Made by a program: the position numbers and the translations under genes
From: Nesterenkonia xinjiangensis
GTDB taxonomy: Bacteria > Actinomycetota > Actinomycetes > Actinomycetales > Micrococcaceae
Length of the DNA: 64,000 nucleotides
Direction of reading: 5' to 3'
NCBI RefSeq assembly: GCF_013410745.1
Contig: NZ_JACCFY010000001.1
Coordinates: 310,001-374,000, forward strand
In this document: in pieces, positions 1 to 64,000 of the stretch
Numbering within the stretch: the first letter of the stretch is position 1
How the letters are laid out: the number at the start of each line of letters is the position of its first letter
Notes under the pieces: model-generated
Databases searched by the model: none
Seen by the model: the letters and a program-made list of their open reading frames with translations, nothing else
What the model was told of the DNA's origin: nothing

Positions 1-347
1 TGCGGCCGGTCGCACAGACTGACGAAGCGGCCGCGGAGATCACCGAGCTGGAGCACGCCGGGCTGCGTCTGGACCTGCAGAGCCGGCAGGCCAGCGTGGA
101 AGGCCGGGGCGTGGAGCTCTCCGCACGGGAGTTCGCCCTCGCGGAGGTGCTGCTGGACCACCCGCGGCAGGTCCTCTCCCGGGACCAGCTGCTGGACATG
201 GTGTGGGAGTCGGGCCCGGAGACCAGCTCCAACGTGGTCGACGTCTACATCCGTTATCTGCGCACCAAGCTGGGCGCCGAGCGCATCGTCACCGTCCGTG
301 GTGCGGGATATCGCCTGGCCACTGCGGAAGAGCTGGCCCGGGGCTGA
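1..347 (+). CDS. Response regulator, C-terminal winged-helix DNA-binding domain (5' partial)
   Basis: The reading frame is open from the window edge, so the receiver domain lies outside. What remains is an OmpR/PhoB-type winged helix: a beta-strand segment (GLRLDLQSRQ), the conserved LSAREFALAEVLLDHP helix, the VLSRDQLLDMVW recognition region and the closing VDVYIRYLRTKLG...VRGAGYRL wing. Such proteins bind direct repeats at promoters after phosphorylation by a partner histidine kinase, which is not visible here. Its 3' end overlaps the convergent phosphotransferase gene by 59 bases. The family call is secure; the regulated pathway is unknown. Confidence 0.9.
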   Translation, partial: RPVAQTDEAAAEITELEHAGLRLDLQSRQASVEGRGVELSAREFALAEVLLDHPRQVLSRDQLLDMVWESGPETSSNVVDVYIRYLRTKLGAERIVTVRGAGYRLATAEELARG

Positions 348-1626
348 CGAAGCCCATCAGCGCTTCGGCGCAGGTCAGTCGATGCTCGGCCTGGGCCTCC
401 CAGCCGTCGCGCCGAGAGTCTCGAGCACCGGCCACCAGGGACAGCGCCACCGAGGCCGCCCGCAGCCGCAGCGCCTCAGGGTCCACCACCTGGGCGAAGG
501 CTCGAGCGAAACGCGCCAGCGCCGCGGGGGCATGCACGTAGCGGGAGTCCACGGCCGGCAGCACGGCGACGTGGCCCAGGAAGCAGGCCAGATCGTCCAC
601 CCGATGTCCGGGGCCCAGCGAGTCGACGTCGAGCAGGCAGGAGACCGCGTTGTGAGCCATGAGCACGTTGGCCTCATAGAAGTCCCCGTGGGTGGGCACC
701 ACGGGGCCGCGGTCGGTGCGCGGCAGCCCGGTCAGCACGGCGCGCTCCAGACGACGGATCCGGTCGGCGCAATGCGGCAGGGCGGAGACCGCCGCAGAGG
801 CGTAGGCCGGCAGCCGGTCGGTCCAGGCGTCACGGGCCGGCAGGGTCATCACCGAGACCGGCATGGTGTCCAGCAGGCGCAGGAACTGAGCGGGGTCCAC
901 GGTGGCGCCGCCGTCGGCCAGGAGCTGCTCAGCCAGGGACTCGCCTGGGCCCTCCTGCAGGGCGACGACGTCGGCCACCGGCTCACGCACCGGCAGCGGG
1001 GCCGGGATCCCGGCGCCGAGCAGCATCCGGTGGCGGGCGTCGAGGTCCATGGCACGGCCGGCGCGGAGGACCTTCAGATATAGGCGCGTGCCGTCGTCGA
1101 AGTCTGCGGCGATCACCGCACGGCGCAGCGGCCGATAACTGATGGTCTCCAGGCCGACCAGTCGGCGCCCCATGCCCCACTGCGCCACCACGGAGGCCGG
1201 GTCGGTGGCCAGACGCAGGCCGGGCAGCGACGGGTCCAGAGGGTGCTGCCAGATCGCCAGGCGTCCATAGGGGCTGTGCGAGTAGATGATGCCGTCAGAG
1301 TCGGCCGGGACCGCCTCGGTGGTCATCCCCACGTAGAGCTCGTCCACATGATCGGAGGTCTCGGTGTAGACGCCGGAGGGCCAGTTCCGGGGCATCACCG
1401 GTCGCGCAGTGGCCACCCGGTAGATGCCGGTGACCCCGGCCCCGGGTCGGTGCTGGAGGGACTCCAGGTGGATGGAGGTCGGGTAGACACCGGTGTGCTG
1501 GACGGCCACCGAGATCGGCGAGTGGGCGTCATAGGACTCCATGAACGCCAGCTGTTTAGCCTCCAGCTGGGCGGTGCCCGGCGAGGGCGCGGCCCGTGGG
1601 GCCTGCGGTGGAAGGTCGACGGCCAT
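289..1626 (-). CDS. APH-family phosphotransferase
   Basis: This 445-residue protein carries an aminoglycoside-phosphotransferase/choline-kinase fold in its C-terminal half. The catalytic loop is visible as THGDFYEANVL (Asp and Asn in kinase-like spacing), followed by the metal-binding DVDSLGPGHRVDDLA segment. The N-terminal 150 residues are not recognised. The gene starts 15 bases after the SepX-like gene on the same strand, so the two are probably co-transcribed. Its substrate cannot be read from the sequence; many chromosomal members act on small molecules and are not resistance genes. The 3' end overlaps the convergent response-regulator gene. Confidence 0.75.
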   Translation of the reverse strand: MAVDLPPQAPRAAPSPGTAQLEAKQLAFMESYDAHSPISVAVQHTGVYPTSIHLESLQHRPGAGVTGIYRVATARPVMPRNWPSGVYTETSDHVDELYVGMTTEAVPADSDGIIYSHSPYGRLAIWQHPLDPSLPGLRLATDPASVVAQWGMGRRLVGLETISYRPLRRAVIAADFDDGTRLYLKVLRAGRAMDLDARHRMLLGAGIPAPLPVREPVADVVALQEGPGESLAEQLLADGGATVDPAQFLRLLDTMPVSVMTLPARDAWTDRLPAYASAAVSALPHCADRIRRLERAVLTGLPRTDRGPVVPTHGDFYEANVLMAHNAVSCLLDVDSLGPGHRVDDLACFLGHVAVLPAVDSRYVHAPAALARFARAFAQVVDPEALRLRAASVALSLVAGARDSRRDGWEAQAEHRLTCAEALMGFVSPGPALPQWPGDIPHHGR

Positions 1627-1641
1627 GGAGGTGGTCGCGGC

Positions 1642-2583
1642 TCAGGCCCGCCGGCGCTTCAGCACAGCGTCGAGGTCGAGAGACTGCTGGACGGCCGTCT
1701 GCGGACGGGCCGGGGCCGGCGGTGCCACGGCCGGGCCGGAGGCCGCACGGCCGATCTTCACGTCTGCGGAGGGTTTGGGCGCCTCGGGGGTGATCGGCTC
1801 GGGCAGCGGACGCTCGGCCTTCTCCACCTCCAGATACTTCGGCTTGGGCAGCTCGCGCGGCTCCCAGGGCTCCGCGGGCGAGGCGGCGGCCGGGGCCGGC
1901 TGCTCCCCTGCCGGGAATGTCTCAGCGAGGTCGACCGGCAGTCCGTCGGCATCGACCTCCTGCAGCGAGCGGGGCCCGCCGACTCCGCGCTCGTCGGAAC
2001 TCAACGCGTCGAACGGGCCCGTGCGGGCAGAGTGCTCGGTGACCGCGGCGGCGGTGCTGGGCACCGTCGGCCGGCGCAGTCCGGCCTCGTCCACATCAGG
2101 GTTCATGGCTTCCCGCAGCGCTGCATCCAGGCGACGACGACGGCGACGACGCCGACGGGAGGCGGCCATGGTGCGCAGCGTGGCCAGGCTGGCCAGGAAG
2201 ACGGCGCCGGAGATCAGCGGCACAGTGACAGTGAGCGAGGTGGCGGCGGCCAGCACGCCGGTGACCGTCGCGGTCAGCAGCGCGAGCAGGCCCAGCAGCA
2301 CCACCGAGGTCCTGCCCCAGTGGACGGTGAAACGGCTCGCAGGCTGGGCCGCGGGCGCTCCGGTCGTCGATGCGGCGCTGGCTCCGCCGCGTGAGGTGGT
2401 CGCAGACATGCTTGCCCTTCTTCGGGAGGTCTCCGAGGGTCGGCTCGGCAGTCGCTGGGCCCGGATGATCAGCGCCGCCAGGAAGAGCCCGGCGATCAGG
2501 GCGAACAGCACTGAAGAGTGGATGGGCAGACTGGGGATCACGTTGATGATCGCCATCTCGAGGCGACCGATGCCCAGCGTCAC
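1642..2583 (-). CDS. SepX/GlpR-like divisome-associated membrane protein (probable)
   Basis: This 313-residue protein has one transmembrane helix at about residues 22-41, a short basic linker, two closely spaced helices at about 92-115 and 118-138, a run of nine arginines (143-151) and a long cytoplasmic, proline/alanine-rich tail. That three-helix layout and the position next to a RimJ-type GNAT gene match actinobacterial SepX/GlpR, the membrane receptor of the gephyrin-like division protein Glp. The GTG start is supported by an AGGTGGAG ribosome site a few bases upstream. The assignment rests on architecture and neighbourhood, not alignment. The usual moeA/glp gene is not adjacent here. Confidence 0.55.
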   Translation of the reverse strand: MTLGIGRLEMAIINVIPSLPIHSSVLFALIAGLFLAALIIRAQRLPSRPSETSRRRASMSATTSRGGASAASTTGAPAAQPASRFTVHWGRTSVVLLGLLALLTATVTGVLAAATSLTVTVPLISGAVFLASLATLRTMAASRRRRRRRRRLDAALREAMNPDVDEAGLRRPTVPSTAAAVTEHSARTGPFDALSSDERGVGGPRSLQEVDADGLPVDLAETFPAGEQPAPAAASPAEPWEPRELPKPKYLEVEKAERPLPEPITPEAPKPSADVKIGRAASGPAVAPPAPARPQTAVQQSLDLDAVLKRRRA

Positions 2584-2719
2584 CGTGACTCCACCTGCCC
2601 TTCTTCAGCACCTTCATCTCCTGCGCACCGGGGGTTACGCCGATCATGAGGTACAGCTCCCCAGCGTAGCCGATCGGAGCTCCGGTTCCGGCGATCCCCG
2701 CCCGGCGACGCGAGGCGTG

Positions 2720-3370
2720 TCACATCAGCCGCGCGAGCAGCCCCGGGCCCACTTCCTCCGAGGTCAGCGCGAAGCTCCGGTGGTCGGTCCATTCCCCGGC
2801 GATGTGCAGATACCTCCGGCGCAGCCCCTCCTCCCGGAAGCCGAGCTTCTCCACCACCCGCAGGCTCGGGGTGTTCTCCGGGCGGATGTTGATCTCCACC
2901 CGGTGCAGGCCCCGTTCGAAGAAGAGGTGGTCGCAGGCCAGCGCGACCGCCGAGGTCATCAGCCCACGGCCGGCATGGCCCTGGTCCAACCAGTAGCCGA
3001 TGGAGGTGGTGCGTGCCGAGCCGCCGATGATCGGCCCGACGGTCACCTGCCCGACCATCTGGTGGGCGGTGTCGGTGCCGGTGTCGGTCTCGCGGAACCA
3101 GAGGAGCCAGGGCAGGTGGGTCCCCGCCCGGGCGTGACGGGCCATGGTGCGGAGCATCTTCCGGACGCCGGCCTGAGTGGGCTCCGCGACCACGGGGCTC
3201 TCCGGCGTGGTGGCGTCCCACGGGGCCAGCCAGTCCTGATTGGTCCGTCGAAGTGCCAGGTAGCCGTGCTCGTCCCCGGGCGTGCACGGGCGCAGCCAGA
3301 TCTGGCCTGCAGGGAGCTCCGCCGTCAGGGTCACCGGCCGTACGGACGTTCGGAAGGGGTTGGGCGCCAT
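2720..3370 (-). CDS. GNAT family N-acetyltransferase (RimJ/RimL type)
   Basis: At 216 residues this is a standard RimJ/RimL-type acetyltransferase. The acetyl-CoA-binding region is visible as IGYWLDQGHAGRGLMTSAV followed by the typical HRVEINIRPENTPSLRVVEKLGF segment, where the asparagine and the VVEKLGF helix are hallmarks of ribosomal-protein or small-molecule N-acetyltransferases. It begins 2 bases after the DUF885 stop codon, implying translational coupling, and the SepX-like gene follows. A GNAT gene at this place is usual in actinobacteria. The acceptor substrate is unknown. Confidence 0.88.
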   Translation of the reverse strand: MAPNPFRTSVRPVTLTAELPAGQIWLRPCTPGDEHGYLALRRTNQDWLAPWDATTPESPVVAEPTQAGVRKMLRTMARHARAGTHLPWLLWFRETDTGTDTAHQMVGQVTVGPIIGGSARTTSIGYWLDQGHAGRGLMTSAVALACDHLFFERGLHRVEINIRPENTPSLRVVEKLGFREEGLRRRYLHIAGEWTDHRSFALTSEEVGPGLLARLM

Positions 3371-3372
3371 GG

Positions 3373-5043
3373 TCAGTTCCGTGCCAGGGCGAATCGGAGG
3401 GTGTCCAGGCCCAACATCCCCAGCTGCAGGACCTCGGTGTGGAAGGCCCGCAGATCGAACTGAGCGCCCTCGGCGGCCTCACGCTCGGCACGCACCTGCT
3501 CGAAGACCCGCTGACCGACCTTGTAGGAGGGGGCCTGGCCGGGCCAGCCGAGGTAGCGCACGAATTCGAAGTCCAGCTGCGCCTCGGAGATCGGCAGGTG
3601 CTCGCGCAGAAAGGCCCGCCCGGCCTCGGGCGTCCAGGTGCCGCCGCCATGCTGCTGCGGGGCAGGCATGCGGCAGTGCACGCCGATGTCGAAGACCACC
3701 CGTGCCGCGCGCATGCGCTGCATGTCCAGCATGCCCATCGCGTCACCCGGGTCGGAGAGATGGCCCAGTTCGCCCATGAGCTCCTCGGCGTAGAGCGCCC
3801 AGCCCTCTGCGTATCCGGAGACGAAGCAGCCGTGGCGCCGCCAGGAGTTCAGCCGGTCCTTGACCAGGGTGGCGGTGGCGATCTGCAGATGATGGCCGGG
3901 CACGCCCTCGTGATAGACGGTGGTGGTCTCCGCCCAGGTGGTGAAGCTGGTGTCCTCCGGCGGCACGGACCACCACATGCGGCCGGGACGACTGAAGTCA
4001 TCGCTGGGGCCGGTGTAGTAGACACCGCCGTCCTGAGTGGGGGCGATGCGACATTCCACCACGTCCATGGGCGCCGGGATGTCGAAGTGGGTGTCCTTCA
4101 GTGCGACGACGGCGGCATCGGAGAGGCGCTGCATCCAGGCCTGCAGGGCCTCGGTGCCGTGCAGCTGGCGGGTGGGATCGGCGTCGAGGATCTGCTTGGC
4201 CTCGGCGATGCCGGTCCCGGGACGGATGCGCTCGGCGACCTTCTGCTGCGCGGCGACGAGCCGGGAGAGCTCTTCGAGCCCCCACTGGTAGGTCTCCTCC
4301 AGGTCCAGCACGGTGCCCGTGAACATCTGAGAGGCCAGCCGGTAGTGCTCGGGGCCGACGGCGTCCTCCTCCGGAGCGGCGGGCAGCAGCCCGTCGACGA
4401 GTCGGGCGGCCAACTGCTGATAGCCGCCCGCCGCAGCGGCCACACCGTCGGTGACATGGGCGACGACGTCGTCGCCGAGACCGGCCTGCCGAGCGGCCTC
4501 GATCAGGGTGGACAGCGCACCGTCGGTGCGCGCGTAGTCACGGCACTGCTCGGCGACTGCGAGCACCTGCCGGCGGGCCGGGACGTGACCGAGGCTCTGG
4601 GAGTGGCGCAGCGACTCCCAGTGACCCTCCAACGCACCGGGAAGATTGTGCAGCCGACCGGCGATGTGGGCGAAGTCTTCGGCCGAGGACTGCGGCATCA
4701 GCTCCAGGACCATCCGCACCTCTTGGGAGGGCGAGGCGAGAATATTCAGCTCCGTGCGGCCGGTCTCGTGCAGGGCGATCTCCAGGCCGAGACGCTCGCG
4801 CATCGCGTGCACGGTCACCTCATCGGTGCGGTCCTGCGCGGTGAGTCCGTCCAGGCCGGCGAGCGCCCGCCGGTGCTCGGCGACGACCTCCTCACGGCCT
4901 GCCGGGGAGAGATCCGAGTATTCGGTCTCGGCTCCGGAACGGCCCAGCATGGTGGCCTCTTCGGGGCTGATCGCCAGAAGCCTCTCGAAGTGTTCCTCAG
5001 CGTGGGCGTCGACGGCGGTGGGTGCGCGGGAGGTCATCCCCAC
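3373..5043 (-). CDS. DUF885 family metallopeptidase-like protein
   Basis: This 556-residue protein belongs to DUF885, a family of predicted zinc peptidases. The signature VYHEGVPGHHLQI contains the histidine/glutamate cluster expected to bind metal and activate water. Downstream FVSGYAEGWALYAEELMGELG is the second conserved block, with the glutamate that probably completes the metal site. There is no signal peptide, so it should act in the cytoplasm. It is the first gene of a tight pair with the GNAT gene. The peptidase function is inferred from the family; the natural substrate is not known. Confidence 0.85.
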   Translation of the reverse strand: MGMTSRAPTAVDAHAEEHFERLLAISPEEATMLGRSGAETEYSDLSPAGREEVVAEHRRALAGLDGLTAQDRTDEVTVHAMRERLGLEIALHETGRTELNILASPSQEVRMVLELMPQSSAEDFAHIAGRLHNLPGALEGHWESLRHSQSLGHVPARRQVLAVAEQCRDYARTDGALSTLIEAARQAGLGDDVVAHVTDGVAAAAGGYQQLAARLVDGLLPAAPEEDAVGPEHYRLASQMFTGTVLDLEETYQWGLEELSRLVAAQQKVAERIRPGTGIAEAKQILDADPTRQLHGTEALQAWMQRLSDAAVVALKDTHFDIPAPMDVVECRIAPTQDGGVYYTGPSDDFSRPGRMWWSVPPEDTSFTTWAETTTVYHEGVPGHHLQIATATLVKDRLNSWRRHGCFVSGYAEGWALYAEELMGELGHLSDPGDAMGMLDMQRMRAARVVFDIGVHCRMPAPQQHGGGTWTPEAGRAFLREHLPISEAQLDFEFVRYLGWPGQAPSYKVGQRVFEQVRAEREAAEGAQFDLRAFHTEVLQLGMLGLDTLRFALARN

Positions 5044-5094
5044 ATGCTAGCCGCGTGCAGGTCAGCGCGGACTGCGGTGCACGGCCCACCCGAT

Positions 5095-6534
5095 CTAGAG
5101 GTGCACGTGCAGGCGGCGCGCGGCCTCGGCCAGCGACCCGGACAGCGAGGGATACACGGTGAAGGTGGCGGCGACGTCGTCGACGTGGATCTTCTGGGTG
5201 ACCGCCAGCGCGAGCGGGAAGATCAGCTCCGAGGCCCGCGGAGCGACGACCACGGCGCCGATGACGGTCCCCGAGCCTTTGCGCGAGAAGATCTTGACGA
5301 AACCGTCCTTGACGTTGGTCATCTTGGCCCGCGGATTGGTGGCCAGGTCCAGCTTGACGACGTCGGCCTGGTACTTGCCGGAGTCGACCTGCTCCTGGGT
5401 GACGCCGACGGTCGCGATCTCCGGGGAGGTGAACACGTTGGAGGCCACCTGGTGCAGCTTGAGCGGCTTCACCGCGTCTCCCCGCATGTGGGAGACGGCC
5501 ACGCGACCCTGCATGGCGGCCACGGAGGCCAGCGGCATCATGCCGGTGCAGTCACCGGCGGCGTAGATGTTGTTCGCCGTGGTGCGCGAGACGTGATCCA
5601 CCAGGATGTGCCCGGACTCGGCGATCTCCACGCCGCATTCCTGGAGCCCGATGTCCTCGGTGTTCGGGATGCCTCCGACGGCCATCAGGCAGTGTGTGCC
5701 CTCCAGGACGCTGCCGTCGGTGAGGGTCACCCGCACACCGTCGGTGGTGCGCTCCACCGCCTCGGCGCGGCTCCGGGAGGCGACCTTGACCCCGACTCGG
5801 GCGAAGGAGTTCTCCAGGACACGGGCGGCGTCCGCATCCTCGCCCGGCAGCACCCGGTCACGCGAGGAGACCAGGGTGACCCCGGCGCCGAGACGCCGGT
5901 AGGCGGATGCGAACTCCGCCCCGGTGACTCCGGAGCCCACCACGATCATGTGCTCCGGCACCTCGGTGAGGTTGTAGGCCTGGGTCCAGTTCAGGATGCG
6001 CTCACCGTCGGGCACGGCCGAGGCCAGCTCGCGAGGGTGAGCGCCGGTCGCGACGATGAGGGCGTCGGCCTCGACCAGCCGCGTCTCTCCGCCCGGAGTG
6101 GTGACCTCGATGTGGTGGGGCGGCACGAGCCGCCCCCGGCCCTGGATGATGGTGACGCCGATGGCCTCCAGGGACGCGTGGATGTCCCGGGACTGGTCGT
6201 GGGCCAGCTTCAGCAGCCGCTCGTTGACCTTGGAGATGTCGGCCCAGGCCTCGGTCTCATAGGCGTCGCTGCTGTGCTCGCCGAAGCGCACCCCGAAGGC
6301 GGTGGAGGCATTGACCCGCCGCATGGCGTCGGCGGTGGCGATCAGCGTCTTGGACGGCACGACGTCAGTCAGCACGGCGGATCCGCCGAGGCCCTTGTCC
6401 TCCACGATGGTGACGTCGGCGCCCGCGTCGGCGGCGACGAGGGCTGCCTCATAACCGCCCGGGCCGCCACCCAGGATCGCGACACGGTCAGGGGCGAAAT
6501 GCTTGCGGAGGTCAGATGAAGTCACGGGGACCAT
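5095..6534 (-). CDS. lpdA: NAD(P)H-quinone dehydrogenase LpdA (disulfide-less lipoamide-dehydrogenase homologue)
   Basis: At 479 residues this is a flavoprotein disulfide reductase homologue. The FAD-binding GGGPGGYEAALVAADAGADV motif is at the N-terminus, an NAD-binding GSGVTGAEFA motif near residue 195, and the second FAD motif YAAGDCTGMMPLASVA near 330. The redox CxxxxC pair is missing: the region reads GLGGSAVLTDVVPSKT, as in mycobacterial Rv3303c, which reduces quinones instead of lipoamide. The C-terminal dimerisation domain is complete. The gene lies 8 bases after the mycothiol-type DinB gene and is probably co-transcribed with it. Confidence 0.9.
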   Translation of the reverse strand: MVPVTSSDLRKHFAPDRVAILGGGPGGYEAALVAADAGADVTIVEDKGLGGSAVLTDVVPSKTLIATADAMRRVNASTAFGVRFGEHSSDAYETEAWADISKVNERLLKLAHDQSRDIHASLEAIGVTIIQGRGRLVPPHHIEVTTPGGETRLVEADALIVATGAHPRELASAVPDGERILNWTQAYNLTEVPEHMIVVGSGVTGAEFASAYRRLGAGVTLVSSRDRVLPGEDADAARVLENSFARVGVKVASRSRAEAVERTTDGVRVTLTDGSVLEGTHCLMAVGGIPNTEDIGLQECGVEIAESGHILVDHVSRTTANNIYAAGDCTGMMPLASVAAMQGRVAVSHMRGDAVKPLKLHQVASNVFTSPEIATVGVTQEQVDSGKYQADVVKLDLATNPRAKMTNVKDGFVKIFSRKGSGTVIGAVVVAPRASELIFPLALAVTQKIHVDDVAATFTVYPSLSGSLAEAARRLHVHL

Positions 6535-6542
6535 TGTGCCGA

Positions 6543-7247
6543 CTAGGCGGCGCTTTTTCCTAGCGGACCTTCCGGACCGGGCGTGGCCTCCTCCAACAGC
6601 CGGGTCCGCAGAAGCGCGACCCCCGGCCCCTCCAGCTCGTCGAGCGCGACGGCGCGACCGGTCACCCCCAGCGCGAGTGCTTCCAACGTGCCACGCACCG
6701 GGGCCCCGACCCCTGCCTGCCAGCCGGCGTCGACGGCGATCAGCTCCAGCCCCGCGATCCGACCCGGCGGGACGAGGCCAGGGATGACGGCAGGGCCCGC
6801 CAGATGGTCCATCAACACCTCCCAGTGCCGAGCCGGGACATCAGCCTTGAGCCGCAGCGGCCTGGCGATGTCGCGCAGGTGGATGCAGGAGTCGGAAAAT
6901 GGCCCCATCGGACCCACTCGCGGCGGGTCAAGGCGATCATCGCTGTGCCGCCGCAGCGCAGCGGTCAGCTCCTCGCGCGGTCGACGAGCCAGCCGACGGG
7001 TGATCGCATCGACGGTGCGAGCAGTGTTCCCGCGGTGCCGCAGTGCAGCAAGCAAGAACTGCGGGAACCCCACCACCATGGGCTGGACGAGATGAGCGGC
7101 CATGTGGTGGACCGTCCACCCGGTGCAGAGGGTCTCGGTCCGCCACTGGGTGCCGTCGAGGGATTCGAGAAGCTCCGCCAGGCGCAGGCGGTTCACAGTG
7201 GTCAGCTCCCAGATCGCCTCGTCACTGACTCGCCTGTCTTCAGCCAT
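6543..7247 (-). CDS. Maleylpyruvate isomerase / mycothiol-dependent DinB-fold protein
   Basis: The 234-residue protein fits the TIGR03083-type family, whose N-terminal four-helix DinB domain uses mycothiol as cofactor. The conserved start is visible: WELTTVNRLRLAELLESL then TETLCTGWTVHHMAAHLV, whose histidines (HHMAAH) are the predicted metal ligands. The C-terminal part contains the weaker sterol-carrier-like region. Its presence points to an actinobacterium. It is transcribed away from purine nucleoside phosphorylase and upstream of lpdA. The precise reaction (isomerase, detoxification transferase) is not known. Confidence 0.8.
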   Translation of the reverse strand: MAEDRRVSDEAIWELTTVNRLRLAELLESLDGTQWRTETLCTGWTVHHMAAHLVQPMVVGFPQFLLAALRHRGNTARTVDAITRRLARRPREELTAALRRHSDDRLDPPRVGPMGPFSDSCIHLRDIARPLRLKADVPARHWEVLMDHLAGPAVIPGLVPPGRIAGLELIAVDAGWQAGVGAPVRGTLEALALGVTGRAVALDELEGPGVALLRTRLLEEATPGPEGPLGKSAA

Positions 7248-7286
7248 GACCGCAATGGTAGGGCTGTTCTCCGCGGCTCAGCCAGG

Positions 7287-7314
7287 GACCGCGTCCGGCT
7301 GGCCGGACGCGGTC
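7287..7314. repeat. Perfect 13-bp inverted repeat between divergent genes
   Basis: Arms of 13 bases at 7287-7299 and 7302-7314 are exact reverse complements separated by TG, forming a 28-base hairpin or cruciform. It lies 36 bases upstream of the purine nucleoside phosphorylase start and 39 bases upstream of the divergent DinB-type gene. With no T-run and no gene ending here, it is more likely an operator or leader hairpin than a terminator. Confidence 0.6.
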
Positions 7315-7350
7315 TCCCGCACACACCCGCACGCAGGTAGATTGGGGCAG

Positions 7351-8217
7351 ATGAGTGAGAACACGCAGCATGTGGCCCCTGAGCCCGCACTGACCCCCAC
7401 GAACGACCCCACCGCCCCGGCCAACAAGCTGGCCGAGGCGGCCGCGCGGGTGCTTCTGGAGCGCACCGGCGTCGAGTCCTTCGACCTGGCCTGCACCCTG
7501 GGCTCAGGATGGGGCGACGCCGCCGGACAGCTGGGCGAGGTCATCGCTGAGGTCAGCGCCGATGACGTCCCTGGATTTCACGTCTCAGGGGTCTCCGGGC
7601 ACACCGGCACCCTGCGGGCGATCCGCACCACGCAGGGCCGCACCATCCTGGTGGTCGGGGCCCGCACCCACTACTACGAGGGGCGCGGCGTCGACGCCGT
7701 CGCCCACGGGGTCCGCACCGCGGCCGCCTCCGGTGCGAAGACGATGGTGCTCACCAACGGATGCGGCGGCCTGAATCCGGACTGGGTGCCCGGCACGCCC
7801 GTGCTGATCAAGGACCACCTCAACCTCACCGGGACCTCGCCGCTGCGCGGGGCGCATTTCGTGGACATGACGGATCTCTACTCGCCGCGCCTCCGAGGAA
7901 TCGCCCGGCAGATCGATCCGGAGCTGCCGGAAGGCGTCTATGCGCAGTTCCCCGGCCCGCACTACGAGACGCCCGCAGAGGTCCGCCACGCAGGCATCAT
8001 CGGGGCGGACCTGGTCGGAATGTCCACCGCACTGGAGTCCATCGCCGCACGCGCCGCCGGGATGGAGGTCTTCGGCATCTCCCTGGTGACCAATCTGGCC
8101 GCAGGCATCTCCCCGGTGCCGCTGAGCCACCAGGAGGTGCTCGACGCAGGCCAGGAGGCCGCGCCGCGGATCGCCTCCCTGCTGGCTCGCATCATCGCCC
8201 GAGCCCTGGAGGACTGA
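7351..8217 (+). CDS. Purine-nucleoside phosphorylase
   Basis: This 288-residue trimeric-type enzyme splits purine (deoxy)nucleosides with phosphate to give free base and (deoxy)ribose-1-phosphate. Seen features are the phosphate-binding LGSGWGD loop, the histidine-containing GHTGTLRA segment, the THYYEG motif, PGPHYETPAEVR, the ribose-binding GMSTALES helix and the purine-contacting TNLAAG asparagine. The ATG at 7351 was chosen because homology begins soon after it and the longer frame upstream runs through the hairpin. Phosphomutase and deoC follow on the same strand, giving a complete route from nucleoside to glycolysis. Confidence 0.93.
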   Translation: MSENTQHVAPEPALTPTNDPTAPANKLAEAAARVLLERTGVESFDLACTLGSGWGDAAGQLGEVIAEVSADDVPGFHVSGVSGHTGTLRAIRTTQGRTILVVGARTHYYEGRGVDAVAHGVRTAAASGAKTMVLTNGCGGLNPDWVPGTPVLIKDHLNLTGTSPLRGAHFVDMTDLYSPRLRGIARQIDPELPEGVYAQFPGPHYETPAEVRHAGIIGADLVGMSTALESIAARAAGMEVFGISLVTNLAAGISPVPLSHQEVLDAGQEAAPRIASLLARIIARALED

Positions 8218-8307
8218 GCCCAGGCTCCCGCTCACGGCTGCGCCCGACTAGGCTGTGACCCACCGTCTGCCACACCGTATGAGCCCGCGACCGAGGAGTT
8301 GAGACGC

Positions 8308-10134
8308 GTGTCGGAGAACACGAACGTCACCGTCCAGGACGAGCTGCTGAGCACCGTCCGCCGCTGGATCCGGCTGGACCCGGACCCCGTCACGCGCCGC
8401 GAGCTGGAGTCCCTGCTCGCCCGGGCCACGGAGAGCCCTGAGGCCGCTGAGCAGCTCGACCGACTCTTTGCAGGGCGTCTGGCTTTCGGCACGGCCGGGC
8501 TGCGTGCCGAGCTGGGTCCCGGGCCGCTGCGGATGAACCGTCTTGTGGTCCGGCAGACCGCCGCCGGCCTGCTGCGCTACGCCGAGGAGAAGCTGGCCGC
8601 CGTCGACGGAACCGCCGGAGGCGCCCGGCGCATCGTCATCGGTTACGACGCCCGCCACCAGTCCGACGAGTTCGCCGCCGAGACGGCACGGATCTTCGCC
8701 GACGCTGACTGGGAGGTCCACATCTTCGACCGGCCCGGCCCCACGCCCCTGCTGGCCCGGCAGGTGCTGGTCCGTGAAGCCTCGGTGGGCGTGATGGTCA
8801 CCGCCAGTCACAACCCGCCGCGGGACAACGGCTACAAGGTATACCTCGGAGGGACGCTCTCACGCCTGCTGGAGCCCCACGGCCGGGGCGCCGGCGCGCA
8901 GATCACCGCGCCGGTGGACCGAGAGATCGCCACGACCATCGAGGCAGTGGTCGCCGAGGAGTTCGCCTCCTCGACCGAGACCCCTCCGGGCGAGGCCCCG
9001 GAGGTGCCGTCCGGAGCCCTGGCCATCGACGACGACGCCCGCGACTCCTACCGGGAGGAGGCCCTGGAGCTCCTGGACCCGGAGGGCTTCCCGCACCGGG
9101 ACCTGACCATCATCTACACCGCCATGCACGGCGTCGGCGGGGAGATGGTCACCGAGCTGCTCGCCAAGGGCGGCTTCTCCCGGGTGGTGCCGGTGACTGA
9201 GCAGTTCGCTCCGGACCCGGACTTCCCCACCGCCGACTTCCCCAATCCGGAGGAGCCCGGCGCTCTGGACTTGGGGCTGCAGGCCGCCCAGGAGCATGAC
9301 GCGGACCTGCTCCTGGCCAACGACCCCGACGCGGACCGGCTCTCCGCCGCCGTCTACGACCCGGCCAGGACGCAGTGGCGGCAGCTCTCCGGCGATGAGA
9401 TGGGTGCCCTGCTCGGCGCCCATCTGCTGCGCCGCGGCCCGTTGCGCCCTCGCGAGGACGGATCCCCGGTGGTGATGGCCAACTCGATCGTCTCCTCCCG
9501 GCTCCTCGAGCGGCTCTGTGAGATCCGCGGCGTCGGCCACGCCGCCACGCTGACCGGATTCAAGTGGCTCGCCCGGGTGGAGGCCATGAGCTTCGGCTAC
9601 GAGGAGGCCATCGGCTTCAACGTGGACCCCACCATGGTCAAGGACAAGGATGGGGTCTCGACCGCCCTGATCTTCGCGGAGCTCGTCGCTGACCTCAAGG
9701 CCGCCGGCAAGACGGCGATCGACGCGCTCGACGAGATCGCCGCCGAGGCCGGCGTCTTCATCACCGGGCAGGTCACCATCAAGGTCGACGATCTCAGCCA
9801 GCTGGGGCAGATCACCTCCGGGCTGCGTGCCGAACCTCCGACGGAGATCGCCGGCTCCGCCGTCGTCGAGTCCCTGGACCTGACGAAGGACCCGTTGCCC
9901 GGTGCCGAGGTGAACGAGGCCACCACCACCGATGCGCTGATCTACCTCACCGAGCAGGGCGACCGCGTCATCGTCCGGCCCTCCGGGACCGAGCCCAAGG
10001 TCAAGTGCTATCTGGAGGCTGTGGCCGACACCCCCGGCCTCGACGCTTCCGCCGACGCCATCGCCGAGGCCCGGCAGCGTGCCGCCGACCGCCTCGCCGA
10101 GCTCCGTGAGAGCATGGAGCGGCTCCTCGGCTGA
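8308..10134 (+). CDS. Phospho-sugar mutase (phosphomannomutase/phosphopentomutase family)
   Basis: This 608-residue alpha-D-phosphohexomutase-family enzyme carries the phosphoserine loop TASHNPPRDNGYKVY, the magnesium loop NDPDADRL, the sugar-binding loop GFKWLA/EEAIGF and the phosphate-binding RPSGTEPKVK near the C-terminus, in that order. The GTG at 8308 is preferred over TTG at 8299 because GAGGAG at 8293-8298 is then properly spaced. Placed between purine nucleoside phosphorylase and deoC, it probably converts (deoxy)ribose-1-phosphate to the 5-phosphate; this role is inferred from context, since the family also includes glucose and mannose mutases. Confidence 0.9.
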   Translation: MSENTNVTVQDELLSTVRRWIRLDPDPVTRRELESLLARATESPEAAEQLDRLFAGRLAFGTAGLRAELGPGPLRMNRLVVRQTAAGLLRYAEEKLAAVDGTAGGARRIVIGYDARHQSDEFAAETARIFADADWEVHIFDRPGPTPLLARQVLVREASVGVMVTASHNPPRDNGYKVYLGGTLSRLLEPHGRGAGAQITAPVDREIATTIEAVVAEEFASSTETPPGEAPEVPSGALAIDDDARDSYREEALELLDPEGFPHRDLTIIYTAMHGVGGEMVTELLAKGGFSRVVPVTEQFAPDPDFPTADFPNPEEPGALDLGLQAAQEHDADLLLANDPDADRLSAAVYDPARTQWRQLSGDEMGALLGAHLLRRGPLRPREDGSPVVMANSIVSSRLLERLCEIRGVGHAATLTGFKWLARVEAMSFGYEEAIGFNVDPTMVKDKDGVSTALIFAELVADLKAAGKTAIDALDEIAAEAGVFITGQVTIKVDDLSQLGQITSGLRAEPPTEIAGSAVVESLDLTKDPLPGAEVNEATTTDALIYLTEQGDRVIVRPSGTEPKVKCYLEAVADTPGLDASADAIAEARQRAADRLAELRESMERLLG

Positions 10135-10184
10135 CCCTGCCGCGAGCCCTCGACCGCCCCCGCGACACCCCGCAGGAGAGACCC

Positions 10185-10910
10185 ATGAGCACCACGCCCG
10201 ACGGCGCACCCGCGCCTGCCCCCCGCGAGATGGCGGGCCTGATCGATCACACGGCCCTGAAGCCAGACACCGACGAGGCCACTGTGCGCCGCGTCGTCTC
10301 CGAGGCCCGGGAGCACGGGTTCGCCGCCGTCTGTGTGAACCCCCGCTGGGTGCCGCTGGTGGTCGCCGAGCTCACCGGCTCCACGGTGAAGACCTGCACG
10401 GTGGTCGGCTTCCCGCTGGGCGCAAGCACCACCGCCTCGAAGGTCGCCGAGACCCAGGAGGCGGTCGCCGCCGGCGCCCAGGAGATCGACATGGTCGTCG
10501 ACATCGCCGACGCCCTCGCCGGGGACAGCGCGGCCGTGGAGACCCAGATCCGCGTCCTCGCCGACGCCGCGCACGCCGGGGGCGCGATCCTGAAGGTCAT
10601 CCTGGAGACGGCGCTGCTCAGCGAGGACGCCAAGGAGCTGGTCTGCCGGGCCTCCGAGGCTGCCGGCGCCGACTTCGTGAAGACCTCCACCGGTTTCGCC
10701 GGCGGCGGCGCCACGGTGGAGGACATCGCCCTGATGCACCGCCTGGTCGGAGGCAGGCTGGGGATCAAGGCCTCCGGCGGGGTGCGCAGCTATGCCGATG
10801 CCGTCGCGATGGTGTCCGCCGGGGCAACACGCATCGGCGCGAGCTCCTCTCTTGATATCGTGGGAGCAGACGAGACGACATCCGCTCCAGGCGCCGCAGA
10901 CGACTACTGA
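10185..10910 (+). CDS. deoC: Deoxyribose-phosphate aldolase
   Basis: DeoC cleaves 2-deoxyribose-5-phosphate to acetaldehyde and glyceraldehyde-3-phosphate. In this 241-residue protein the Schiff-base lysine is K166 in FVKTSTGF, and the second lysine is K195 in GIKASGGVR. The N-terminal IDHTALKP and the VVGFPLG phosphate-site region are intact. An AGGAGAG ribosome site precedes the ATG. It completes the nucleoside-salvage operon after purine nucleoside phosphorylase and the phosphomutase. Confidence 0.95.
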   Translation: MSTTPDGAPAPAPREMAGLIDHTALKPDTDEATVRRVVSEAREHGFAAVCVNPRWVPLVVAELTGSTVKTCTVVGFPLGASTTASKVAETQEAVAAGAQEIDMVVDIADALAGDSAAVETQIRVLADAAHAGGAILKVILETALLSEDAKELVCRASEAAGADFVKTSTGFAGGGATVEDIALMHRLVGGRLGIKASGGVRSYADAVAMVSAGATRIGASSSLDIVGADETTSAPGAADDY

Positions 10911-10945
10911 GCAGCGGACCGAGCACACTTCCTCAGGGGGACCAC

Positions 10946-11266
10946 ATGATCAGCAACGGCCAGGTCAAGGCCTTCTCCGGCCAGGGCAACCTCGTCGGAA
11001 ACCTCATCGCATTCATCTTCGTGTTCGGCCTGCTCATCGGCTCTGTGGTGGCCATCGGGTTCTGGTCCCTGGAGAACGCCTGGATCCCCGGGCTGGCCTT
11101 CATGGCCCTGTGGACCCTGGCCTTCTTCGTGGCCCAGGAGGTCGTGGGCCGCTCGGACTCCCTGGAGCAGCAGGACCTCCACGGTGAGCACGGTGAGCCG
11201 CTGGACGCCATGGCCTCCCGCGCGGCCGAGTCCCAGGCTCCCATCCACGAGCCGAAGGCCCACTGA
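10946..11266 (+). CDS. Small two-helix membrane protein of unknown function
   Basis: This 106-residue protein is not recognised. It has two hydrophobic segments at about residues 18-42 and 46-66, then an acidic/polar cytoplasmic tail (SLEQQDLHGEHGEP...). An AGGGGG site 9 bases before the ATG supports the start. It begins 35 bases after deoC on the same strand and may be in its transcript. Proteins of this sort are widespread in Micrococcales, but no function can be stated. Confidence 0.7.
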   Translation: MISNGQVKAFSGQGNLVGNLIAFIFVFGLLIGSVVAIGFWSLENAWIPGLAFMALWTLAFFVAQEVVGRSDSLEQQDLHGEHGEPLDAMASRAAESQAPIHEPKAH

Positions 11267-11359
11267 GCTCGTCCCCTGCGCTGAGAGCCCACTGAGACCC
11301 TGACGCCACTCAACCCCGACCCCACTCCCCCTGACCCCGCCTCCGGCCGGAACATCGGG

Positions 11360-12349
11360 GTGGACCTGCTGCGGGTCATCTCGGTGGCCGCCGTCGTCAT
11401 CGGTCACGCGTATCCGGCGATGCCCGGCGAGGAGTACCTGCAGATCTGGCGGATGCCGCTGTTCTTCTTCCTCGCCGGGTTCTTCTTCTCGACCTCCAGG
11501 ACGTTCAGCGGAGAGTTCGCGGTCCGATGGAGGACCCTGGCCACCCCCTACATCAGCTGGTTCCTGATCCTGCTGGTGGCCGTCTGGGCCATGGAGCACA
11601 CCCCCTGGCCCTTCGATGAGCACGTCATCTCCGGTGCTCTGGCCGGCGGCGCCTCCACCGACATGCCGTTTCTGGCGTTCTGGTTCATCTCGGTGATGTT
11701 CTTCGCCGCGCTGCTGCTGCGCATCCTGGTCAGCCTCCCGTGGTGGGTGGGCGTCATCGTCGCGCTGGTGGGCCTCACCCTGGCCGAGATCCCCGAGTCC
11801 CGCATGGCCTATACGGTGCTCGGCATCGGCCTGGTGCCGGCCTGCGTGACCTACATGTTCGCCGGGTACTGGTTCCGCCGGCACTTCTGGCGGATCCCCC
11901 GGCCGGTGCCGGTGGGCCTGGCGTGCCTCGTCCTCGGATTCGGCGCCGTGGCGATGGGCGCGGAGACCATGAACATGAAGTGGTCCGGATTCGGCACCTA
12001 TCTGCTCTCCCCCGCCCTGGCGATCATCATCTGCTGCGGAATGGTGCTGCTCTTCTCCACCCGCATCGACGCCGTCCTGCGCCGCTCCGCACCTGTGGTG
12101 ACGGTGATCTCCGAGCTGGTGCGCACCGGAACCCTGGTGGTCTTCGCCCACGCGCTGGTGCTCTATCTGGCGCTGCGCTGGCTGGACATCGAGGAGCCTC
12201 TCACGCGCACCCTGCTGGCCCTTCTCCTGTGCTGGGGCCTCGGCGTGCTGGTCAACCGGACGCCGGCGTCGCCGTACCTGACAGGGCTGCCGGCGCGAAG
12301 ATCGCCTCGAAAACCTGCGCGAGCCACTCCAGCAGCGCCCCGTCCGTGA
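11360..12349 (+). CDS. Acyltransferase-3 family membrane protein
   Basis: A membrane-embedded O-acyltransferase of about 10 helices. The family's N-terminal block VDLLRVISVAAVVIGHAYPA contains the catalytic histidine in the first helix, followed by RMPLFFFLAGFFFS with the conserved arginine. Such enzymes acetylate or acylate cell-surface polysaccharides or lipids. The start is uncertain: the frame upstream (from the stop at 11282) contains no ATG, GTG or TTG before GTG 11360, which leaves almost nothing ahead of the conserved block; CTG 11300 is an alternative. Its last 98 bases overlap the 3' end of convergent mfd. Confidence 0.8.
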   Translation: MDLLRVISVAAVVIGHAYPAMPGEEYLQIWRMPLFFFLAGFFFSTSRTFSGEFAVRWRTLATPYISWFLILLVAVWAMEHTPWPFDEHVISGALAGGASTDMPFLAFWFISVMFFAALLLRILVSLPWWVGVIVALVGLTLAEIPESRMAYTVLGIGLVPACVTYMFAGYWFRRHFWRIPRPVPVGLACLVLGFGAVAMGAETMNMKWSGFGTYLLSPALAIIICCGMVLLFSTRIDAVLRRSAPVVTVISELVRTGTLVVFAHALVLYLALRWLDIEEPLTRTLLALLLCWGLGVLVNRTPASPYLTGLPARRSPRKPARATPAAPRP

Positions 12350-15300
12350 GGTCCTGACCGCCGATGCGGGAGGTCGCCGGACGTGGGATGAGCACGGCGC
12401 TGATCGAGGATTTGATCTGTGAGCCCGGGTACATCCGCTCCAGGCGCATCTGCCGCGACTCCGGCAGCTCCTGGACCGGGCCGAAGCGGATGAACTTGCC
12501 CTGCACCCCGATGTCGGAGAGTCCCACGGAACGGGCGCGGTTGCGCAGCCGAGCGACCTCCACCAGGTTCTGCACCGCCTCGGGCAGCTCCCCGTAGCGG
12601 TCCTGCCATTCGGTGACGACCTCGGTGATCTTCTCCTCGGTGTCTGCGGCGGCCATCTTGCGGTAGCCCTCCAAGCGCAGCCGTTCCCCGGGCACGTACT
12701 CCGCGGGCAGGTGCGCGTTGATCGGCAGCTCGATCTTGACCTCGACGATCTTCTCCTCGGAGTCACCGCGATAATCGGCCACCGCCTCACCCACCAGGCG
12801 CAGGTAGAGATCGAAGCCGACCCCGGCGATGTGGCCGGACTGCTCGCCGCCGAGCAGGTTTCCCGCCCCTCGGATCTCCAGGTCCTTCATGGCCAGCTGC
12901 AGGCCGGCGCCGAGCTCGTTGTTCGCAGCGACCGCCTTCAGCCGCTCCAGGGCCACCTCCCCCAGCGGCTTCTCAGCGGGGTAGAGGAAGTAGGCGTAGG
13001 CCCGCTCCCGGGACCGGCCCACCCGGCCGCGCAGCTGGTGCAGCTGGGAGAGCCCGTAGGTGGAGGCCCGGTCCACGATCAGCGTGTTCGCGTTGGAGAT
13101 GTCCAGGCCGGTCTCGATGATCGTGGTGGAGACCAGCACGTCGAACCTCTTCTCCCAGAAGTCCTGGATGATCTGCTCCAGGCGCGCCTCGCTCATCTGC
13201 CCGTGGGCCACCTCGACCCGGGCCTCGGGGACGAGTTCACGGACCTTCGCCGCCGTGGCCTCGATGGAGGAGACCCGGTTGTGCACCACGAACACCTGGC
13301 CCTCACGCATGAGCTCACGGCGGATGGCGGCGGAGACCTGCTTGTCGGTGAACGGCCCCACATAGGTCAGGACCGGGTGCCGCTCCTCCGGCGGTGTGGC
13401 CAGGGTGGAGGTCTCACGGATTCCCGCCATGGACATCTCCAGGGTGCGAGGGATCGGCGTGGCCGACATCGCCAGGACATCGACATCGGTGCGCAGCTTC
13501 TTCAGCGCCTCCTTGTGCTCGACGCCGAAGCGCTGCTCCTCGTCGATGATCACCAGGCCCAGGTCCTTGAACTGGACCTCCCGGGAGAGCAGCCGGTGGG
13601 TGCCGATGACGACGTCGATGCTTCCGTCGGCCAGCCCGGAGATGACTTCCCGGGACTGCTTGGGAGTCTGGAACCGGGACAGTGCCCGCACGGTCACCGG
13701 GAATCCGGCGAAACGCTCGGTGAAGGTCTCCAGGTGCTGTGAGGCCAGCAGCGTGGTGGGAACCAGCACCCCGACCTGCTTGCCGTCCTGGACGGCCTTG
13801 AACGCCGCACGGACGGCGATCTCGGTCTTCCCGTAGCCGACGTCGCCGGAGATCAGCCGGTCCATGGGCACCTCACGCTCCATGTCCCGCTTGACCTCCT
13901 CCATGGTGGTGAGCTGGTCCGGGGTCTCCGGATGCGGGAAGGCGTCCTCCAGCTCGGCCTGCCAGGGGGTGTCCGGGCTGAACGCGTGCCCGCGGGAGGC
14001 CATGCGTGCGGCATAGAGCCGGATCAGTTCACCGGCGATCTCCTTGACCGCCCTCTTGGCCTTGCTCTTGGTCTGCGCCCAGTCGCTGCCGCCCATCTTG
14101 GACAGGCTCGGAGCATCCCCGCCCACGTACTGAGAGACCTGGTCCAGCTGGTCGGTGGGGACCATCAGCCGGTCCTTCGGGCCGCCCCGCTTGGAGGGGG
14201 CGTACTCGAGCACCAGGTACTCGCGGATCCCGGCGGTGCCGGCCCGGACAGCCTGAGGAGACCCGACGGGACGCTGCATCAGTTCCACGAACTGGCCGAT
14301 GCCGTGCTGCTCGTGAACGACGTGATCGCCCTTCTTCAGCGCCAGCGGGTCCACCGCGTTGCGCCGACGACGTGCCGGCATACGGCGCCCGCCGGTGGAT
14401 CCGGAGCGCATCGAGCGGCCCAGCATCTCCGACTCGGTGAGAAGCGCCAGCTGCAGGGCGTCGACGGCGAAGCCCTGCGAGACCTCCGCGGTGGTGACCG
14501 TGATACGGCCGGGCGCGGGGGCGTCGTCGAGGGTCTCGACGAGTTCAGCAGGCACATCGTGTTCCTTGAGCAGCTCGACCACGCGCTGCGCGGAGCCGTG
14601 CCCCGCGGTGGTGACCACCACCGACCAGCGGTTCCGGGCGCGATCGGCCAGGAACTGCATGACCTCATCCACGCTGCCGCGGTAGCCGATGGGCTCCCGG
14701 GAGTCGAGGGAGACGATGTCCGCGTCCTGCTCGAGCTCCTCGTCAAGGCCCAGGGAGGTGATGGACCACCACCCGGCTCCGTGCTCCAGGGAGGCGTCCC
14801 GCGTCTCGGCGAGGGTGGCGAAGGAGCCGGCGGCCAGGCCCTCCTCCTCGGCGGCGGTGATGTCCAACGGCGCGGACCCGCCGTCCGGGGCTGCGGCCCA
14901 GGCCGCAGCGAGGAACTCCTCGTTGGTGGCGGCCAGATCGTGGGCCCGGCCGCGAGTCCGCTCCGGTTCGATCACCAGGGTCAGGGAGCCGGCGGGCAGC
15001 TGGCTGACCAGCGGCACCATCTCCTCGACCAGCACCGGGGCCAGAGACTCCATGCCCTCGGCGGCTATGCCGTCAGCGATCTTGGTCAGCAAATCCTGGG
15101 CGTGCGGCATCTGCGGCAGCAGCTCCTTGGCCCGGGCTCTGACGGCCTCGCTGATGAGCAGCTCGCGGCAGGGCGCGGCGTCGAGCACCGTGGGGTGCTC
15201 ATCATCGTCGAGGGAACGCTGGTCGGCCACGGAGAAGTGGCGCATCTGCTCGACCTCGTCACCGAAGAACTCCACCCGCACCGGGTGGGACTCGGTGGGC

Positions 15301-15893
15301 GGAAACACGTCCAGGATTCCGCCCCGCACTGCGAACTCACCACGGCGGGTGACCATGTCCACCCTGGAGTAGGCGGCGTCGGCCAACGCGGCGACGACCT
15401 CGTCGAAATCGCGCTCATGGCCGGTCTCCAGGCGGACCGGAGCGAGGTTCCCCAGACCCGCCACCAGCGGCTGGACCACCGCACGGACCGGCGCGACGAC
15501 GACGTCGAGCCTCCCGGCGTCCTCCGGGTGGGCGAGCCGACGCAGCACGCCAAGACGCCGCCCCACCGTGTCCGAGCGCGGAGAGAGCCGCTCATGGGGC
15601 AGGGTCTCCCAGGAGGGGAAATGGGCGACCTGGATGCCCGGCGCATAGCTGCGCAGCGAGGTGGCGAGGTCATCAGCCTCGCGGTCCGTGGCGGTGACGG
15701 CCAACAGCACGCCGGTGCCCTCGGCGCTGCGCAGCCGGGAGGTGATCTCGGCGACCAGGGCGGGGCGCAGCCCTGTGGTGGCCGCGATCTGCAGCTCCTC
15801 GGTACGTTCGGACGCCGGATGCGAGGCCGCGGCGGCGACCCGCCCGTAGGGGGAGCTTGCCGCCAGTGCCGTGCGCAGTCCGGACAGAGCCAT
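12252..15893 (-). CDS. mfd: Transcription-repair coupling factor Mfd
   Basis: Mfd removes RNA polymerase stalled at lesions and recruits UvrA. The 1213-residue protein shows the UvrB-homology region at the N-terminus (SFPSWETLPHERLSP-type segment), the RNA-polymerase interaction domain after KKGDHVVHEQHGIGQFV, and the RecG-like translocase: Walker A GDVGYGKTEIA, DEEQ box VIIDEEQRFGVEHKE, motif VHNRVSSIEAT, IIETGLDISNANTLI and the QLRGRVGRS motif VI, then the TRCF C-terminal domain. ATG 15893 (MALSGLRTAL) is preferred over an in-frame start 34 codons upstream because homology starts there. It is part of the conserved mfd-pth-rplY-prs-glmU neighbourhood. Confidence 0.97.
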   Translation of the reverse strand: MALSGLRTALAASSPYGRVAAAASHPASERTEELQIAATTGLRPALVAEITSRLRSAEGTGVLLAVTATDREADDLATSLRSYAPGIQVAHFPSWETLPHERLSPRSDTVGRRLGVLRRLAHPEDAGRLDVVVAPVRAVVQPLVAGLGNLAPVRLETGHERDFDEVVAALADAAYSRVDMVTRRGEFAVRGGILDVFPPTESHPVRVEFFGDEVEQMRHFSVADQRSLDDDEHPTVLDAAPCRELLISEAVRARAKELLPQMPHAQDLLTKIADGIAAEGMESLAPVLVEEMVPLVSQLPAGSLTLVIEPERTRGRAHDLAATNEEFLAAAWAAAPDGGSAPLDITAAEEEGLAAGSFATLAETRDASLEHGAGWWSITSLGLDEELEQDADIVSLDSREPIGYRGSVDEVMQFLADRARNRWSVVVTTAGHGSAQRVVELLKEHDVPAELVETLDDAPAPGRITVTTAEVSQGFAVDALQLALLTESEMLGRSMRSGSTGGRRMPARRRRNAVDPLALKKGDHVVHEQHGIGQFVELMQRPVGSPQAVRAGTAGIREYLVLEYAPSKRGGPKDRLMVPTDQLDQVSQYVGGDAPSLSKMGGSDWAQTKSKAKRAVKEIAGELIRLYAARMASRGHAFSPDTPWQAELEDAFPHPETPDQLTTMEEVKRDMEREVPMDRLISGDVGYGKTEIAVRAAFKAVQDGKQVGVLVPTTLLASQHLETFTERFAGFPVTVRALSRFQTPKQSREVISGLADGSIDVVIGTHRLLSREVQFKDLGLVIIDEEQRFGVEHKEALKKLRTDVDVLAMSATPIPRTLEMSMAGIRETSTLATPPEERHPVLTYVGPFTDKQVSAAIRRELMREGQVFVVHNRVSSIEATAAKVRELVPEARVEVAHGQMSEARLEQIIQDFWEKRFDVLVSTTIIETGLDISNANTLIVDRASTYGLSQLHQLRGRVGRSRERAYAYFLYPAEKPLGEVALERLKAVAANNELGAGLQLAMKDLEIRGAGNLLGGEQSGHIAGVGFDLYLRLVGEAVADYRGDSEEKIVEVKIELPINAHLPAEYVPGERLRLEGYRKMAAADTEEKITEVVTEWQDRYGELPEAVQNLVEVARLRNRARSVGLSDIGVQGKFIRFGPVQELPESRQMRLERMYPGSQIKSSISAVLIPRPATSRIGGQDLTDGALLEWLAQVFEAIFAPAALSGTATPASG

Positions 15894-16007
15894 GGGGTGG
15901 GACGCCTCGCTTCGTGACAGTTCAGATGTTCGGTGCCGGGGATTCAGGGCCGAGCGGCCTCCCACAGGATACTGCGCATCCGACGCCCCGAGCATCCGCG
16001 TCCGCTC

Positions 16008-16925
16008 TCAGCGGCTCAGGCTGACCTCATGAACCGTGGCGACCCGAGCGCTGTGTGCTCCCTGCCTCAGCTGGGTCGGATCCACCTGGCCGGCCACGAG
16101 GGCCGCGAGCGCCAGCGCGAAGCCGCTCAGCTGCCACCAGGTGAAGGCCTCTCCGAGCAGAACCGCGCCCAGCAGCGCCGCCACCAGCGGGGAGAGCAGC
16201 CCGAGCAGGGCGGTGGCGGTCACCGGCAGCCGCCGCAGCCCGTCGAACCAGAGCCCGTAGGCCAGCAGGCCGCCCACCAGCCCCAGCCAGGCGTATCCGA
16301 GGACGGCGCCGGCGTCGATGCCCGCGGGGACTCCCTCCAGGGCGAGCGCGGGCACCAGCAGCACCAACCCTCCGGCGGTCAGCTGCCAGCCCGCATAGCC
16401 CACGGGTCCCACGCCCTCCGGCCGGCCCCACCGCTTCGTGAGGATGACGCCGGTGGCCATGCACAGCGCCCCACCCAGTCCTGCGGCGACCCCGACGCCG
16501 TCCAGGGCGGCGGCCGGGCCGAGCACCACCATCCCGACCCCGAGGACGCCGACCATCCCCCACAGCAGCCGCCAGCGGCACAGCCGCTCGGAGAGCACGA
16601 GGACGGCGAGCACGGTCACCAGCAGCGGCTGGACCGCCCCCAGGGTGGCGGCCGCGCCACCGGGGAGCCGTTCGGCGGCGAGGAACAGCAGAGGGAAGAA
16701 CGCCCCGATGTTCAGCATGCCCAGCACCAGCGCCTTCCACCACCAGTGGCCGCGCGGCAGCCGTCGGGCGATCAGCAGGGCCAGCAGGCCGGCCGGAAGA
16801 GCTCGCAGGAGCCCCGCGACGAGCGGACTGTCAGCGGGGAGCAGCTGGGTGGTGACGATGAAGGTGGTGCCCCAGGCGGCCGGGGCCAAAGCGGTGAGCA
16901 CGGTGACGCGCGCGAGATCGGTCAT
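16008..16925 (-). CDS. EamA-family (DMT superfamily) transporter
   Basis: This 305-residue protein has ten hydrophobic segments in two five-helix EamA repeats, typical of drug/metabolite exporters of the RhtA/YdcZ kind. Repeat boundaries are seen at APAAWGTTFIVTTQLLP and again after GVILTKRWGRPEGVG. It is divergent from a LysR regulator with 79 bases between the starts, the common arrangement in which the regulator controls the exporter. The exported compound is unknown; amino acids or metabolites are typical. It ends 114 bases from the mfd start on the same strand. Confidence 0.85.
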   Translation of the reverse strand: MTDLARVTVLTALAPAAWGTTFIVTTQLLPADSPLVAGLLRALPAGLLALLIARRLPRGHWWWKALVLGMLNIGAFFPLLFLAAERLPGGAAATLGAVQPLLVTVLAVLVLSERLCRWRLLWGMVGVLGVGMVVLGPAAALDGVGVAAGLGGALCMATGVILTKRWGRPEGVGPVGYAGWQLTAGGLVLLVPALALEGVPAGIDAGAVLGYAWLGLVGGLLAYGLWFDGLRRLPVTATALLGLLSPLVAALLGAVLLGEAFTWWQLSGFALALAALVAGQVDPTQLRQGAHSARVATVHEVSLSR

Positions 16926-16940
16926 GCCTTCAGCCTCCGC

Positions 16941-16998
16941 TGATGACTATCAATGAGTCCAACACATCCTTGTCATCGCATCGATCGTAATTCACGAT
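16941..16998. promoter_or_regulatory. Divergent control region with two short dyads (putative LysR sites)
   Basis: Between the EamA and LysR starts there are two dyads: TGAT-N4-ATCA at 16941-16952 and ATCGT-N5-ACGAT at 16984-16998. The latter fits the T-N11-A geometry of LysR recognition sites and sits 6 bases before the LysR start codon, as expected for autoregulation. Binding is inferred. Confidence 0.4.
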
Positions 16999-17004
16999 AG
17001 ATCC

Positions 17005-17871
17005 ATGGATCTCCAGCAGATGCGCTACGTCCTCGCGGTCGCCGAGCACGGCAGCTTCACCCGGGCCGCCCAGCGATGCTTCGTGGTGCAGTCCGCGCTC
17101 AGCCACCAGATCGCCGTGCTGGAACGGGAGCTCGGGCTGAGGCTCTTCGCCCGGTCCAGCCGGCGGGTGGAGCTCACCGCCGCCGGTCAGGCCTTCCTTC
17201 CCGCAGCCCGCCAGGCGCTCGAGGCCGCCGACCGGGCGGCCGCGCAGGCTGCGGCCGCCGCCGGAGAGGTCCGCGGCACCGTGCGCATCGGCATCATCCC
17301 CACGGTGACCGCCGTGGACCTGCCGGTGCTGCTTCGCCGTTTCCATGAGGCGCACCCTCAGGTGGCCGTGAGCCTGCGGGTGGCGCGCAGCGATGAGACC
17401 GTCGCCGACATCCGGGCGGGCCGGCTCGACGTCGGGATCCTGGGACTTCCCGCCGGGCAGACCCCCGTCGGAGTGAGCTCACGGATGCTCGCGCAGGATC
17501 GGCATGTGGCCGTGATCGCCTCTGGTCATCGACTCGCGGGCAGGAAGCGGGTCCGTCTGGCCGAGCTCGCCGAGGAGCCCTTCGCCGACTTCCCCGCGGA
17601 CTCTCCTGGCCGCGCGCAGACCGATCTGGCCTTCGCCGAGGCAGGGCTGGTCCGGGAGGTGGCCTACGAATCGACCACGGCGGACCTGATCGTGGGGCTG
17701 GTGCGGCAGGGGCTGGCCGTCGCGCTGCTGCCGTCGGCGCTGCGGCGCGAGTTCTCCGGACTGCACATCCTGGCGGTGACCGGCGGACCCACCCGCACCG
17801 AGCATCTGGCCTGGGACGGGTTCAACACCTCCCCGGCGGCCGCCGCACTGCTGGAGCTGCTCGAGGCCTGA
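17005..17871 (+). CDS. LysR-family transcriptional regulator
   Basis: A 288-residue LysR protein. The N-terminal helix-turn-helix is clear (MDLQQMRYVLAVAEHGSFTRAAQRCFVVQSALSHQI...), followed by the linker helix rich in alanine and a periplasmic-binding-like effector domain from about residue 90 (GTVRIGIIPTVTAVDLP). It most likely controls the divergent EamA exporter. The effector is unknown. Confidence 0.93.
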   Translation: MDLQQMRYVLAVAEHGSFTRAAQRCFVVQSALSHQIAVLERELGLRLFARSSRRVELTAAGQAFLPAARQALEAADRAAAQAAAAAGEVRGTVRIGIIPTVTAVDLPVLLRRFHEAHPQVAVSLRVARSDETVADIRAGRLDVGILGLPAGQTPVGVSSRMLAQDRHVAVIASGHRLAGRKRVRLAELAEEPFADFPADSPGRAQTDLAFAEAGLVREVAYESTTADLIVGLVRQGLAVALLPSALRREFSGLHILAVTGGPTRTEHLAWDGFNTSPAAAALLELLEA

Positions 17872-17890
17872 CAGGGCGGGGCGGACAGGC

Positions 17891-19042
17891 TCAGCCGGAG
17901 AGCCGCTGCCGGCGACCGTGACGCAGCCCGACCTCGTAGCCCACCAGGGCGATGATCCACAGGGCCGTCATCGGGAGCACGAACCACATCATCGCCACGC
18001 TGAACGGCCCCAGCGCGGCGTGATGGGCGGCTGCCATGACGAGGTAAGCCACGTAGGAGGCGTAGAGGGCCACCAGCAGCGCCCCCTCCCACCGCCCGAT
18101 GGACTGGCCGGTGAAGGCCAGCGGCAGCAGCACCAGGGCGGTGGCCAGCATGACCGGCAGATCGAAGTGGATCGCCGCCGGGTCGATGGCGATGCCCTGC
18201 GGCGCGATCACCGCGGTCACCCCGATGACGGCTCCGATGTTGAAGATGTTGGAACCCACCAGATTGCCCACCGCCATCTCCCGGTCACCGCGCAGGGCCG
18301 CGATGATGCTGGTGGCCAGCTCCGGCAGCGAGGTGCCGATGGCGACCACCGTCAGACCGATGATCAGCTCTGAGACACCGAACGCCTCGGCGATGTCCGT
18401 GGCCCCGGAGACCAGCATCCGGGCGCCGCCCACCAGCAGCGCCACCCCGACGGCGACCAGCACCAGATCTGTCAGCACCGAGCGCAGCGTGGTGGCCCGC
18501 AGCGCGCGCACCAGCTCACCTGGCCCACCGTCGTCGTCCTCACCATCCTCGGCGGCGACGTCGACCTGTGGCGCCGCACCGTGGACCTGCTGCCGGCGGG
18601 CATAGAGCAGCAGCGCGACGAGATACGCCACCAGCAGCACCAGGAGCAGGACCCCGTCCCCGGTGGAGAAGCCGCCATCGAGTGCCAGCACGAGCAGGAG
18701 CACGGAGAAGCCGATCATCACCGGGATGTCCGCGCGGATGAGCTGCAGCCGCACCGCCAGGGCTCCGAAGATGGCCGTCAGCCCGAGGACGAAGAGGATG
18801 TTGGCGATGTTGCTGCCCACCACGTTGCCCACCGCCAGCCCCGGAGATCCGGACAGCGCCGCGCCGGTGGAGACGGCGAGCTCGGGGCTCGAGGTGGCGA
18901 AGGAGACGATGGTGAGTCCTACGACCAGCGAGGACAGGCCGGCGGTGCGTCCCAGGGACCCGGCGCCGCGGACGAGCGCTTCGCCACCGGCGACGAGGAG
19001 GACGAACCCGCCGAGCAGCAGGAGGATGCTGAGGATTGTCAC
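17891..19042 (-). CDS. Calcium/sodium antiporter (CaCA family)
   Basis: At 383 residues this is a CaCA-family cation exchanger with two homologous five-helix halves joined by an acidic cytoplasmic loop (AAEDGEDDDGG, about residues 165-177). Both alpha-repeats are visible: VGLTIVSFATSSPELAVS with GNVVGSNIANILFVLG, and VGLTVVAIGTSLPELATS with GNLVGSNIFNIGAVIG. The GTG at 19042 is preferred because the first membrane helix begins directly after it and the longer frame upstream encodes a basic, unrelated stretch. A near-perfect 24-base palindrome starts at the initiation codon and may control expression. Confidence 0.92.
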   Translation of the reverse strand: MTILSILLLLGGFVLLVAGGEALVRGAGSLGRTAGLSSLVVGLTIVSFATSSPELAVSTGAALSGSPGLAVGNVVGSNIANILFVLGLTAIFGALAVRLQLIRADIPVMIGFSVLLLVLALDGGFSTGDGVLLLVLLVAYLVALLLYARRQQVHGAAPQVDVAAEDGEDDDGGPGELVRALRATTLRSVLTDLVLVAVGVALLVGGARMLVSGATDIAEAFGVSELIIGLTVVAIGTSLPELATSIIAALRGDREMAVGNLVGSNIFNIGAVIGVTAVIAPQGIAIDPAAIHFDLPVMLATALVLLPLAFTGQSIGRWEGALLVALYASYVAYLVMAAAHHAALGPFSVAMMWFVLPMTALWIIALVGYEVGLRHGRRQRLSG

Positions 19043-19065
19043 AGCACCAGAGTACTCAGGTGCTG
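19042..19065. repeat. 24-bp near-perfect palindrome at the antiporter start
   Basis: The half-sites CAGCACCAGAGT (19042-19053) and ACTCAGGTGCTG (19054-19065) are reverse complements at 11 of 12 positions with no spacer. The palindrome overlaps the first base of the antiporter GTG and occupies its ribosome-binding region, so bound protein or RNA folding could block initiation. Confidence 0.55.
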
Positions 19066-19200
19066 GCCCGTCCGAGCCGCATCCGCCGCCGCGTCGTCGG
19101 CGTGACCTCTCGGCGCGTGAGGCCTTGCGCGGACGGAAGCCCCGCGGCAGACTCTGCATGGACCCAGCTAGACGCTTCCACCGGCAGGAGCGGCACGACG

Positions 19201-19581
19201 ATGACTGTGACCCAGCTGGTCGGCATTCTCATCGCCGGGTTCTCCGGCCTGGCGATCGCTGCCATCGGAGCCATCTACCTCGTGGCTCCCAGGAGGGCAG
19301 CGAGCGGCTTCGGACTGCCGTCGCTGCCCCAGGAATCTGCCACGCCGTGGTTGCAGCTGAAGGGCCTCCGCGACCTCGCCACCGGAGTGGTGGCAGGAGT
19401 CCTCCTGGTCACCGCCCCCGTACCCACTCTGGGGTGGGCGTTGCTCGCCTTCACGCTCATACCGGCGGGGGATGCGCTCGTCGTGCTCCGCTCCGGTGGG
19501 CGACGCGGGATGGCGTGGGGCGTCCACGGTGGGACAGCCAGCCTCATGACGGTGGGAGCTGTGCTGCTCCTCGCCGGCTGA
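19201..19581 (+). CDS. DUF4267 family membrane protein
   Basis: This 126-residue protein has four hydrophobic segments and the look of the DUF4267 family: a first helix, then APRRAASGFGLP, a conserved LKGLRDLATG segment at the start of helix two, and the final helix ending at the C-terminus. CAGGAG about 13 bases before ATG 19201 supports the start. Family members are common near TetR or XRE regulators in actinobacteria, but no activity is known. Confidence 0.75.
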   Translation: MTVTQLVGILIAGFSGLAIAAIGAIYLVAPRRAASGFGLPSLPQESATPWLQLKGLRDLATGVVAGVLLVTAPVPTLGWALLAFTLIPAGDALVVLRSGGRRGMAWGVHGGTASLMTVGAVLLLAG

Positions 19582-19592
19582 TCTGTGCCTCT

Positions 19593-19614
19593 GCCCAGGG
19601 CAGAAACCCTGGGC
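19593..19614. terminator. Hairpin after the DUF4267 gene
   Basis: Eight-base arms GCCCAGGG (19593-19600) and CCCTGGGC (19607-19614) enclose CAGAAA. It lies 12 bases after the DUF4267 stop, which suits a terminator, but there is no T-run; it also lies 31 bases upstream of the PopR-like gene and could be its operator. Confidence 0.4.
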
Positions 19615-19645
19615 GACGCCGTCAGGGGCGGTCTACTGTGGGCCC

Positions 19646-20068
19646 ATGAGCGAGAGGGCGTGGGACCAGACGACGTCGGGCCAGGCCCCGTGGCGGCAGC
19701 ACCGCTGTGGCACCCATGGTCGGCAGGAGCCGCTGTGGCGTGAAGTGCTGGGGGCGCGGCTGCGCCGCCTGCGCAAGCACCAGGGGCTGACGCTGCACGA
19801 GCTCGCCGCCGAGGCAGGGATCTCCCCGCAGTACCTCTCCGAGATCGAGCGCGGCCGCAAGGAGCCCTCCTCTGAGATGATCGCCGCCGTCTCCGGCGCT
19901 CTGGGGATCGGGCTGGTGGATCTCACCGCCGAGGTGGCGGACGAGCTGCGTCGCGACACCCTCTCCTTCATCGGCTTCTCCCCCGCCACGGACTTCGCAA
20001 CGGCCCCGGGGCACCCTCGGGCCGACGTCGGGGCGGCTCCGGTGGTGAGCCTGAGCGCTGTGGCCTGA
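19646..20068 (+). CDS. XRE-family regulator, PopR/ClgR-like
   Basis: A 140-residue protein with one HTH_XRE domain at about residues 31-87. The motif block LWREVLGARLRRLRKHQGL... then ISPQYLSEIERGRKEPSSEM is typical of PopR and ClgR, the activators of actinobacterial clpP operons, which are themselves often Clp substrates through their C-terminal residues. Here the C-terminus ends in hydrophobic VSLSAVA, which would suit such recognition. A TACTGT box at 19633-19638 sits about 7 bases before the ATG and no ribosome site is seen, so the mRNA may be leaderless. Two clpP genes lie 1.5 kb downstream on the other strand. Confidence 0.75.
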   Translation: MSERAWDQTTSGQAPWRQHRCGTHGRQEPLWREVLGARLRRLRKHQGLTLHELAAEAGISPQYLSEIERGRKEPSSEMIAAVSGALGIGLVDLTAEVADELRRDTLSFIGFSPATDFATAPGHPRADVGAAPVVSLSAVA

Positions 20069-20195
20069 GCGGTCGGGCCCGAGGGTCCGGACGGTCGACG
20101 AGGGCACGGATACGGGACTGCTCCATGCGTTCCTCGGGGCCGGGGCGCAGAATTGAAACCTTTCACCTGACCAGAAATCCTGTTACGGTGCAGCG

Positions 20196-20221
20196 CATCA
20201 TGTGATGTAGACCACATGATG
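20196..20221. promoter_or_regulatory. Perfect 9-bp inverted repeat upstream of the beta-helix gene
   Basis: CATCATGTG (20196-20204) and CACATGATG (20213-20221) are exact reverse complements with an 8-base spacer, centred about 100 bases before the beta-helix start. Arm length and spacing suit a dimeric repressor or activator site. The rest of the 20069-20310 interval has no other recognisable feature. Confidence 0.45.
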
Positions 20222-20310
20222 AGAGCCTGCGGATCTGTCTGGATGTCTTCGCCGTCGAAGAATTCCAACGTTGCATGCTTTCCACCGCATCCCGATGAGA
20301 GGACTCGACG

Positions 20311-21498
20311 ATGACACCCTCAGCCCTACCCGCACGCCCTGGGGACGCACGACGCAGGTTCCCCCACCTCCCCCGCCTGCTCGGTGCCCTCCTGGCCGCC
20401 CTCGCCCTGTGCGCGGCGTCGCTGTCCGGCGGCACCCTCGCCACGGCGGCCGTGCCGGAGGAGGCCCGAGCCTCCCAGCAGGCCTGCGGCGGCGGAGACG
20501 CCGTGGTGACCGGCAGCCAGAGCGCCGGATTCACCACCACCTACCGCGGAACGACCGTCTACCAGGGCGACAACTACATCATCGCCATCTGGGAGGCGCT
20601 GGGAAGCCTCACTCCCGGACGCACCACCCAGGAGAGCGTCTCCGTGATGGCCAGCGGCTGGATCGGGAACAACACCATCGATCTGCCCAGCCACACCTCC
20701 TTCGAGGTCTGCGGCACCATGGGAGTCGGCAGCACCAGCGGGCGCGGCGCCATCGAGGCCTTCGACGCCACCGACGTGGCGATCCCGCACCTGACCATGA
20801 CCGGCAGCCCTTGGTTCGGCATGCACTTCGGGGCGGTCCGCGGCCTGCACCTGGGTCAGATCACCCTCACCCTCGACACCGGCCTGGGCATCCGCTTCGA
20901 CCGCCAGGCCTCCGACAGCACCTCGGTGGTCATGGACCACGTGTTCGTCTCAGGGACCGACAACCACGGCGTGGAGACCTGGAACATCAACGGCCTGGAC
21001 ATCGGCACGGTGATCGCCCGCGACGTCGGCTACGCCGGTCTGCTGCTGAACAACACCCGCAACGCCCGCATCGGGCTCGTCGACGGGCACAACGTGGCCA
21101 CGGGCACCGGCTACGCCACCTTCCGCATGGCCAACACCGCAGGACGGGCCGCCGACGGCGGCTACGCCACCAATGTGGTGGTGGATCGAGTGGTCGCCCA
21201 TGGCGGCGGTCGCGGCATCTTCTGCGTCTCCCAGTCCGGCGGTCTGCACATCGGCGAGGTGGAGCTCAGCGGCAACGGCGGCAACTCCGTGCTGATCGAG
21301 AACTGCTACAACGTCACGCTGGCCTCCGGCACCGTCGACGGCGGAGGCGAGGTCAGGATCTCCTCGCGCAGCGAGTTCCCGGTCACCCGAGATGTCAGCA
21401 TCAGCCTGGACGTGAACGGCACCGCGGTACGCGAATCACCCTGCGGTCAGAACATCTCCTGGCAGATCACCGGGGACGCGCCCCAACACATCTGCTGA
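20311..21498 (+). CDS. Secreted right-handed beta-helix protein
   Basis: The 395-residue protein starts with a long Sec signal peptide (hydrophobic core LLGALLAALALCAASLSGG, cleavage near ATAAVPEE). The mature part has the repeating short beta-strand and Asn-ladder pattern of a pectate-lyase or GH28-type parallel beta-helix (for example NNTRNARIGLVDG, NCYNVTLASGTVDGGG), with four or more cysteines probably forming disulfides. The catalytic polysaccharide-lyase residues cannot be identified, so substrate and activity are open. Its stop is immediately followed by the convergent stop of the clpP pair. A palindrome upstream suggests its own regulation. Confidence 0.75.
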   Translation: MTPSALPARPGDARRRFPHLPRLLGALLAALALCAASLSGGTLATAAVPEEARASQQACGGGDAVVTGSQSAGFTTTYRGTTVYQGDNYIIAIWEALGSLTPGRTTQESVSVMASGWIGNNTIDLPSHTSFEVCGTMGVGSTSGRGAIEAFDATDVAIPHLTMTGSPWFGMHFGAVRGLHLGQITLTLDTGLGIRFDRQASDSTSVVMDHVFVSGTDNHGVETWNINGLDIGTVIARDVGYAGLLLNNTRNARIGLVDGHNVATGTGYATFRMANTAGRAADGGYATNVVVDRVVAHGGGRGIFCVSQSGGLHIGEVELSGNGGNSVLIENCYNVTLASGTVDGGGEVRISSRSEFPVTRDVSISLDVNGTAVRESPCGQNISWQITGDAPQHIC

Positions 21499-22119
21499 TC
21501 AGGCGGCCAGCGGCCTCGCCGCCGCCGTCGAACGGGTGCTGAGCACCTCGTCCACCAGCCCGTAGTCCAGGGCTTGGGCCGCGGTGAACACCCGGTCCCG
21601 ATCGGTGTCTCGGCGCAGCTGCTCGACGTCCCGGCCGGTGTGACGGGCCAGCACCTCCTCGAGCTCCCCGCGGACGCGGACCAGCTCGTCGGCGTGGAGG
21701 ATGAGATCAGGGATGGCGCCGCGGCCGGCGCCGATCGCCGGCTGGTGCAGCACGATCCTGGTGTGCGGCAGCATCGCCCGCGCCCCGGCCTCGCCGCCCG
21801 CCAGCAGCACCGCCCCGGCGGCGAAGGCCTGCCCCACGCAGGTCGTCGCCACCGGGGCGCGGATGTACTGCATGGTGTCGTAGATGGCCAGCGTGGCCGA
21901 GGGGTCCCCGCCCTCGCAGTTGATGTAGAGGTTCACCGGCGTGTCCGGGTCCGCGGACTCCAGGTGGAGCAGCTGGGCGATGACGGCGTTGGCCACCCCG
22001 GAGTCGATGCCCGTGCCCAGGTAGATGATGCGCTCGTGCAGCAGCTGGGAATAGACGTCCATGGCGCGTTCGCCACGTCCGTCCCGGGTGATGACCTGGG
22101 GGATGGTGTAGGCGCTCAT
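21499..22119 (-). CDS. ClpP paralogue with catalytic serine replaced (ClpR-like)
   Basis: A 206-residue ClpP-fold protein. The histidine (H125 in RIVLHQPAIG) and aspartate (D171 in RRDTDRD) of the triad are in place, but the nucleophile motif GQAAS reads GQAFA, with Ala100 at the serine position; the codon was checked on the complementary strand. The oxyanion-loop motif SPGG is also altered to CEGG (residues 68-71). It should therefore be proteolytically inactive and work as a structural or regulatory ring partner, like cyanobacterial ClpR. Its ATG overlaps the stop of the upstream active clpP (ATGA), so the subunits are probably made in equal amounts. Confidence 0.88.
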   Translation of the reverse strand: MSAYTIPQVITRDGRGERAMDVYSQLLHERIIYLGTGIDSGVANAVIAQLLHLESADPDTPVNLYINCEGGDPSATLAIYDTMQYIRAPVATTCVGQAFAAGAVLLAGGEAGARAMLPHTRIVLHQPAIGAGRGAIPDLILHADELVRVRGELEEVLARHTGRDVEQLRRDTDRDRVFTAAQALDYGLVDEVLSTRSTAAARPLAA

Positions 22120-22763
22120 CGCGTCTCCTCCCCTGCGACACGTTCCAGGTGGGAGGTCAGTCCCACCGGACGCCGTCGGGCCCGCGGCACGATCCCGCCG
22201 AAGTCCTCGGCCACCCCGTCCACGAACCCGTAGGTCACAGCCTCGGCCGCGCTGAACCAAGTGTCGCGCAGCGAGTCGTCGAAGACCTGCCCGAGCGGCC
22301 GACCGGTGTCCTCGGCGATCAGCCCCAGCACGGTGTCCCGGGTGCTGCGCAGATCCTGGGCCTGGAGCTCGACGTCGGCCGTCGAGCCCCCGATGCCCGA
22401 GGAACCCTGGTGCATGAGGATCTTCGCGTGTGGCAGCGCTCGGCGGCGGCCCGGCGTGCCGGCCGAGAGCAGGAACTGCCCGGCGCTGGCGGCCACGCCG
22501 AGGGCGAGCGTGGACACCGGGCAGGGCACGAAGCCCATCAGGTCGCGCAGGGCGAGCATCGCCGGCACGGAGCCGCCCGGAGAGTGGATCCACAGGGCGA
22601 TCTCGGTCTGCGGATCATCGGCGGCCAGGGTCATCAGCTGGGTCATCAGCAGGGTGCCGTTGTCGTCGTCGAGGACGCCGTCGAGGACCAGGACTCGACG
22701 ATGGAGCATCTCCTGGCGTGCGTTCTCACCGAACATCGGGGCTGCGGGGGTCTCTTCGCTCAT
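22116..22763 (-). CDS. clpP: ATP-dependent Clp protease proteolytic subunit
   Basis: A 215-residue ClpP with a complete triad: Ser93 in GVAASAG, His118 in ILMHQGSSG and Asp163 in DDSLRD. The SPGGS oxyanion loop (61-65) and handle region are present. It would form a mixed 14-subunit barrel with the product of the overlapping downstream gene, whose nucleophile is missing. The pair resembles the accessory clpP3-clpP4 operon of actinobacteria, not the essential clpP1-clpP2 operon, because clpX and tig are not adjacent and a PopR-like gene is near. That identification is inference. Confidence 0.9.
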   Translation of the reverse strand: MSEETPAAPMFGENARQEMLHRRVLVLDGVLDDDNGTLLMTQLMTLAADDPQTEIALWIHSPGGSVPAMLALRDLMGFVPCPVSTLALGVAASAGQFLLSAGTPGRRRALPHAKILMHQGSSGIGGSTADVELQAQDLRSTRDTVLGLIAEDTGRPLGQVFDDSLRDTWFSAAEAVTYGFVDGVAEDFGGIVPRARRRPVGLTSHLERVAGEETR

Positions 22764-22900
22764 GAGTCCAGGCTCGCCGTTCAGAAGCCCTGAGGAGGAA
22801 GAAACCTGCTGGGGGCGGATCTGCCGTGGGCTGATCAGCTCAGAGCGGCGCCGGCCCTATGATGGAGGGCACCATCATCCAACGAGAAGGAGCACCACCC

Positions 22901-23404
22901 GTGGCGCTTGAAGCTGAGACCGTCATCTCCCACGACGTCGACAAGATCGTCGCCGCCTACGCCTCGCGCGACTTCCACCAGCACCTTGCTGACACGGTCG
23001 GTTCCACGTTGGAGAGCTTCGAGGTCAGCGGGGACCCGGCGCATGCCTTCGAGGTGACCTCGAAGCAGTCGATGTCGGTGGACCGCCTGCCCGACATCGC
23101 CAGGAAGGTCATCAAGGGGCAGGTCACCGTGACTGTCACCGAGCGCTGGTCGAAGCCCGACGCCGACGGCTCACGGCGATCTGACATGGACGTCAAGATC
23201 CACTCCGCTCCGGTGAGCGCGGCTGCCTCCCAGGTGCTGCACTCGCGCGGCTCCTCTGAGACGCTGTCCACCGTGCGCGGCGAGGTCTCCACCTCGATCC
23301 CGCTGATCGGCAAGAAGCTGAAGTCCGCGGCGGAGCCCTACATGAAGAAGCTCGTCGCGGTGCAGTCCCGCGAGGTCGCGAAGTGGATCGAGCAGAACGG
23401 CTGA
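22901..23404 (+). CDS. DUF2505 family protein
   Basis: A 167-residue protein of the DUF2505 family, an actinobacterial START/SRPBCC-like fold. The start GTG 22901 has a GAGAAGGAG site 8 bases upstream; the longer frame to 22859 has none. It contains the family pattern of an N-terminal hydrophobic-pocket strand (VISHDVDKIVAAYASRDF), central beta strands and a long C-terminal helix (LKSAAEPYMKKLVAVQSREVAKWI). A lipid or small hydrophobic ligand is likely from the fold, but function is unknown. It converges on pth. Confidence 0.8.
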   Translation: MALEAETVISHDVDKIVAAYASRDFHQHLADTVGSTLESFEVSGDPAHAFEVTSKQSMSVDRLPDIARKVIKGQVTVTVTERWSKPDADGSRRSDMDVKIHSAPVSAAASQVLHSRGSSETLSTVRGEVSTSIPLIGKKLKSAAEPYMKKLVAVQSREVAKWIEQNG

Positions 23405-23418
23405 GGCTTCGCTGAGCC

Positions 23419-24003
23419 TCAGGCCTGGTGGACGGTGTTCTGCGCGCCGGTGAGACCCTCGGTGATGATCAGCTCGACGGCGTCGGCGGCACGCTGGACC
23501 AGCTGCGGCAGCTCGTCGGCCTGGTCGGGGGAGAACTTCTGGAGCACGTAGTCTGCGGTCTCCATGCGCCCCGGCGGACGCGAGACCCCCACCCGGACAC
23601 GGATGTAGTCCCGGTCGCCCCTGAGGTGCTGGGTGATGGACTTCAGCCCGTTGTGCCCGCCCTCGGAGCCGCCGCGCTTGAGCTTGATGCGGCCGAAGTC
23701 GAGGTCGACCTCGTCGTGGACGACCACCAGCCGGGCCGGGTCGACGTCGAAGTAGTCGACGAGACCGCGGATCGGCTTGCCGGAGGTGTTCATATATCCC
23801 TCGGAGACGGCCAGGACCACTTTGGGCCCGCCCAGTCCGAGGCGGGCCGCCACGACCTGGGCGCCGACCTTGGTGCGGGTGTACTTCGCGTCCATGCGGT
23901 CGACGAGCTCGTCGAGGACCATGTGCCCGATGTTGTGCCGGGTATGACGATAGCGGGACCCGGGATTCCCGAGTCCCGCTATCAGCCAGGTGTCAGATGC
24001 CAT
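23419..24003 (-). CDS. pth: Peptidyl-tRNA hydrolase
   Basis: Pth releases peptides from tRNAs that fall off ribosomes. The 194-residue protein has the conserved LIAGLGNPGSRYRHTRHNIG N-terminus with the catalytic histidine in the HNIG segment, PxTxMNxSG-like SEGYMNTSGKPI, the VVHDEVDLDFGRIKLKRGG loop with its catalytic aspartate and GGHNGLKSI. It follows rplY on the same strand with 62 bases between, as is usual in bacteria. Confidence 0.96.
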   Translation of the reverse strand: MASDTWLIAGLGNPGSRYRHTRHNIGHMVLDELVDRMDAKYTRTKVGAQVVAARLGLGGPKVVLAVSEGYMNTSGKPIRGLVDYFDVDPARLVVVHDEVDLDFGRIKLKRGGSEGGHNGLKSITQHLRGDRDYIRVRVGVSRPPGRMETADYVLQKFSPDQADELPQLVQRAADAVELIITEGLTGAQNTVHQA

Positions 24004-24065
24004 GCCCCGCAGTCTATCGAGGAGCGGCGATCCTTCGAATCAGCGTCGGATCAGCGTGAAGCTGA

Positions 24066-24689
24066 TCAGGCGTCGTCACTCTCGGACTCGCCCTCGGAGG
24101 TCGACTCCGCCTCGGACTCCTCGGCGGTCTCGTCCTCGTCGCCGAGGTCCTGGACGGTCGGCTCGTAGATCGTGACGACCGGAGACTCCAGGTCGGTGAT
24201 CGCCAGGGTGACGCCTGCGGGCAGCTGAAGGTGCTCCGGCAGGGCGTTCTCCTCGCGGTCGGTGATGTCGATGCTGATCGAGTCCGGCAGGTGCGTGGCC
24301 TCGGCCTCCACTGCCACGGTCGGCTGGTCGAGCAGGTACTCGAGGCCGCTGGCCGGCTCGCCGATGACCTCGACCGGAGCGTCGACGACGACCTTCTCGC
24401 CGGAGCGCACGGCCAGCAGGTCCAGGTGGTCGACGCTGCGGTAGATGGCGTCACGCTGGATGTCCTTGGGCAGCACGAGCTGCTTCTTGCCCTCGATGTC
24501 GAGGGTGATCAGGGCATTGGGATTGCGGACCGCCAGGGTGGTCTCGTGGTTCGGCAGGAGGATGTGGATCGGGTCCTCGCCGTGGCCGTAGACGACGCCG
24601 GGGATGTAACCGCTGCGGCGGGCCTTGCGGGCTGCGCCCTTGCCGAAGTCGGTGCGCGTGGTGGCCGGAATGACGATCTTGTCTGCCAT
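24066..24689 (-). CDS. rplY: 50S ribosomal protein L25/general stress protein Ctc
   Basis: L25 binds 5S rRNA. This 207-residue protein is the long Ctc form: an L25 beta-barrel (about residues 1-92) followed by the TL5 C-terminal domain (about 93-185) and an acidic tail of Glu/Ser/Asp repeats (ETAEESEAESTSEGESESDDA). GAAGGA precedes the ATG. It is upstream of pth as usual, but prs-glmU, normally next to it, lie 7.6 kb away beyond a catabolic cluster. In the 247-base gap upstream only promoter sequence is expected. Confidence 0.95.
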   Translation of the reverse strand: MADKIVIPATTRTDFGKGAARKARRSGYIPGVVYGHGEDPIHILLPNHETTLAVRNPNALITLDIEGKKQLVLPKDIQRDAIYRSVDHLDLLAVRSGEKVVVDAPVEVIGEPASGLEYLLDQPTVAVEAEATHLPDSISIDITDREENALPEHLQLPAGVTLAITDLESPVVTIYEPTVQDLGDEDETAEESEAESTSEGESESDDA

Positions 24690-24936
24690 GATGTGTCCTT
24701 CGTCGGTTGTCTGCTGGAAGTTCCAGGGCCTGGGGCCGGAACCGACGAGTTCACGAGACAGGGCTGATGAGCGTCCTGTCCGTCGCCTCGTCGATCACGG
24801 AGCCGCCGCCGGACCGTCATCGGTCAGCCGGCGCTCCCTCGCCTGGGCACAGTTGATCATGGTACCACGGGGCCACCTGTCGGTCGCCGCCGTGTTCGGC
24901 GGGCGGCCATACCGAAGTTCCGCCATACTCAGAATC

Positions 24937-25734
24937 ATGGACACCGCACCGATCCTGACCACGACGACGCTGCGCACCTGCGAGGACCCGCACCGGCTGC
25001 TCATCCTGGTCCCGGGCCTCGGCACCGATGTCGCCTCCACCTGGGCGCACGTCTCCCCGAAGCTGGCTCCGGGTGTCTTGGCCGTGGGCCTGGACCTCCC
25101 CGGCCATGGCCTCTCGGCGCCCTGGACCGACGCACCGAAGGCGCCCACGATGCGGCTGCTCGCCGAGGCCGTGGTGGACAGTCTGGAGCGACTCCGCGAG
25201 CAGCGGCCGAGCCTGCGGGGCATCCCGGCCCGCCTGGCAGGCACCTCGCTGTCCGGCGGGCTGGCGCTGGAGCTGGCGGCCTTCCACAGCGATGCTCTGG
25301 AGGCCACGGCCGTGATCGGCGGCCTGCCCCGCTTCGGCACCGCGGAGCTCTGGCAGCAGAGGGCGCAGCAGGTCCTCGACGACGGCACGGCCGCACTGGT
25401 CGAGCCGACCCTGGGGCGCTGGTTCTCTCCAGGGTTCCGCACGGCGGCCCCCGAGGCCGTGGAGGCGGTGATGGCCTCCCTGCGCGCCGCCGACAACGCC
25501 TCCTACGCCGTCTTGTGCTCAGTGCTGAGCCGTTTCGATCTGCGGACCCAGCTGTCCGAGATCCGCACTCCGGTCCACCTGGTCGCCGGTGAGTTGGACG
25601 AGGTGGCGGCACCGGCGCTGCTGCGCGAGGTCGCCGAGACCGTTCCCGACGCCGAGTTCACCATGGTCGAGGGCGTCGCCCATCAGATCGCGGTGGAACG
25701 ACCCCGGCAGATCGCCGCGCTGCTCAGCGCCTGA
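24937..25734 (+). CDS. Alpha/beta hydrolase, 3-oxoadipate enol-lactonase (PcaD)-like
   Basis: A 265-residue alpha/beta hydrolase with nucleophile elbow GTSLSGG, the acid in GELDEVAAP and the base in EGVAHQIAVE. The stretch LGRWFSPGFR... and SRFDLRTQLSEIRTPVHLVAGE resembles PcaD, which opens 3-oxoadipate enol-lactone late in protocatechuate degradation. It directly precedes the dehydroshikimate dehydratase gene, whose product is protocatechuate, so the context supports that reading. The ATG at 24937 is chosen because homology starts there; no strong ribosome site is seen. Other carboxylester hydrolases remain possible. Confidence 0.72.
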   Translation: MDTAPILTTTTLRTCEDPHRLLILVPGLGTDVASTWAHVSPKLAPGVLAVGLDLPGHGLSAPWTDAPKAPTMRLLAEAVVDSLERLREQRPSLRGIPARLAGTSLSGGLALELAAFHSDALEATAVIGGLPRFGTAELWQQRAQQVLDDGTAALVEPTLGRWFSPGFRTAAPEAVEAVMASLRAADNASYAVLCSVLSRFDLRTQLSEIRTPVHLVAGELDEVAAPALLREVAETVPDAEFTMVEGVAHQIAVERPRQIAALLSA

Positions 25735-25842
25735 GACCTGCCCCACCCCTGAGACCTGGCCGAAGCGAGAGGATCAGGCGTGGTCGCGGCATGAGCCGCC
25801 CAGAGGTCATGTGACACGAGACACTCTCAGCCCTGGTCCCGC

Positions 25843-25863
25843 TAATGTAATATCTGGTACGTT
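25843..25863 (+). promoter_or_regulatory. quiC promoter with TAATGTAATA...GGTACGTT element
   Basis: The element contains TAATGTAATA (25843-25852) and GGTACGTT (25856-25863). The last six bases, TACGTT, form a -10 box ending 7 bases before the quiC ATG. No ribosome site is present, so transcription probably starts at the ATG (leaderless). A near-copy lies in the TRAP-operon promoter at 27683-27703, so a shared regulator, perhaps the cluster's TetR, is likely. Confidence 0.6.
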
Positions 25864-25870
25864 ACCGGCC

Positions 25871-27643
25871 ATGGTGACCTCCATCGCATCCGTCTGCCTC
25901 TCCGGCGGACTCACAGACAAGATCCATGCATGCGCCGCGGCCGGATTCGACGGCATCGAAATCATGGACTCGGACCTCACGGTCGCCCATGAGTCGCCGG
26001 AGGAGATCCGCGCGCTGTGCGAGCGCCTCGGACTCCGGATCGACATGCTCCAGCCGTTCCGCGACGCCGAGGGCGTCGACGAGGACCTGTTCGCCGACAC
26101 GCTCCGGCGGGCACGCGAGAAGTTCCGCACCGCCCAGAGGCTCGGCACCGACCTCATCCTGGTGTGCAGCAATGCCGCCACCGCCACCGTCGACGACGAC
26201 GCCGTGACCGCCCGCCAGCTCGGCGAGCTCGCCGATCTCGCCGCCGAGCACGGCATCCGCCTCGCCTATGAGGCGCTCGCCTGGGGGCGATTCGTCAACG
26301 ATTATCGACATGCCTGGCGCCTCGTGCAGCTGGCCGACCGGCCGAATCTGGGAACCTGCCTGGACAGCTTCCACATCCTCTCCCGCGGCCACGACCCGGC
26401 CGCCATCGAGGAGATCGACGGCGAGAAGATCTTCTTCCTGCAGCTGGCGGACGCACCGGACCTCAACATGGACGTGCTCTCCTGGAGCCGACACCACCGG
26501 CTCTTCCCCGGCGAGGGATCCTTCGACCTGGTGACGTTCCTGACCCATGTGCTCCGTGCCGGCTACACCGGACCGCTGTCCCTGGAGGTCTTCAACGACA
26601 CGTTCCGCCAGACAGACACCGGACGCACCGCCGCGCACGCCAGACGATCCTTGACCTGGCTGGCAGATCGCGTGGCCACGACCGACAGCCATGACGACAG
26701 ACGGATCCCCGAGGCACAGTGCCCGCATGCCGTCGACTTCGTCGAGATCTCCGGGGCAGACCTCTCCACGGCCGACCACATGCTGGAGCAGCTGGGCTTC
26801 ACCTTCCGCGGATCCCACCACCGCAAGCCCGTGCGGCTGTGGACCCTCGGCACAGCGCGCCTCGTCCTCGACGAGCAGGACAAACATGAGACTCCGCACC
26901 TCTCCGGCATCGGCCTGTCGGTGGACGACTCCGACCGCGCCTCGGCCCGCGCCGAGGCTCTGGGCGCGCCTCCGGCCTTCCGCCGGACCCACACCGGGGA
27001 CCATGAGCTCAGAGCCGTGGCCTCGCCGGACGGCACGCAGGTCTACTGGAACGATCAGCCCGCCGAGACCTGGACCGAGGAGTTCACCGGGGGCGACGAC
27101 GGCGACAGCTCCGGCGCCGTCGTCGATCACATCAACCTCTCCTACCCGTGGCAGGACTTCGACGAGGCGGTGCTGTTCTCCACCAGCGTCCTCGGCCTGG
27201 ACGCCCAGGCCTCTTCCGAGGTCCCGGGTCCCCGAGGCCTGGTCCGCAGCCAGGTGATGCGCTCCCCCGACGGCGTCGTGCGCGTGCCGCTGAATCTGGC
27301 GCCGCCCACGGCGCCGACCCCGCCGCGCCATGTGGCCATCAGCTGCCAGGACGTGATCGGCGTGGCCGAGCGGGCCCGCGCCCGGGGACTGCAGTTCCTG
27401 GCCGTGCCCGCCAACTACTATGACGACCTCGCCGCCCGATTCGCACTGGACACGGCCTTCGTCGACCGCCTGCGCAGACTGGATCTGCTCTACGACCGTG
27501 ACGACGACGGCGAGTTCATCCACTTCTACACTCCGACCCTCGGAGACGTCTTCCTCGAACTCGTGGAGCGGCGCGGACACTACGACGGCTACGGCGCCCC
27601 GAACGCTCCGGTGCGACTGGCCGCGCAGCGACCAGCTTCCTGA
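25871..27643 (+). CDS. quiC: 3-dehydroshikimate dehydratase (QuiC1 type, fused to an HPPD-like domain)
   Basis: The enzyme converts 3-dehydroshikimate to protocatechuate. Residues 1-270 form a xylose-isomerase-like TIM barrel; the metal ligands fall at E134 (AYEALAWG), D165 (TCLDSFHIL), Q191 (FFLQLADAP) and E239 (SLEVFNDTF), the same positions as in Pseudomonas QuiC1. Residues about 285-590 are a two-part vicinal-oxygen-chelate domain resembling 4-hydroxyphenylpyruvate dioxygenase (DHINLSYPWQDFDEAVLF, with closing FLELVERRGHYDGYG). At 590 residues it has the normal fused length. The ATG at 25871 is used because the frame upstream belongs to another gene. Confidence 0.92.
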   Translation: MVTSIASVCLSGGLTDKIHACAAAGFDGIEIMDSDLTVAHESPEEIRALCERLGLRIDMLQPFRDAEGVDEDLFADTLRRAREKFRTAQRLGTDLILVCSNAATATVDDDAVTARQLGELADLAAEHGIRLAYEALAWGRFVNDYRHAWRLVQLADRPNLGTCLDSFHILSRGHDPAAIEEIDGEKIFFLQLADAPDLNMDVLSWSRHHRLFPGEGSFDLVTFLTHVLRAGYTGPLSLEVFNDTFRQTDTGRTAAHARRSLTWLADRVATTDSHDDRRIPEAQCPHAVDFVEISGADLSTADHMLEQLGFTFRGSHHRKPVRLWTLGTARLVLDEQDKHETPHLSGIGLSVDDSDRASARAEALGAPPAFRRTHTGDHELRAVASPDGTQVYWNDQPAETWTEEFTGGDDGDSSGAVVDHINLSYPWQDFDEAVLFSTSVLGLDAQASSEVPGPRGLVRSQVMRSPDGVVRVPLNLAPPTAPTPPRHVAISCQDVIGVAERARARGLQFLAVPANYYDDLAARFALDTAFVDRLRRLDLLYDRDDDGEFIHFYTPTLGDVFLELVERRGHYDGYGAPNAPVRLAAQRPAS

Positions 27644-27674
27644 CCAGGGACGACAGAGGGACATCGGGGCACTG

Positions 27675-27703
27675 TTGACGCCTAATGTAATAACCGGTAC
27701 GTT
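27675..27703 (+). promoter_or_regulatory. TRAP-operon promoter containing the repeated operator-like element
   Basis: A -35 box TTGACG (27675-27680) and a -10 box TACGTT (27698-27703) are 17 bases apart. The spacer holds TAATGTAATA (27683-27692), so the 21-base element shared with the quiC promoter (19 of 21 bases identical) covers the spacer and the -10. A protein bound there would exclude RNA polymerase. The predicted start is about 50 bases before the dctQ ATG. Confidence 0.7.
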
Positions 27704-27761
27704 CGTAAACAGCACCGAGTGACCCTGATCACACCTCTGCAGCTGCCCTCGGGAGGCACCC

Positions 27762-28286
27762 ATGACACCACCGCCACGTGGCCTGCTCCACCGAGCCGGC
27801 CGGATCATGGACGGCCTGGAGATCAGCCTGGGCTCGGTCATGCTCCTGGCGATCTTCGTGCTCGTCCTCATCCAGGCCGCCCAACGTCACCTTCCCGGCG
27901 ACAGCCTCCCCTGGACAGGAGAGGTCTCCCGATTCGCGCTGGCCTGGCTGACCTTCAGCGTGGTCGGAGTGCTGATCAGCCGCGGCGGCCACATCACTCT
28001 GGAAGTGGTGGACATCCTGCCCCTACCTCGCCTGGTCCGTACCGTCCAGGTGTTCGCTCTGATCATCGTGGCTGTGACGGCGGGGGCCTTCACCCTGGAG
28101 GCCTGGGCCCTCGTCCAGACCCAGGGCGCCCTGCGCTCCCCGGTGCTAGGCCTCTCCATGGCGCTGGTCTACGTGCCCGTCCTGCTGGGACTCACCAGCA
28201 GCACGGTGCGTGCCCTCATCGGGGCCGCCCGCATCGCCCTCCACGGCCCAGTCCGCTCCGAACTCGCCGAAGAGGTGGCCCGATGA
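27762..28286 (+). CDS. TRAP transporter small membrane subunit (DctQ)
   Basis: A 174-residue four-helix protein of the DctQ family, which partners DctM in sodium-driven TRAP uptake. The conserved features are a first helix with LGSVMLLAIFVLVLIQAAQR, WTGEVSRFALAWLTFSVVGVLISRGGHI on helix two, and two C-terminal helices. A GGGAGG site precedes the ATG. Its stop overlaps the dctM start (ATGA). Context indicates a hydroaromatic acid such as shikimate as substrate. Confidence 0.9.
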   Translation: MTPPPRGLLHRAGRIMDGLEISLGSVMLLAIFVLVLIQAAQRHLPGDSLPWTGEVSRFALAWLTFSVVGVLISRGGHITLEVVDILPLPRLVRTVQVFALIIVAVTAGAFTLEAWALVQTQGALRSPVLGLSMALVYVPVLLGLTSSTVRALIGAARIALHGPVRSELAEEVAR

Positions 28287-29557
28287 CCCTGCTGCTGCTC
28301 GCGCTCGCCATCGCGGTCCTGCTCACCCTGCGGGTCCCGGTCGCCTTCGCCTTCCTCGGCCCTTCCCTGGTGTACATGCTGGCCCACGGGCACTCTTCGG
28401 GCATGAGCCTGCGCCAGGTCTCCGACGCCGCCCAGAGCTTCCCGCTGCTGGCGGTCCCACTCTTCGTCTTCCTCGGCGCGCTGGCCAACCACGCCGGGAT
28501 CGCGGACCAGCTGTTCCGCTTCGCCCTGGCTCTGCTGGCCCGCCTACGCGGCAACCTCGGCTACGTCACGGTGGGCGTGAGCGTGGGCTTCTCCTGGATG
28601 AGCGGCTCCGCCGTGGCCGACGCCGCTGCCCTCGGCAAGGTCCAGATCCCGGCGATGCTGCGCAACGGCTACAGCCGCCGCTTCGCCACCGGGATCTCGG
28701 CGACCTCCTCCCTCATCGCGCCGGTCATGCCGCCGAGCATCCCTGCGGTGATCTTCGCCGGGCTGGCCGCCGCCTCGACGGGGGCGCTGTTCGCCGCCGC
28801 CGTCGTCCCTGCCCTCGCCGTGGCTCTCGGCCTGCTCGTCGTCGTCTTCCTCCTGGTGCGCCGCGAACCAGGGGTCAGCCGTGGGGAGTTCGACGCCCGC
28901 GAGCTGCTGGCCTCCACCCGCGGGGTGCTGCTGCCGGCGCTGACCCCGGTCATCATCCTGGGCGGGATCCTCGGCGGATGGTTCACCCCCACCGAGGCGG
29001 CCTCGGTGGCCGTCGCCTACGTCCTGCTCATCGCCCTGGTCCAGCGTTCGCTGTCCTGGTCCGGGTTCCTGACCGCCGTGCGCGAGACCGTGGTGACCAC
29101 GGCCGGCATCATGCTGATCGTCGCCTCCGCCGCGCTGCTGGGACACATCCTGGCCCGCGAACGGCTGCCGCAGCTGATGACCGAGCTGCTGTTCGGCATC
29201 ACTGAGGAACCGGTCCTCTTCCTGCTGCTCATCGCGGGCCTGATGCTGGTGCTGGGCACCGTCATCGACGCCACCGCCGTGCTCGTGCTGACAGTGCCGG
29301 TGCTGCTGCCGATCGCCCTCCAGTACGGCGTCGATCCGATCGTCCTCGGTGTGGTCATCATCCTCTCGCTGATGATCGGGCTCCTCACTCCCCCGGTGGG
29401 CACCGTCCTGTTCGTGACGGCGGCGGTCTCCGAGACTCGGGTGGGTGAGGTCTTCCGGGGCGCGCTGCCGTTCATGATCCCAGCCGTGGTGGTCACGGTG
29501 CTGGTGATCCTCTTCCCCGAAGCCGTGCTGTTGATCCCGGAGGTGCTGGGCCTGTGA
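28283..29557 (+). CDS. TRAP transporter large membrane subunit (DctM)
   Basis: A 424-residue DctM-type permease, the ion-coupled transport subunit. Twelve or so helices are seen, with the family motifs VPLFVFLGALANHAGIADQL, SWMSGSAVADAAALGKVQIPAML, TSSLIAPVMPPSIPAVI (the substrate/ion-site region) and MIGLLTPPVGTVLFV near the C-terminus. It overlaps dctQ at its start and the shikimate dehydrogenase gene at its end (GTGA), so the products are translationally coupled. Confidence 0.93.
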   Translation: MTLLLLALAIAVLLTLRVPVAFAFLGPSLVYMLAHGHSSGMSLRQVSDAAQSFPLLAVPLFVFLGALANHAGIADQLFRFALALLARLRGNLGYVTVGVSVGFSWMSGSAVADAAALGKVQIPAMLRNGYSRRFATGISATSSLIAPVMPPSIPAVIFAGLAAASTGALFAAAVVPALAVALGLLVVVFLLVRREPGVSRGEFDARELLASTRGVLLPALTPVIILGGILGGWFTPTEAASVAVAYVLLIALVQRSLSWSGFLTAVRETVVTTAGIMLIVASAALLGHILARERLPQLMTELLFGITEEPVLFLLLIAGLMLVLGTVIDATAVLVLTVPVLLPIALQYGVDPIVLGVVIILSLMIGLLTPPVGTVLFVTAAVSETRVGEVFRGALPFMIPAVVVTVLVILFPEAVLLIPEVLGL

Positions 29558-30447
29558 CCGAAGCGAACGACCGTGCCGTGCTGATCGGTCTGATCGGCCA
29601 TGGGGTGGGGCCGTCCCTGACGCCCCGCATGCATGAGCTGGAGGGCGCCCGCCATGGACTCCGGCACATCTACCGGACCGTGGAGCTGTCCGAGACCGAA
29701 GACCCTGCCGCCGAGCTGGAGCGTCTGCTGACGGCCGCCGAGACCTTCGGCTTCGACGGGCTGAACCTCACCCATCCGGTCAAGCAGACGGCGATTCCCC
29801 TTCTCGACGAGCTCTCTGACCCTGCCCTCCGGGTCGAGGCTGTCAACACCGTCGTCTGGCGGCAGGGACGGCGCGTGGGCCACAACACCGACGTCTCCGG
29901 GTTCGCCGCGTCCCTCGAGGACGCGATCGGCCCTCAGCCCCGGGGGCGGGTCGTGCTGCTGGGAGCAGGCGGGGCCGGCTCCGCAGCGGCCCACGCCCTC
30001 GCATCAGCTGGACTGGACCGGCTGACCGTCGTCGACGTCGACCGTCGCCGGGCCGAAGAGGTCGCCGGGGCTGTGGCCCAGCACCATGAGGTGAACAGTG
30101 CCGCGGCCACGCCGCATGAGCTGCCGACATTGCTTCCCGAGGCGAACGGGCTGGTCAATGCCACACCCATCGGCATGGCCCACCATCCGGGCTCCCCGGT
30201 GCCGCGCCACCATCTGCATCCGGGGCTCTGGGTGTGCGACGTCATCTACCGGCCAGTGGACACCCCGCTGCTGCTCGAGGCCCGCTCCCTCGGCTGCCGG
30301 ACCGTCAGCGGTCTCGGCATGGCCATGCACCAGGCCGCCGAGGCCTTCGAGATCTTCACCGGCGAACCCGCCGACCGGAAGGCGATGCTCAGCGATCTGC
30401 AGGGTCTCGTCGCCGCCGAACAGAAGCTGTCCCCCACTCCCCGTTGA
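29554..30447 (+). CDS. Shikimate/quinate dehydrogenase (NAD-type, QsuD/YdiB-like)
   Basis: A 297-residue enzyme of the AroE family. K77 (LNLTHPVKQ) and D113 (HNTDVSGF) are the catalytic pair; GAGGAGSAAAH starts the dinucleotide fold. The acidic VVDVDRRRAEE after the second strand favours NAD over NADP, as in catabolic enzymes such as Corynebacterium QsuD. The substrate loop GPSLTPRMHELEGARHGL also resembles QsuD and not biosynthetic AroE. In this cluster it should oxidise imported shikimate to 3-dehydroshikimate for QuiC. It lies between two TRAP genes. Confidence 0.88.
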   Translation: MTEANDRAVLIGLIGHGVGPSLTPRMHELEGARHGLRHIYRTVELSETEDPAAELERLLTAAETFGFDGLNLTHPVKQTAIPLLDELSDPALRVEAVNTVVWRQGRRVGHNTDVSGFAASLEDAIGPQPRGRVVLLGAGGAGSAAAHALASAGLDRLTVVDVDRRRAEEVAGAVAQHHEVNSAAATPHELPTLLPEANGLVNATPIGMAHHPGSPVPRHHLHPGLWVCDVIYRPVDTPLLLEARSLGCRTVSGLGMAMHQAAEAFEIFTGEPADRKAMLSDLQGLVAAEQKLSPTPR

Positions 30448-30458
30448 AAGGTCACACC

Positions 30459-31475
30459 ATGACACGCACGACGAAGCTACCCACTCTGCTCACGCTGGCG
30501 ACGGTGCCGGCACTGGCCCTGGTGGCCTGCGGAGACGGCGGAGACGGCGGCGACGCCTCCGACGGTTCGGTCTCGCTGACGCTGGCCCACAGCTACAACG
30601 ACGACCAGCCCCAGGCGCGCTGCGGCGCCGATCTCATCAAGGACGAGGTGGAGGCCGCCGACGTCGGGCTCGAGATCGAGATCTTCGGATCCAGCCAGCT
30701 CGGAGGCGACGCCGATCGTATCGCCTCCGTCGCGTCGGGGGACATCGACATCGACATCCAGGGCGCCTCCGCCCTGGGCGCGGTCCACGAGCCGATCAGC
30801 ATCCTGGACGCCGCCTATGTGTTCGACGACGCGGAGCACCTCGCCACCTTCATGGACAGCCCAGAGGGCGCCGGGGTGATCGAGGACTTCGCCGACGCGG
30901 CGGACATCCACACGCTGGGGGCATGGTCGGCGGGAGCACGGCACTTCACCGCCGACGAGCCCATCCGGAGCCCGGAGGACCTCTCAGGCCTGCGCGTCCG
31001 CTTTCCCGGCTCGCCCCAGTACCTGATGAACGCCCGGGCGCTGGGCGCTGATGCCACCGAGGTCGCCTACGAGGAGCTGTACCTGTCCCTCCAGCAGGGC
31101 GCCGTCGACGGTCAGGAGAACCCGATCACGAACATCGACTCGGAGAACCTCGCGGAGGTCCAGGACTACCTGAGCCTCTCCTCCCATCAGCTGAACACGA
31201 ACCTGATCATCATGTCGGACCGGTGGAACGAGGTCTCCGAGGAGCAGCAGGAGGCGCTGACCGCAGCGGTCGAGTCGGCCGTCGACGCGGTGACCGAGTG
31301 CGTCGCAGAAGATGAGGAGGCGACCCTCGAGCAGTGGCGCTCCGGTGACGACTGGGAGGTCATCGACGACGTCGACGTCGAGGCCTTCCAGGGCCAGGCG
31401 TTGGAGTACCTCGGCGACTCCCTCGAGGACGACTCGCTCGAAGTGTTCGAGGCGATCCGCTCGACCAGCGAGTGA
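30459..31475 (+). CDS. TRAP transporter substrate-binding lipoprotein (DctP)
   Basis: A 338-residue DctP-family binding protein with a lipoprotein signal; the lipidated cysteine is C24 (ALALVACGDGG). The carboxylate-binding arginine region is seen in LRVRFPGSPQYLMNARALGA, followed by AYEELYLSLQQGAVDGQENPI, a family signature. GAAAGG lies 8 bases before the ATG. It delivers ligand to the DctQM permease encoded upstream. The ligand is inferred from the neighbouring enzymes to be shikimate, quinate or a related acid. Confidence 0.92.
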   Translation: MTRTTKLPTLLTLATVPALALVACGDGGDGGDASDGSVSLTLAHSYNDDQPQARCGADLIKDEVEAADVGLEIEIFGSSQLGGDADRIASVASGDIDIDIQGASALGAVHEPISILDAAYVFDDAEHLATFMDSPEGAGVIEDFADAADIHTLGAWSAGARHFTADEPIRSPEDLSGLRVRFPGSPQYLMNARALGADATEVAYEELYLSLQQGAVDGQENPITNIDSENLAEVQDYLSLSSHQLNTNLIIMSDRWNEVSEEQQEALTAAVESAVDAVTECVAEDEEATLEQWRSGDDWEVIDDVDVEAFQGQALEYLGDSLEDDSLEVFEAIRSTSE

Positions 31476-31550
31476 CCCACACGCCGGCTGGCCGCAGCCG
31501 GGTCAGGGACCGCTGTTCTGGTACTGTCGCGGATCGAGAGGGAGGTTCCA

Positions 31551-32201
31551 TTGGACGAGACGCCTATCCGCCAGCGGGACGCGGTCCGCACCCGCGCAGA
31601 GCTGCTCGACGTGGCCACCGAGGTCTTCGCCGACTCCGGCTACTCCGGGGCTCGCATCGATGAGATCGCCCGCCGCACCCGCACCACCAAGCGGATGATC
31701 TACTACTACTTCGGCGGCAAGGAGCAGCTTTATCTGGCTGTGCTGGAGAAGGCGTACCGCGGCATCCGAGAGAAGGAGCAGACGCTTCAGGTGCAGGATC
31801 TGGATCCCGCCGAGTCCTTGCGTCGGCTGGCCGAGCTGACCTACGACCACCACCTGGAGAACACCGAGTTCATCCGGCTGGTCGCCATCGAGAACATCCA
31901 CCGCGGCCGGTTCATCCGACAGATCGACTCCTTGCGTGACCTGGGAAAGCCCGCCCTGGGCCTGCTGGAGGAGGTCCTCGTCCGCGGACGGGAGGACGGC
32001 ACGTTCCGCGCGGACGTCGACGCCGTCGACGTCCACCTGCTGATCAGCTCCTACTGCGTGTTCCAGGTGGCCAACCGCTACACCTTCGGCCACCTGTTCG
32101 ATTTGGACCTGGACGCCGCCGAGAACCGTGACCGCCTGCGCCGGGTGATCGGCGACGTGGTCGTCGCCTGGCTCACCGCCGCTGCGCGCACCGCCGAGTG
32201 A
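31551..32201 (+). CDS. TetR-family transcriptional regulator
   Basis: A 216-residue TetR protein: N-terminal HTH (about residues 10-56; RTRAELLDVATEVFADSGY...RRTRTTKRMIYYYFGGKEQLY) and an all-helical ligand domain of the PsrA/RutR C-terminal kind. The start is TTG with AGGGAGG 7 bases upstream. CTGGTACtGT at 31518-31527, just before the gene, resembles part of the element in the two cluster promoters, which suggests that this protein autoregulates and represses them. It closes the shikimate cluster. Confidence 0.88.
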   Translation: MDETPIRQRDAVRTRAELLDVATEVFADSGYSGARIDEIARRTRTTKRMIYYYFGGKEQLYLAVLEKAYRGIREKEQTLQVQDLDPAESLRRLAELTYDHHLENTEFIRLVAIENIHRGRFIRQIDSLRDLGKPALGLLEEVLVRGREDGTFRADVDAVDVHLLISSYCVFQVANRYTFGHLFDLDLDAAENRDRLRRVIGDVVVAWLTAAARTAE

Positions 32202-32227
32202 CCTGCCCACCGGATCTGCTGGACATG

Positions 32228-32282
32228 CGACGGCGGCGCCGTCCCTCTGCTCGCTGTGGAGAGAGGGACGGCGCCGCCGTCG
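32228..32282. terminator. Bidirectional hairpin between tetR and prs
   Basis: Two 21-base arms (32228-32248 and 32262-32282) are exact reverse complements around a 13-base loop. The stem is very GC-rich and lies between the two convergent stop codons, so it should end transcription from both sides although T-runs are lacking, as is common in high-GC actinobacteria. Confidence 0.75.
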
Positions 32283-32294
32283 TGTCTGCGCCCG

Positions 32295-33275
32295 TCAGGC
32301 GTGGCCGTCGAAGAGCGAGGTCACCGAACCGTCAGCGAAGACCTCCTTGATGGCGCGCGCCAGGGTCGGAGCGATCGAGAGCACAGTGAGCTGCTCGAAA
32401 CGCTTCTCGTCCGGGATCGGCAAGGTGTTGGTCACCACGACCTCCCGGGCACCGCAGGCGGCGAGCCGTTCGGCGGCCGGCTCGGAGAACACCGCGTGCG
32501 TCGCGGCGATGATGACGTCCTTGGCTCCAGCATCCTTGAGCACCTTCACGGCACCGGAGATGGTGCCGCCGGTGTCGATCATGTCGTCGATCAGCACGCA
32601 GGTGCGGCCCTCGATCTCACCGACGACCTGCTTGGAGACAGCCTTGTTCGGCATCGTGAGGTCGCGGGACTTGTGCACGAAGGCCAGCGGGGCGCCGCCG
32701 AGACGTTCGGCCCACTGCTCGGCCACCCGCACCCGTCCGGTGTCGGGCGAGACCACGGTGACCTCGTCGTCGGCGACCTGCTCTCGGATGTAGTCGGCCA
32801 GCAGCGGCACTGCGAAGAGATGGTCCACCGGGCCGTCGAAGAAGCCCTGGATCTGCGCAGTGTGCAGGTCCACGCTCATGATGCGGTCAGCACCGGCGGT
32901 CTTGTAGAGGTCGGCCACCAGGCGGGCCGAGATCGGCTCGCGGCCGCGGCCCTTTTTGTCCTGCCGAGCGTAGGGATAGAACGGGGACACCACGGTGATC
33001 CGCTTGGCAGAGGCACGCTTCATGGAGTCGACCATGATCAGCTGCTCCATCAGCCAGTTGTTCAAGGGGTAGGGGTGGGACTGGAGCAGGAACACGTCCT
33101 TGCCGCGCACCGATTCGGAGGAGCGCACGTAGAGCTCGCCGTTGGCGAAGTCGTAGGCGCTCATCGGAAGGAGCTCGGTGCCGAGCTCGGCGGCGATCTC
33201 CTCAGCCAACTCCGGGTGGGCCCGCCCTGAGGCGACCACCAGAGTCTTTTCGCCGCTCAGCCTGATCTCATCCAT
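32295..33275 (-). CDS. prs: Ribose-phosphate pyrophosphokinase
   Basis: Prs makes PRPP from ribose-5-phosphate and ATP for nucleotide, histidine and tryptophan synthesis. The 326-residue class I enzyme contains the flexible-loop motif YARQDKKGRGREPISARLVA, the metal-binding DLHTAQIQGFF region and the PRPP-binding loop VLIDDMIDTGGTISGA. It follows glmU by 33 bases on the same strand, an order conserved in actinobacteria. Confidence 0.97.
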   Translation of the reverse strand: MDEIRLSGEKTLVVASGRAHPELAEEIAAELGTELLPMSAYDFANGELYVRSSESVRGKDVFLLQSHPYPLNNWLMEQLIMVDSMKRASAKRITVVSPFYPYARQDKKGRGREPISARLVADLYKTAGADRIMSVDLHTAQIQGFFDGPVDHLFAVPLLADYIREQVADDEVTVVSPDTGRVRVAEQWAERLGGAPLAFVHKSRDLTMPNKAVSKQVVGEIEGRTCVLIDDMIDTGGTISGAVKVLKDAGAKDVIIAATHAVFSEPAAERLAACGAREVVVTNTLPIPDEKRFEQLTVLSIAPTLARAIKEVFADGSVTSLFDGHA

Positions 33276-33308
33276 GCTGGTCTTCCTTCTCTCCGGTTCC
33301 CTGGGCTG

Positions 33309-34808
33309 TCACTGCTTCTCGGAGTCTGTGTGCCGCTCGGCGCGGTCCGGTCCCGTGGCGTCGCCGGCCTGGGCGGCGGCCTGGGCGGCCGCGGATCCGG
33401 GGCGCCGGGTCTCCACCCAGCCGTCGGCGTTGCGCTGCGGGGCCACGGAGAGGGCCAGCGCACCAGCGGGGACGTCCTTGCGCACCACCGCACCGGCGCC
33501 CGTGTAGGCGCCGTCGCCGACCTCCACCGGTGCCACGAAGACCGTGTTGGATGCGGTGCGCACGTGGCTGCCGATGACGGTGCGGTGCTTGTTCTCACCG
33601 TCGTAGTTGGCGGTGATGTTGCCGCAGCCGATGTTGGTGTGCTCACCGATGGTGGCGTCTCCGGCGTAACCCAGGTGCGAGAGCTTCGAGCCGCGGCCGA
33701 TGGTGACGTTCTTCGTTTCGTAGAACGCACCGATCTTGCCGTCGGAGCCCAGCTGAGTGCCCGGACGCAGGTAGGTGAAGGGGCCGACGGTGGCGCCGTC
33801 GCCGATCTGCGCACCGGACCCGTGGGTGCGGGTCACCGTGGCGCCCTCGCCGACGCGGACGTCGGTGAGGGTGGTGTCCGGGCCCACGACGGCGTCGCGG
33901 CCGAGGTGAGTGGCACCGTGCAGCTGGGTGCCGGGCAGCACGGTGGTGTCCTCCTCCAACGTCACGGTGGCATCGATCCAGGTGCTCGCAGGGTCCACCA
34001 CTGTCGTGCCGGCACGCATGGCGGCCGCGACGGTGCGACGGTTGAGCTCAGCACTCAGGGCCTGCAGCTGCACACGGTCGTTGGCACCTTCGACCTGCCA
34101 GCGATCGTCCGTGACGACGGCGGCGACGCGGCCACCCTCGGCGCGAGCCAAGGCCAGCACGTCGGTGAGGTACTTCTCCCCCTGCACGTTCTCCGTGGTG
34201 ACCTGGGTGAGCGCCCGGGTCAGCACTTCGGCGTCGAAGGCGTAGATCCCGGAGTTGATCTCGCGGATCGCCCGCTGGGCGGGGCTGGCGTCCTTATGCT
34301 CCACGATGCCGGTGACGGAGCCGTCATCGGCACGGATGATGCGGCCGTAGCCGGCGGCGTCGTCGAGGACCGCGGTGAGCACTGTGACGGCGTTGGCCTC
34401 GGACTCATGGGAGCGGACGAGTTCGGTCAGCATCTCCGTGGTCAGCAGTGGGACGTCACCGTAGGTCACCACGACGGTGCCGGTCAGCACAGAGGGGCCG
34501 CCCTGCGCGGCGGAGAGGGCCTCGAGCCCGCATTCGACGGCGCGGCCGGTGCCGGGCACCTCGTCCTGGTCAGCGATGATCGCGCCGGTCTTCAGCTGAT
34601 CGATGTGCGCGGAGACCTTCTCTCGCTGATGGCGCACCACCGCGACGAGATGTTCGGGCTCGAGCCCAGCCGCCGCGGCGAGCGCGTGGCCGATCATGGA
34701 GCGACCGCCCATGCCATGCATGATCTTCGGGGTGCGCGACTTCATCCGGGTCCCCGCCCCAGCGGCCAGGACGATCACTGCGGTGGGACGGACATCGGGA
34801 GTGGGCAC
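33309..34808 (-). CDS. glmU: Bifunctional N-acetylglucosamine-1-phosphate uridyltransferase / glucosamine-1-phosphate acetyltransferase
   Basis: GlmU supplies UDP-GlcNAc for the cell wall. In the 499-residue protein the uridyltransferase domain starts with LAAGAGTRMKS and spans about residues 1-235; the left-handed beta-helix acetyltransferase domain follows with hexapeptide repeats, KNVTIGRGSKLSHLGYAGD and IGCGNITANYDG. GTG 34808 is used because AAGGAG lies 9 bases upstream and homology starts there. The C-terminal tail beyond residue 460 is alanine-rich and charged, as in mycobacteria. Confidence 0.97.
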   Translation of the reverse strand: MPTPDVRPTAVIVLAAGAGTRMKSRTPKIMHGMGGRSMIGHALAAAAGLEPEHLVAVVRHQREKVSAHIDQLKTGAIIADQDEVPGTGRAVECGLEALSAAQGGPSVLTGTVVVTYGDVPLLTTEMLTELVRSHESEANAVTVLTAVLDDAAGYGRIIRADDGSVTGIVEHKDASPAQRAIREINSGIYAFDAEVLTRALTQVTTENVQGEKYLTDVLALARAEGGRVAAVVTDDRWQVEGANDRVQLQALSAELNRRTVAAAMRAGTTVVDPASTWIDATVTLEEDTTVLPGTQLHGATHLGRDAVVGPDTTLTDVRVGEGATVTRTHGSGAQIGDGATVGPFTYLRPGTQLGSDGKIGAFYETKNVTIGRGSKLSHLGYAGDATIGEHTNIGCGNITANYDGENKHRTVIGSHVRTASNTVFVAPVEVGDGAYTGAGAVVRKDVPAGALALSVAPQRNADGWVETRRPGSAAAQAAAQAGDATGPDRAERHTDSEKQ

Positions 34809-34879
34809 GAACAGAAGCTCCTTGACGCGGGAATCGGCGAACCCCTCAATCCTAACGGCGCACGGGCCGTGAGGGGCCG

Positions 34880-34951
34880 TTCCGCCCCTAGGACTCGAAC
34901 CTAGACTGCACAGCTCCAAAGGCTGGCGTGCTGCCATTACACCAGGGCGGA
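34880..34951 (-). tRNA. tRNA-Gln (anticodon TTG)
   Basis: On the complementary strand a 72-base cloverleaf is visible: acceptor arms TCCGCCC and GGGCGGA pair completely, the D-loop contains TGTAATGGCAGC, the anticodon loop is CTTTGGA and the T-arm reads CTAGGTTCGAGTCCTAG. The discriminator base is A and CCA is not encoded. Anticodon TTG reads CAA/CAG. A tRNA-Gln just upstream of glmU is a conserved actinobacterial arrangement. Confidence 0.95.
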
Positions 34952-35010
34952 GTGCGCGCCACGAAGCACGCGTGGTTCATCTTCGCATGAGTGCCGATCG
35001 AGTTCACATC

Positions 35011-35055
35011 TTGACTTCCCTATCGCAAACTTCTATATTTGCTTACGTGAATATC
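35011..35055 (+). promoter_or_regulatory. Promoter A of the lipoprotein gene (three-copy promoter family)
   Basis: TTGACT (35011-35016) and TATATT (35034-35039) are 17 bases apart. The inverted repeat GCAAA-N8-TTTGC (35025-35042) covers the -10, and GCTTACGTGAATATC (35041-35055) follows. The same layout recurs at 36636 and 37614. A start near 35046 would give a leader of about 50 bases. Confidence 0.7.
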
Positions 35056-35095
35056 AGCGAAGATCCCTGCGATCTCTTCACAGACGGGAACAATC

Positions 35096-35944
35096 ATGAC
35101 ACGCACCCCATGCGCCACCGGCGCCACCAGCATCGCTGGCATCGCCCTGCTCACGCTGACCGGATGCGTCGGCCTCGGCCCCGGCGAGAGCCAGGCGGGC
35201 CCATCGACCGACGCGACCCGTGGGGACGGGGTGCAGATCCCCGACGAACATGGCGCGGAGCTGGTCCATCCGCTCGAGGACCCGGAGATCTTCGCCGAGA
35301 TGCGCACTGCGGCCGAGGACCTCGAAAGCCTGCGGATGGGCGCGACGATGACCTTCGAGCTGGACGCTCCCTGGCTCACCCAGGAGCAGCACCTCGAGAT
35401 GACCGCCGAGGGCGCGGCCGACTTCAGCGAGGTCCACGTGACCGCCTCCCTGACGGAGCAGGGAGACCCAGTGGAAGACATTGAGGCCTACATCCAGGAC
35501 GGCACGGGCGTCGAGAACATCGACGACCAGGGCTGGACGGACTCCCCCTCCAGCACGATCGACGAGGGGACCGACAGCACCTACGCGGCCGTCCTGGAGG
35601 CCGTCATCGCGATGGAGGACCTCCTGGAGGTCGACTACGACGACGATTCCTACACCCTGGAGTACGCCGGCAGCGATGCGGAGATCTTCGACTCGCTGGA
35701 GGACCCCTTCTCCCTGAACCTGGACGGCTATGAACCCGAAGAGACCGACATGACCGTCGAGGTCCTCCTCGATCCGCAGACGCTGTTGATGGAGGAGTTC
35801 GAGTTCACCCTGTACACCCAGGAGTCGCCGAACCCGATCAGCCTCGGCATGGAGATCAGCGTGGAGTACTCCATGTTCAACGAGGTTCCGCCGCTGGAGA
35901 TCCCCGAGGACGTCCTCGAAGAGGCGTACGGGCCTCAGCACTGA
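35096..35944 (+). CDS. Secreted lipoprotein, DUF6612/LppX-like fold
   Basis: The 282-residue protein has a lipoprotein signal with lipobox LTGC (lipidated C24). The mature protein is strongly acidic, with many Asp/Glu, and shows alternating beta-strand segments, a YIQDGTG...W block and a long amphipathic segment, as in DUF6612 and the LppX/LprG-like half-barrel lipoproteins that hold hydrophobic ligands. The family call is tentative. Its promoter is AT-rich against the local background and matches those of the kinase-module genes downstream, so it probably belongs to the same regulon. Confidence 0.65.
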   Translation: MTRTPCATGATSIAGIALLTLTGCVGLGPGESQAGPSTDATRGDGVQIPDEHGAELVHPLEDPEIFAEMRTAAEDLESLRMGATMTFELDAPWLTQEQHLEMTAEGAADFSEVHVTASLTEQGDPVEDIEAYIQDGTGVENIDDQGWTDSPSSTIDEGTDSTYAAVLEAVIAMEDLLEVDYDDDSYTLEYAGSDAEIFDSLEDPFSLNLDGYEPEETDMTVEVLLDPQTLLMEEFEFTLYTQESPNPISLGMEISVEYSMFNEVPPLEIPEDVLEEAYGPQH

Positions 35945-35965
35945 GCACGGCCGGACCTCAGTCGC

Positions 35966-36490
35966 TCAGAAGAGATCCTTGTGGCGGGTGAAGTGCTCAT
36001 GGGCTGGTCCGACCGGCCCGATGCCGTAGGTGTGCAGCACTTCAGCCAGAGCCGGAGCGGTGCTCTCCAACTGCTCGGCGGCCTCTTTGATCTGCTGCCC
36101 AGAGGCGACGGCGCGCAGCAGGTGGCGCATGCCGGCGACGACAGCGGCATCCCCGGCCTCGGCCGAGACCATCGAGGTGGTGCGGGTGAACCGCCCCGTG
36201 GAGGCCTTGATCCCTTCAAGCCGACCCGGCACCTCCTCCCGGGATACGGCCCCTTGGTCGAGCTGCTCCGCGAGCTCGTCGAGCGACTGCAGGCGCTGGA
36301 GCACGGCGGGATTGCCGATCTTCACGCGCTGGGCGCTGTTGAGCTGCGACAGCATCGGCGCGGACATTCCGAGGATGCCAGCAAGTTCGGACTGATTCAT
36401 GCCGAAGGCCTGCTTGACCCGCCCGAAGATCTCCGAGAGCTGCTCGCCGTACGCGGCCCGCTGGGCCTCGATGTTCTCTTCCACGCTCAT
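35966..36490 (-). CDS. Helix-turn-helix DNA-binding protein of the kinase-associated module
   Basis: A 174-residue protein with an HTH_XRE-like domain at about residues 12-60 (FGRVKQAFGMNQSELAGILGMSAPMLSQL), followed by coiled segments rich in leucine and glutamine and no other known domain. ATG 36490 (MSVEENIEAQ) is chosen because GGAGAAGAGG is well placed before it; an in-frame ATG 10 codons earlier lacks a site. In other actinobacteria this protein type occurs beside a membrane-anchored Ser/Thr kinase and a secreted partner (from memory), the setting seen here. It is a candidate regulator of the three matched promoters. Confidence 0.75.
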   Translation of the reverse strand: MSVEENIEAQRAAYGEQLSEIFGRVKQAFGMNQSELAGILGMSAPMLSQLNSAQRVKIGNPAVLQRLQSLDELAEQLDQGAVSREEVPGRLEGIKASTGRFTRTTSMVSAEAGDAAVVAGMRHLLRAVASGQQIKEAAEQLESTAPALAEVLHTYGIGPVGPAHEHFTRHKDLF

Positions 36491-36635
36491 GGACGCCTCT
36501 TCTCCGCCAGTCGCCATCATTCACTCACGCGAAGTCTACTCGCCATGATCCCCCGGCGCGATGCCCCCGTCAGGGCAGGCCAGACAGGACCTGAGGCCCC
36601 ATCGGCCCGACCCCATGCCATCCTGATCCCACCTC

Positions 36636-36679
36636 TCAACTTTGCTTTAGCGACTCCCTAGCGTTGCTTGTGAAAATAC
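36636..36679 (+). promoter_or_regulatory. Promoter B of the degraded paralogue
   Basis: TCAACT (36636-36641) and TAGCGT (36659-36664) are 17 bases apart, followed by TTGCTTGTGAAAATAC (36664-36679), which parallels promoter A downstream of its -10. GAGGAG before ATG 36702 completes the start signals, so control sequences survive although the gene is broken. Confidence 0.5.
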
Positions 36680-36701
36680 GTGACTCCTCGAGGAGCACAT
36701 C

Positions 36702-37475
36702 ATGGACACCCGAGCATGGCGCACCGCACTCCCCTGGCCCACGCATGGGAGAGGGCCGCCCGCGAGCACTGGGGCAAGGTCCCGCAGCCGGAGACCGGCG
36801 CGCAGTACGTCGATGCGTTGACCCACCAGACGCTGCATGACCGGATCCCGCGTCAGGTGGGGAACTGCTCGATCCATGTCGGGCTCACCACCCATGATCC
36901 GGACGGCGTCTCCGACTGGATCCAGGTGGAGCTGGGGACCTGGTGCGGCGATCGCGGCGCCGGGGAGACTACGACCGGCTTCCATTTCTCCACGCTGGAC
37001 GTCCTGGGCACCGCACAGGCCTCCGCCTACCGGGACCCGGCGCTCGCCGAAGGCAAGGATCCCTGTGGGGAGGACGACGAGCTGATCCTCTCCGTGGAGC
37101 CCTTCGGAGATCCGGAGGACGCCGAGACGGTGGGTCCACCCTTCGAACTGACGATCCATGAGGAGCCGGAGGCCCAGGACTCCGATCTCCTGCCCCTGAG
37201 GTCGAGCGGGAGGGGTCGGGCTGGACGGACATGGGACGCGATGCCGGGGGCGCGCAGGACGTCCTCGGCGGAATGGGGCGAGCACCCGCAGGCGGGCCGA
37301 CCGGCCCGACGACGGCGCGACCCCGAGCCTCCCCCATCGGCCCACCGTGGCCACCTTCGGTGAGGCCGGCCGGGGCGAGCCGGACGACGCATCCGACCCC
37401 GAGGAGCTGCGTCCCGGCCGGGACGAGCGGGAGGTGGATCGCGAGGAGGGCCCAGGAGCCGGTGACGAGACCTGA
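36702..37475 (+). pseudogene. Degraded paralogue of the membrane-anchored protein at 37685-39196
   Basis: The original start (ATG 36702, with GAGGAG upstream) opens a frame that is lost within 40 codons. Homology to the intact neighbour then appears in a second frame (ETGAQYVDAL...HDRIPRQV...IHVGLTT versus SSGTQYLDEF...HYRIPREV...IHIGVTT), moves to a third after about 37196 (GSGWTDMGRDAGGAQDVLGG versus GGEWQDIGRNVAGALEV), and ends in the first with TFGEAGRGEPDD versus TFGEAGDGAPEY and a stop at 37473. The signal peptide, about 170 central residues and the membrane helix are gone. A working short protein is unlikely. Confidence 0.8.
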
Positions 37476-37613
37476 GGCCCTGCCTGGAAGCTGATCCCGC
37501 CGCGGCGGTCCCGATCCTGGAGCCCGAATCTCCGAACACGGGGCCGCCGTTCTGCAGCACCTGGGCGCAGTAGACTGCCGTCGAAGGATCCTGCCGGACA
37601 TCTTTCAGCGCTC

Positions 37614-37660
37614 TTGATTTTGCTTCCGCAATTTTACTAGAATTGCAGACGTGAATTATC
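37614..37660 (+). promoter_or_regulatory. Promoter C of the membrane-anchored module protein
   Basis: TTGATT (37614-37619) and TAGAAT (37638-37643) are 18 bases apart. The inverted repeat GCAATT-N7-AATTGC (37628-37646) covers the -10 and ACGTGAATTATC (37649-37660) follows, as in promoter A. The predicted start lies about 35 bases before the ATG. Confidence 0.65.
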
Positions 37661-37684
37661 GCGGTGAGGCGTCAGGAGGACTCC

Positions 37685-39196
37685 ATGGCAGGGCCGAGGC
37701 ATCCACAGCAGCACACCGTCGAAGAGGCCAGGGAGATGACCATCAGAACCCCCCTGCGGACCATCACCGCCATGGGCGGCGCCCTGCTGCTGATGCTCCT
37801 CACCGGACCCGATGCGGGCGCCGTCGAACCGGCCCCGGACGATGTGCGTCCAGTGCTCCAGGGCGAGGAGATCAGCGGCGGCGGAAATCTGGGGGACGCC
37901 GTGGAGCTCAGCTCCGGCACCCAGTACCTGGACGAGTTCTCCGCCGGGACCCTCCACTACCGGATCCCCCGGGAGGTCGACCACTCCACCATCCACATCG
38001 GAGTGACCACGCTGGGCCAGGACGGCGAAGGGGACTCCGTCCGCGTGGAGACAGGCACGTGGGAGGGTGACCTCTGCTCCTCCGACACGATCTCCAGCAG
38101 CGCCGCAGGCTTCCGGGATCACCTGCGCACCACGCATGTTGCCGCCGGCCCGCCGCTGGACGGCGGGGCCGACGGTGCCTGCGGGAGCTCCGAGGAGATC
38201 GTGCTGACCATCGAGCTGACCATGGACCCGGAGGACTCGCGCAGCGTCGGGCAGCCCGTGGAGATCCTCGTCCACGAGGAGCCGCGCCCGGTGCGGCTCG
38301 GGACCCTTCCCCCATCCGACGAGGACTTCGACGGCGGGGAATGGCAGGACATCGGGCGCAACGTGGCCGGCGCCCTGGAGGTCACGCCCAGCCGATCCTT
38401 CGGCGGAGCTCCCGAGCTGGAGCCCGGAAGCACCTATGACGTCACGATCCACCCCGGGGAGACCCAGATCTTCCGCGTGCCCTTGGACTGGGGACAGCGC
38501 CTGCAGGCAGAGGCCTACTTCCCGGAGCCGGACGAGGCGCTCGCCGATCAGCTGAGCGGAATGGGCTCGGTCGCGCTGATGGCCGCCAATCCCCTGCGGG
38601 CCGGGCTGGATCATGATTCCGGAGCCCCGAGCATGAGTTCCTCGAGCCAGCACCGCGTCAGCACCGGGCCGATCCGCTGGTTCAACCGCGAGTCCTCCCA
38701 CGCCATGCTCGCCGGCGATCATTTCCTGGTGGTCACCGCCGACCAGCATGACTCCGGTGCGGACATCTCGATGCTGTACCGACTCACCCTGGACACCTTC
38801 GGGGAGGCCGGCGACGGCGCCCCGGAGTACCCAGAGGGTCACGAAGACGCCTGGCCGGTCTTCGAAGGGGGCGAGGTGACCGCCGATCGATCGGGGGCGG
38901 ATGCGCTCTCCAGGATCAGCGCACTGGGCGACAGCTCCGCCGTGGTGGCCGCCCTGGCCACCGTCGGACTGCTGCTGCTGGGCACCGGGATCGTCGTGCT
39001 GGTGCGGGTGATCGGTGATCCTCGCCCGCTGCCCGAGAGCGCACCGCAGACTGTCGTGCCGCATTCTCCTGGTCCACATCCTCCTGGACCGAAGCCTCCT
39101 GGACCGCAGCCTCCCCGCGGGCAGAACCCCTCTGCCGGGCCTCCCCCTCAGGCGGGCGGCCCAGCGCCCTGGGGGCACGGTGCGCAGCACCGCTGA
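37685..39196 (+). CDS. Secreted, membrane-anchored protein of the kinase module
   Basis: A 503-residue protein not recognised by family name. It has a signal peptide (core MGGALLLMLLTGPDAGA), an extracytoplasmic beta-rich region with IPREVDHSTIHIGVTTLGQDG and a later GETQIFRVPLDWGQRLQAEAYFPEP block, then a membrane helix at about residues 417-440 and a proline-rich cytoplasmic tail (PGPHPPGPKPPGPQPP). Similar C-terminal parts occur in actinobacterial VWA proteins encoded next to kinases. ATG 37685 is selected for its AGGAGG site 5 bases upstream. It converges on the kinase gene with a 4-base gap. A sensor or substrate role is inferred. Confidence 0.75.
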   Translation: MAGPRHPQQHTVEEAREMTIRTPLRTITAMGGALLLMLLTGPDAGAVEPAPDDVRPVLQGEEISGGGNLGDAVELSSGTQYLDEFSAGTLHYRIPREVDHSTIHIGVTTLGQDGEGDSVRVETGTWEGDLCSSDTISSSAAGFRDHLRTTHVAAGPPLDGGADGACGSSEEIVLTIELTMDPEDSRSVGQPVEILVHEEPRPVRLGTLPPSDEDFDGGEWQDIGRNVAGALEVTPSRSFGGAPELEPGSTYDVTIHPGETQIFRVPLDWGQRLQAEAYFPEPDEALADQLSGMGSVALMAANPLRAGLDHDSGAPSMSSSSQHRVSTGPIRWFNRESSHAMLAGDHFLVVTADQHDSGADISMLYRLTLDTFGEAGDGAPEYPEGHEDAWPVFEGGEVTADRSGADALSRISALGDSSAVVAALATVGLLLLGTGIVVLVRVIGDPRPLPESAPQTVVPHSPGPHPPGPKPPGPQPPRGQNPSAGPPPQAGGPAPWGHGAQHR

Positions 39197-39200
39197 GGTC

Positions 39201-40436
39201 TCACGTCAGCACTATCCAGACGGTCGCGATCAGCACCAGAAGGCCCAGCAGGATCAGCCCTAGCGCGATCCCGAGCCCGCGGACTCTGCCCTGAACGGAG
39301 AACCGCCCACGTGGCGGATCCTGCGGTGGCGGATCCTGCCGTGGCGGATCCTGCCGTGGCGGATCCTGCCGTGGCGGATCCTGCCGTGGCGACGTCGGCC
39401 GGGCCATCGGCTGCGCCGCAGACAGGACGGGAGCATGGGGGGCGGGGCGCGTCGGTGCCTCCCGGCGGCCCGGCATCGCGGTGGAGACCACGGCGGGAGT
39501 CGGGGCGCCGGAAGGCGTTGCCGCCCCCGCGGGTGAGCCGGCGCCGCGCCCGTCCACAGGTCCGCGCGCGGACCAGCCTGCCGGGAACTCCGGGACGTGG
39601 TCGAAGACCTCCACCTCCCCGAGGATGCCCTCCATCGGCACCTGGTCGGCGCACAGCTGGGACTCGGCGAGCGCCCGGCGGGCGGCCGCCGCTTCCTGGG
39701 TGCGGGCCGTCAAGCTCGGCGCCGCCAGGCGTGTGACGACGTCGACCAGCTGCGGCGGCAGCGAGTGAGGGAGCTCGGCCTGAGCGAGCGCCTCGACGGC
39801 GTCGGTGTCCTGATCCGGGCGCAGCCCGACGAGCATCTCCACCGCGCACATGCCCGCCGAGTAGAGATCAGCGCGCGGATCTGGATCCCAGCCCCGACGC
39901 AGGCATTCCGGGGCGAGATAACCGGGGGTGCCCAACGCATAAGGGCCCTGGGTGAGCCGCGGCTCATCGATTCCGGCGGCGATCCCGAAGTCCCCCAGCC
40001 ACAGCTGCGGGCGCTGACGACCGGTGGCGTCGAGGAGCAGGTTGGCGGGCTTGACGTCGCGGTGGACGAGCCCTTCGGCGTGGATGGCCCCCAGAGCGGC
40101 CAGCAGCTGGTCCAGCAGCAGGGCGACCAGCCGGGGCGGCAGCGGTCCGAAGTCCCCCACCAGGGTGGAGACGGAGCCGCCGCGGATGATCGGCAGGGTG
40201 AAGAGGACCTTGTCGTCCTCGCCGGCCCATCCGGTGGGGGCCAGCACATGCGGGTGGTCCAGGCGCAGGCTCTGCTCACGGATGAAGCGCAGCAGAGAGG
40301 TGGCGTCCACCTGCCGCAGCACCTTGGCCGCGCAGTAGGCCTGCTGGCGGTGGTCCCAGGCGCGCCACACCGTGCCGACGCCGCCTTCTCCCAGCGGGTC
40401 GACGAGTTCATAGCGTCCGGCGAAGACATCCCCCAT
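39201..40436 (-). CDS. Membrane-anchored serine/threonine protein kinase
   Basis: A 411-residue Hanks-type kinase. Glycine loop LGEGGVGTVW, ATP-binding lysine in YCAAKVL, catalytic loop HRDVKPANLL, DFG motif and GTPGYLAPE activation-segment end are all present in about residues 1-265. A proline-rich linker follows, including tandem RQDPP units, then a membrane helix at about residues 388-409 that ends the protein; there is no outside sensor domain, so sensing may come from the neighbouring secreted protein. It is divergent from the GntR-side genes only in position, with 27 bases to the GntR stop. Confidence 0.93.
   Translation of the reverse strand: MGDVFAGRYELVDPLGEGGVGTVWRAWDHRQQAYCAAKVLRQVDATSLLRFIREQSLRLDHPHVLAPTGWAGEDDKVLFTLPIIRGGSVSTLVGDFGPLPPRLVALLLDQLLAALGAIHAEGLVHRDVKPANLLLDATGRQRPQLWLGDFGIAAGIDEPRLTQGPYALGTPGYLAPECLRRGWDPDPRADLYSAGMCAVEMLVGLRPDQDTDAVEALAQAELPHSLPPQLVDVVTRLAAPSLTARTQEAAAARRALAESQLCADQVPMEGILGEVEVFDHVPEFPAGWSARGPVDGRGAGSPAGAATPSGAPTPAVVSTAMPGRREAPTRPAPHAPVLSAAQPMARPTSPRQDPPRQDPPRQDPPRQDPPPQDPPRGRFSVQGRVRGLGIALGLILLGLLVLIATVWIVLT
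39311..39385 (-). repeat. 15-bp tandem repeat, five copies, inside the kinase gene
   Basis: Five head-to-tail copies of GTGGCGGATCCTGCC (first copy with one change) encode RQDPP units in the kinase linker before the membrane helix. Copy number may vary between strains and alter the reach of the kinase domain from the membrane. Confidence 0.9.
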
Positions 40437-40463
40437 CAGTGGCCAGTGTAGCGACAGCCCGGG

Positions 40464-41225
40464 TCAGAGCCCGGGCTCTGACCCGGGAAGCGCCCAGCGG
40501 AGCGGGTTGGAGTTCCACGAGTTGCCCACCGAGAGCAGAATCCGTCCGGAGATGTAGCGGTCGGTGGACCATTCCAGCACCCGTCCGGCCGGGTCCCGGG
40601 AGACCCGCCGGTGCATCAGCAGGGCTGTGCCGCGGGAGATCCCCAGCATGGTCGCGTCCCGGGCCTTGGCGCCTTCGGCGCCGAACATGTGCTCGGCATG
40701 GCTGAAGTGGACCTGGTGGCGATCCGCCAACACTGCGGTGACCGACGGGGTCTCCGGGGGCAGGGCCTCGACGATCTCGCCGAGCCATTCGGGATAGTGG
40801 GTTCGCTCGAGCATGACCGTCTCCCCGTCGAGAGAGCGGAGGCGGGTCACAGCGAGCACCCGCTGCCCGACCCGGGCCTGCAGCAGCGCCTCGTCCATCT
40901 CTGAGGCGATCTGCCAGCGGTTCTCCATGACCTGCCCGCCGGGCTCCCGGCCGTGCCCGCGGGCCCACTGGGCGAAGCTGTGGAACTCCCCGAAGCTGGA
41001 CTGCGGGCGAGGCACCCGGACCACGGTCTTCGGTCGCCCACGGGTGCCGTCCACCGTGCCCTCGGAGACCAGTTCCTTGAGCGCGACGCGCACTGTGCCC
41101 GGCGAGACGCCGAATCGCTCGCTCAGGGCACGCTCGGAGGGCAGGGAGTCCCCCACGCCGAGCACTCCGGCGCGGATCTCCTCGCGCAGCGCCTCGGCGA
41201 TGCTGGTGAAGGCGAAGCCTGTCAT
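40464..41225 (-). CDS. GntR-family regulator (HutC/UTRA type)
   Basis: A 253-residue protein: winged HTH at about residues 5-72 (IAEALREEIRAGVLGVGDSLPSERALSERFGVSPGTVRVALKELV) and a UTRA effector domain (about 85-245; MLERTHYPEWLG, DRYISGRI). ATG 41225 is chosen because GGAAGGGG lies upstream and the HTH starts directly after; the longer frame is unlikely. It is divergent from the ABC importer and should repress it until its ligand, probably the imported phosphorylated compound, is present. Confidence 0.9.
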   Translation of the reverse strand: MTGFAFTSIAEALREEIRAGVLGVGDSLPSERALSERFGVSPGTVRVALKELVSEGTVDGTRGRPKTVVRVPRPQSSFGEFHSFAQWARGHGREPGGQVMENRWQIASEMDEALLQARVGQRVLAVTRLRSLDGETVMLERTHYPEWLGEIVEALPPETPSVTAVLADRHQVHFSHAEHMFGAEGAKARDATMLGISRGTALLMHRRVSRDPAGRVLEWSTDRYISGRILLSVGNSWNSNPLRWALPGSEPGL

Positions 41226-41563
41226 CCGCCGCCCCTTCCTCGGTGTCGTCCCCGTCTGGCCCCAGCGTCTGCCGGGAACGGTGCTGGTCAGTGTAGGCGC
41301 CGTCGCCGCGCGCATCCCGGAGCCGCACCGGCGACGTCTTGGCAAGGCCACGACTGGCCCGGCCAAGGCGTCGCCGAACGTTCATCCGGCATGCACCTTA
41401 CCTCCCCTCTGCTGTCACATCCACTAGTGATCTTTGACTTGACTTCGATTACTTCACTAGTGAACATGGAGTCGTTCAGCGTCCTCGGCACACCGGACAG
41501 ATGCTCCGGCTCGACGATGCCCCCGATCACTCGACACCTGAAGAAGGGCTTGGAACCGCACTG
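41226..41563. promoter_or_regulatory. 338-base divergent control region with twin CACTAGTG sites
   Basis: Two copies of the 8-base palindrome CACTAGTG lie at 41422-41429 and 41455-41462, centres 33 bases apart (about three helical turns), which suits a pair of GntR dimers. TTGACT at 41434-41439 and TAGTGA at 41458-41463 (18-base spacing) form a plausible importer promoter whose -10 overlaps the second site. The segment is noticeably AT-richer than its surroundings. The rest (41226-41400) shows nothing recognisable. Confidence 0.6.
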
Positions 41564-42703
41564 ATGAGCATTCGCACAAGCACCCTGCTCGGCACCCTGA
41601 CCATCACCGCAGTGGCAGTGACCGCCTGCGGCGGCGACGCAGGAGAGTCAGACACCTCCGCCGCCTGGCGTGAGGCCACCTCCGCTGAGGACGGAGGCGG
41701 CATGGACCAGCTCATCGAGGACGCCCAGGCCGAGGGCACCTTCACTGCGATGGGTCTCTACGACGACTGGGCCAACTACGGCGGCCTGCTGGAGGCCTTC
41801 TCGGAGAAGTACGACATCGAGATCGTCAATGACACCTCCACCGGCTCCAGCCAGGACCTGATCAACGCCGTGGTCAACCGCCAGGGGCAGGCCGACTCGT
41901 TGGACTACCTGGACACCGGGGTCAGCTTCGCCCATGACGCCGACGAGGACGGCCTGCTGGCGGAGTACGCCCCGGCCACGATCGACGACATCGATGAGGA
42001 GTTCATCGGCGAGAACGGCACCTGGATCAACCACCTGGGCGGCACCATCGCCATCGGCTGCGACACCTCGCGGATCGAGGAGTGCCCGACCAGCTTCGCC
42101 GACCTGCTCGACGACGCCTACCGCGGCCAGGTCGCGATCCCCGGGGACCCCACCACCGGTGAGTCCGGCTTCATGATCGTCCACGCCGCAGCCCTGGCCA
42201 ACGGCGGCAGCCTCGACGACATCGAGCCCGGCATCGAGTTCTTCTCGGAGCTGGACGAGATCGGCAACTTCATCCCTGTGGAAGCCGGCGCCGGCACCAT
42301 CGAGACCGGGGAGACCCCGATCGTGCTCGAGTGGGACTACAACCTGCAGCCCATCGCCGAGGATCTCGCCGAGGACGCCGACATCGAGCTGGAGATCAAC
42401 ACCCCTTCTGACGGTGAGGTCTCCTCCTTCTACGCCGCCTCCCTCAACGACGATGCCCCGCATCCGGCCGTGGCGCGGCTGTTCTTCGAGTTCCTCTTCT
42501 CCGACGAGGGCCAGAACCTGCTCCTCGAGGGTGCGGTGAGCCCGGTGCGCCTGGACGCCATGATCGAGTCCGGAACCGTGGACCAGGACGCCCTGGACGA
42601 GCTTCCCAACTCGGACGGGATCACCGCCCCGATGCCCACCCTGGAGCAGCGCCAGGCCAACCAGGCCGTCATCAACGAGCAGTGGTCCGGGGCCATCCAG
42701 TGA
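41564..42703 (+). CDS. ABC transporter substrate-binding lipoprotein (Fe3+/thiamine/2-AEP type)
   Basis: A 379-residue binding protein with lipobox AVTACGG (C22). It belongs to the bacterial extracellular solute-binding family that includes iron, thiamine, spermidine and 2-aminoethylphosphonate binders: seen are the QDLINAV, SLDYLDTG, YRGQVAIPGDPTTGESG and TIETGETPIVLEWDYN hinge segments. The downstream HAD and EEP-type phosphatases suggest an organophosphate or phosphonate ligand; this is inference. No strong ribosome site precedes ATG 41564. Confidence 0.85.
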   Translation: MSIRTSTLLGTLTITAVAVTACGGDAGESDTSAAWREATSAEDGGGMDQLIEDAQAEGTFTAMGLYDDWANYGGLLEAFSEKYDIEIVNDTSTGSSQDLINAVVNRQGQADSLDYLDTGVSFAHDADEDGLLAEYAPATIDDIDEEFIGENGTWINHLGGTIAIGCDTSRIEECPTSFADLLDDAYRGQVAIPGDPTTGESGFMIVHAAALANGGSLDDIEPGIEFFSELDEIGNFIPVEAGAGTIETGETPIVLEWDYNLQPIAEDLAEDADIELEINTPSDGEVSSFYAASLNDDAPHPAVARLFFEFLFSDEGQNLLLEGAVSPVRLDAMIESGTVDQDALDELPNSDGITAPMPTLEQRQANQAVINEQWSGAIQ

Positions 42704-43605
42704 ACCGCACGGCCGCCAGCGCCGCGGCACCTGCGTCCACACCGACGCGAGGACGGCGCGCCGGCGGAGCTCTGAGCTCCCCTGCCGTCCTCGCCCTGGC
42801 CCCGATGACGCTGGTGCTGCTGGCCTTCTTCATCGTGCCCATCCTCGGGATGGGGATGGTCGCCTTCACCGTGGACGCACCGGACGGCGGCACGGCCCTC
42901 GGGCTGGACCACTTCCTGGGACTGACCGACCACTCCCGGGCGATCGGCAACTCGGTGAAGGTCTCGCTGGTGGGCGCCGCCATAGGCGCACTCATCGGGA
43001 CGATCACGTCCTTCTGCATCGCGCAGATCCGCAGCCGCCGGCTGGACTCGGTGGTGGCGGTGCTCTCCTCGGTGCTGGCCAACGACGGCGGCGCCCCGCT
43101 GGCGTTCTCCTTCATCGTCACCCTGGGCAACACCGGCCTGCTCTTCGGGCTGCTGGGCCTCGACGCCATCGGCTTCTCGCTCTACAGCTGGCAGGGGCTG
43201 GTGGTGATGTACCAGTACTTCCTCATCCCCACGATGATCATGGTCACCCTGCCGACCTTCGTCGGTCTGCGCCGCGAATGGCAGGAGGCCAACACCGCTC
43301 TGGGCGGATCCCCCTGGACGTTCTGGCGCCGAGTCGGTCTGCCGGTGGCCACGCCGGCGCTGCTGGGCGGATGGATCCTGCTCTTCGGCTCCGCCTACGC
43401 CACCCACGCCTCGGCCGCGGTGCTGATCGGCACCGGTGTCTATCCGCTGGTCCCGCTGAGCATCGCCTCCGAGCTGCGCTCCGGGGCCTCCGGCGGAGGC
43501 GAGGCCACAGCCATGGCGCTGGGCGTGACCATGGTCGTCATCGCCATCGTCGTGCTGTTCCTGTTCACCCGCCTACAGAGGAGGTCCGCCCGATGGCTCC
43601 AGTGA
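42700..43605 (+). CDS. ABC transporter permease 1 (phosphonate/polyamine type)
   Basis: A 301-residue inner-membrane permease with six helices and the cytoplasmic coupling motif EANTALGGSPWTFWRRVGLPVATPAL. The GTG start overlaps the binding-protein stop (GTGA), so translation is coupled. It pairs with the next permease to form a heterodimer. Confidence 0.9.
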   Translation: MNRTAASAAAPASTPTRGRRAGGALSSPAVLALAPMTLVLLAFFIVPILGMGMVAFTVDAPDGGTALGLDHFLGLTDHSRAIGNSVKVSLVGAAIGALIGTITSFCIAQIRSRRLDSVVAVLSSVLANDGGAPLAFSFIVTLGNTGLLFGLLGLDAIGFSLYSWQGLVVMYQYFLIPTMIMVTLPTFVGLRREWQEANTALGGSPWTFWRRVGLPVATPALLGGWILLFGSAYATHASAAVLIGTGVYPLVPLSIASELRSGASGGGEATAMALGVTMVVIAIVVLFLFTRLQRRSARWLQ

Positions 43606-44492
43606 CCCGACACGGCTGGCTGCGCTGGCTGCCGGTCGTGGCCGTGGCGGTCTACATCGCCGTGCCGCTGATCTGCTCAGTGATCTACGCCGTCTTTCCC
43701 GGTGGAAGCTTCTCCCTGCGCGCCTACTCCGTGCTCACCGAGGACGCCAGCCTGCTCGCGGCCGCCCTGCGCACCGTCACGGTGGCCGGGCTGACCATCG
43801 CCGCGCTTCTCGCCGTGCTGGTGCCCGCCGTCGTCGCCGTCCACCTGTGGGCCCCGCGGCTGCGCCCGGTGTTGGAGATCCTGTGCACGCTGCCCCTGGT
43901 GGTTCCGGCCATCGCGCTGGCGGCCGGCATCGTCGGGCTGCTGCGCTGGGGCGCCCAGCAGGGGCGCGGGTCCTTCGCCAGCCAGATCAGCCAGTTCATG
44001 CAGAACCCTGATCTGCCGCTGATCCTGGTGGGCACCTATGTGGTGCTGTGCCTGCCGTTCACCTTCCGCTCGATCGACGCCGGGCTGCGCACGATCCCGC
44101 TCAAGGCCATGGTCGAAGGCTCCGCCTCGCTGGGGTCCTCCACCTGGGGGACCATCTGGCGCGTGGTGATGCCCAACATCCGCGGGCCGGTGCTGTTCTC
44201 GATCTTCTTCGCCACGGCACTGTGCTTCGGCGAGTTCTCCGTGGCCGCCACGCTGAGCCAGCAGACCGTGCCGGTGTGGCTGTTCACCGTCTCGAACACG
44301 GATTTCCGGGCCTCCATCGCGGTGGCGGTCCTGCTGAACCTGACCACCTGGGCGCTGATGCTGACCGCCACGCTGATCGCCGGACGGTCCGCCCCCAGTG
44401 CGCGGACCACGGATGCCGCGGAGGACATCTCCACCCCCGACGACGACGCCGGCCCCGTTCCGACCCCCGACCTGCAGAAAGTGAGCGTGTGA
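43593..44492 (+). CDS. ABC transporter permease 2
   Basis: A 299-residue permease with six helices and coupling motif VEGSASLGSSTWGTIWRVVMPNIRG. GAGGAGG lies 8 bases before ATG 43593, inside the end of permease 1 (13-base overlap). The C-terminal 35 residues are acidic and cytoplasmic. With permease 1 it forms the membrane channel. Confidence 0.9.
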   Translation: MAPVTRHGWLRWLPVVAVAVYIAVPLICSVIYAVFPGGSFSLRAYSVLTEDASLLAAALRTVTVAGLTIAALLAVLVPAVVAVHLWAPRLRPVLEILCTLPLVVPAIALAAGIVGLLRWGAQQGRGSFASQISQFMQNPDLPLILVGTYVVLCLPFTFRSIDAGLRTIPLKAMVEGSASLGSSTWGTIWRVVMPNIRGPVLFSIFFATALCFGEFSVAATLSQQTVPVWLFTVSNTDFRASIAVAVLLNLTTWALMLTATLIAGRSAPSARTTDAAEDISTPDDDAGPVPTPDLQKVSV

Positions 44493-45592
44493 TGAGCACC
44501 GCCACCGACACCCCCGCCCGGCAGACCGCGAGCGCCGGCGCCGCGACGTCGACTTCCGAGAACGAGGTCGTCCTCGAAGACGTCACCAAGCGTTTCGGCC
44601 GCACCACTGTGCTGGAGAGCCTGAACCTTCGCCTGGCTCCCGGCGAGCTGATCTCCGTGCTGGGGCCCTCAGGCTGCGGCAAGACCACGGCGCTGCGCAT
44701 CCTGGCCGGCTTCGAACGCCCCACCGCAGGCCGGGTCCTGGTGGCCGGTCAGGATGTCACCGCGATGCCGCCGAACCGTCGGGACATCGGCATGGTCTTC
44801 CAGGCCTACAGCCTCTTCCCCAACCTCTCGGTCCGGCAGAACGTCGAGTACGGTCTGCGTGTGCGCCGGGTCCGGGCCGAGGCCCGCCGCCGTGCGGCCG
44901 AGGAGCTGCTGGAGATGTGCGGGCTCGGGAGTCTGGGCGAGCGCTATCCCCACCAGCTCTCCGGAGGCCAGCAGCAGCGGGTCGCGCTGGCCCGCGCCCT
45001 GGCCGTGCAGCCCTCGGTGCTGCTGCTCGACGAGCCGCTCTCCGCCCTGGACGCCATCGTGCGCACCCAGATCCGCGAGGAGATCCGCCGGCTGCAGCAG
45101 CAGCTGGGGATCACCACCATGTTCGTCACCCATGATCAGGAGGAGGCGCTGGCCATCGCCGACCGCGTGGCGGTGCTCAACGGCGGGGTCATCGAACAGA
45201 TCGACGTTCCGCAGGCCGTCTACCAGAGGCCGGCCAGCGAGTTCGTGGCCCGCTTCGTCGGCACGGTCACCACGCTCGGCGCCGAGGCGTCCTTCACCCG
45301 CGGAGCACTGCCCGCCCGACTCCCGGGCCCCGGTCTGGACACCGTCTTCATCCGGCCCGAAGACCTCACGTTGGTGCCCGCGGCGGACGGCGGCTGCACT
45401 GTGGTCTCACAGGTCTACACGGGCGAACGCACAGTGGTGCGGGCAGAGTCCGCAGAGGGCCCCACCGTGACCACGTCGGTCTCATCCTCCGAGGCGGCCG
45501 ATCTGCTGCCCGGCACCCGGGTCACCCCGCATGTGCTGGCAGCGCCGGCCCTGCGTCTGCCCGCCGGTGCGGCCCAGCGGGTCTCGCCATGA
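44492..45592 (+). CDS. ABC transporter ATP-binding protein
   Basis: A 366-residue ATPase of the PotA/FbpC class. Walker A is GPSGCGKTT, the Q-loop VFQAYSLFPN, the signature LSGGQQQRVALARAL, Walker B LLLDEPLSALD and the switch histidine in VTHDQEEAL. A TOBE-like regulatory domain follows from about residue 275 (FIRPEDLTLVPA). Its start overlaps the permease stop by one base (TGATG) and its end overlaps the HAD gene (ATGA). Confidence 0.95.
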   Translation: MSTATDTPARQTASAGAATSTSENEVVLEDVTKRFGRTTVLESLNLRLAPGELISVLGPSGCGKTTALRILAGFERPTAGRVLVAGQDVTAMPPNRRDIGMVFQAYSLFPNLSVRQNVEYGLRVRRVRAEARRRAAEELLEMCGLGSLGERYPHQLSGGQQQRVALARALAVQPSVLLLDEPLSALDAIVRTQIREEIRRLQQQLGITTMFVTHDQEEALAIADRVAVLNGGVIEQIDVPQAVYQRPASEFVARFVGTVTTLGAEASFTRGALPARLPGPGLDTVFIRPEDLTLVPAADGGCTVVSQVYTGERTVVRAESAEGPTVTTSVSSSEAADLLPGTRVTPHVLAAPALRLPAGAAQRVSP

Positions 45593-46323
45593 TCGGGGCC
45601 GGAGAGCGTGCCCTGTTCAGCCGGGAAGGAGATCCGCGGACCGTGCTGAGCGCCGAGGCTGTGGTCTTCGACTGCGACGGCCTGCTGGTGGACTCCGAAT
45701 CCGTGTGGATGGAGCTGATCGCCGCCTGGCTGCCCCGAGACGAGGCCTCACGGGCCGTCAGGCTGGAGGGCTTCCGTGGGCTCGGCGTGGACGACGCCGC
45801 CCGCCGGCTGGCCGATCTGCTCGGCCGTCCTTGGACCTCCGCAGGGATCCAGGAAGAGCTGGTGGAGCGCTACTCGGCGCTGCTGGCCGACGGTGTCCGC
45901 CCGATGCCCGGAGCGGTGGAGCTGGTCGGGTCGCTCTCCGGCCGGATACCGCTGGCCGTGGCCAGCAACGGGCTGCGCACTGACGTGCTCGCCATGCTGG
46001 CCGACGTGGGGATCCTGGAGATGGTCGACGTCGTGCGCACCCTCGATGACGTCTCGGCAGGCAAGCCCGCTCCGGATCTGTACCTGGCCGCAGCCGCGGC
46101 TCTGGGGGTGAGCCCGGACCGCGCAGTGGCGTTCGAGGACTCCCCCGCGGGCGCCCATGCGGCAGGCGCGGCCGGGATGACGGTGATCGGTGTGAACGCC
46201 GACCACGCCGTGGAGCTGGACTGCACTCTGCGGATGACGTGCCTCTCCGAGCTGGCCCGTGACGATCGGCGGAACCCGCAGGTGGCGCCGGCGGCGTCCA
46301 GGCTGAAGACTGACCCGCTGTGA
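45589..46323 (+). CDS. HAD-superfamily hydrolase, phosphatase (subclass IA)
   Basis: A 244-residue HAD phosphatase/phosphoglucomutase-like enzyme. Motif I VFDCDGLLVDSES carries both aspartates, motif II is AVASNGLR, motif III lysine is in GKPAPDLY and motif IV is FEDSPAGAHAAGAAGM. Translation is coupled to the transporter ATPase and to the next gene, so it probably removes phosphate from the imported compound or its product. The substrate is unknown; phosphonoacetaldehyde hydrolase is less likely as the cap lysine region is not recognisable. Confidence 0.88.
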   Translation: MIGAGERALFSREGDPRTVLSAEAVVFDCDGLLVDSESVWMELIAAWLPRDEASRAVRLEGFRGLGVDDAARRLADLLGRPWTSAGIQEELVERYSALLADGVRPMPGAVELVGSLSGRIPLAVASNGLRTDVLAMLADVGILEMVDVVRTLDDVSAGKPAPDLYLAAAAALGVSPDRAVAFEDSPAGAHAAGAAGMTVIGVNADHAVELDCTLRMTCLSELARDDRRNPQVAPAASRLKTDPL

Positions 46324-47285
46324 CCGCTGACGAGCACCATGAGCATGATGAGACCGACCTGGAGGAGACCATGACCTCGCCCACCTCACCGGCGACCCCG
46401 ACCGCCCTGACCGCGGAGACCGACCGTCCCGCACTGCGCCTGTTCTGCTGGAACCTCTGGTTCGGCGGCGAGAAGGTGAACCTCGGCCGGCACAAGCAGG
46501 TCGATGTGCTGCGGGGGCAGCAGATCGACCTGCTCTTCCTGCAGGAGTGCTGGGGCGACGCCGGCGGCCGGCTCGGCCGCACCCTGGGGATGACGGTGGC
46601 CCAGCAGTCCTGGGACAACGCGGTGCTCGCCGCGGGAGGGGTCCGGCTGCTGGGCACCGGCACCGCTCCGTACGCGACCGCCGCGATCGCCCAGACCCGG
46701 GTCGGTGAGGTGCTCGCCTGGTCGGTGCACCTGGCTCCGCAGGACTACGGGCCCTACCGGTCCGCCGAGCTGCCCGAGAGGCCGGACGCGGTCTTCGCCC
46801 AGGAGGGAGAGCTGACCCGCGACCAGCAGGCCCAGCAGGTGCTCGCCGAGACCGACCGGATCCTGACCGAGCACGGTGACATGCCCGTGATCATCGCCGG
46901 GGACTTCAACGTGCCCTCCCCGGTGGACTGGGAGGGCACGGACCGTCCAGCGGCCGACTGGCCGGCCACCCGACGGCTCATCGACGCCGGCTACACCGAC
47001 GCGTTCCGTGCCGTGCACCCGGACCCGGTGCGCACCCCGGGCCGGTCCTGGTCCCAGATCCATACGCTGACCGATGAGCCGCGGGACCGGATCGACTTCA
47101 TCTATGTCCGCGGCCTCGACGTCCTCGCCGCCGACCATCTGGGAGGGGCGGCCGACGGCGAGGATGCCCCTGACGATCAGGGCTTCGTGGAGTACGGCGG
47201 GGTGTGCCGGCACATCCCGGATCACGAGGACAACGAGTTCCCCTCAGACCACCTGGCCGTGCGAGCCGTGGTCGCCGCCGGCTGA
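46320..47285 (+). CDS. Endonuclease/exonuclease/phosphatase-family enzyme
   Basis: A 321-residue EEP-fold protein. Catalytic motifs in order are CWNLWFGG, LLFLQE, the HLAPQDYGP segment, IAGDFNVPS, RIDFIYVRG and the final SDHLAV histidine. There is no signal peptide, so it works inside the cell, probably on a phosphodiester or sugar phosphate taken up by the coupled ABC system. GTG 46320 overlaps the HAD stop; ATG 46371, preceded by GGAGGAG, is an equally good start. Confidence 0.85.
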   Translation: MTADEHHEHDETDLEETMTSPTSPATPTALTAETDRPALRLFCWNLWFGGEKVNLGRHKQVDVLRGQQIDLLFLQECWGDAGGRLGRTLGMTVAQQSWDNAVLAAGGVRLLGTGTAPYATAAIAQTRVGEVLAWSVHLAPQDYGPYRSAELPERPDAVFAQEGELTRDQQAQQVLAETDRILTEHGDMPVIIAGDFNVPSPVDWEGTDRPAADWPATRRLIDAGYTDAFRAVHPDPVRTPGRSWSQIHTLTDEPRDRIDFIYVRGLDVLAADHLGGAADGEDAPDDQGFVEYGGVCRHIPDHEDNEFPSDHLAVRAVVAAG

Positions 47286-47305
47286 GCCGACGACGTACCC
47301 GCATC

Positions 47306-47378
47306 CATCGAGTGGGCGATTTGACGGCTTTTCCGGAGCTCAGAGGCCTCGAGATCCCTTCGAATCGCCCACTCGATG
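47306..47378. repeat. 73-bp palindromic repeat, copy 1
   Basis: The 16-base arms (47306-47321 and 47363-47378) are exact reverse complements: CATCGAGTGGGCGATT and its complement. The 41-base interior is weakly paired. It lies between the convergent EEP and glycosidase genes, 20 and 14 bases from their stops, so it may end or stabilise transcripts. It matches copy 2 at 57701-57773 without gaps. Confidence 0.85.
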
Positions 47379-47392
47379 AGGGGGCAGGCCCC

Positions 47393-50300
47393 TCAGCCGT
47401 GCAGCGGCGAGACCGTCAGGCGATCGATGATCGGGGCCTCGCCGGCTCGCAGCGGGATCCCCGGCCAGTTGTCCTCCGCGTGGGTCTCCCCGTCGAAGTT
47501 CGGCTGCTCCTCCGCGGAGATCGTCACGGTGTTCATCCCTTCCTCCAGGTCCAGCATGATGGTGCGCTCGAAGAAGCTGTTCTCATGGAAGGTCGGAGCG
47601 AACATGTGCCGCTGAGACTCCCCACCGTTGACCGAGAACGCGGCGTGGCGCCCCATCGGATTGGGGTTGTAATGCGTCGCCGGCACCTGCTCCGGATTGG
47701 AGTACCTCACCACCACCGCATGCGGACCGGCCTGGGCGGCGTCGACGGTGAAGGTCACGGTGTTCTCATTGCCGGGCTCGCCCCCGACGCCGGTCACCGC
47801 GGTGCCGTCTGCGGCCAGCGAGAGCTCGGAGAGAGCGGCCTCCCCGGCCAGCTCGCCGTCTGAGGCCGCCAGCTCGGTCACCGGCAGCTGCCCTTCGGAG
47901 GGTGCCACGGTGAGGCTGTCGACCATGAGCCACTTGCGGTCTCCGGTGTGGGTGACGGTGACCTTGTTGATCCCGCCCTCCAGGTGGGCGGCGATCTCGA
48001 CGTCGCCGTCCACCTGCGCCAGCTCTCGATCGTTGAGGCTCAGCGTGCCTTCGGCCCGGCCGAAGGTGGAGAGCTGCAGCTGCGCCTCGCCGTCGACGGC
48101 GCCGTAGACCCAGAAGGTCACACTCTCCCCCTGGGCCAGCTTCGCCCCGCCCGATCCCGTGCCGTCCTCAGGCTTGTCATGCTCGGCGAAGGACCCCTCA
48201 TGCTGGGCGGTCTCGGCAGGATAGACGTCGACGCCGTCCCGCGGGTGGGACAGAGTGATGCGGTCCACGAGGGCATCGCCCCGAGTCGTCCGCTCCCCGT
48301 CCAGGCTGTGGGTGGACAGCGAGATGGTGTGCGTGCCCTCGGTGAGCTCCACCGTGGTCTCGGTGTGGTCCCAGACCACCCATTTGTATCCCAACGGCAG
48401 GAAGATCTCCTGCTCATCCTCCCCGTCCACGGTGAGGAACACGTTGGTGGGCCCCTGCTCCTGCACCAGGTCGACGGTGTTCAGGCTGTTGGCGAAGACC
48501 GAGAGATCGTAAGTGCCGTCCTCAGGAACCTCGACGGTGAAGTCGATGGACCCCTGCCCCCCGGTCCGCAGCCCGCCGACGTTGTAGCCCCCGGAGGTGT
48601 AGAACCGGTCCACCGCGGACGGTGAGCCCTCGGGTCCGTTGATGCTGAAGCCCTCACCGGTGAGCTGGGCGTCCTCGGCCTCATAGCTGGCCTCCCAACC
48701 GTCGTCGACGGTGTCCTCCCTGCCCGCGCCGGCCGGGGCGAGCACGATCTCATAGGCTGAGGACTCCCTGAGCATCGGCAGCGTCGTGCCGTCGAAGTCC
48801 ACCCGGACCTGGCCGTCCTGCACCGGCAGGACGAGTTCGGCGAGCTGCCGAGGCTGGGCAGAGTCGCCCAGCTGTCCGGTCCAGGGGATCTCCTGGACCC
48901 AGGCCCGGACCTCCTCGCCGAACGTGTCGGCGGGGACGTTGTCGAAGGTCACCGGTGCCACGCCATCGGCTCCGCCGATGAGCGTGCGGGCGGTGCGTTT
49001 CTTCTCGTCCAGGGCGGCCACCCCCTGCAGGGTGTAGTTCTCCCCGGGGTGGGGCGCGGTCAGCTCGACGGTCTCGCCGCTGAGCTTCGCGTAGGCGTTG
49101 TAGAGCCACCACTGACCGTTGCCCCGGTTGGCCTGCACCGCAGAGTCCGCCAGGTTGCCGTTGATGTTCCAGAAGGCGATCATCGCATCGACCTTCGTGT
49201 CCTCGATGGCCGAGATCCACTGGATCATCTGGCCCGGCACCGAGGTGTGATAGTTGAAGGCGTACTCGTTGATGTTGATGGGCAGCTCCACACCCTCATA
49301 CGCAGTGCCGGCATAGATCTCCTGCTCCCAGCTGCGGAACTGGGCCACCGAGTCGCGGATCGCCTGCGGGTGGGTCAGCTCGTGCCAGGTGACGATGTCC
49401 GGCAGGGTGCCCTCGGCCACCGTGTGCTCCAGGTACCCTTCGATCTGCGGCCACAGATGTTCAGCCCCAGGGCCGGCGATGCGCATCTCCAGGCCGGTCC
49501 GCTCGGACCAGTCCCGGATCGTGCGGGTGACCTCGTCCCAGGTCTGGAAGAACAGCTCGGGCTCCGTCAGCCAGGACTCCCCCGGAGCCTGCACGGTCCA
49601 GTCGGCGTTGGGACGGTCGCTGAACATGTTGCCCTCGGGCTCGTTGAACGGCTCGATCACCAGGTTCTCCGCCACCTGACGGCGTTCCTCCTCGCCGCGA
49701 TCTGCGTACTCCTCGATCATCTCCAGCTGCTCATCGAGGACGCGCAGGAAGTCCTGGCGGCGCTCCTCCGGGGTCTCCCCGGGGATCTGGTAAGGGAACC
49801 CGCGGTACCAGTCGGTGATCCGCAGGTAGATGTCACCGCCGGTGGTCTCGGCGAGCTGCGGCAGCACCTCCAGCGCGTCGGAGCCCGGATGCTGGGAGCC
49901 ATCCTGCGCCTTGGTGGCCACCGACTGCAGGTTCATCCCCTCGATGAGGTTGTCCGTGGGCATCCCCTCGTCGTAGAGGCCGTAGAGCACGCCGGAGGCG
50001 CCGCCGTGGACTGCCCCGCTGCTGCCGGCCAGATCCACGGTGACCTCATGGTCCTTCACCGTGACTCGGGCGGTGACCGCGGTCCCAGCAGCGTCCCCGG
50101 TGACGCTGAACTCTCCGGCCTGCGCGTAGTCCGCCGGATCGATCTCCTCCCAGCTCACCGGCACGGCCCGCGGGTAGCCGTCGGTGTACTCGGCCCGGAC
50201 CGCCTCGGGCAGCTGCGGGGCGGATCCGGTGGAGGCCTGGATCTCGACCTCGGTCTCGATCGACTCCCTCTCGGGGACGTCGCTGTCCTGGAGCTCGGCC

Positions 50301-51028
50301 ACCTGGTCCTCCGTGAGTGCGGCGTCGTAGATGCGGAAGTCATCGACCTCGCCGGTGAAGGGCGGGTCGGAGTAGAAGGAGCGGCCGATGTACCCGCTGA
50401 TCTCTGCCTCGGGGCCCCAAAGCTCCGCTGCGCTGACGGTGGTCGGGGTGCTGCCCACCGCCACCCCGTTGAGATAGGTCGTCAGGGTGTCCGCCGCCGA
50501 GTCGAGGGTGACAGTCAGCGTCGCCCACTCCTCGGCGTGCAGTGGGCTCAGTCCGGTGATGGTCGACTCTCCCCCGGCCCCCTCGGTGGTGATCGCCGAG
50601 CGGAACTGGCCGTCCCCGTGGGAGGGCGTGGTGAACAGGTATCGCTCGGTGTCGGCGCCAAGTGCGAGGAGCCACTGCCAGGCGCCGCCGTCCCCGCTCC
50701 ACCTCACCCGGGTGGAGACGGTCAGATCCTCGGCCTCCTGGAACTGGCCGGAGGGGATGGCCACGTGGCCGCCGCCCAGGCGCAGCACGGTACCATCCTG
50801 GGCCTCGACGACGTCGACCTCGCCGGAGATCCTCCCGTCCAGACCGTTGCCCGAGGCATCGACGATCCTGTCGCCGTCCACCTCGTCCATGGTGTAATGC
50901 ACGACCGGTTCGGGCGGGGCGGCATGGGCCGGGGATCCCCCGGCCAGCGTGCCCGCGCCCAGGACGACGGCCGCTGCCGTCGCCGTCGCGCGGGGCGATC
51001 TGCCACGCCGTCTCTTCGGGTGCTGCAT
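47393..51028 (-). CDS. Secreted multidomain clan GH-A glycosidase with LamG, Ig-like and CBM domains
   Basis: This 1211-residue exoenzyme has a Sec/Tat-like signal (RRRGRSPRATATAAA..., cleavage near AHA/APPEP), a LamG/concanavalin domain (about 40-250), a bacterial Ig-like segment (about 255-345) and a GH39-like TIM-barrel catalytic domain (about 350-720). The acid/base is probably E463 in IEPFNEPEGN and the nucleophile E588 in ININEYAFNYH. C-terminal beta-sandwich modules of the CBM6/35 kind follow (for example SYEAEDAQL to ALVDRITL). It is last in the operon and probably attacks plant arabinosides, given GH127 beside it. The exact GH family needs a search. Confidence 0.8.
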   Translation of the reverse strand: MQHPKRRRGRSPRATATAAAVVLGAGTLAGGSPAHAAPPEPVVHYTMDEVDGDRIVDASGNGLDGRISGEVDVVEAQDGTVLRLGGGHVAIPSGQFQEAEDLTVSTRVRWSGDGGAWQWLLALGADTERYLFTTPSHGDGQFRSAITTEGAGGESTITGLSPLHAEEWATLTVTLDSAADTLTTYLNGVAVGSTPTTVSAAELWGPEAEISGYIGRSFYSDPPFTGEVDDFRIYDAALTEDQVAELQDSDVPERESIETEVEIQASTGSAPQLPEAVRAEYTDGYPRAVPVSWEEIDPADYAQAGEFSVTGDAAGTAVTARVTVKDHEVTVDLAGSSGAVHGGASGVLYGLYDEGMPTDNLIEGMNLQSVATKAQDGSQHPGSDALEVLPQLAETTGGDIYLRITDWYRGFPYQIPGETPEERRQDFLRVLDEQLEMIEEYADRGEEERRQVAENLVIEPFNEPEGNMFSDRPNADWTVQAPGESWLTEPELFFQTWDEVTRTIRDWSERTGLEMRIAGPGAEHLWPQIEGYLEHTVAEGTLPDIVTWHELTHPQAIRDSVAQFRSWEQEIYAGTAYEGVELPININEYAFNYHTSVPGQMIQWISAIEDTKVDAMIAFWNINGNLADSAVQANRGNGQWWLYNAYAKLSGETVELTAPHPGENYTLQGVAALDEKKRTARTLIGGADGVAPVTFDNVPADTFGEEVRAWVQEIPWTGQLGDSAQPRQLAELVLPVQDGQVRVDFDGTTLPMLRESSAYEIVLAPAGAGREDTVDDGWEASYEAEDAQLTGEGFSINGPEGSPSAVDRFYTSGGYNVGGLRTGGQGSIDFTVEVPEDGTYDLSVFANSLNTVDLVQEQGPTNVFLTVDGEDEQEIFLPLGYKWVVWDHTETTVELTEGTHTISLSTHSLDGERTTRGDALVDRITLSHPRDGVDVYPAETAQHEGSFAEHDKPEDGTGSGGAKLAQGESVTFWVYGAVDGEAQLQLSTFGRAEGTLSLNDRELAQVDGDVEIAAHLEGGINKVTVTHTGDRKWLMVDSLTVAPSEGQLPVTELAASDGELAGEAALSELSLAADGTAVTGVGGEPGNENTVTFTVDAAQAGPHAVVVRYSNPEQVPATHYNPNPMGRHAAFSVNGGESQRHMFAPTFHENSFFERTIMLDLEEGMNTVTISAEEQPNFDGETHAEDNWPGIPLRAGEAPIIDRLTVSPLHG

Positions 51029-51131
51029 GGATATGTCACCTCTCTGTATCGGTGGCGATTCGGTGGTGTTGCTGGTTCGGTGCTACTGGTTCGGTGCTGC
51101 TGCTAGGTCCTGCTGCCGGATCTGGACGGTC

Positions 51132-53177
51132 TCAGCCGACCGGGAGGAAGATGCGCATGGTGGAGGGGCCGCGCTCGGCCCAACGGTGGTAAGGGATCAG
51201 CGCCCCCTCGAACGTCTCGGGCTCCCCGTCCGCTGCTGGCGGCGCGTGTCCGAACGGCGGGCGCCCAGGAGCCGGCTTCCCAGCGGGGCGGACGAGGAGC
51301 CGTACGCTGGCGCCGTCGCGGTGGGCCCGCAGGGGCTGGTCCAGATCGATCCGCACGTCCTCCAGGGCGACGCCCTCCGGCAGGTCGGTGGACTCCAGGC
51401 AGAGGACCAGCGGGCCACGCTCGACGGCGACGGTGCCGCGCACTGCATCGATGCGCGGGTCCGGCCAGGTCAGCCGCGGGGCCGTGCCGAGGTCCAGGTG
51501 AAGCACGTCGCCGGGAGCCAGGTCGGTGGGCACCTCCGCCCAGCCGGGCCGCACGGCACGCCGGGACCGCCGGATGCCGTCCGCCCCGGTCACGCTCAGC
51601 CGCGCGTCCACGGCCCAGGCGGGCACCCGAAGGCGCAGTCGCACGGGACCTGGTGGGGCCTCGGTGACCGTGAGGCGGACGAGCTGCTGATCCGGATAGT
51701 CGCCCTCCACGCGCAGCCCGAGATGCCCCACGGCGAGCTCGGCCCGGATTTCCCCGGCCATGTACTGGAGCACGGAGACGGTCGGCGCTCCTGCCTTCCC
51801 TGCTTCCTCTGCCTCCCCTGCTTCCTCGACCGAGATCACGTAGTTCTGCAGGGAGGCGAGAGTGCGCGCCACATTGGTCGGGCAGCAGGAGACGTCGAAC
51901 CAGGGGGCCCGCAGCCCGCCCTCTGCGCGCATGTGCACACCCTCGGCCTCCTGGACGTCGGGCTCCTCGCGCAGCTGCAGCGGATTGGCATAGAAGAAGG
52001 CCCGGCCGTCCTCGGCGGCAGACGTAGCGATCACGTTGAACAGGGTGCGCTCGATCAGGTCCAGGTGCTCCACGCCGCCTGTGCTCAGATACAGCCGCCA
52101 GGAGACCATGACGGAGGCGACCCCGGCGCACGTCTCGCAATAGGCACGATCACAGGGCAGTTCGAAGTCCTCCCCGAAGCCCTCGTCCTGGTGCCGGGAC
52201 CCCATGCCGCCGGTGAGGTAGGTCCGCCGCTCCACAGTGCGCCGCCACTGGCCGATCACCGCCTCCAGCAGCTGCTCGTCCTCGGTGTCGACAGCCAGGT
52301 CCACCGCACCGGCGGTCAGATACAGGGCACGCACCGCGTGGCCGCGCAGCACCTCCGCGCGACGCACCGGCACATCGTCTTGGAAGTAGTCCGCGGCCAG
52401 CAGCGCCGGGACCGGGAGGCTTCCGTGTCCCCGCCGGTCCAGGAACAGCCGCGCCTGCTCCCGATACCGGGGCTCCCCCAGGGCACGTCCCAGTTCCACC
52501 AGGGCGACCTCCACCTCCGGATGTCCACAGATCCCCTGGCGGGCCTCCGGGCCGAATTCGGTGCAGATGTGATCCGCTGCAGCGCGAGCGACGCCGACCA
52601 GCTGATCCTCCTGGGCCCGCTGCGAGCCCAGCAGACGCGCACGGGCCACAGCCGCCTGGATCAGATGACCCATGTTGTACAGCTCATGGCCCATGGACAG
52701 GTCTGAATAGCGCGGGGGCAGCCCGGGGTGGCCGAAGGCGGTGCCCAGGTAGCCGTCGTCGTCCTGGGCCGCCGCGATGCGGGCGACCAGCCCGCCATGC
52801 AGCTTCTCCAGCTCCGGGTCGCCGGTGCGGGACTGCTCCCAGGCCACCGCCTCCAACAGCTTGTAGACCTCAGAGTCGGAGAACTGCCAGCCCGGGCGGT
52901 CCTCGGTGGGTTCGCCCCGGCCGACACGGTCGAAGTTCTCCAGCCAGCCCAGCCGTTCCATCCACTCCACGCAGTGCGGCAGGGTCGCCGCGGCGTTGAC
53001 CTCCTGACGACGGCCCCAGAAGCTCGCCGGGTCCAGCCGGACCTCAGTGGACCGGGCCCCGCGGCGTCGACCGTGCGCCGGCACCACCGGAGCCGTCGTC
53101 AGGGCCCCGTGCGCGCCCCGGCCCTCAGGGCCGACGGCGAGCTGTCGGGGACGATGGTCGGTGTGATGAAGAGTCAC
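51132..53177 (-). CDS. GH127 beta-L-arabinofuranosidase
   Basis: This 681-residue protein belongs to DUF1680/GH127, typified by Bifidobacterium HypBA1, which removes beta-L-arabinofuranose from hydroxyproline-linked oligosaccharides. The zinc/cysteine site is intact: ETCAG (Glu and Cys ligands) and FDVSCCPTN (nucleophile and ligand cysteines), with GFGEDFELP carrying the acid/base region. There is no signal peptide, so the substrate must be imported. Start GTG 53177 has GAAGGAC 8 bases upstream and lies 3 bases after the permease stop. Confidence 0.92.
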   Translation of the reverse strand: MTLHHTDHRPRQLAVGPEGRGAHGALTTAPVVPAHGRRRGARSTEVRLDPASFWGRRQEVNAAATLPHCVEWMERLGWLENFDRVGRGEPTEDRPGWQFSDSEVYKLLEAVAWEQSRTGDPELEKLHGGLVARIAAAQDDDGYLGTAFGHPGLPPRYSDLSMGHELYNMGHLIQAAVARARLLGSQRAQEDQLVGVARAAADHICTEFGPEARQGICGHPEVEVALVELGRALGEPRYREQARLFLDRRGHGSLPVPALLAADYFQDDVPVRRAEVLRGHAVRALYLTAGAVDLAVDTEDEQLLEAVIGQWRRTVERRTYLTGGMGSRHQDEGFGEDFELPCDRAYCETCAGVASVMVSWRLYLSTGGVEHLDLIERTLFNVIATSAAEDGRAFFYANPLQLREEPDVQEAEGVHMRAEGGLRAPWFDVSCCPTNVARTLASLQNYVISVEEAGEAEEAGKAGAPTVSVLQYMAGEIRAELAVGHLGLRVEGDYPDQQLVRLTVTEAPPGPVRLRLRVPAWAVDARLSVTGADGIRRSRRAVRPGWAEVPTDLAPGDVLHLDLGTAPRLTWPDPRIDAVRGTVAVERGPLVLCLESTDLPEGVALEDVRIDLDQPLRAHRDGASVRLLVRPAGKPAPGRPPFGHAPPAADGEPETFEGALIPYHRWAERGPSTMRIFLPVG

Positions 53178-53180
53178 GGA

Positions 53181-53999
53181 TCAGTCCTTCACTGCCCCGG
53201 CGGTCACGCCGGCGGCCACGTAGCGCTGGGCGATGACGAGCAGCACCGCCGCAGGGATGGAGGCCACGACGGCGGTCGCCATGATGGCGTTCCACTGGGT
53301 CGTGTTGTTGCCGATGAACGAATAGATGCTCAGCGTGATCGGGATGAAGTCCGCGTTGCGGCTCAGCGTGGATGCGAAGATGAAGTCCGACCACGCCCAC
53401 AGGAAGGCGAAGAGCGAGACCGTCAGGATCGAGTTGCGACTCATCGGCAGCACGATCGACACGAAGACCCGCCAGACGTTCGCGCCGTCGATGGCGGCCG
53501 CCTGGAGCAGCTCCCGCGGCAGCCCGCTCATGAACGCCGTGAACAGCAGCACCGCGAAGGGCACCGCGATCGTCGAGTCGGCCAGGATCAGCCCCCAGAC
53601 GGTGTTCAGCAGCCCCAGGCGGACATAGACCGCATAGAACCCCATGGCCATCACCACTGCGGGCAGCATCTGGGCGACCAGCAGCACGAAGTTCAAGGTT
53701 CGTCCCCCGCGCAGGTTCAGCAGCGCGATCGCGTATCCGGCCGGAGCGGCGATGACCACGGTGAGCAGCACACATCCCAGAGCGATGACCAGGCTGGTGC
53801 CCAACGCCGGAAGCTGCTGGTCGAAGACGGCCGCGTACCCTTCCAGCGTGGGCTCCGTGGGGAAGAGCTGCGGCGGGCTTGAGCGCAGATCACCGGTGCG
53901 GGTCAACGAGACGTTGAGCATCCAGTAGACCGGGAAGAGCATCAGGGCGGTCAGGACCAGCCCGAGGATCGTCTTCCACCAGGGGCGGCGCGCGGTCAT
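53181..53999 (-). CDS. Carbohydrate ABC transporter permease (CUT1, MalG type)
   Basis: A 272-residue six-helix permease with coupling motif LLQAAAIDGANVWRVFVSIVLPM. Its ATG overlaps the upstream permease stop (ATGA). With that partner and the binding lipoprotein it forms a CUT1 sugar importer. No ATPase gene is present in the operon, so a shared MsiK-type ATPase elsewhere must energise it. Confidence 0.93.
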   Translation of the reverse strand: MTARRPWWKTILGLVLTALMLFPVYWMLNVSLTRTGDLRSSPPQLFPTEPTLEGYAAVFDQQLPALGTSLVIALGCVLLTVVIAAPAGYAIALLNLRGGRTLNFVLLVAQMLPAVVMAMGFYAVYVRLGLLNTVWGLILADSTIAVPFAVLLFTAFMSGLPRELLQAAAIDGANVWRVFVSIVLPMSRNSILTVSLFAFLWAWSDFIFASTLSRNADFIPITLSIYSFIGNNTTQWNAIMATAVVASIPAAVLLVIAQRYVAAGVTAGAVKD

Positions 54000-55054
54000 G
54001 ACTCCTCCTGACGACGCTGGACCCGAAGGTAGATGAACCCGCAGATCAGCGCGATGACGATGAGCAGATTCCCGACGGCGGCGGCCGGAGACATGTCCGG
54101 CTGACCGGTGCCGAAGGCCTGGCGGTAGGACCAGATCGCCAATGTGGTGGTCGAGTTCGCCGGTCCGCCGGAGGTCATGATCCAGATGATGTCCACGACC
54201 TTGAGCGTGTACACCAGCCCGAGCAGCAGGGTGATCGCTGAGACCGGGCGCAGCAGCGGGAAGGTGATGCTGACGAACTGTCGCCATGGCCCGGCCCCGT
54301 CCAGGGAGGCCGCCTCATAGAGCTCCTCAGGGATGTTCTGCAACCCCGAGTAGAGGATGACGAGGTTGAAGGGGATGCCCAACCAGATGTTGGCGATCAG
54401 CACCCCGATCATCGCGGTGTCCGGTGAGGTGAGCCAGTTGACCTGGCCGATGCCGAAGATGCTCAGGAAGGAGTTGACGATCCCGTTGTCACTGTTGAGC
54501 ATCCAGGCCCACGCCGAGCCGGAGACGATCAGCGGCAGCAGCCACGGCACCAGGAACAGCGCCCGCAGGATCGCAGAGAGCCGGAACCCGGATCGGAAGA
54601 AGACCGCCAGGGCCAGACCGATCGTGTACTGGAAGAGCAACGAGACCAGCACGAACACCGCGGTGTTCCACATGGCCTGCGCGAACAGGCTCGAGGTGAT
54701 GACGTCCACGTAGTTCGAGAACCCGACGAACTCGGCGTCGCCCTGGACGAATGCCCGAACCGTGTAGTCGTGGATGCTGAGGTCGATGCTGCGCATCAGC
54801 GGATACGCATAGAAGGCGATCAGGTAGATCACCAGCGGTGCCGCGAATCCCGCTGCGGCCAGCTGTGATCTGCTGAGCCGGCGTCGTGCGCGGGCTGCCG
54901 CGGCACGCGTGGAGGGGCCCTGCCCCGCTGCAGGCCGGTCAGGGCCGCCGGGGCGCCCCGGCCCGCCCGACCCGCCGCCGGGCAGCACGGTCGTGTGCTC
55001 CCGTCCGGCGGGCGCAGCAGGGTGGACCGGAGCGTCGGTCGGTGGAGTGCTCAT
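53996..55054 (-). CDS. Carbohydrate ABC transporter permease (CUT1, MalF type)
   Basis: A 352-residue permease with an extended proline/glycine-rich cytoplasmic N-terminus (about 65 residues, GGGSGGPGRPGGPDRP) and six helices, with coupling motif ELYEAASLDGAGPWRQFVSITFP. It follows the binding-protein gene by 24 bases. Confidence 0.93.
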   Translation of the reverse strand: MSTPPTDAPVHPAAPAGREHTTVLPGGGSGGPGRPGGPDRPAAGQGPSTRAAAARARRRLSRSQLAAAGFAAPLVIYLIAFYAYPLMRSIDLSIHDYTVRAFVQGDAEFVGFSNYVDVITSSLFAQAMWNTAVFVLVSLLFQYTIGLALAVFFRSGFRLSAILRALFLVPWLLPLIVSGSAWAWMLNSDNGIVNSFLSIFGIGQVNWLTSPDTAMIGVLIANIWLGIPFNLVILYSGLQNIPEELYEAASLDGAGPWRQFVSITFPLLRPVSAITLLLGLVYTLKVVDIIWIMTSGGPANSTTTLAIWSYRQAFGTGQPDMSPAAAVGNLLIVIALICGFIYLRVQRRQEES

Positions 55055-55078
55055 GGGGAGAGTTCCTCGCAGGATGGA

Positions 55079-56347
55079 TCAGTCTTGGGAGGAGACCTGC
55101 GACTCGGCGGCCTCCTGCGCGTCGGAGAGCGCCTCCTCCGGAGTCTTGGCCCCGGAGAGTGCGTTCTGCACGGCGGTCCAGAGCTGCTCGGAGATCACCG
55201 GGTAGTCGGTCCCCAGGTCGTCACTGGTTCGCCCCTTCGCGGACTGCACGGCCTGCACCCAGGTCTCCAGCTCCGCGTTGTCCTCCAGGAAGGCGTCCTG
55301 GCCCTCCGGCGTCGGCGGGATGTAGTAGGCGAAGGTCTCCGCGGTCTCCACGAAGCCCTCGGGAGTGGTCATGCACTCGATGATCTGCACTGTGGTCTCG
55401 TATCGGTCCTCCTCGGACTGGACGGGCGCGATGATGAACTCGCCTCCCGTGGGAGCCGGAGCAGTCCCGCCGTCAGGGGTGGGCAGCTCCATCACCCCGA
55501 CCTCGAAGTCGGCCTCGGCTGCGGCGTTGACCTGCCAGGTGCCGTTCTCTACGAAGGCGAAGTCCCCGGTGAGGAACTCCTCCCAAGTGCTGTTCTGCGA
55601 GTTGTCGATGACCGACTGCGGCGCGTAGCCCTCGTCGAGCCAGGAGGTCCACAGCTCCAGCGCCTCGACGGCCTCCGGCGAGTCCAGCTGGCGCAGATCC
55701 GCCCCGGCGCCCCAGAACCACGGCAGGAACTGGAAGGAGCCCTCCTCGGTGTTGATGCCGGCGAAGGTGATGCCACGGTGTCCGGCCTCGTCCACCGACT
55801 CGAGGGCCTCGGTGAGCGACTCCCAGCCGGAGATGGTCTCCGGGTCCACCCCGGCCTCCTCGAGGATCTCGGCGTTGTAGTACAGCGCCAGCGTGTTGGC
55901 CCCGACAGGGATCCCGTAAGTCTCGCCGTCGAGCTGGCCGGCGGCCAGAAGGTTCTCATCGACGTGTGAGACGTCGAGCCCGAGCTCGTCGACGGTGGTG
56001 AGCATGTCGGTCTCGGCCAGGGTGGACACTGCGGGGTTGTCCAGCAGGATGACGTCCGGCGAGGTGCCCTCCTGGGCGGAGAGCAGCGCCTGATTCGTCA
56101 GCGAGGTGGTGTCGTAGGCGGTGCGGTCGATGCTCACCCCGGCCTCCTCGCCGCAGCGCTGCACGCGCTCGTCCCAGTCTGAGCCGTCCTCATGCTGGGG
56201 GTAGGGATCCCACCAGGTGAAGGTCCCATCAGCGGCCTCGGCCTCACCTCCTGCGCCGCCGCAGGCGGTCAGGATGCCGAGGGATGCGGTGGCGGTGAGC
56301 GCGGCGAGACTCATCCGGGTGCCTCTGCGGGTGCTCGTGCGGGTCAT
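55079..56347 (-). CDS. Carbohydrate ABC transporter substrate-binding lipoprotein
   Basis: A 422-residue family-1 sugar-binding protein with lipobox ILTACGG (C29). It shows the alternating-lobe features YGIPVGANTLALYYNAEIL, GWESLTEALESV and a WFWGAGADLRQ ligand loop with many tryptophans and tyrosines, as expected for an oligosaccharide binder. GAGGAG lies 7 bases before the ATG. The ligand is likely an arabino-oligosaccharide because of the operon's glycosidases. Confidence 0.92.
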   Translation of the reverse strand: MTRTSTRRGTRMSLAALTATASLGILTACGGAGGEAEAADGTFTWWDPYPQHEDGSDWDERVQRCGEEAGVSIDRTAYDTTSLTNQALLSAQEGTSPDVILLDNPAVSTLAETDMLTTVDELGLDVSHVDENLLAAGQLDGETYGIPVGANTLALYYNAEILEEAGVDPETISGWESLTEALESVDEAGHRGITFAGINTEEGSFQFLPWFWGAGADLRQLDSPEAVEALELWTSWLDEGYAPQSVIDNSQNSTWEEFLTGDFAFVENGTWQVNAAAEADFEVGVMELPTPDGGTAPAPTGGEFIIAPVQSEEDRYETTVQIIECMTTPEGFVETAETFAYYIPPTPEGQDAFLEDNAELETWVQAVQSAKGRTSDDLGTDYPVISEQLWTAVQNALSGAKTPEEALSDAQEAAESQVSSQD

Positions 56348-56403
56348 GATGTCTCCTCATGGGCGAGATGTGCTGTCAAGGTGATGGACGGTGACATGTG
56401 CTG

Positions 56404-56415
56404 ACTATCGAACGG
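56404..56415 (-). promoter_or_regulatory. Possible LacI half-site over a -10-like box before the sugar-binding gene
   Basis: On the minus strand GATAGT (56409-56404) could be a -10 box, and ATCGAACGG on the plus strand shares its first seven bases with the ATCGAACCGG operator near lacI. It is 57 bases before the gene. Only one half-site is well conserved. Confidence 0.3.
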
Positions 56416-56447
56416 GGCTGAAGCTGGTCGGCGGACGGTCGGCGTCG

Positions 56448-57470
56448 TCAGCGGCCGGGCGGGGCGGCGAGGCTGCCGCGGTCGGTGAGCGTGGGCGCCA
56501 GGAGTTCGACGCCGGGAGGAGCCTCGTCCGACACCCGTCCGGTGATGCGACCCACCAGACGGTCGACGGCGGCGCGGCCAAGCTCGTCCGCGGCGCTGTC
56601 GATGGCGGAGAACGGCAGGGAGAAGGTGCGGGCGAAGTCGTCGGAATAGCGGCCGATCACCGACAGGTCCTCGGGCGCGCGCAGGCCACGCGACCAGAGG
56701 ACATTGGGCAGCGCCGCGGCGGCGGCCTCGTTGTTGAGCAGCAGCCCCGTGGCGTTCGGGTGGGTGTCGAGAACCTCGTGCAGGTCCTCCCCGATCGCCG
56801 GCTGGGAGGAGGAGCCGAAGCAGGCGTGCACGGTGACGCCGAGCTGGGTCGCCCGCTCACAGGCGGCGTCGGCCAGCCGCCAGACGTAGGCACCGCCGCG
56901 GGCCACCACGTGCTCAGGCTGGGAGACCAGCACCAGTTCGCGGTGTCCCAGATCGTGCATCCTGTCGACCATCAGACGCCCGGCCGCGGCGAAGTCCAGG
57001 TCAAAGATGTCGACGTCGCCGGTGCGGCCGGGCAGTCCCACAGTGGAAGCCGGCTGCGACACCTTCACGAGTGCGTCGAGACGCTCATCCTCCTCGGAGA
57101 CGTTGAGCAGCAGGAAGCCGTCGACCTTCCGGGAGCGGGAGAGCCGCTGCAGGGCCCGGACGCCGTCCTCCTCGGTGACCATGAGCGTGTCGTAGCCCAG
57201 CGAACGTGCGTGATCGGTGACTCCGAGGATGTACTCGAGCATCGCGGGAGCGAACTCGTCGTCCAGGAACCGCGCCAGCAGCGCCAGCACGTGGGTGCGG
57301 GAGGTGGCCAGCGCCTTCGCTCCGGCGTTGGCGGTGTAGCCGAGCTCCTCCACGGCGGTCTGGATCCGCTCCTTGACCACCGGGGAGATGGGCCGCTTCC
57401 CGGAGAGCGCATAGGACACCGTGCTCCGAGACACTCCTGCCTCGCGTGCGACGTCGCCGATCGTGACCAT
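56448..57470 (-). CDS. LacI-family transcriptional regulator
   Basis: A 340-residue LacI/GalR protein: HTH at residues 2-22 (VTIGDVAREAGVSRSTVSYALSG), hinge helix with the leucine-type KALATSRT segment near 52-59, then a sugar-binding core. GGAGG lies before the ATG. It is the first gene of the arabinoside operon direction and probably represses the operon and itself through GAACC-type palindromes just upstream. Confidence 0.94.
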   Translation of the reverse strand: MVTIGDVAREAGVSRSTVSYALSGKRPISPVVKERIQTAVEELGYTANAGAKALATSRTHVLALLARFLDDEFAPAMLEYILGVTDHARSLGYDTLMVTEEDGVRALQRLSRSRKVDGFLLLNVSEEDERLDALVKVSQPASTVGLPGRTGDVDIFDLDFAAAGRLMVDRMHDLGHRELVLVSQPEHVVARGGAYVWRLADAACERATQLGVTVHACFGSSSQPAIGEDLHEVLDTHPNATGLLLNNEAAAAALPNVLWSRGLRAPEDLSVIGRYSDDFARTFSLPFSAIDSAADELGRAAVDRLVGRITGRVSDEAPPGVELLAPTLTDRGSLAAPPGR

Positions 57471-57488
57471 GGGAGCCTCCGTGATGTC

Positions 57489-57516
57489 GAACCGATTCGA
57501 TTCATCGAACCGGTTC
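57489..57516. promoter_or_regulatory. Twin LacI-type operators upstream of the regulator
   Basis: GAACCGGTTC at 57507-57516 is a perfect 10-base palindrome with the central CG expected for LacI proteins, and GAACCGATTC at 57489-57498 is a one-mismatch version 18 bases away. They lie 19-46 bases before the lacI start. The remaining 57517-57700 stretch shows no feature. Confidence 0.65.
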
Positions 57517-57700
57517 TACAGTAACGTGTCCCAGATCACAGGCACAAGGGTGCTTCAGTGCGTTCGACGAGCAGCCGCCCGGCAGGGCAGTGCGTATCCG
57601 CAGGTCAGGGCTGACGTGGATGGATCTCAGAAAATTGTGCGAGGCCGTGGCGTTCGACGCCTCACGACCGGCCGGCACCCCCGGGCTCCCGCCCCGCCAC

Positions 57701-57773
57701 CATCGAGTGGTCGATTTGACCGCCATTTTCGGGTTCAGAAGCCCCGAAATCCCGTCGAATCGACCACTCGATG
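57701..57773. repeat. 73-bp palindromic repeat, copy 2
   Basis: Arms CATCGAGTGGTCGATT (57701-57716) and its exact complement (57758-57773). An inner TTTCGGG/CCCGAAA stem makes a two-tier hairpin. It ends 12 bases before the ABC-F stop. Relative to copy 1 the arm differs by one base pair, changed on both sides. Confidence 0.85.
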
Positions 57774-57784
57774 CAGGAGCGCGG

Positions 57785-59692
57785 TCACTCCATGAGCTCG
57801 CCGGCCTCCAGCCAGATCTCCTCCAGCTCGGCGAGCTCGACGTCGACGCCGTCGAGCTCGGACTGGAGCTTCCTCAGCCGATCGAGGTCCACTGATTCAG
57901 AGGCAGCGGCCATCTGATCATGGAGCTTCTGCTGACGCTCGGAGAGCTTCTCCATCTGCTTCTCGATCCGCGCCATCTGCTTCTTGGCCTGACGCTTCTC
58001 CGCCTCGGAGGCCCCGGAGTCCGCAGAGCCCACGGATCCCGTCCGCGTGCCAGCCGATCCGCCCACCGGCGCAACCGGCCTCGAACCGCCGGCCTGCCCC
58101 TTCCCCGGCGTCGAGGCCGCCTGGAGCGTGGACTGGCCGCGGTATGTCCTCGCCGTCGCCCCGGGCACAGGCTCTCTGCCCGCCCGGATGCGCAGGTACT
58201 GCTCCACTCCCCCGGGCAGCGCGCGCACCGCGCCGTCGCCGAGCAGCGCCACCTGATGATCGGTGACCCTCTCCAGCAGGTACCGGTCATGGCTGACCAC
58301 CACCAGTGTGCCGGGCCACCCGTCGAGGAGGTCCTCCATGGAGGCCAGGGTGTCGGTGTCGAGGTCGTTGGTGGGCTCGTCGAGCATCAGCACGTTCGGT
58401 TCTCCGGTCAGCAGCTTCAGCAGCTGCAGGCGCCGCCGCTCGCCTCCGGAGAGATCGCCCACCGGAGTCCACTGGCGCGTCCGGTTGAACCCGAGGGTCT
58501 CCAGCAGCTGGGCACCGGAGAGCTCCTTGCCGCCGACTTCGAAGACGTTCTTCTCCTCGGTCATCACTTCGTGGACGCGCATATGGTTCCGCTCGCGCAG
58601 CTCCTCGACCTCCTGAGAGAGGATCGCGGTGCGCACGGTCTTGCCGCGCTTGACCCGCCCCACATCGGGCTCGGTGCGCCCGTCCAGCAGGTGCAGCAGG
58701 GTTGACTTGCCGGCCCCGTTGACCCCCACGACGCCGACCCGCTCCCCCGGCCCGAGCCGGAAGGTCACATCGTCGAAGAGCACCTTCTCTCGCCCCTCGG
58801 CGTGCACGGTGAGCCCGACGTGCTCCAGATCCAGGACGTCCTTGCCCAGCCGTGCGGTGGCCATCTTCCTCAGGCCCACCGTGTCCCGCGGCTCGGGGAC
58901 GTCGTCGATCAGCGCGTTGGCCGCGTCGATGCGGAACTTCGGCTTCGACGTGCGGGCGGGAGCACCGCGGCGGAGCCAGGCGAGCTCCTTCTTGACCAGC
59001 TGCTGGCGCTTCTGCTCCTCCACAGCCGCAGACCGATCGCGTTCGGCCCGAGCCAGCGTGTAGGCCGCGTAGCCGCCGTCGAAGGACTCCACCGTGGCGT
59101 CGTGGACCTCCCAGGTCAACGTGCAGACCTCGTCGAGGAACCAACGGTCGTGGGTGACGACCAGGAAGGCCCCCTCGTCAGCCTTCCAGCGGGTCTTCAG
59201 ATGGTGCGCCAGCCAGGCGACGCCTTCGACGTCGAGATGGTTGGTGGGCTCGTCAAGCATGAGCACGTCGTGCTCGCTCATCAGCAGCCTGGCCAGCGCC
59301 ACCCGGCGGCGCTGCCCTCCGGAGAGCGCCCCGATGGGCTGCTCCCAGTCCAGGCCGTCGAGCAGGCCGGAGGCGATGTCGCGCATGCGCGGATCGGAGG
59401 CCCACTCATGGTCGGCCATGTCCCCGACGACGGCGTCACGGATGCTGGACTCGCCGTCCAGGACGTCGGACTGATCCAGGAATCCCACGGAGACTCCACC
59501 TCGCCAGGTCACCCGACCGGAGTCCGCCGCGCTCATGCGGGCCAGAAGCCGCATCAGGGTGGACTTCCCGTCCCCGTTGCGGCCCACGATGCCGATCCTG
59601 TCCCCCGCGTCGATGCCGAGGGTGATGTCGTCCAGGACGGTGCGAGTGCCGAACGTGATGCTGAGCCCTTCGGCTCCGAGGAGATGCGCCAT
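57785..59692 (-). CDS. ABC-F family ATPase (Uup-like)
   Basis: A 635-residue cytosolic protein with two ATPase domains and no membrane part. First: GIVGRNGDGKST, LSGGQRRRVALARLL, LMLDEPTNHLD. Second: GVVGVNGAGKST, LSGGERRRLQLLKLL, LMLDEPTNDLD. A basic interdomain linker and a C-terminal coiled coil (about 560-630; KRQAKKQMARIEKQMEKLSE) match Uup/EttA-like translation factors. Next to ispE is its standard place in actinobacteria; here three accessory genes separate them. Confidence 0.92.
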   Translation of the reverse strand: MAHLLGAEGLSITFGTRTVLDDITLGIDAGDRIGIVGRNGDGKSTLMRLLARMSAADSGRVTWRGGVSVGFLDQSDVLDGESSIRDAVVGDMADHEWASDPRMRDIASGLLDGLDWEQPIGALSGGQRRRVALARLLMSEHDVLMLDEPTNHLDVEGVAWLAHHLKTRWKADEGAFLVVTHDRWFLDEVCTLTWEVHDATVESFDGGYAAYTLARAERDRSAAVEEQKRQQLVKKELAWLRRGAPARTSKPKFRIDAANALIDDVPEPRDTVGLRKMATARLGKDVLDLEHVGLTVHAEGREKVLFDDVTFRLGPGERVGVVGVNGAGKSTLLHLLDGRTEPDVGRVKRGKTVRTAILSQEVEELRERNHMRVHEVMTEEKNVFEVGGKELSGAQLLETLGFNRTRQWTPVGDLSGGERRRLQLLKLLTGEPNVLMLDEPTNDLDTDTLASMEDLLDGWPGTLVVVSHDRYLLERVTDHQVALLGDGAVRALPGGVEQYLRIRAGREPVPGATARTYRGQSTLQAASTPGKGQAGGSRPVAPVGGSAGTRTGSVGSADSGASEAEKRQAKKQMARIEKQMEKLSERQQKLHDQMAAASESVDLDRLRKLQSELDGVDVELAELEEIWLEAGELME

Positions 59693-59805
59693 GCGTTAAC
59701 ACTTACCCCAGATGCCCCGCCTGCTCCCAAACTGCGGGTGTGCGCTTCGCCTCGCCCCGCCGCTTCAGCCCTGCCGTCTCGCCCCGCAGCCTCACCCCTG
59801 CTCCC

Positions 59806-60360
59806 TCATCCCTGCCGCCGCCGGTAGGCCGCCGCGGCGAGCCGGTTTCCGCAGGTCACCGAGCAGAATCGGCGGGACCTGTTCCGCGAGAGATCCACCA
59901 GCACCTGACCGCAGTCCTCGGCCGCGCAGATCCTCAACCGGTCCAGTTCCTCGGCCCTGATGACGTCGGCCAGCGCCATGGCCGCCTCCACTGCCATGCG
60001 CTGCCACAGCGGAGCCTCCGGCGCCGTGGCGTGCAGGTGCCAGCCGAACTCATCATGGGTGACCAGCTGCGGCAGCGCCCGTGCCTCGGAGAGCCAGGCG
60101 TTGACCTGGTCGACGAGGTCCTCGGCCTCCATGGTCCAGACGTCGTGCAGCCGACCCCTGAGGTCCTGCACCCCACGCAGCTCCGCGGCGTCATGGGTGC
60201 GGCTTCCGGTCCACCGCCAGCTCGCCACGAAGTCATCGAGTGCGGCGACGTCGGGCAGCCTCTCCCTCTGGCCGACACCTCCGCAGGGCAGCCACGGGGC
60301 GGTGTTCACCAACGCTGCGGCATTCTGCAGCGCCACATCGACATCATGGGTGAAAGTCAT
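59806..60360 (-). CDS. CGNR zinc-finger/ABATE-domain regulator
   Basis: A 184-residue protein: N-terminal ABATE domain (about 1-130) and C-terminal CGNR zinc finger (ICAAEDCGQVLVDLSRNRSRR then CSVTCGNRLAAAAYRRR) with four cysteines. Such proteins are predicted stress-responsive DNA-binding regulators. It is divergent from the EamA exporter with 70 bases between, so it probably controls that gene. Confidence 0.9.
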   Translation of the reverse strand: MTFTHDVDVALQNAAALVNTAPWLPCGGVGQRERLPDVAALDDFVASWRWTGSRTHDAAELRGVQDLRGRLHDVWTMEAEDLVDQVNAWLSEARALPQLVTHDEFGWHLHATAPEAPLWQRMAVEAAMALADVIRAEELDRLRICAAEDCGQVLVDLSRNRSRRFCSVTCGNRLAAAAYRRRQG

Positions 60361-60430
60361 CTTTGTACGTGATCTCCGCTCGGTCTACCATCACTGACGA
60401 ACCTGCTCGACACCCATGATAGGAGGAGCT

Positions 60431-61522
60431 GTGGCCTCTCCCGCCCCACCCCATGCTTCCGACCGGCGGGGCGGCCTCACCGGCCGAGGGCTCGCAGTCG
60501 GCCTGCTCATCGCCCTGGTCTCCGCAGTCGCCTTCGGATCCTCCGGAGGTGTGGCCAAGGGCCTGCTGGACTCCGGATGGTCGCCGGCGGCGGCCGTGAC
60601 CGTGCGTGTCCTCATCGGGGCGGTCGTCCTGCTGCCGCTGGCCGTGTGGGAGATGCAGGGACGCTGGCACCTGCTGCGCGGTCGACAGACCTGGCTCCAC
60701 GTGGCTCTGTTCGGATCTTTGGCGGTAGCCGGCTGCCAGCTGTTCTTCTTCCTGGCGGTGACCCACCTGCCAGTGGGCGTGGCCCTGATGCTGGAGTACC
60801 TCGGCCCCGTCCTGGTGGTCCTGTGGCTCTGGCTGGCGCGTCGACAGCCTCCCCGACTGCTCACCCTCCTCGGGATCGGGCTGGCGCTGGCCGGGCTGCT
60901 GCTGGTGCTCGATGTCTTCAGCGACGTGCAGATCAGCATGCTCGGGGTGCTCTGGGGGCTGCTCGCCGCCGTCGGCCTGGCCGCGTTCTTCCTGATCGGC
61001 GCCGACGAGTCCACCGGTCTGCCGCCGCTGGCCTTCACCTCCCTGGCCATGCTGCTGGGCGCCGCGTCCCTCGCCGTGGCCGGTGCGCTGGGCGTGGTGC
61101 CCTTCCACGTGAACGCCGAGCAGGTGCTGCTGGCCGGGTTCAGCGTGCCCTGGTGGGTCCCGGTGCTGTGGCTGGGCCTGATCGCGGCCGGGATCGCCTA
61201 TGCCACCGGAGTGATCGCCGCGCGGCGGCTGCAGGCCAAGCTGGCCTCCTTCGTGGGCCTCACGGAGGTGCTCTTCGCCGTGCTCTGGGCCTGGGCGCTG
61301 CTCGGCGAGCTTCCCGCCGTCATCCAGTTGGCCGGTGGCCTGCTCATCCTGGCCGGGGTCATCTGCATCCGGCTCGACGAGCCGTCGCGACCCCAGCCCA
61401 GCGCCCCGCTCAGCGCCCCGCCCAGCGCCCCGCCCAGCGCCCCGCTCAGCTCGTCGGCAGACTCAACCGGTGTGAGCGCATCGCCGCCAGGTGGAGCATC
61501 CCGCCGACTGCGGCACCGATGA
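60431..61522 (+). CDS. EamA/RhtA-type exporter
   Basis: A 363-residue DMT exporter with ten helices in two EamA repeats (VSAVAFGSSGGVAKGLL... and GVLWGLLAAVGLAAFFLIGADES). GTG 60431 is chosen since AGGAGGAG precedes it. The C-terminal tail has repeated PSAP units from a 12-base tandem repeat and extends 77 bases into the convergent NCS1 gene. Substrate unknown. Confidence 0.85.
   Translation: MASPAPPHASDRRGGLTGRGLAVGLLIALVSAVAFGSSGGVAKGLLDSGWSPAAAVTVRVLIGAVVLLPLAVWEMQGRWHLLRGRQTWLHVALFGSLAVAGCQLFFFLAVTHLPVGVALMLEYLGPVLVVLWLWLARRQPPRLLTLLGIGLALAGLLLVLDVFSDVQISMLGVLWGLLAAVGLAAFFLIGADESTGLPPLAFTSLAMLLGAASLAVAGALGVVPFHVNAEQVLLAGFSVPWWVPVLWLGLIAAGIAYATGVIAARRLQAKLASFVGLTEVLFAVLWAWALLGELPAVIQLAGGLLILAGVICIRLDEPSRPQPSAPLSAPPSAPPSAPLSSSADSTGVSASPPGGASRRLRHR
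61399..61446. repeat. 12-bp tandem repeat, four copies
   Basis: Four copies of CAGCGCCCCGCY run to the first base of the NCS1 stop codon. They encode the serine/proline-rich end of the EamA protein, so the overlap with NCS1 may be a recent tail extension. Confidence 0.85.
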
Positions 61523-62999
61523 TCCAGGCGAAGCCGCTGTAGTCGTCGAGCTGCGGGGTCCAGACCAGCACGATGGACAGCACCGAGGCCACCGAGAACG
61601 CCAGGATCGCCCGGACGTTCCAGCCCTTCTGGTACCAGTAGGCGCCGGCGGGGTCCGAGGAGTAGAGCTCCTGGACATTCAGCCGCTGCCGCTTCACCAG
61701 GTAGTAGTCGGCCACGATGATCCCGTACAGCGGAGCGAGAAGAGCCCCGAGGGTGTCCACGAACAGCGGCAGGCCGAACTCCGAGATGACCGACACCCAC
61801 AAGCCGCCGATGATGAATCCGGCTCCCGCGGTGATCCATCCCGCCCGGGTGAAGTTGATGTGCCTCGGGGCGATGTTCGACAACGAGTATGCCGGTGGGA
61901 TGAAGTTCGCCACGACGTTGATACCCAGGGTGGCGACCAGGAAGGTCACTGCGGCGAGCACCGTCAGCGGGGTGTTGTCCACCGCGGCGACGATGTCGGT
62001 CGGGTTGGTCATCGGCTCGCCCTGGCCCTCCTGGTAGAGGACATAGGCGCCGGCGGTGATGAAGACCGAGAGGAAGGTGAACAGTGCCAGGCTCACCGGA
62101 AGCCCCAGGAAGTTTCCCGTGCGCATGGCGCGCTGGCTGCGAACGTTCCTGGCGAAGTCTCCGTAGTTGATGACCACCGCGGCGAAATAGGCGACCATGG
62201 TGCCGGTCACCCCGACGAAGGCGCTGACCGCGGCCCAGCCGGTGACCTCGCCGCGCGAGAAGACACCCGCCACCGCGCTGGGCAGATCGGCGCCGACCTG
62301 GACCCAGATGGCGACCAGCAGAGCGATCATCACGAGGTAGACCCCGGGGCCGGCGATGTTGAGGAACCGGCCGATACGTTCGATGCCTCCGATGAACAGG
62401 GCCACCTGCAGCACCGAGGCCAGCACATAGGAGGACCAGGCGACCGCATCCATGCCCAGCACAGTCGCGCCGCCGGGCGAACCCAGCAGCGCGTTCACGG
62501 CCAGGGCGATGGCCGTGGAGGCGAAGTACGTCTGGGCGCCGTACCAGAAGATTGCCACCAGGGCCCTGACAAGGGCCGGGAACTGCGCCCCGCGGACCCC
62601 CATCGAGGATCGCGCCAGGACGGGGTACGGGAAGCCGTACTTCACGCTGGGCTTGCCGCTGAGGTCCACGAGGACCTGAATGATGAACCCCGCCAGCAGG
62701 ATCGCGGCGAAGACATACCATCCGTTGATCCCTGCGGCGATGAACAGGCTGGCCGCCAGGGTATAGCCCGCCAGGGACTGGATGTCATTGGACCAGACGT
62801 TGAAGATCTCGAAGGCACCCCAGGTGCGCTTCGCCTGGGGCAGCGGGGCGAGGCTCTCGTTGTACAGTCCCGGATCCGCGGCGGCGGGGTCGAAGGACTC
62901 CGCACAGTCGGTCCCTTCGCCCATAGCTGCCTCCCGACCAACGTGGACCCCCGCATGAGTGTGCGGCCCGGTGGACTTCTCGATTCTGTGCCTCGTCAT
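61446..62999 (-). CDS. NCS1-family nucleobase/hydantoin/allantoin permease
   Basis: A 517-residue, twelve-helix NCS1 symporter. The family N-terminus is visible: NESLAPLPQAKRTWGAFEIF then NVWSNDIQSLAGYTLAASL, the substrate/sodium-site helix one, and later VINYGDFARNVRS and LYGIIVADYYLVKRQ. GAGGAG before ATG 62999 supports the start. No catabolic gene accompanies it, so purine, pyrimidine or hydantoin cannot be decided. Confidence 0.9.
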   Translation of the reverse strand: MTRHRIEKSTGPHTHAGVHVGREAAMGEGTDCAESFDPAAADPGLYNESLAPLPQAKRTWGAFEIFNVWSNDIQSLAGYTLAASLFIAAGINGWYVFAAILLAGFIIQVLVDLSGKPSVKYGFPYPVLARSSMGVRGAQFPALVRALVAIFWYGAQTYFASTAIALAVNALLGSPGGATVLGMDAVAWSSYVLASVLQVALFIGGIERIGRFLNIAGPGVYLVMIALLVAIWVQVGADLPSAVAGVFSRGEVTGWAAVSAFVGVTGTMVAYFAAVVINYGDFARNVRSQRAMRTGNFLGLPVSLALFTFLSVFITAGAYVLYQEGQGEPMTNPTDIVAAVDNTPLTVLAAVTFLVATLGINVVANFIPPAYSLSNIAPRHINFTRAGWITAGAGFIIGGLWVSVISEFGLPLFVDTLGALLAPLYGIIVADYYLVKRQRLNVQELYSSDPAGAYWYQKGWNVRAILAFSVASVLSIVLVWTPQLDDYSGFAWIIGAAVGGMLHLAAMRSHRLSLPTS

Positions 63000-63096
63000 G
63001 ACGTCTCCTCATCAGCCCGCCCGGGTGCACCTGCTGCATGGCAGCTGGACACTGGTTCAGCCAGGATGCCTCGCCCATGTTTCCGGCGTGTGAAAT

Positions 63097-63126
63097 AAAG
63101 TATCCAGGATGTGACAACGAGTGTAA
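63097..63126 (-). promoter_or_regulatory. Possible NCS1 promoter
   Basis: On the minus strand TTACAC (63126-63121) and TACTTT (63102-63097) are 18 bases apart in the AT-richer part of the gap. The rest of the 63000-63189 gap shows nothing else. Confidence 0.4.
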
Positions 63127-63189
63127 TCCGGCTCACAGTAGGTGAAGTCAAGAGGTCACGCGAAGAGATTGGGGCCGACGGCGGCCGGT

Positions 63190-64000
63190 TCATTCCCCCG
63201 GACGGTGAGTCAGCAGATGCGCTCCTGGCGCAGGCCCACTCACCGGAATCGCCCACACCGAGGTGCGATCCTCCAGTCGAGTGGCCAGCTGACCAGCGGA
63301 TTCCGCATCGCGAGCCAGGAACAGCACGCTGGGCCCCGAGCCGGAGACCATGCCCTGCAGCGCGCCGTCCACCAGGCCGACGTCCATCATGTCCTCCAAC
63401 GAGGGCACCATGCTCACCGCCGGAGCCTGCAGGTCGTTGGACATCAGCGAGGCGATCAGCTCGGCGTCTGCGGTGGAGACCGCGCGGACCAGATCCGGGT
63501 CCAGCACCGGCTCCTCGGCCTCCACCTCGGCGTCGCCGCGCATGACGTCGAGACGGCGGTAGACCTCCGGGGTGGCGAGCCCGGTGTTCGACGGCACGAT
63601 CACCAGATGCAGCTCGCCACGGGTCAGCAGCGGGGAGAGCTCATCGCCCACGCCCTGCCCGACGGCGGCGCCGCCGAGGATCGCGAAGGGGACGTCGGCG
63701 CCGAGCTCTGAGCCGAGCTCTGCCAGCTGCTCCTTGGACAGACCGGCCTCCCACAGGGCTGAACAGGCCACCAGGGTCGCGGCGGCGTCGGCAGATCCTC
63801 CACCCATGCCCCCGGCCACCGGCACATTCTTGGTGATGGTCAAGTCCACCCCGCGACGGTGCCCCAGGCGCTGGCGCAGCAGCGTCGCCGCACGGTGGGC
63901 GAGGTTGGACTCGTCCAGCGGGATCGCCGCGGTGACGGTCTCCCCGGACTCCGGGTCCTGGAACTGCACATCGGTGAAGGCGGAACGCTCCGAGAGGCTC
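63190..64000 (-). CDS. ispE: 4-diphosphocytidyl-2-C-methyl-D-erythritol kinase (5' partial)
   Basis: IspE phosphorylates CDP-methylerythritol in the MEP isoprenoid pathway. The GHMP-kinase ATP loop NVPVAGGMGGGSADAAATL is complete, as is the C-terminal VSGSGPSVLFL motif. The frame stays open to the window edge; the N-terminal third lies outside. In actinobacteria it follows ksgA and precedes the ABC-F gene. Confidence 0.95.
   Translation of the reverse strand, partial: SLSERSAFTDVQFQDPESGETVTAAIPLDESNLAHRAATLLRQRLGHRRGVDLTITKNVPVAGGMGGGSADAAATLVACSALWEAGLSKEQLAELGSELGADVPFAILGGAAVGQGVGDELSPLLTRGELHLVIVPSNTGLATPEVYRRLDVMRGDAEVEAEEPVLDPDLVRAVSTADAELIASLMSNDLQAPAVSMVPSLEDMMDVGLVDGALQGMVSGSGPSVLFLARDAESAGQLATRLEDRTSVWAIPVSGPAPGAHLLTHRPGE

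Follow-up and report, generated by a model that had tools for sequence, protein, structure and literature searches.

In this work, we have analysed a window of 64,000 nucleotides from the genome of Nesterenkonia xinjiangensis, in which two overlapping clpP genes code for a subunit with a complete catalytic triad (clpPa) and for a subunit that has lost the catalytic serine (clpPb). Our results show that in pairs of this kind the triad has been lost on several branches, in the ClpP2-like subunit and in none of the ClpP1-like partners found. We propose that the pair probably codes for a backup core of the ClpP3P4 kind, switched by a PopR-like regulator, in which a dead ClpP4-like subunit would dock the unfoldase and a live ClpP3-like subunit would cut, both in a mixed double ring. 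The features of the locus are the following, in positions of the window.

19646-20068, plus strand: popR-like gene for an XRE/ClgR-type regulator, convergent with the clp pair; the product ends in AVA (possible degron)
20311-21498, plus strand: gene for a protein of 395 aa, between the regulator and clpPb; no Pfam or NCBIfam match
21499-22119, minus strand: clpPb, 206 aa, ClpP4-like (ClpP2-like); Ala100, H125, D175, CEGG at 68-71 (translation, alignment, Pfam, model)
21595-21597, minus strand: clpPb codon 175, Asp retained (read by eye and by alignment)
21745-21747, minus strand: clpPb codon 125, His retained (read by eye and by alignment)
21820-21822, minus strand: clpPb codon 100, GCC (Ala), at the position of the catalytic serine (read by eye)
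21913-21918, minus strand: clpPb codons 68-69, Cys-Glu in place of the oxyanion-loop Ser-Pro (read by eye)
22116-22763, minus strand: clpPa, 215 aa, ClpP3-like (ClpP1-like); complete triad S93-H118-D167, SPGG loop (translation, alignment, Pfam, model)
22820-22834, minus strand: PopR-type palindrome (TCTGCC-3N-GGCAGA, one mismatch), 56 bases from the clpPa start codon

The clpPa-clpPb pair

The two genes are read from the minus strand, clpPa first, and overlap by 4 bases. We located the triad residues by alignment together with the spacing published for E. coli ClpP, S111-H136-D185 (25 and 49 residues), relative to which the aligned His-to-Asp interval of clpPb has one extra residue. The initial annotation had described a downstream ClpP with Ala100 in a GQAFA motif, a CEGG loop and retained His and Asp, and an upstream, overlapping ClpP keeping Ser, His and Asp; translation and alignment bear out both descriptions, so that clpPb, with Ala for Ser, has an incomplete triad and clpPa a complete one. 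It had missed the popR-like gene, the PopR box and the ClpP2-like, that is ATPase-docking, identity of the dead subunit.

Both proteins have the fold and the family profile of the ClpP peptidases (S14, PF00574), with CLP_protease scores of 170.8 and 219.7 bits for the two proteins against a cut-off of 20.2. The AlphaFold2 models reach a mean pLDDT of 88.5 and a pTM of 0.81 for clpPb, and 90.4 and 0.84 for clpPa; compared with solved ClpPs, the clpPb model gives Z scores of up to 28.8 (Thermus ClpP) and 28.7 (a chain of M. tuberculosis ClpP1P2). A phage ClpP-like protease was considered and rejected, the top family matches being cellular ClpP models, with head-maturation models far lower. We class clpPb as ClpP2-like because it shares 49% identity with the second gene of the housekeeping clpP pair in the same genome, and clpPa as ClpP1-like because its best solved relatives are ClpP1-type chains. 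An N-terminal hairpin is predicted in clpPb (8-13/16-21) and is absent from the clpPa prediction, and position 7 (clpPb numbering) is a proline in all 164 ClpP2-like proteins of the set described below. The N-loop of actinobacterial ClpP2 is reported to be conserved, including a proline important for the formation of E. coli ClpAP (PMC4416901).

Genomic setting, regulator and PopR box

The source genome (3.57 Mb, a single contig) also carries a housekeeping clpP1P2 pair at C1:28391-29765, in which both triads are complete; the pair in the window, P1-like then P2-like, is a second one, separate from it. Three genes match the profile of the Clp-ATPase C-terminal family: one, ClpX-sized, adjoins the housekeeping pair, and the other two are larger and lie elsewhere, names being given from size and place.

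The popR-like gene is given with a putative start codon, and its product ends in AVA, not LAA. Its best NCBIfam match is ClgR, with 71.4 bits, below the curated cut-off of 170; a better ClgR match at C1:2869296 is likewise below that cut-off. The gene lies 1.4 kb from the 3.6-kb clp locus that was used for the counts, outside that stretch. Among relatives, a ClgR/PopR-like gene is present in 142 of the 164 second-pair stretches, downstream and convergent in 141, and 126 of the 142 products end in AA; 22 stretches, including the window's own 3.6-kb locus, are without a regulator within the stretch examined. Among the second-pair rows selected on identity only, it is present in 139 of 161. None of the 31 control loci has it, which is no control, since that set lacks the regulator by definition.

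The PopR consensus that we scored is one half of a published two-half site (PMC9775585), and one half-box was scored both in the window and in relatives. Upstream of the first clpP gene it occurs exactly in 37 of 160 loci and with at most two mismatches in 124 of 160; about 3.1 loci are expected from shuffles that keep base composition only, and the control set has it in 0 of 31. Because a popR-like gene and a PopR box accompany it, the pair in the window is probably an operon of the ClpP3P4 type, a PopR-controlled kind known from Streptomyces. There, ClpP1P2 degrades PopR, and PopR drives clpP3clpP4 when ClpP1P2 fails (PMC9765437); by analogy, the regulator of the window would act as PopR, both in controlling the pair and in being turned over by ClpP1P2.

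Relatives of the pair and the sample

Among the 30 genomes sampled from the genus, 8 carry a complete second pair. The initial annotation had proposed looking in relatives for the change from Ser to Ala, and had held that serine-keeping orthologues would point to a strain-specific mutation or a sequencing error. The serine is absent from all 8 pairs (7 Ala, 1 Gly), and we therefore reject both of these explanations; CEGG is present in all 8. Serine is kept in 6 of the 22 second pairs of the family sample (149 genomes), elsewhere on the tree, the ClpP2-like triad being broken in 16 and intact in 6. The pair is convergent with a popR-like gene at all 8 genus loci; its opposite flank carries pth and rplY at the 7 loci where the contig is long enough. 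The 395-aa protein is matched, among the other genus loci examined, in G001 only. In another genome of the genus, G021 (L288, G021:C1:508000-519000), the match to clpPb covers residues 1-96 only and that to clpPa residues 1-207, with no popR match within the 11 kb examined.

Wider sampling, in 297 genomes from the order, 394 from the class and four plasmid records, raised the total to 164 second pairs. The loci come from match lists sorted by similarity to the window protein, with the addition of 40 hand-picked places of the order list, 40 of the class list and the 4 plasmid records; they are a part of those lists and not a random sample. A row counts as a second pair with at least 52.5% identity to the window protein or with an adjoining regulator (3 rows by the regulator alone). 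The control set of 31 consists of 30 housekeeping pairs and L279, a pair of undecided class just under the 52.5% cut; 80 loci from a contig scan with the single protein, whose record titles are mostly of other phyla, are excluded from every count. In 162 of the 164 second pairs the two genes share a strand and the ClpP1-like one leads, L266 and L271 having no partner gene in the stretch examined.

Three loci of the sample are unusual in their setting. G123:C42, from a member of the family, carries two ClpP2-like genes of the second-pair type (3418-4014 and 38051-38656) about 34 kb apart, one of them outside the counts. The Tsukamurella record L173 (NZ_LR134452.1) is labelled a plasmid and has chromosomal-type genes (obgE, proB) beside its clp pair, and the plasmid-labelled Embleya record L172 (NZ_CP108785.1) is 5.7 Mb long; on these grounds the label of both may be doubtful.

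One-sided loss of the triad

The ClpP1-like partner has a complete Ser-His-Asp triad in all 162 cases found, whereas 104 of 164 ClpP2-like subunits are without one or more triad residues and 60 are intact. The replacements are varied: Ala, Gly, Phe, Thr or Glu for Ser; Arg, Gly, Asp, Thr or Ser for His; Glu, Asn, Ser, Ala, Gln or His for Asp. Since the sample is not random, 104 of 164 is not a natural frequency, but the contrast with 0 of 162 is independent of sampling. As 60 pairs retain both triads, a dead ring is not required.

In the control set, P1 is intact in 31 of 31 pairs and P2 in 30 of 31, the remaining one being shortened by a stop. This is L104 (genome G015, 62% complete), whose housekeeping ClpP2 gene is interrupted by an in-frame stop beyond the catalytic His codon, possibly an assembly error. 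A second control, with the housekeeping loci of 20 second-pair genomes and of the window's own genome, showed an intact P2 at all 21 loci and an intact P1 at the 14 where one was found, the remaining 7 being without a ClpP1-like frame in the stretch examined.

The residue after the partner's nucleophile follows the state of the other subunit in raw counts: it is Ala in 86 of 88 pairs that have lost the serine versus 9 of 74 that keep it, and Met in 64 of those 74. The association of a broken ClpP2-like subunit with two partner features (a non-aromatic residue at the -15 pocket position, and Ala after the nucleophile) was not significant over 5 independent tree pairs, and for this reason, despite the strong raw counts, we make no claim of co-evolution of the subunits.

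Tree and recurrence

A tree of the ClpP2-like proteins was built with the motif columns removed, from the 164 second-pair and 10 housekeeping rows and with no cyanobacterial or plastid ClpR rows in this or the following tree. The second-pair proteins form one clade against the housekeeping rows (support 100), within which clpPb falls in a large, mostly Ser-lost group. The minimum numbers of changes are 5 for Ser, 7 for His, 11 for Asp and 8 for intact/broken; on a more careful tree, with 89 representatives and 5 housekeeping sequences, they are 6, 7, 11 and 9. There, the grouping of all 58 broken rows in one clade is rejected (p-AU 2.6e-55). The triad has thus been lost on several branches. 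Losses rather than gains are suggested by the intact state of the basal rows and of the outgroup, the change counts alone giving no direction.

Different groups have lost different residues. Nine Streptomyces-like rows, including the plasmid locus L174 of S. fungicidicus, form one clade in which all nine have Gly for the catalytic His and keep the Ser; in another group the Asp is lost and the Ser partly so. Serines found deep in the Ser-lost group (L145, L203, L156/163/167 and L197/198) may be reversals or retentions. In L145 (match G435:C2:138521-139111), deep inside the Ala group, the Ser stands in GQAVSVG with CEGG, His and Asp kept, a possible reversal.

Selection versus decay

By the Nei-Gojobori method, dN/dS of the ClpP2-like genes is 0.04-0.22 in 11 comparisons (8 in the genus), which share sequences and so are not independent. 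The partner genes give 0.09-0.35, also in non-independent comparisons, and the housekeeping loci 0.04-0.11 (four pairs of loci, both genes). We conclude that clpPb is under purifying selection.

The initial annotation had argued from the retained fold and triad residues against random decay, and our results agree: the loss of Ser is conserved (8/8), selection is purifying, the fold is well predicted and the partner's triad is complete wherever a partner was found. A weaker form of decay would be relaxed selection on a backup pair that is seldom used, the second subunit being on its way out. It would account for the patchiness of the pair, complete in 8 of 30 genus genomes, for the state of the G021 locus, with its cut-down clpPb and no popR match within 11 kb, and for the tendency of second pairs to a higher dN/dS than housekeeping pairs. 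We consider it highly improbable, as the low dN/dS holds across all 11 ClpP2-like comparisons, the fold and the invariant columns are retained, and a single subunit is affected (0/162 vs 104/164).

The ATPase-docking pocket

In Streptomyces, a set of named positions matters for ATPase docking, and the ATPases dock on ClpP2 (PMC9765437). Aligned to these positions, clpPb has N63-Y65-Y85 and clpPa has A-W-F. The latter two positions are both aromatic in 137 of 164 ClpP2-like subunits of second pairs versus 5 of 162 ClpP1-like ones; in the controls they are so in 31 of 31 P2 and 27 of 31 P1. Within the ClpP2-like subunits, both aromatics are present in 60 of 60 intact versus 77 of 104 broken ones, the pocket being partly eroded in the dead subunits. 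To judge by these residues, the pocket is lost by most live partners and retained by most, although not all, dead subunits. Since clpPa is one of the 5 live partners that still have two aromatic residues, this complementary loss is weakest in the window pair itself.

A proposed docking ring and cutting ring

The proposed division of labour starts from what is observed: the two sequences, a loss that recurs and is confined to one subunit, purifying selection, a popR-like gene accompanied by a PopR-type box and, among most relatives, live subunits that have lost the pocket in a complementary way. Homologues would supply the assembly of a mixed ring, the docking, and PopR control and turnover. 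Housekeeping ClpP1P2 would normally destroy the PopR-like activator, which would turn on the clpPa-clpPb operon when ClpP1P2 is lacking or overloaded. The ClpP3-like and ClpP4-like subunits would then form a mixed double ring, in which the ClpP4-like ring (clpPb), without a nucleophile, would be the docking face for the unfoldase (ClpC or ClpX) and the entry for substrates, and the ClpP3-like ring (clpPa) would do all the cutting. Such a design might also affect the gate, the range of substrates or the response to activators, as the initial annotation had suggested.

Several homologous systems are consistent with such a design. In Streptomyces, ClpP2 S131A is fully active and ClpP1 S113A abolishes activity (PMC9765437). 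In mycobacteria, proteolysis by ClpP2 is dispensable, and a strain without the ClpP1 patch and the ClpP2 serine, that is with forced asymmetry, grows (PMC9067928). In Listeria, hetero-oligomerization and partial binding of inhibitor are each reported to raise the affinity for ClpX (PMC5361862), and plastids can do without the CLPP3 site (PMC6508832). For ClpP3P4 pairs we found no assembly or activity data in the open-access papers examined.

Instead of forming a ring of its own enzyme, clpPb could regulate other barrels by joining or blocking housekeeping ClpP1 or ClpP2. There is a precedent in the ADEP producer S. hawaiiensis, whose ClpP-ADEP disrupts ClpP1 oligomers and replaces ClpP1 in the ClpP2 complex (PMC12607617). 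ClpP-ADEP, however, is ClpP1-like and clpPb is ClpP2-like, and at 162 of 164 loci the clpPb-type gene is preceded, on its own strand, by an intact ClpP1-like gene; we regard such a role as quite unlikely and favour the mixed ring with its own partner.

The Cys68 subfamily

Cys68 is present in 44 of the 164 ClpP2-like proteins, of which 43 are without the Ser. His and Asp are both kept in 43 of the 44, versus 11 of 45 Ser-lost proteins without Cys68. On the tree, His and Asp do not change on Cys68 branches (6.94 changes per column) and change 16 times on the other Ser-lost branches (12.63); the binomial p is 0.0011, for a comparison chosen post hoc and resting mostly on one tree group.

These counts, and the lack of His or Asp changes on the Cys68 branches, would fit a re-tooled site in clpPb, in which Cys68, His125 and Asp175 form a new reactive or ligand-binding site. 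We hold this to be unlikely, because most Cys68 rows fall in one tree group, which brings the pattern close to one event, because His and Asp may be retained for structural reasons, and because 45 of 88 Ser-lost relatives manage without Cys68. More broadly, and still as speculation, the Cys68 subfamily might have replaced its site rather than lost it: the oxyanion-loop Ser-Pro has become Cys-Glu, the serine is gone, and His125 and Asp175 are held over a deep tree. Such a site could gate the barrel by binding peptides or reacting with them, or it could cut by a relocated cysteine nucleophile; together with a ClpP3 ring that is pocket-less in most relatives, it would make a natural, inhibitor-shy backup protease of two complementary half-enzymes.

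Relation to known systems

The nearest known system is ClpP3P4/PopR of Streptomyces, with which the locus shares a ClpP1-like gene followed by a ClpP2-like one, a putative ClgR-type regulator, the PopR palindrome and a separate ClpP1P2 (PMC9775585, PMC9765437). In the Streptomyces-like rows, however, the second subunit keeps the Ser and has Gly for His (9/9), whereas that of the window has Ala for Ser and CEGG, and the window has the 395-aa gene between popR and clpPb. Like the ClpP1P2 of mycobacteria and Streptomyces, the pair would have a P1-like ring that cuts and a P2-like ring that docks ATPases, the catalysis of ClpP2 being dispensable there (PMC9067928, PMC9765437); unlike them, where both triads are naturally intact, its P2-like triad is naturally gone.

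The initial annotation had compared the pair with ClpR, as a one-sided design known from cyanobacteria and plastids. The likeness stands: as in the ClpP3/R core, a ClpP homologue without a working triad is paired with an active ClpP (PMC4673316, PMC7966870), and clpPb, encoded beside a ClpP with a complete triad, would be of the ClpR type, the activity of the partner being predicted from its triad. In the Synechococcus core, however, each ring mixes 3 ClpP3 and 4 ClpR, whereas the homologues of the window pair suggest one ring per kind. The restriction to cyanobacteria and plastids does not hold, triad-deficient alleles having already been noted in actinomycetes: d'Andrea 2022 mentions single ClpP alleles with a deficient triad in S. 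coelicolor and Nocardia, and engineered this asymmetry into mycobacteria (PMC9067928). In a survey from 2008, 21 of 121 Clp-like proteins were counted as inactive, and on both accounts the kind is already known. In the open-access literature we found no report of the recurrence, of the one-sidedness, of the PopR linkage with complementary pocket loss or of a Cys68 subfamily; the recurrence, the one-sidedness, the PopR linkage and the Cys68 subfamily keeping His and Asp are new.

Why do organisms retain catalytically dead ClpP subunits such as ClpR? The second pairs are a natural experiment on this question, in which the docking subunit would have lost its triad repeatedly, through different residues, and the triad of the cutting subunit has been kept in all partners found, a natural counterpart of the mycobacterial strain engineered for forced asymmetry. 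The existence of both live/dead and live/live pairs makes the division of labour directly testable. For drug design, the docking ring of the backup core would have no serine for covalent inhibitors to attack, and the aromatic pocket used by ADEP is missing from the live ring of most relatives; the ClpP3P4 of Streptomyces is reported to be ADEP-insensitive (PMC12607617).
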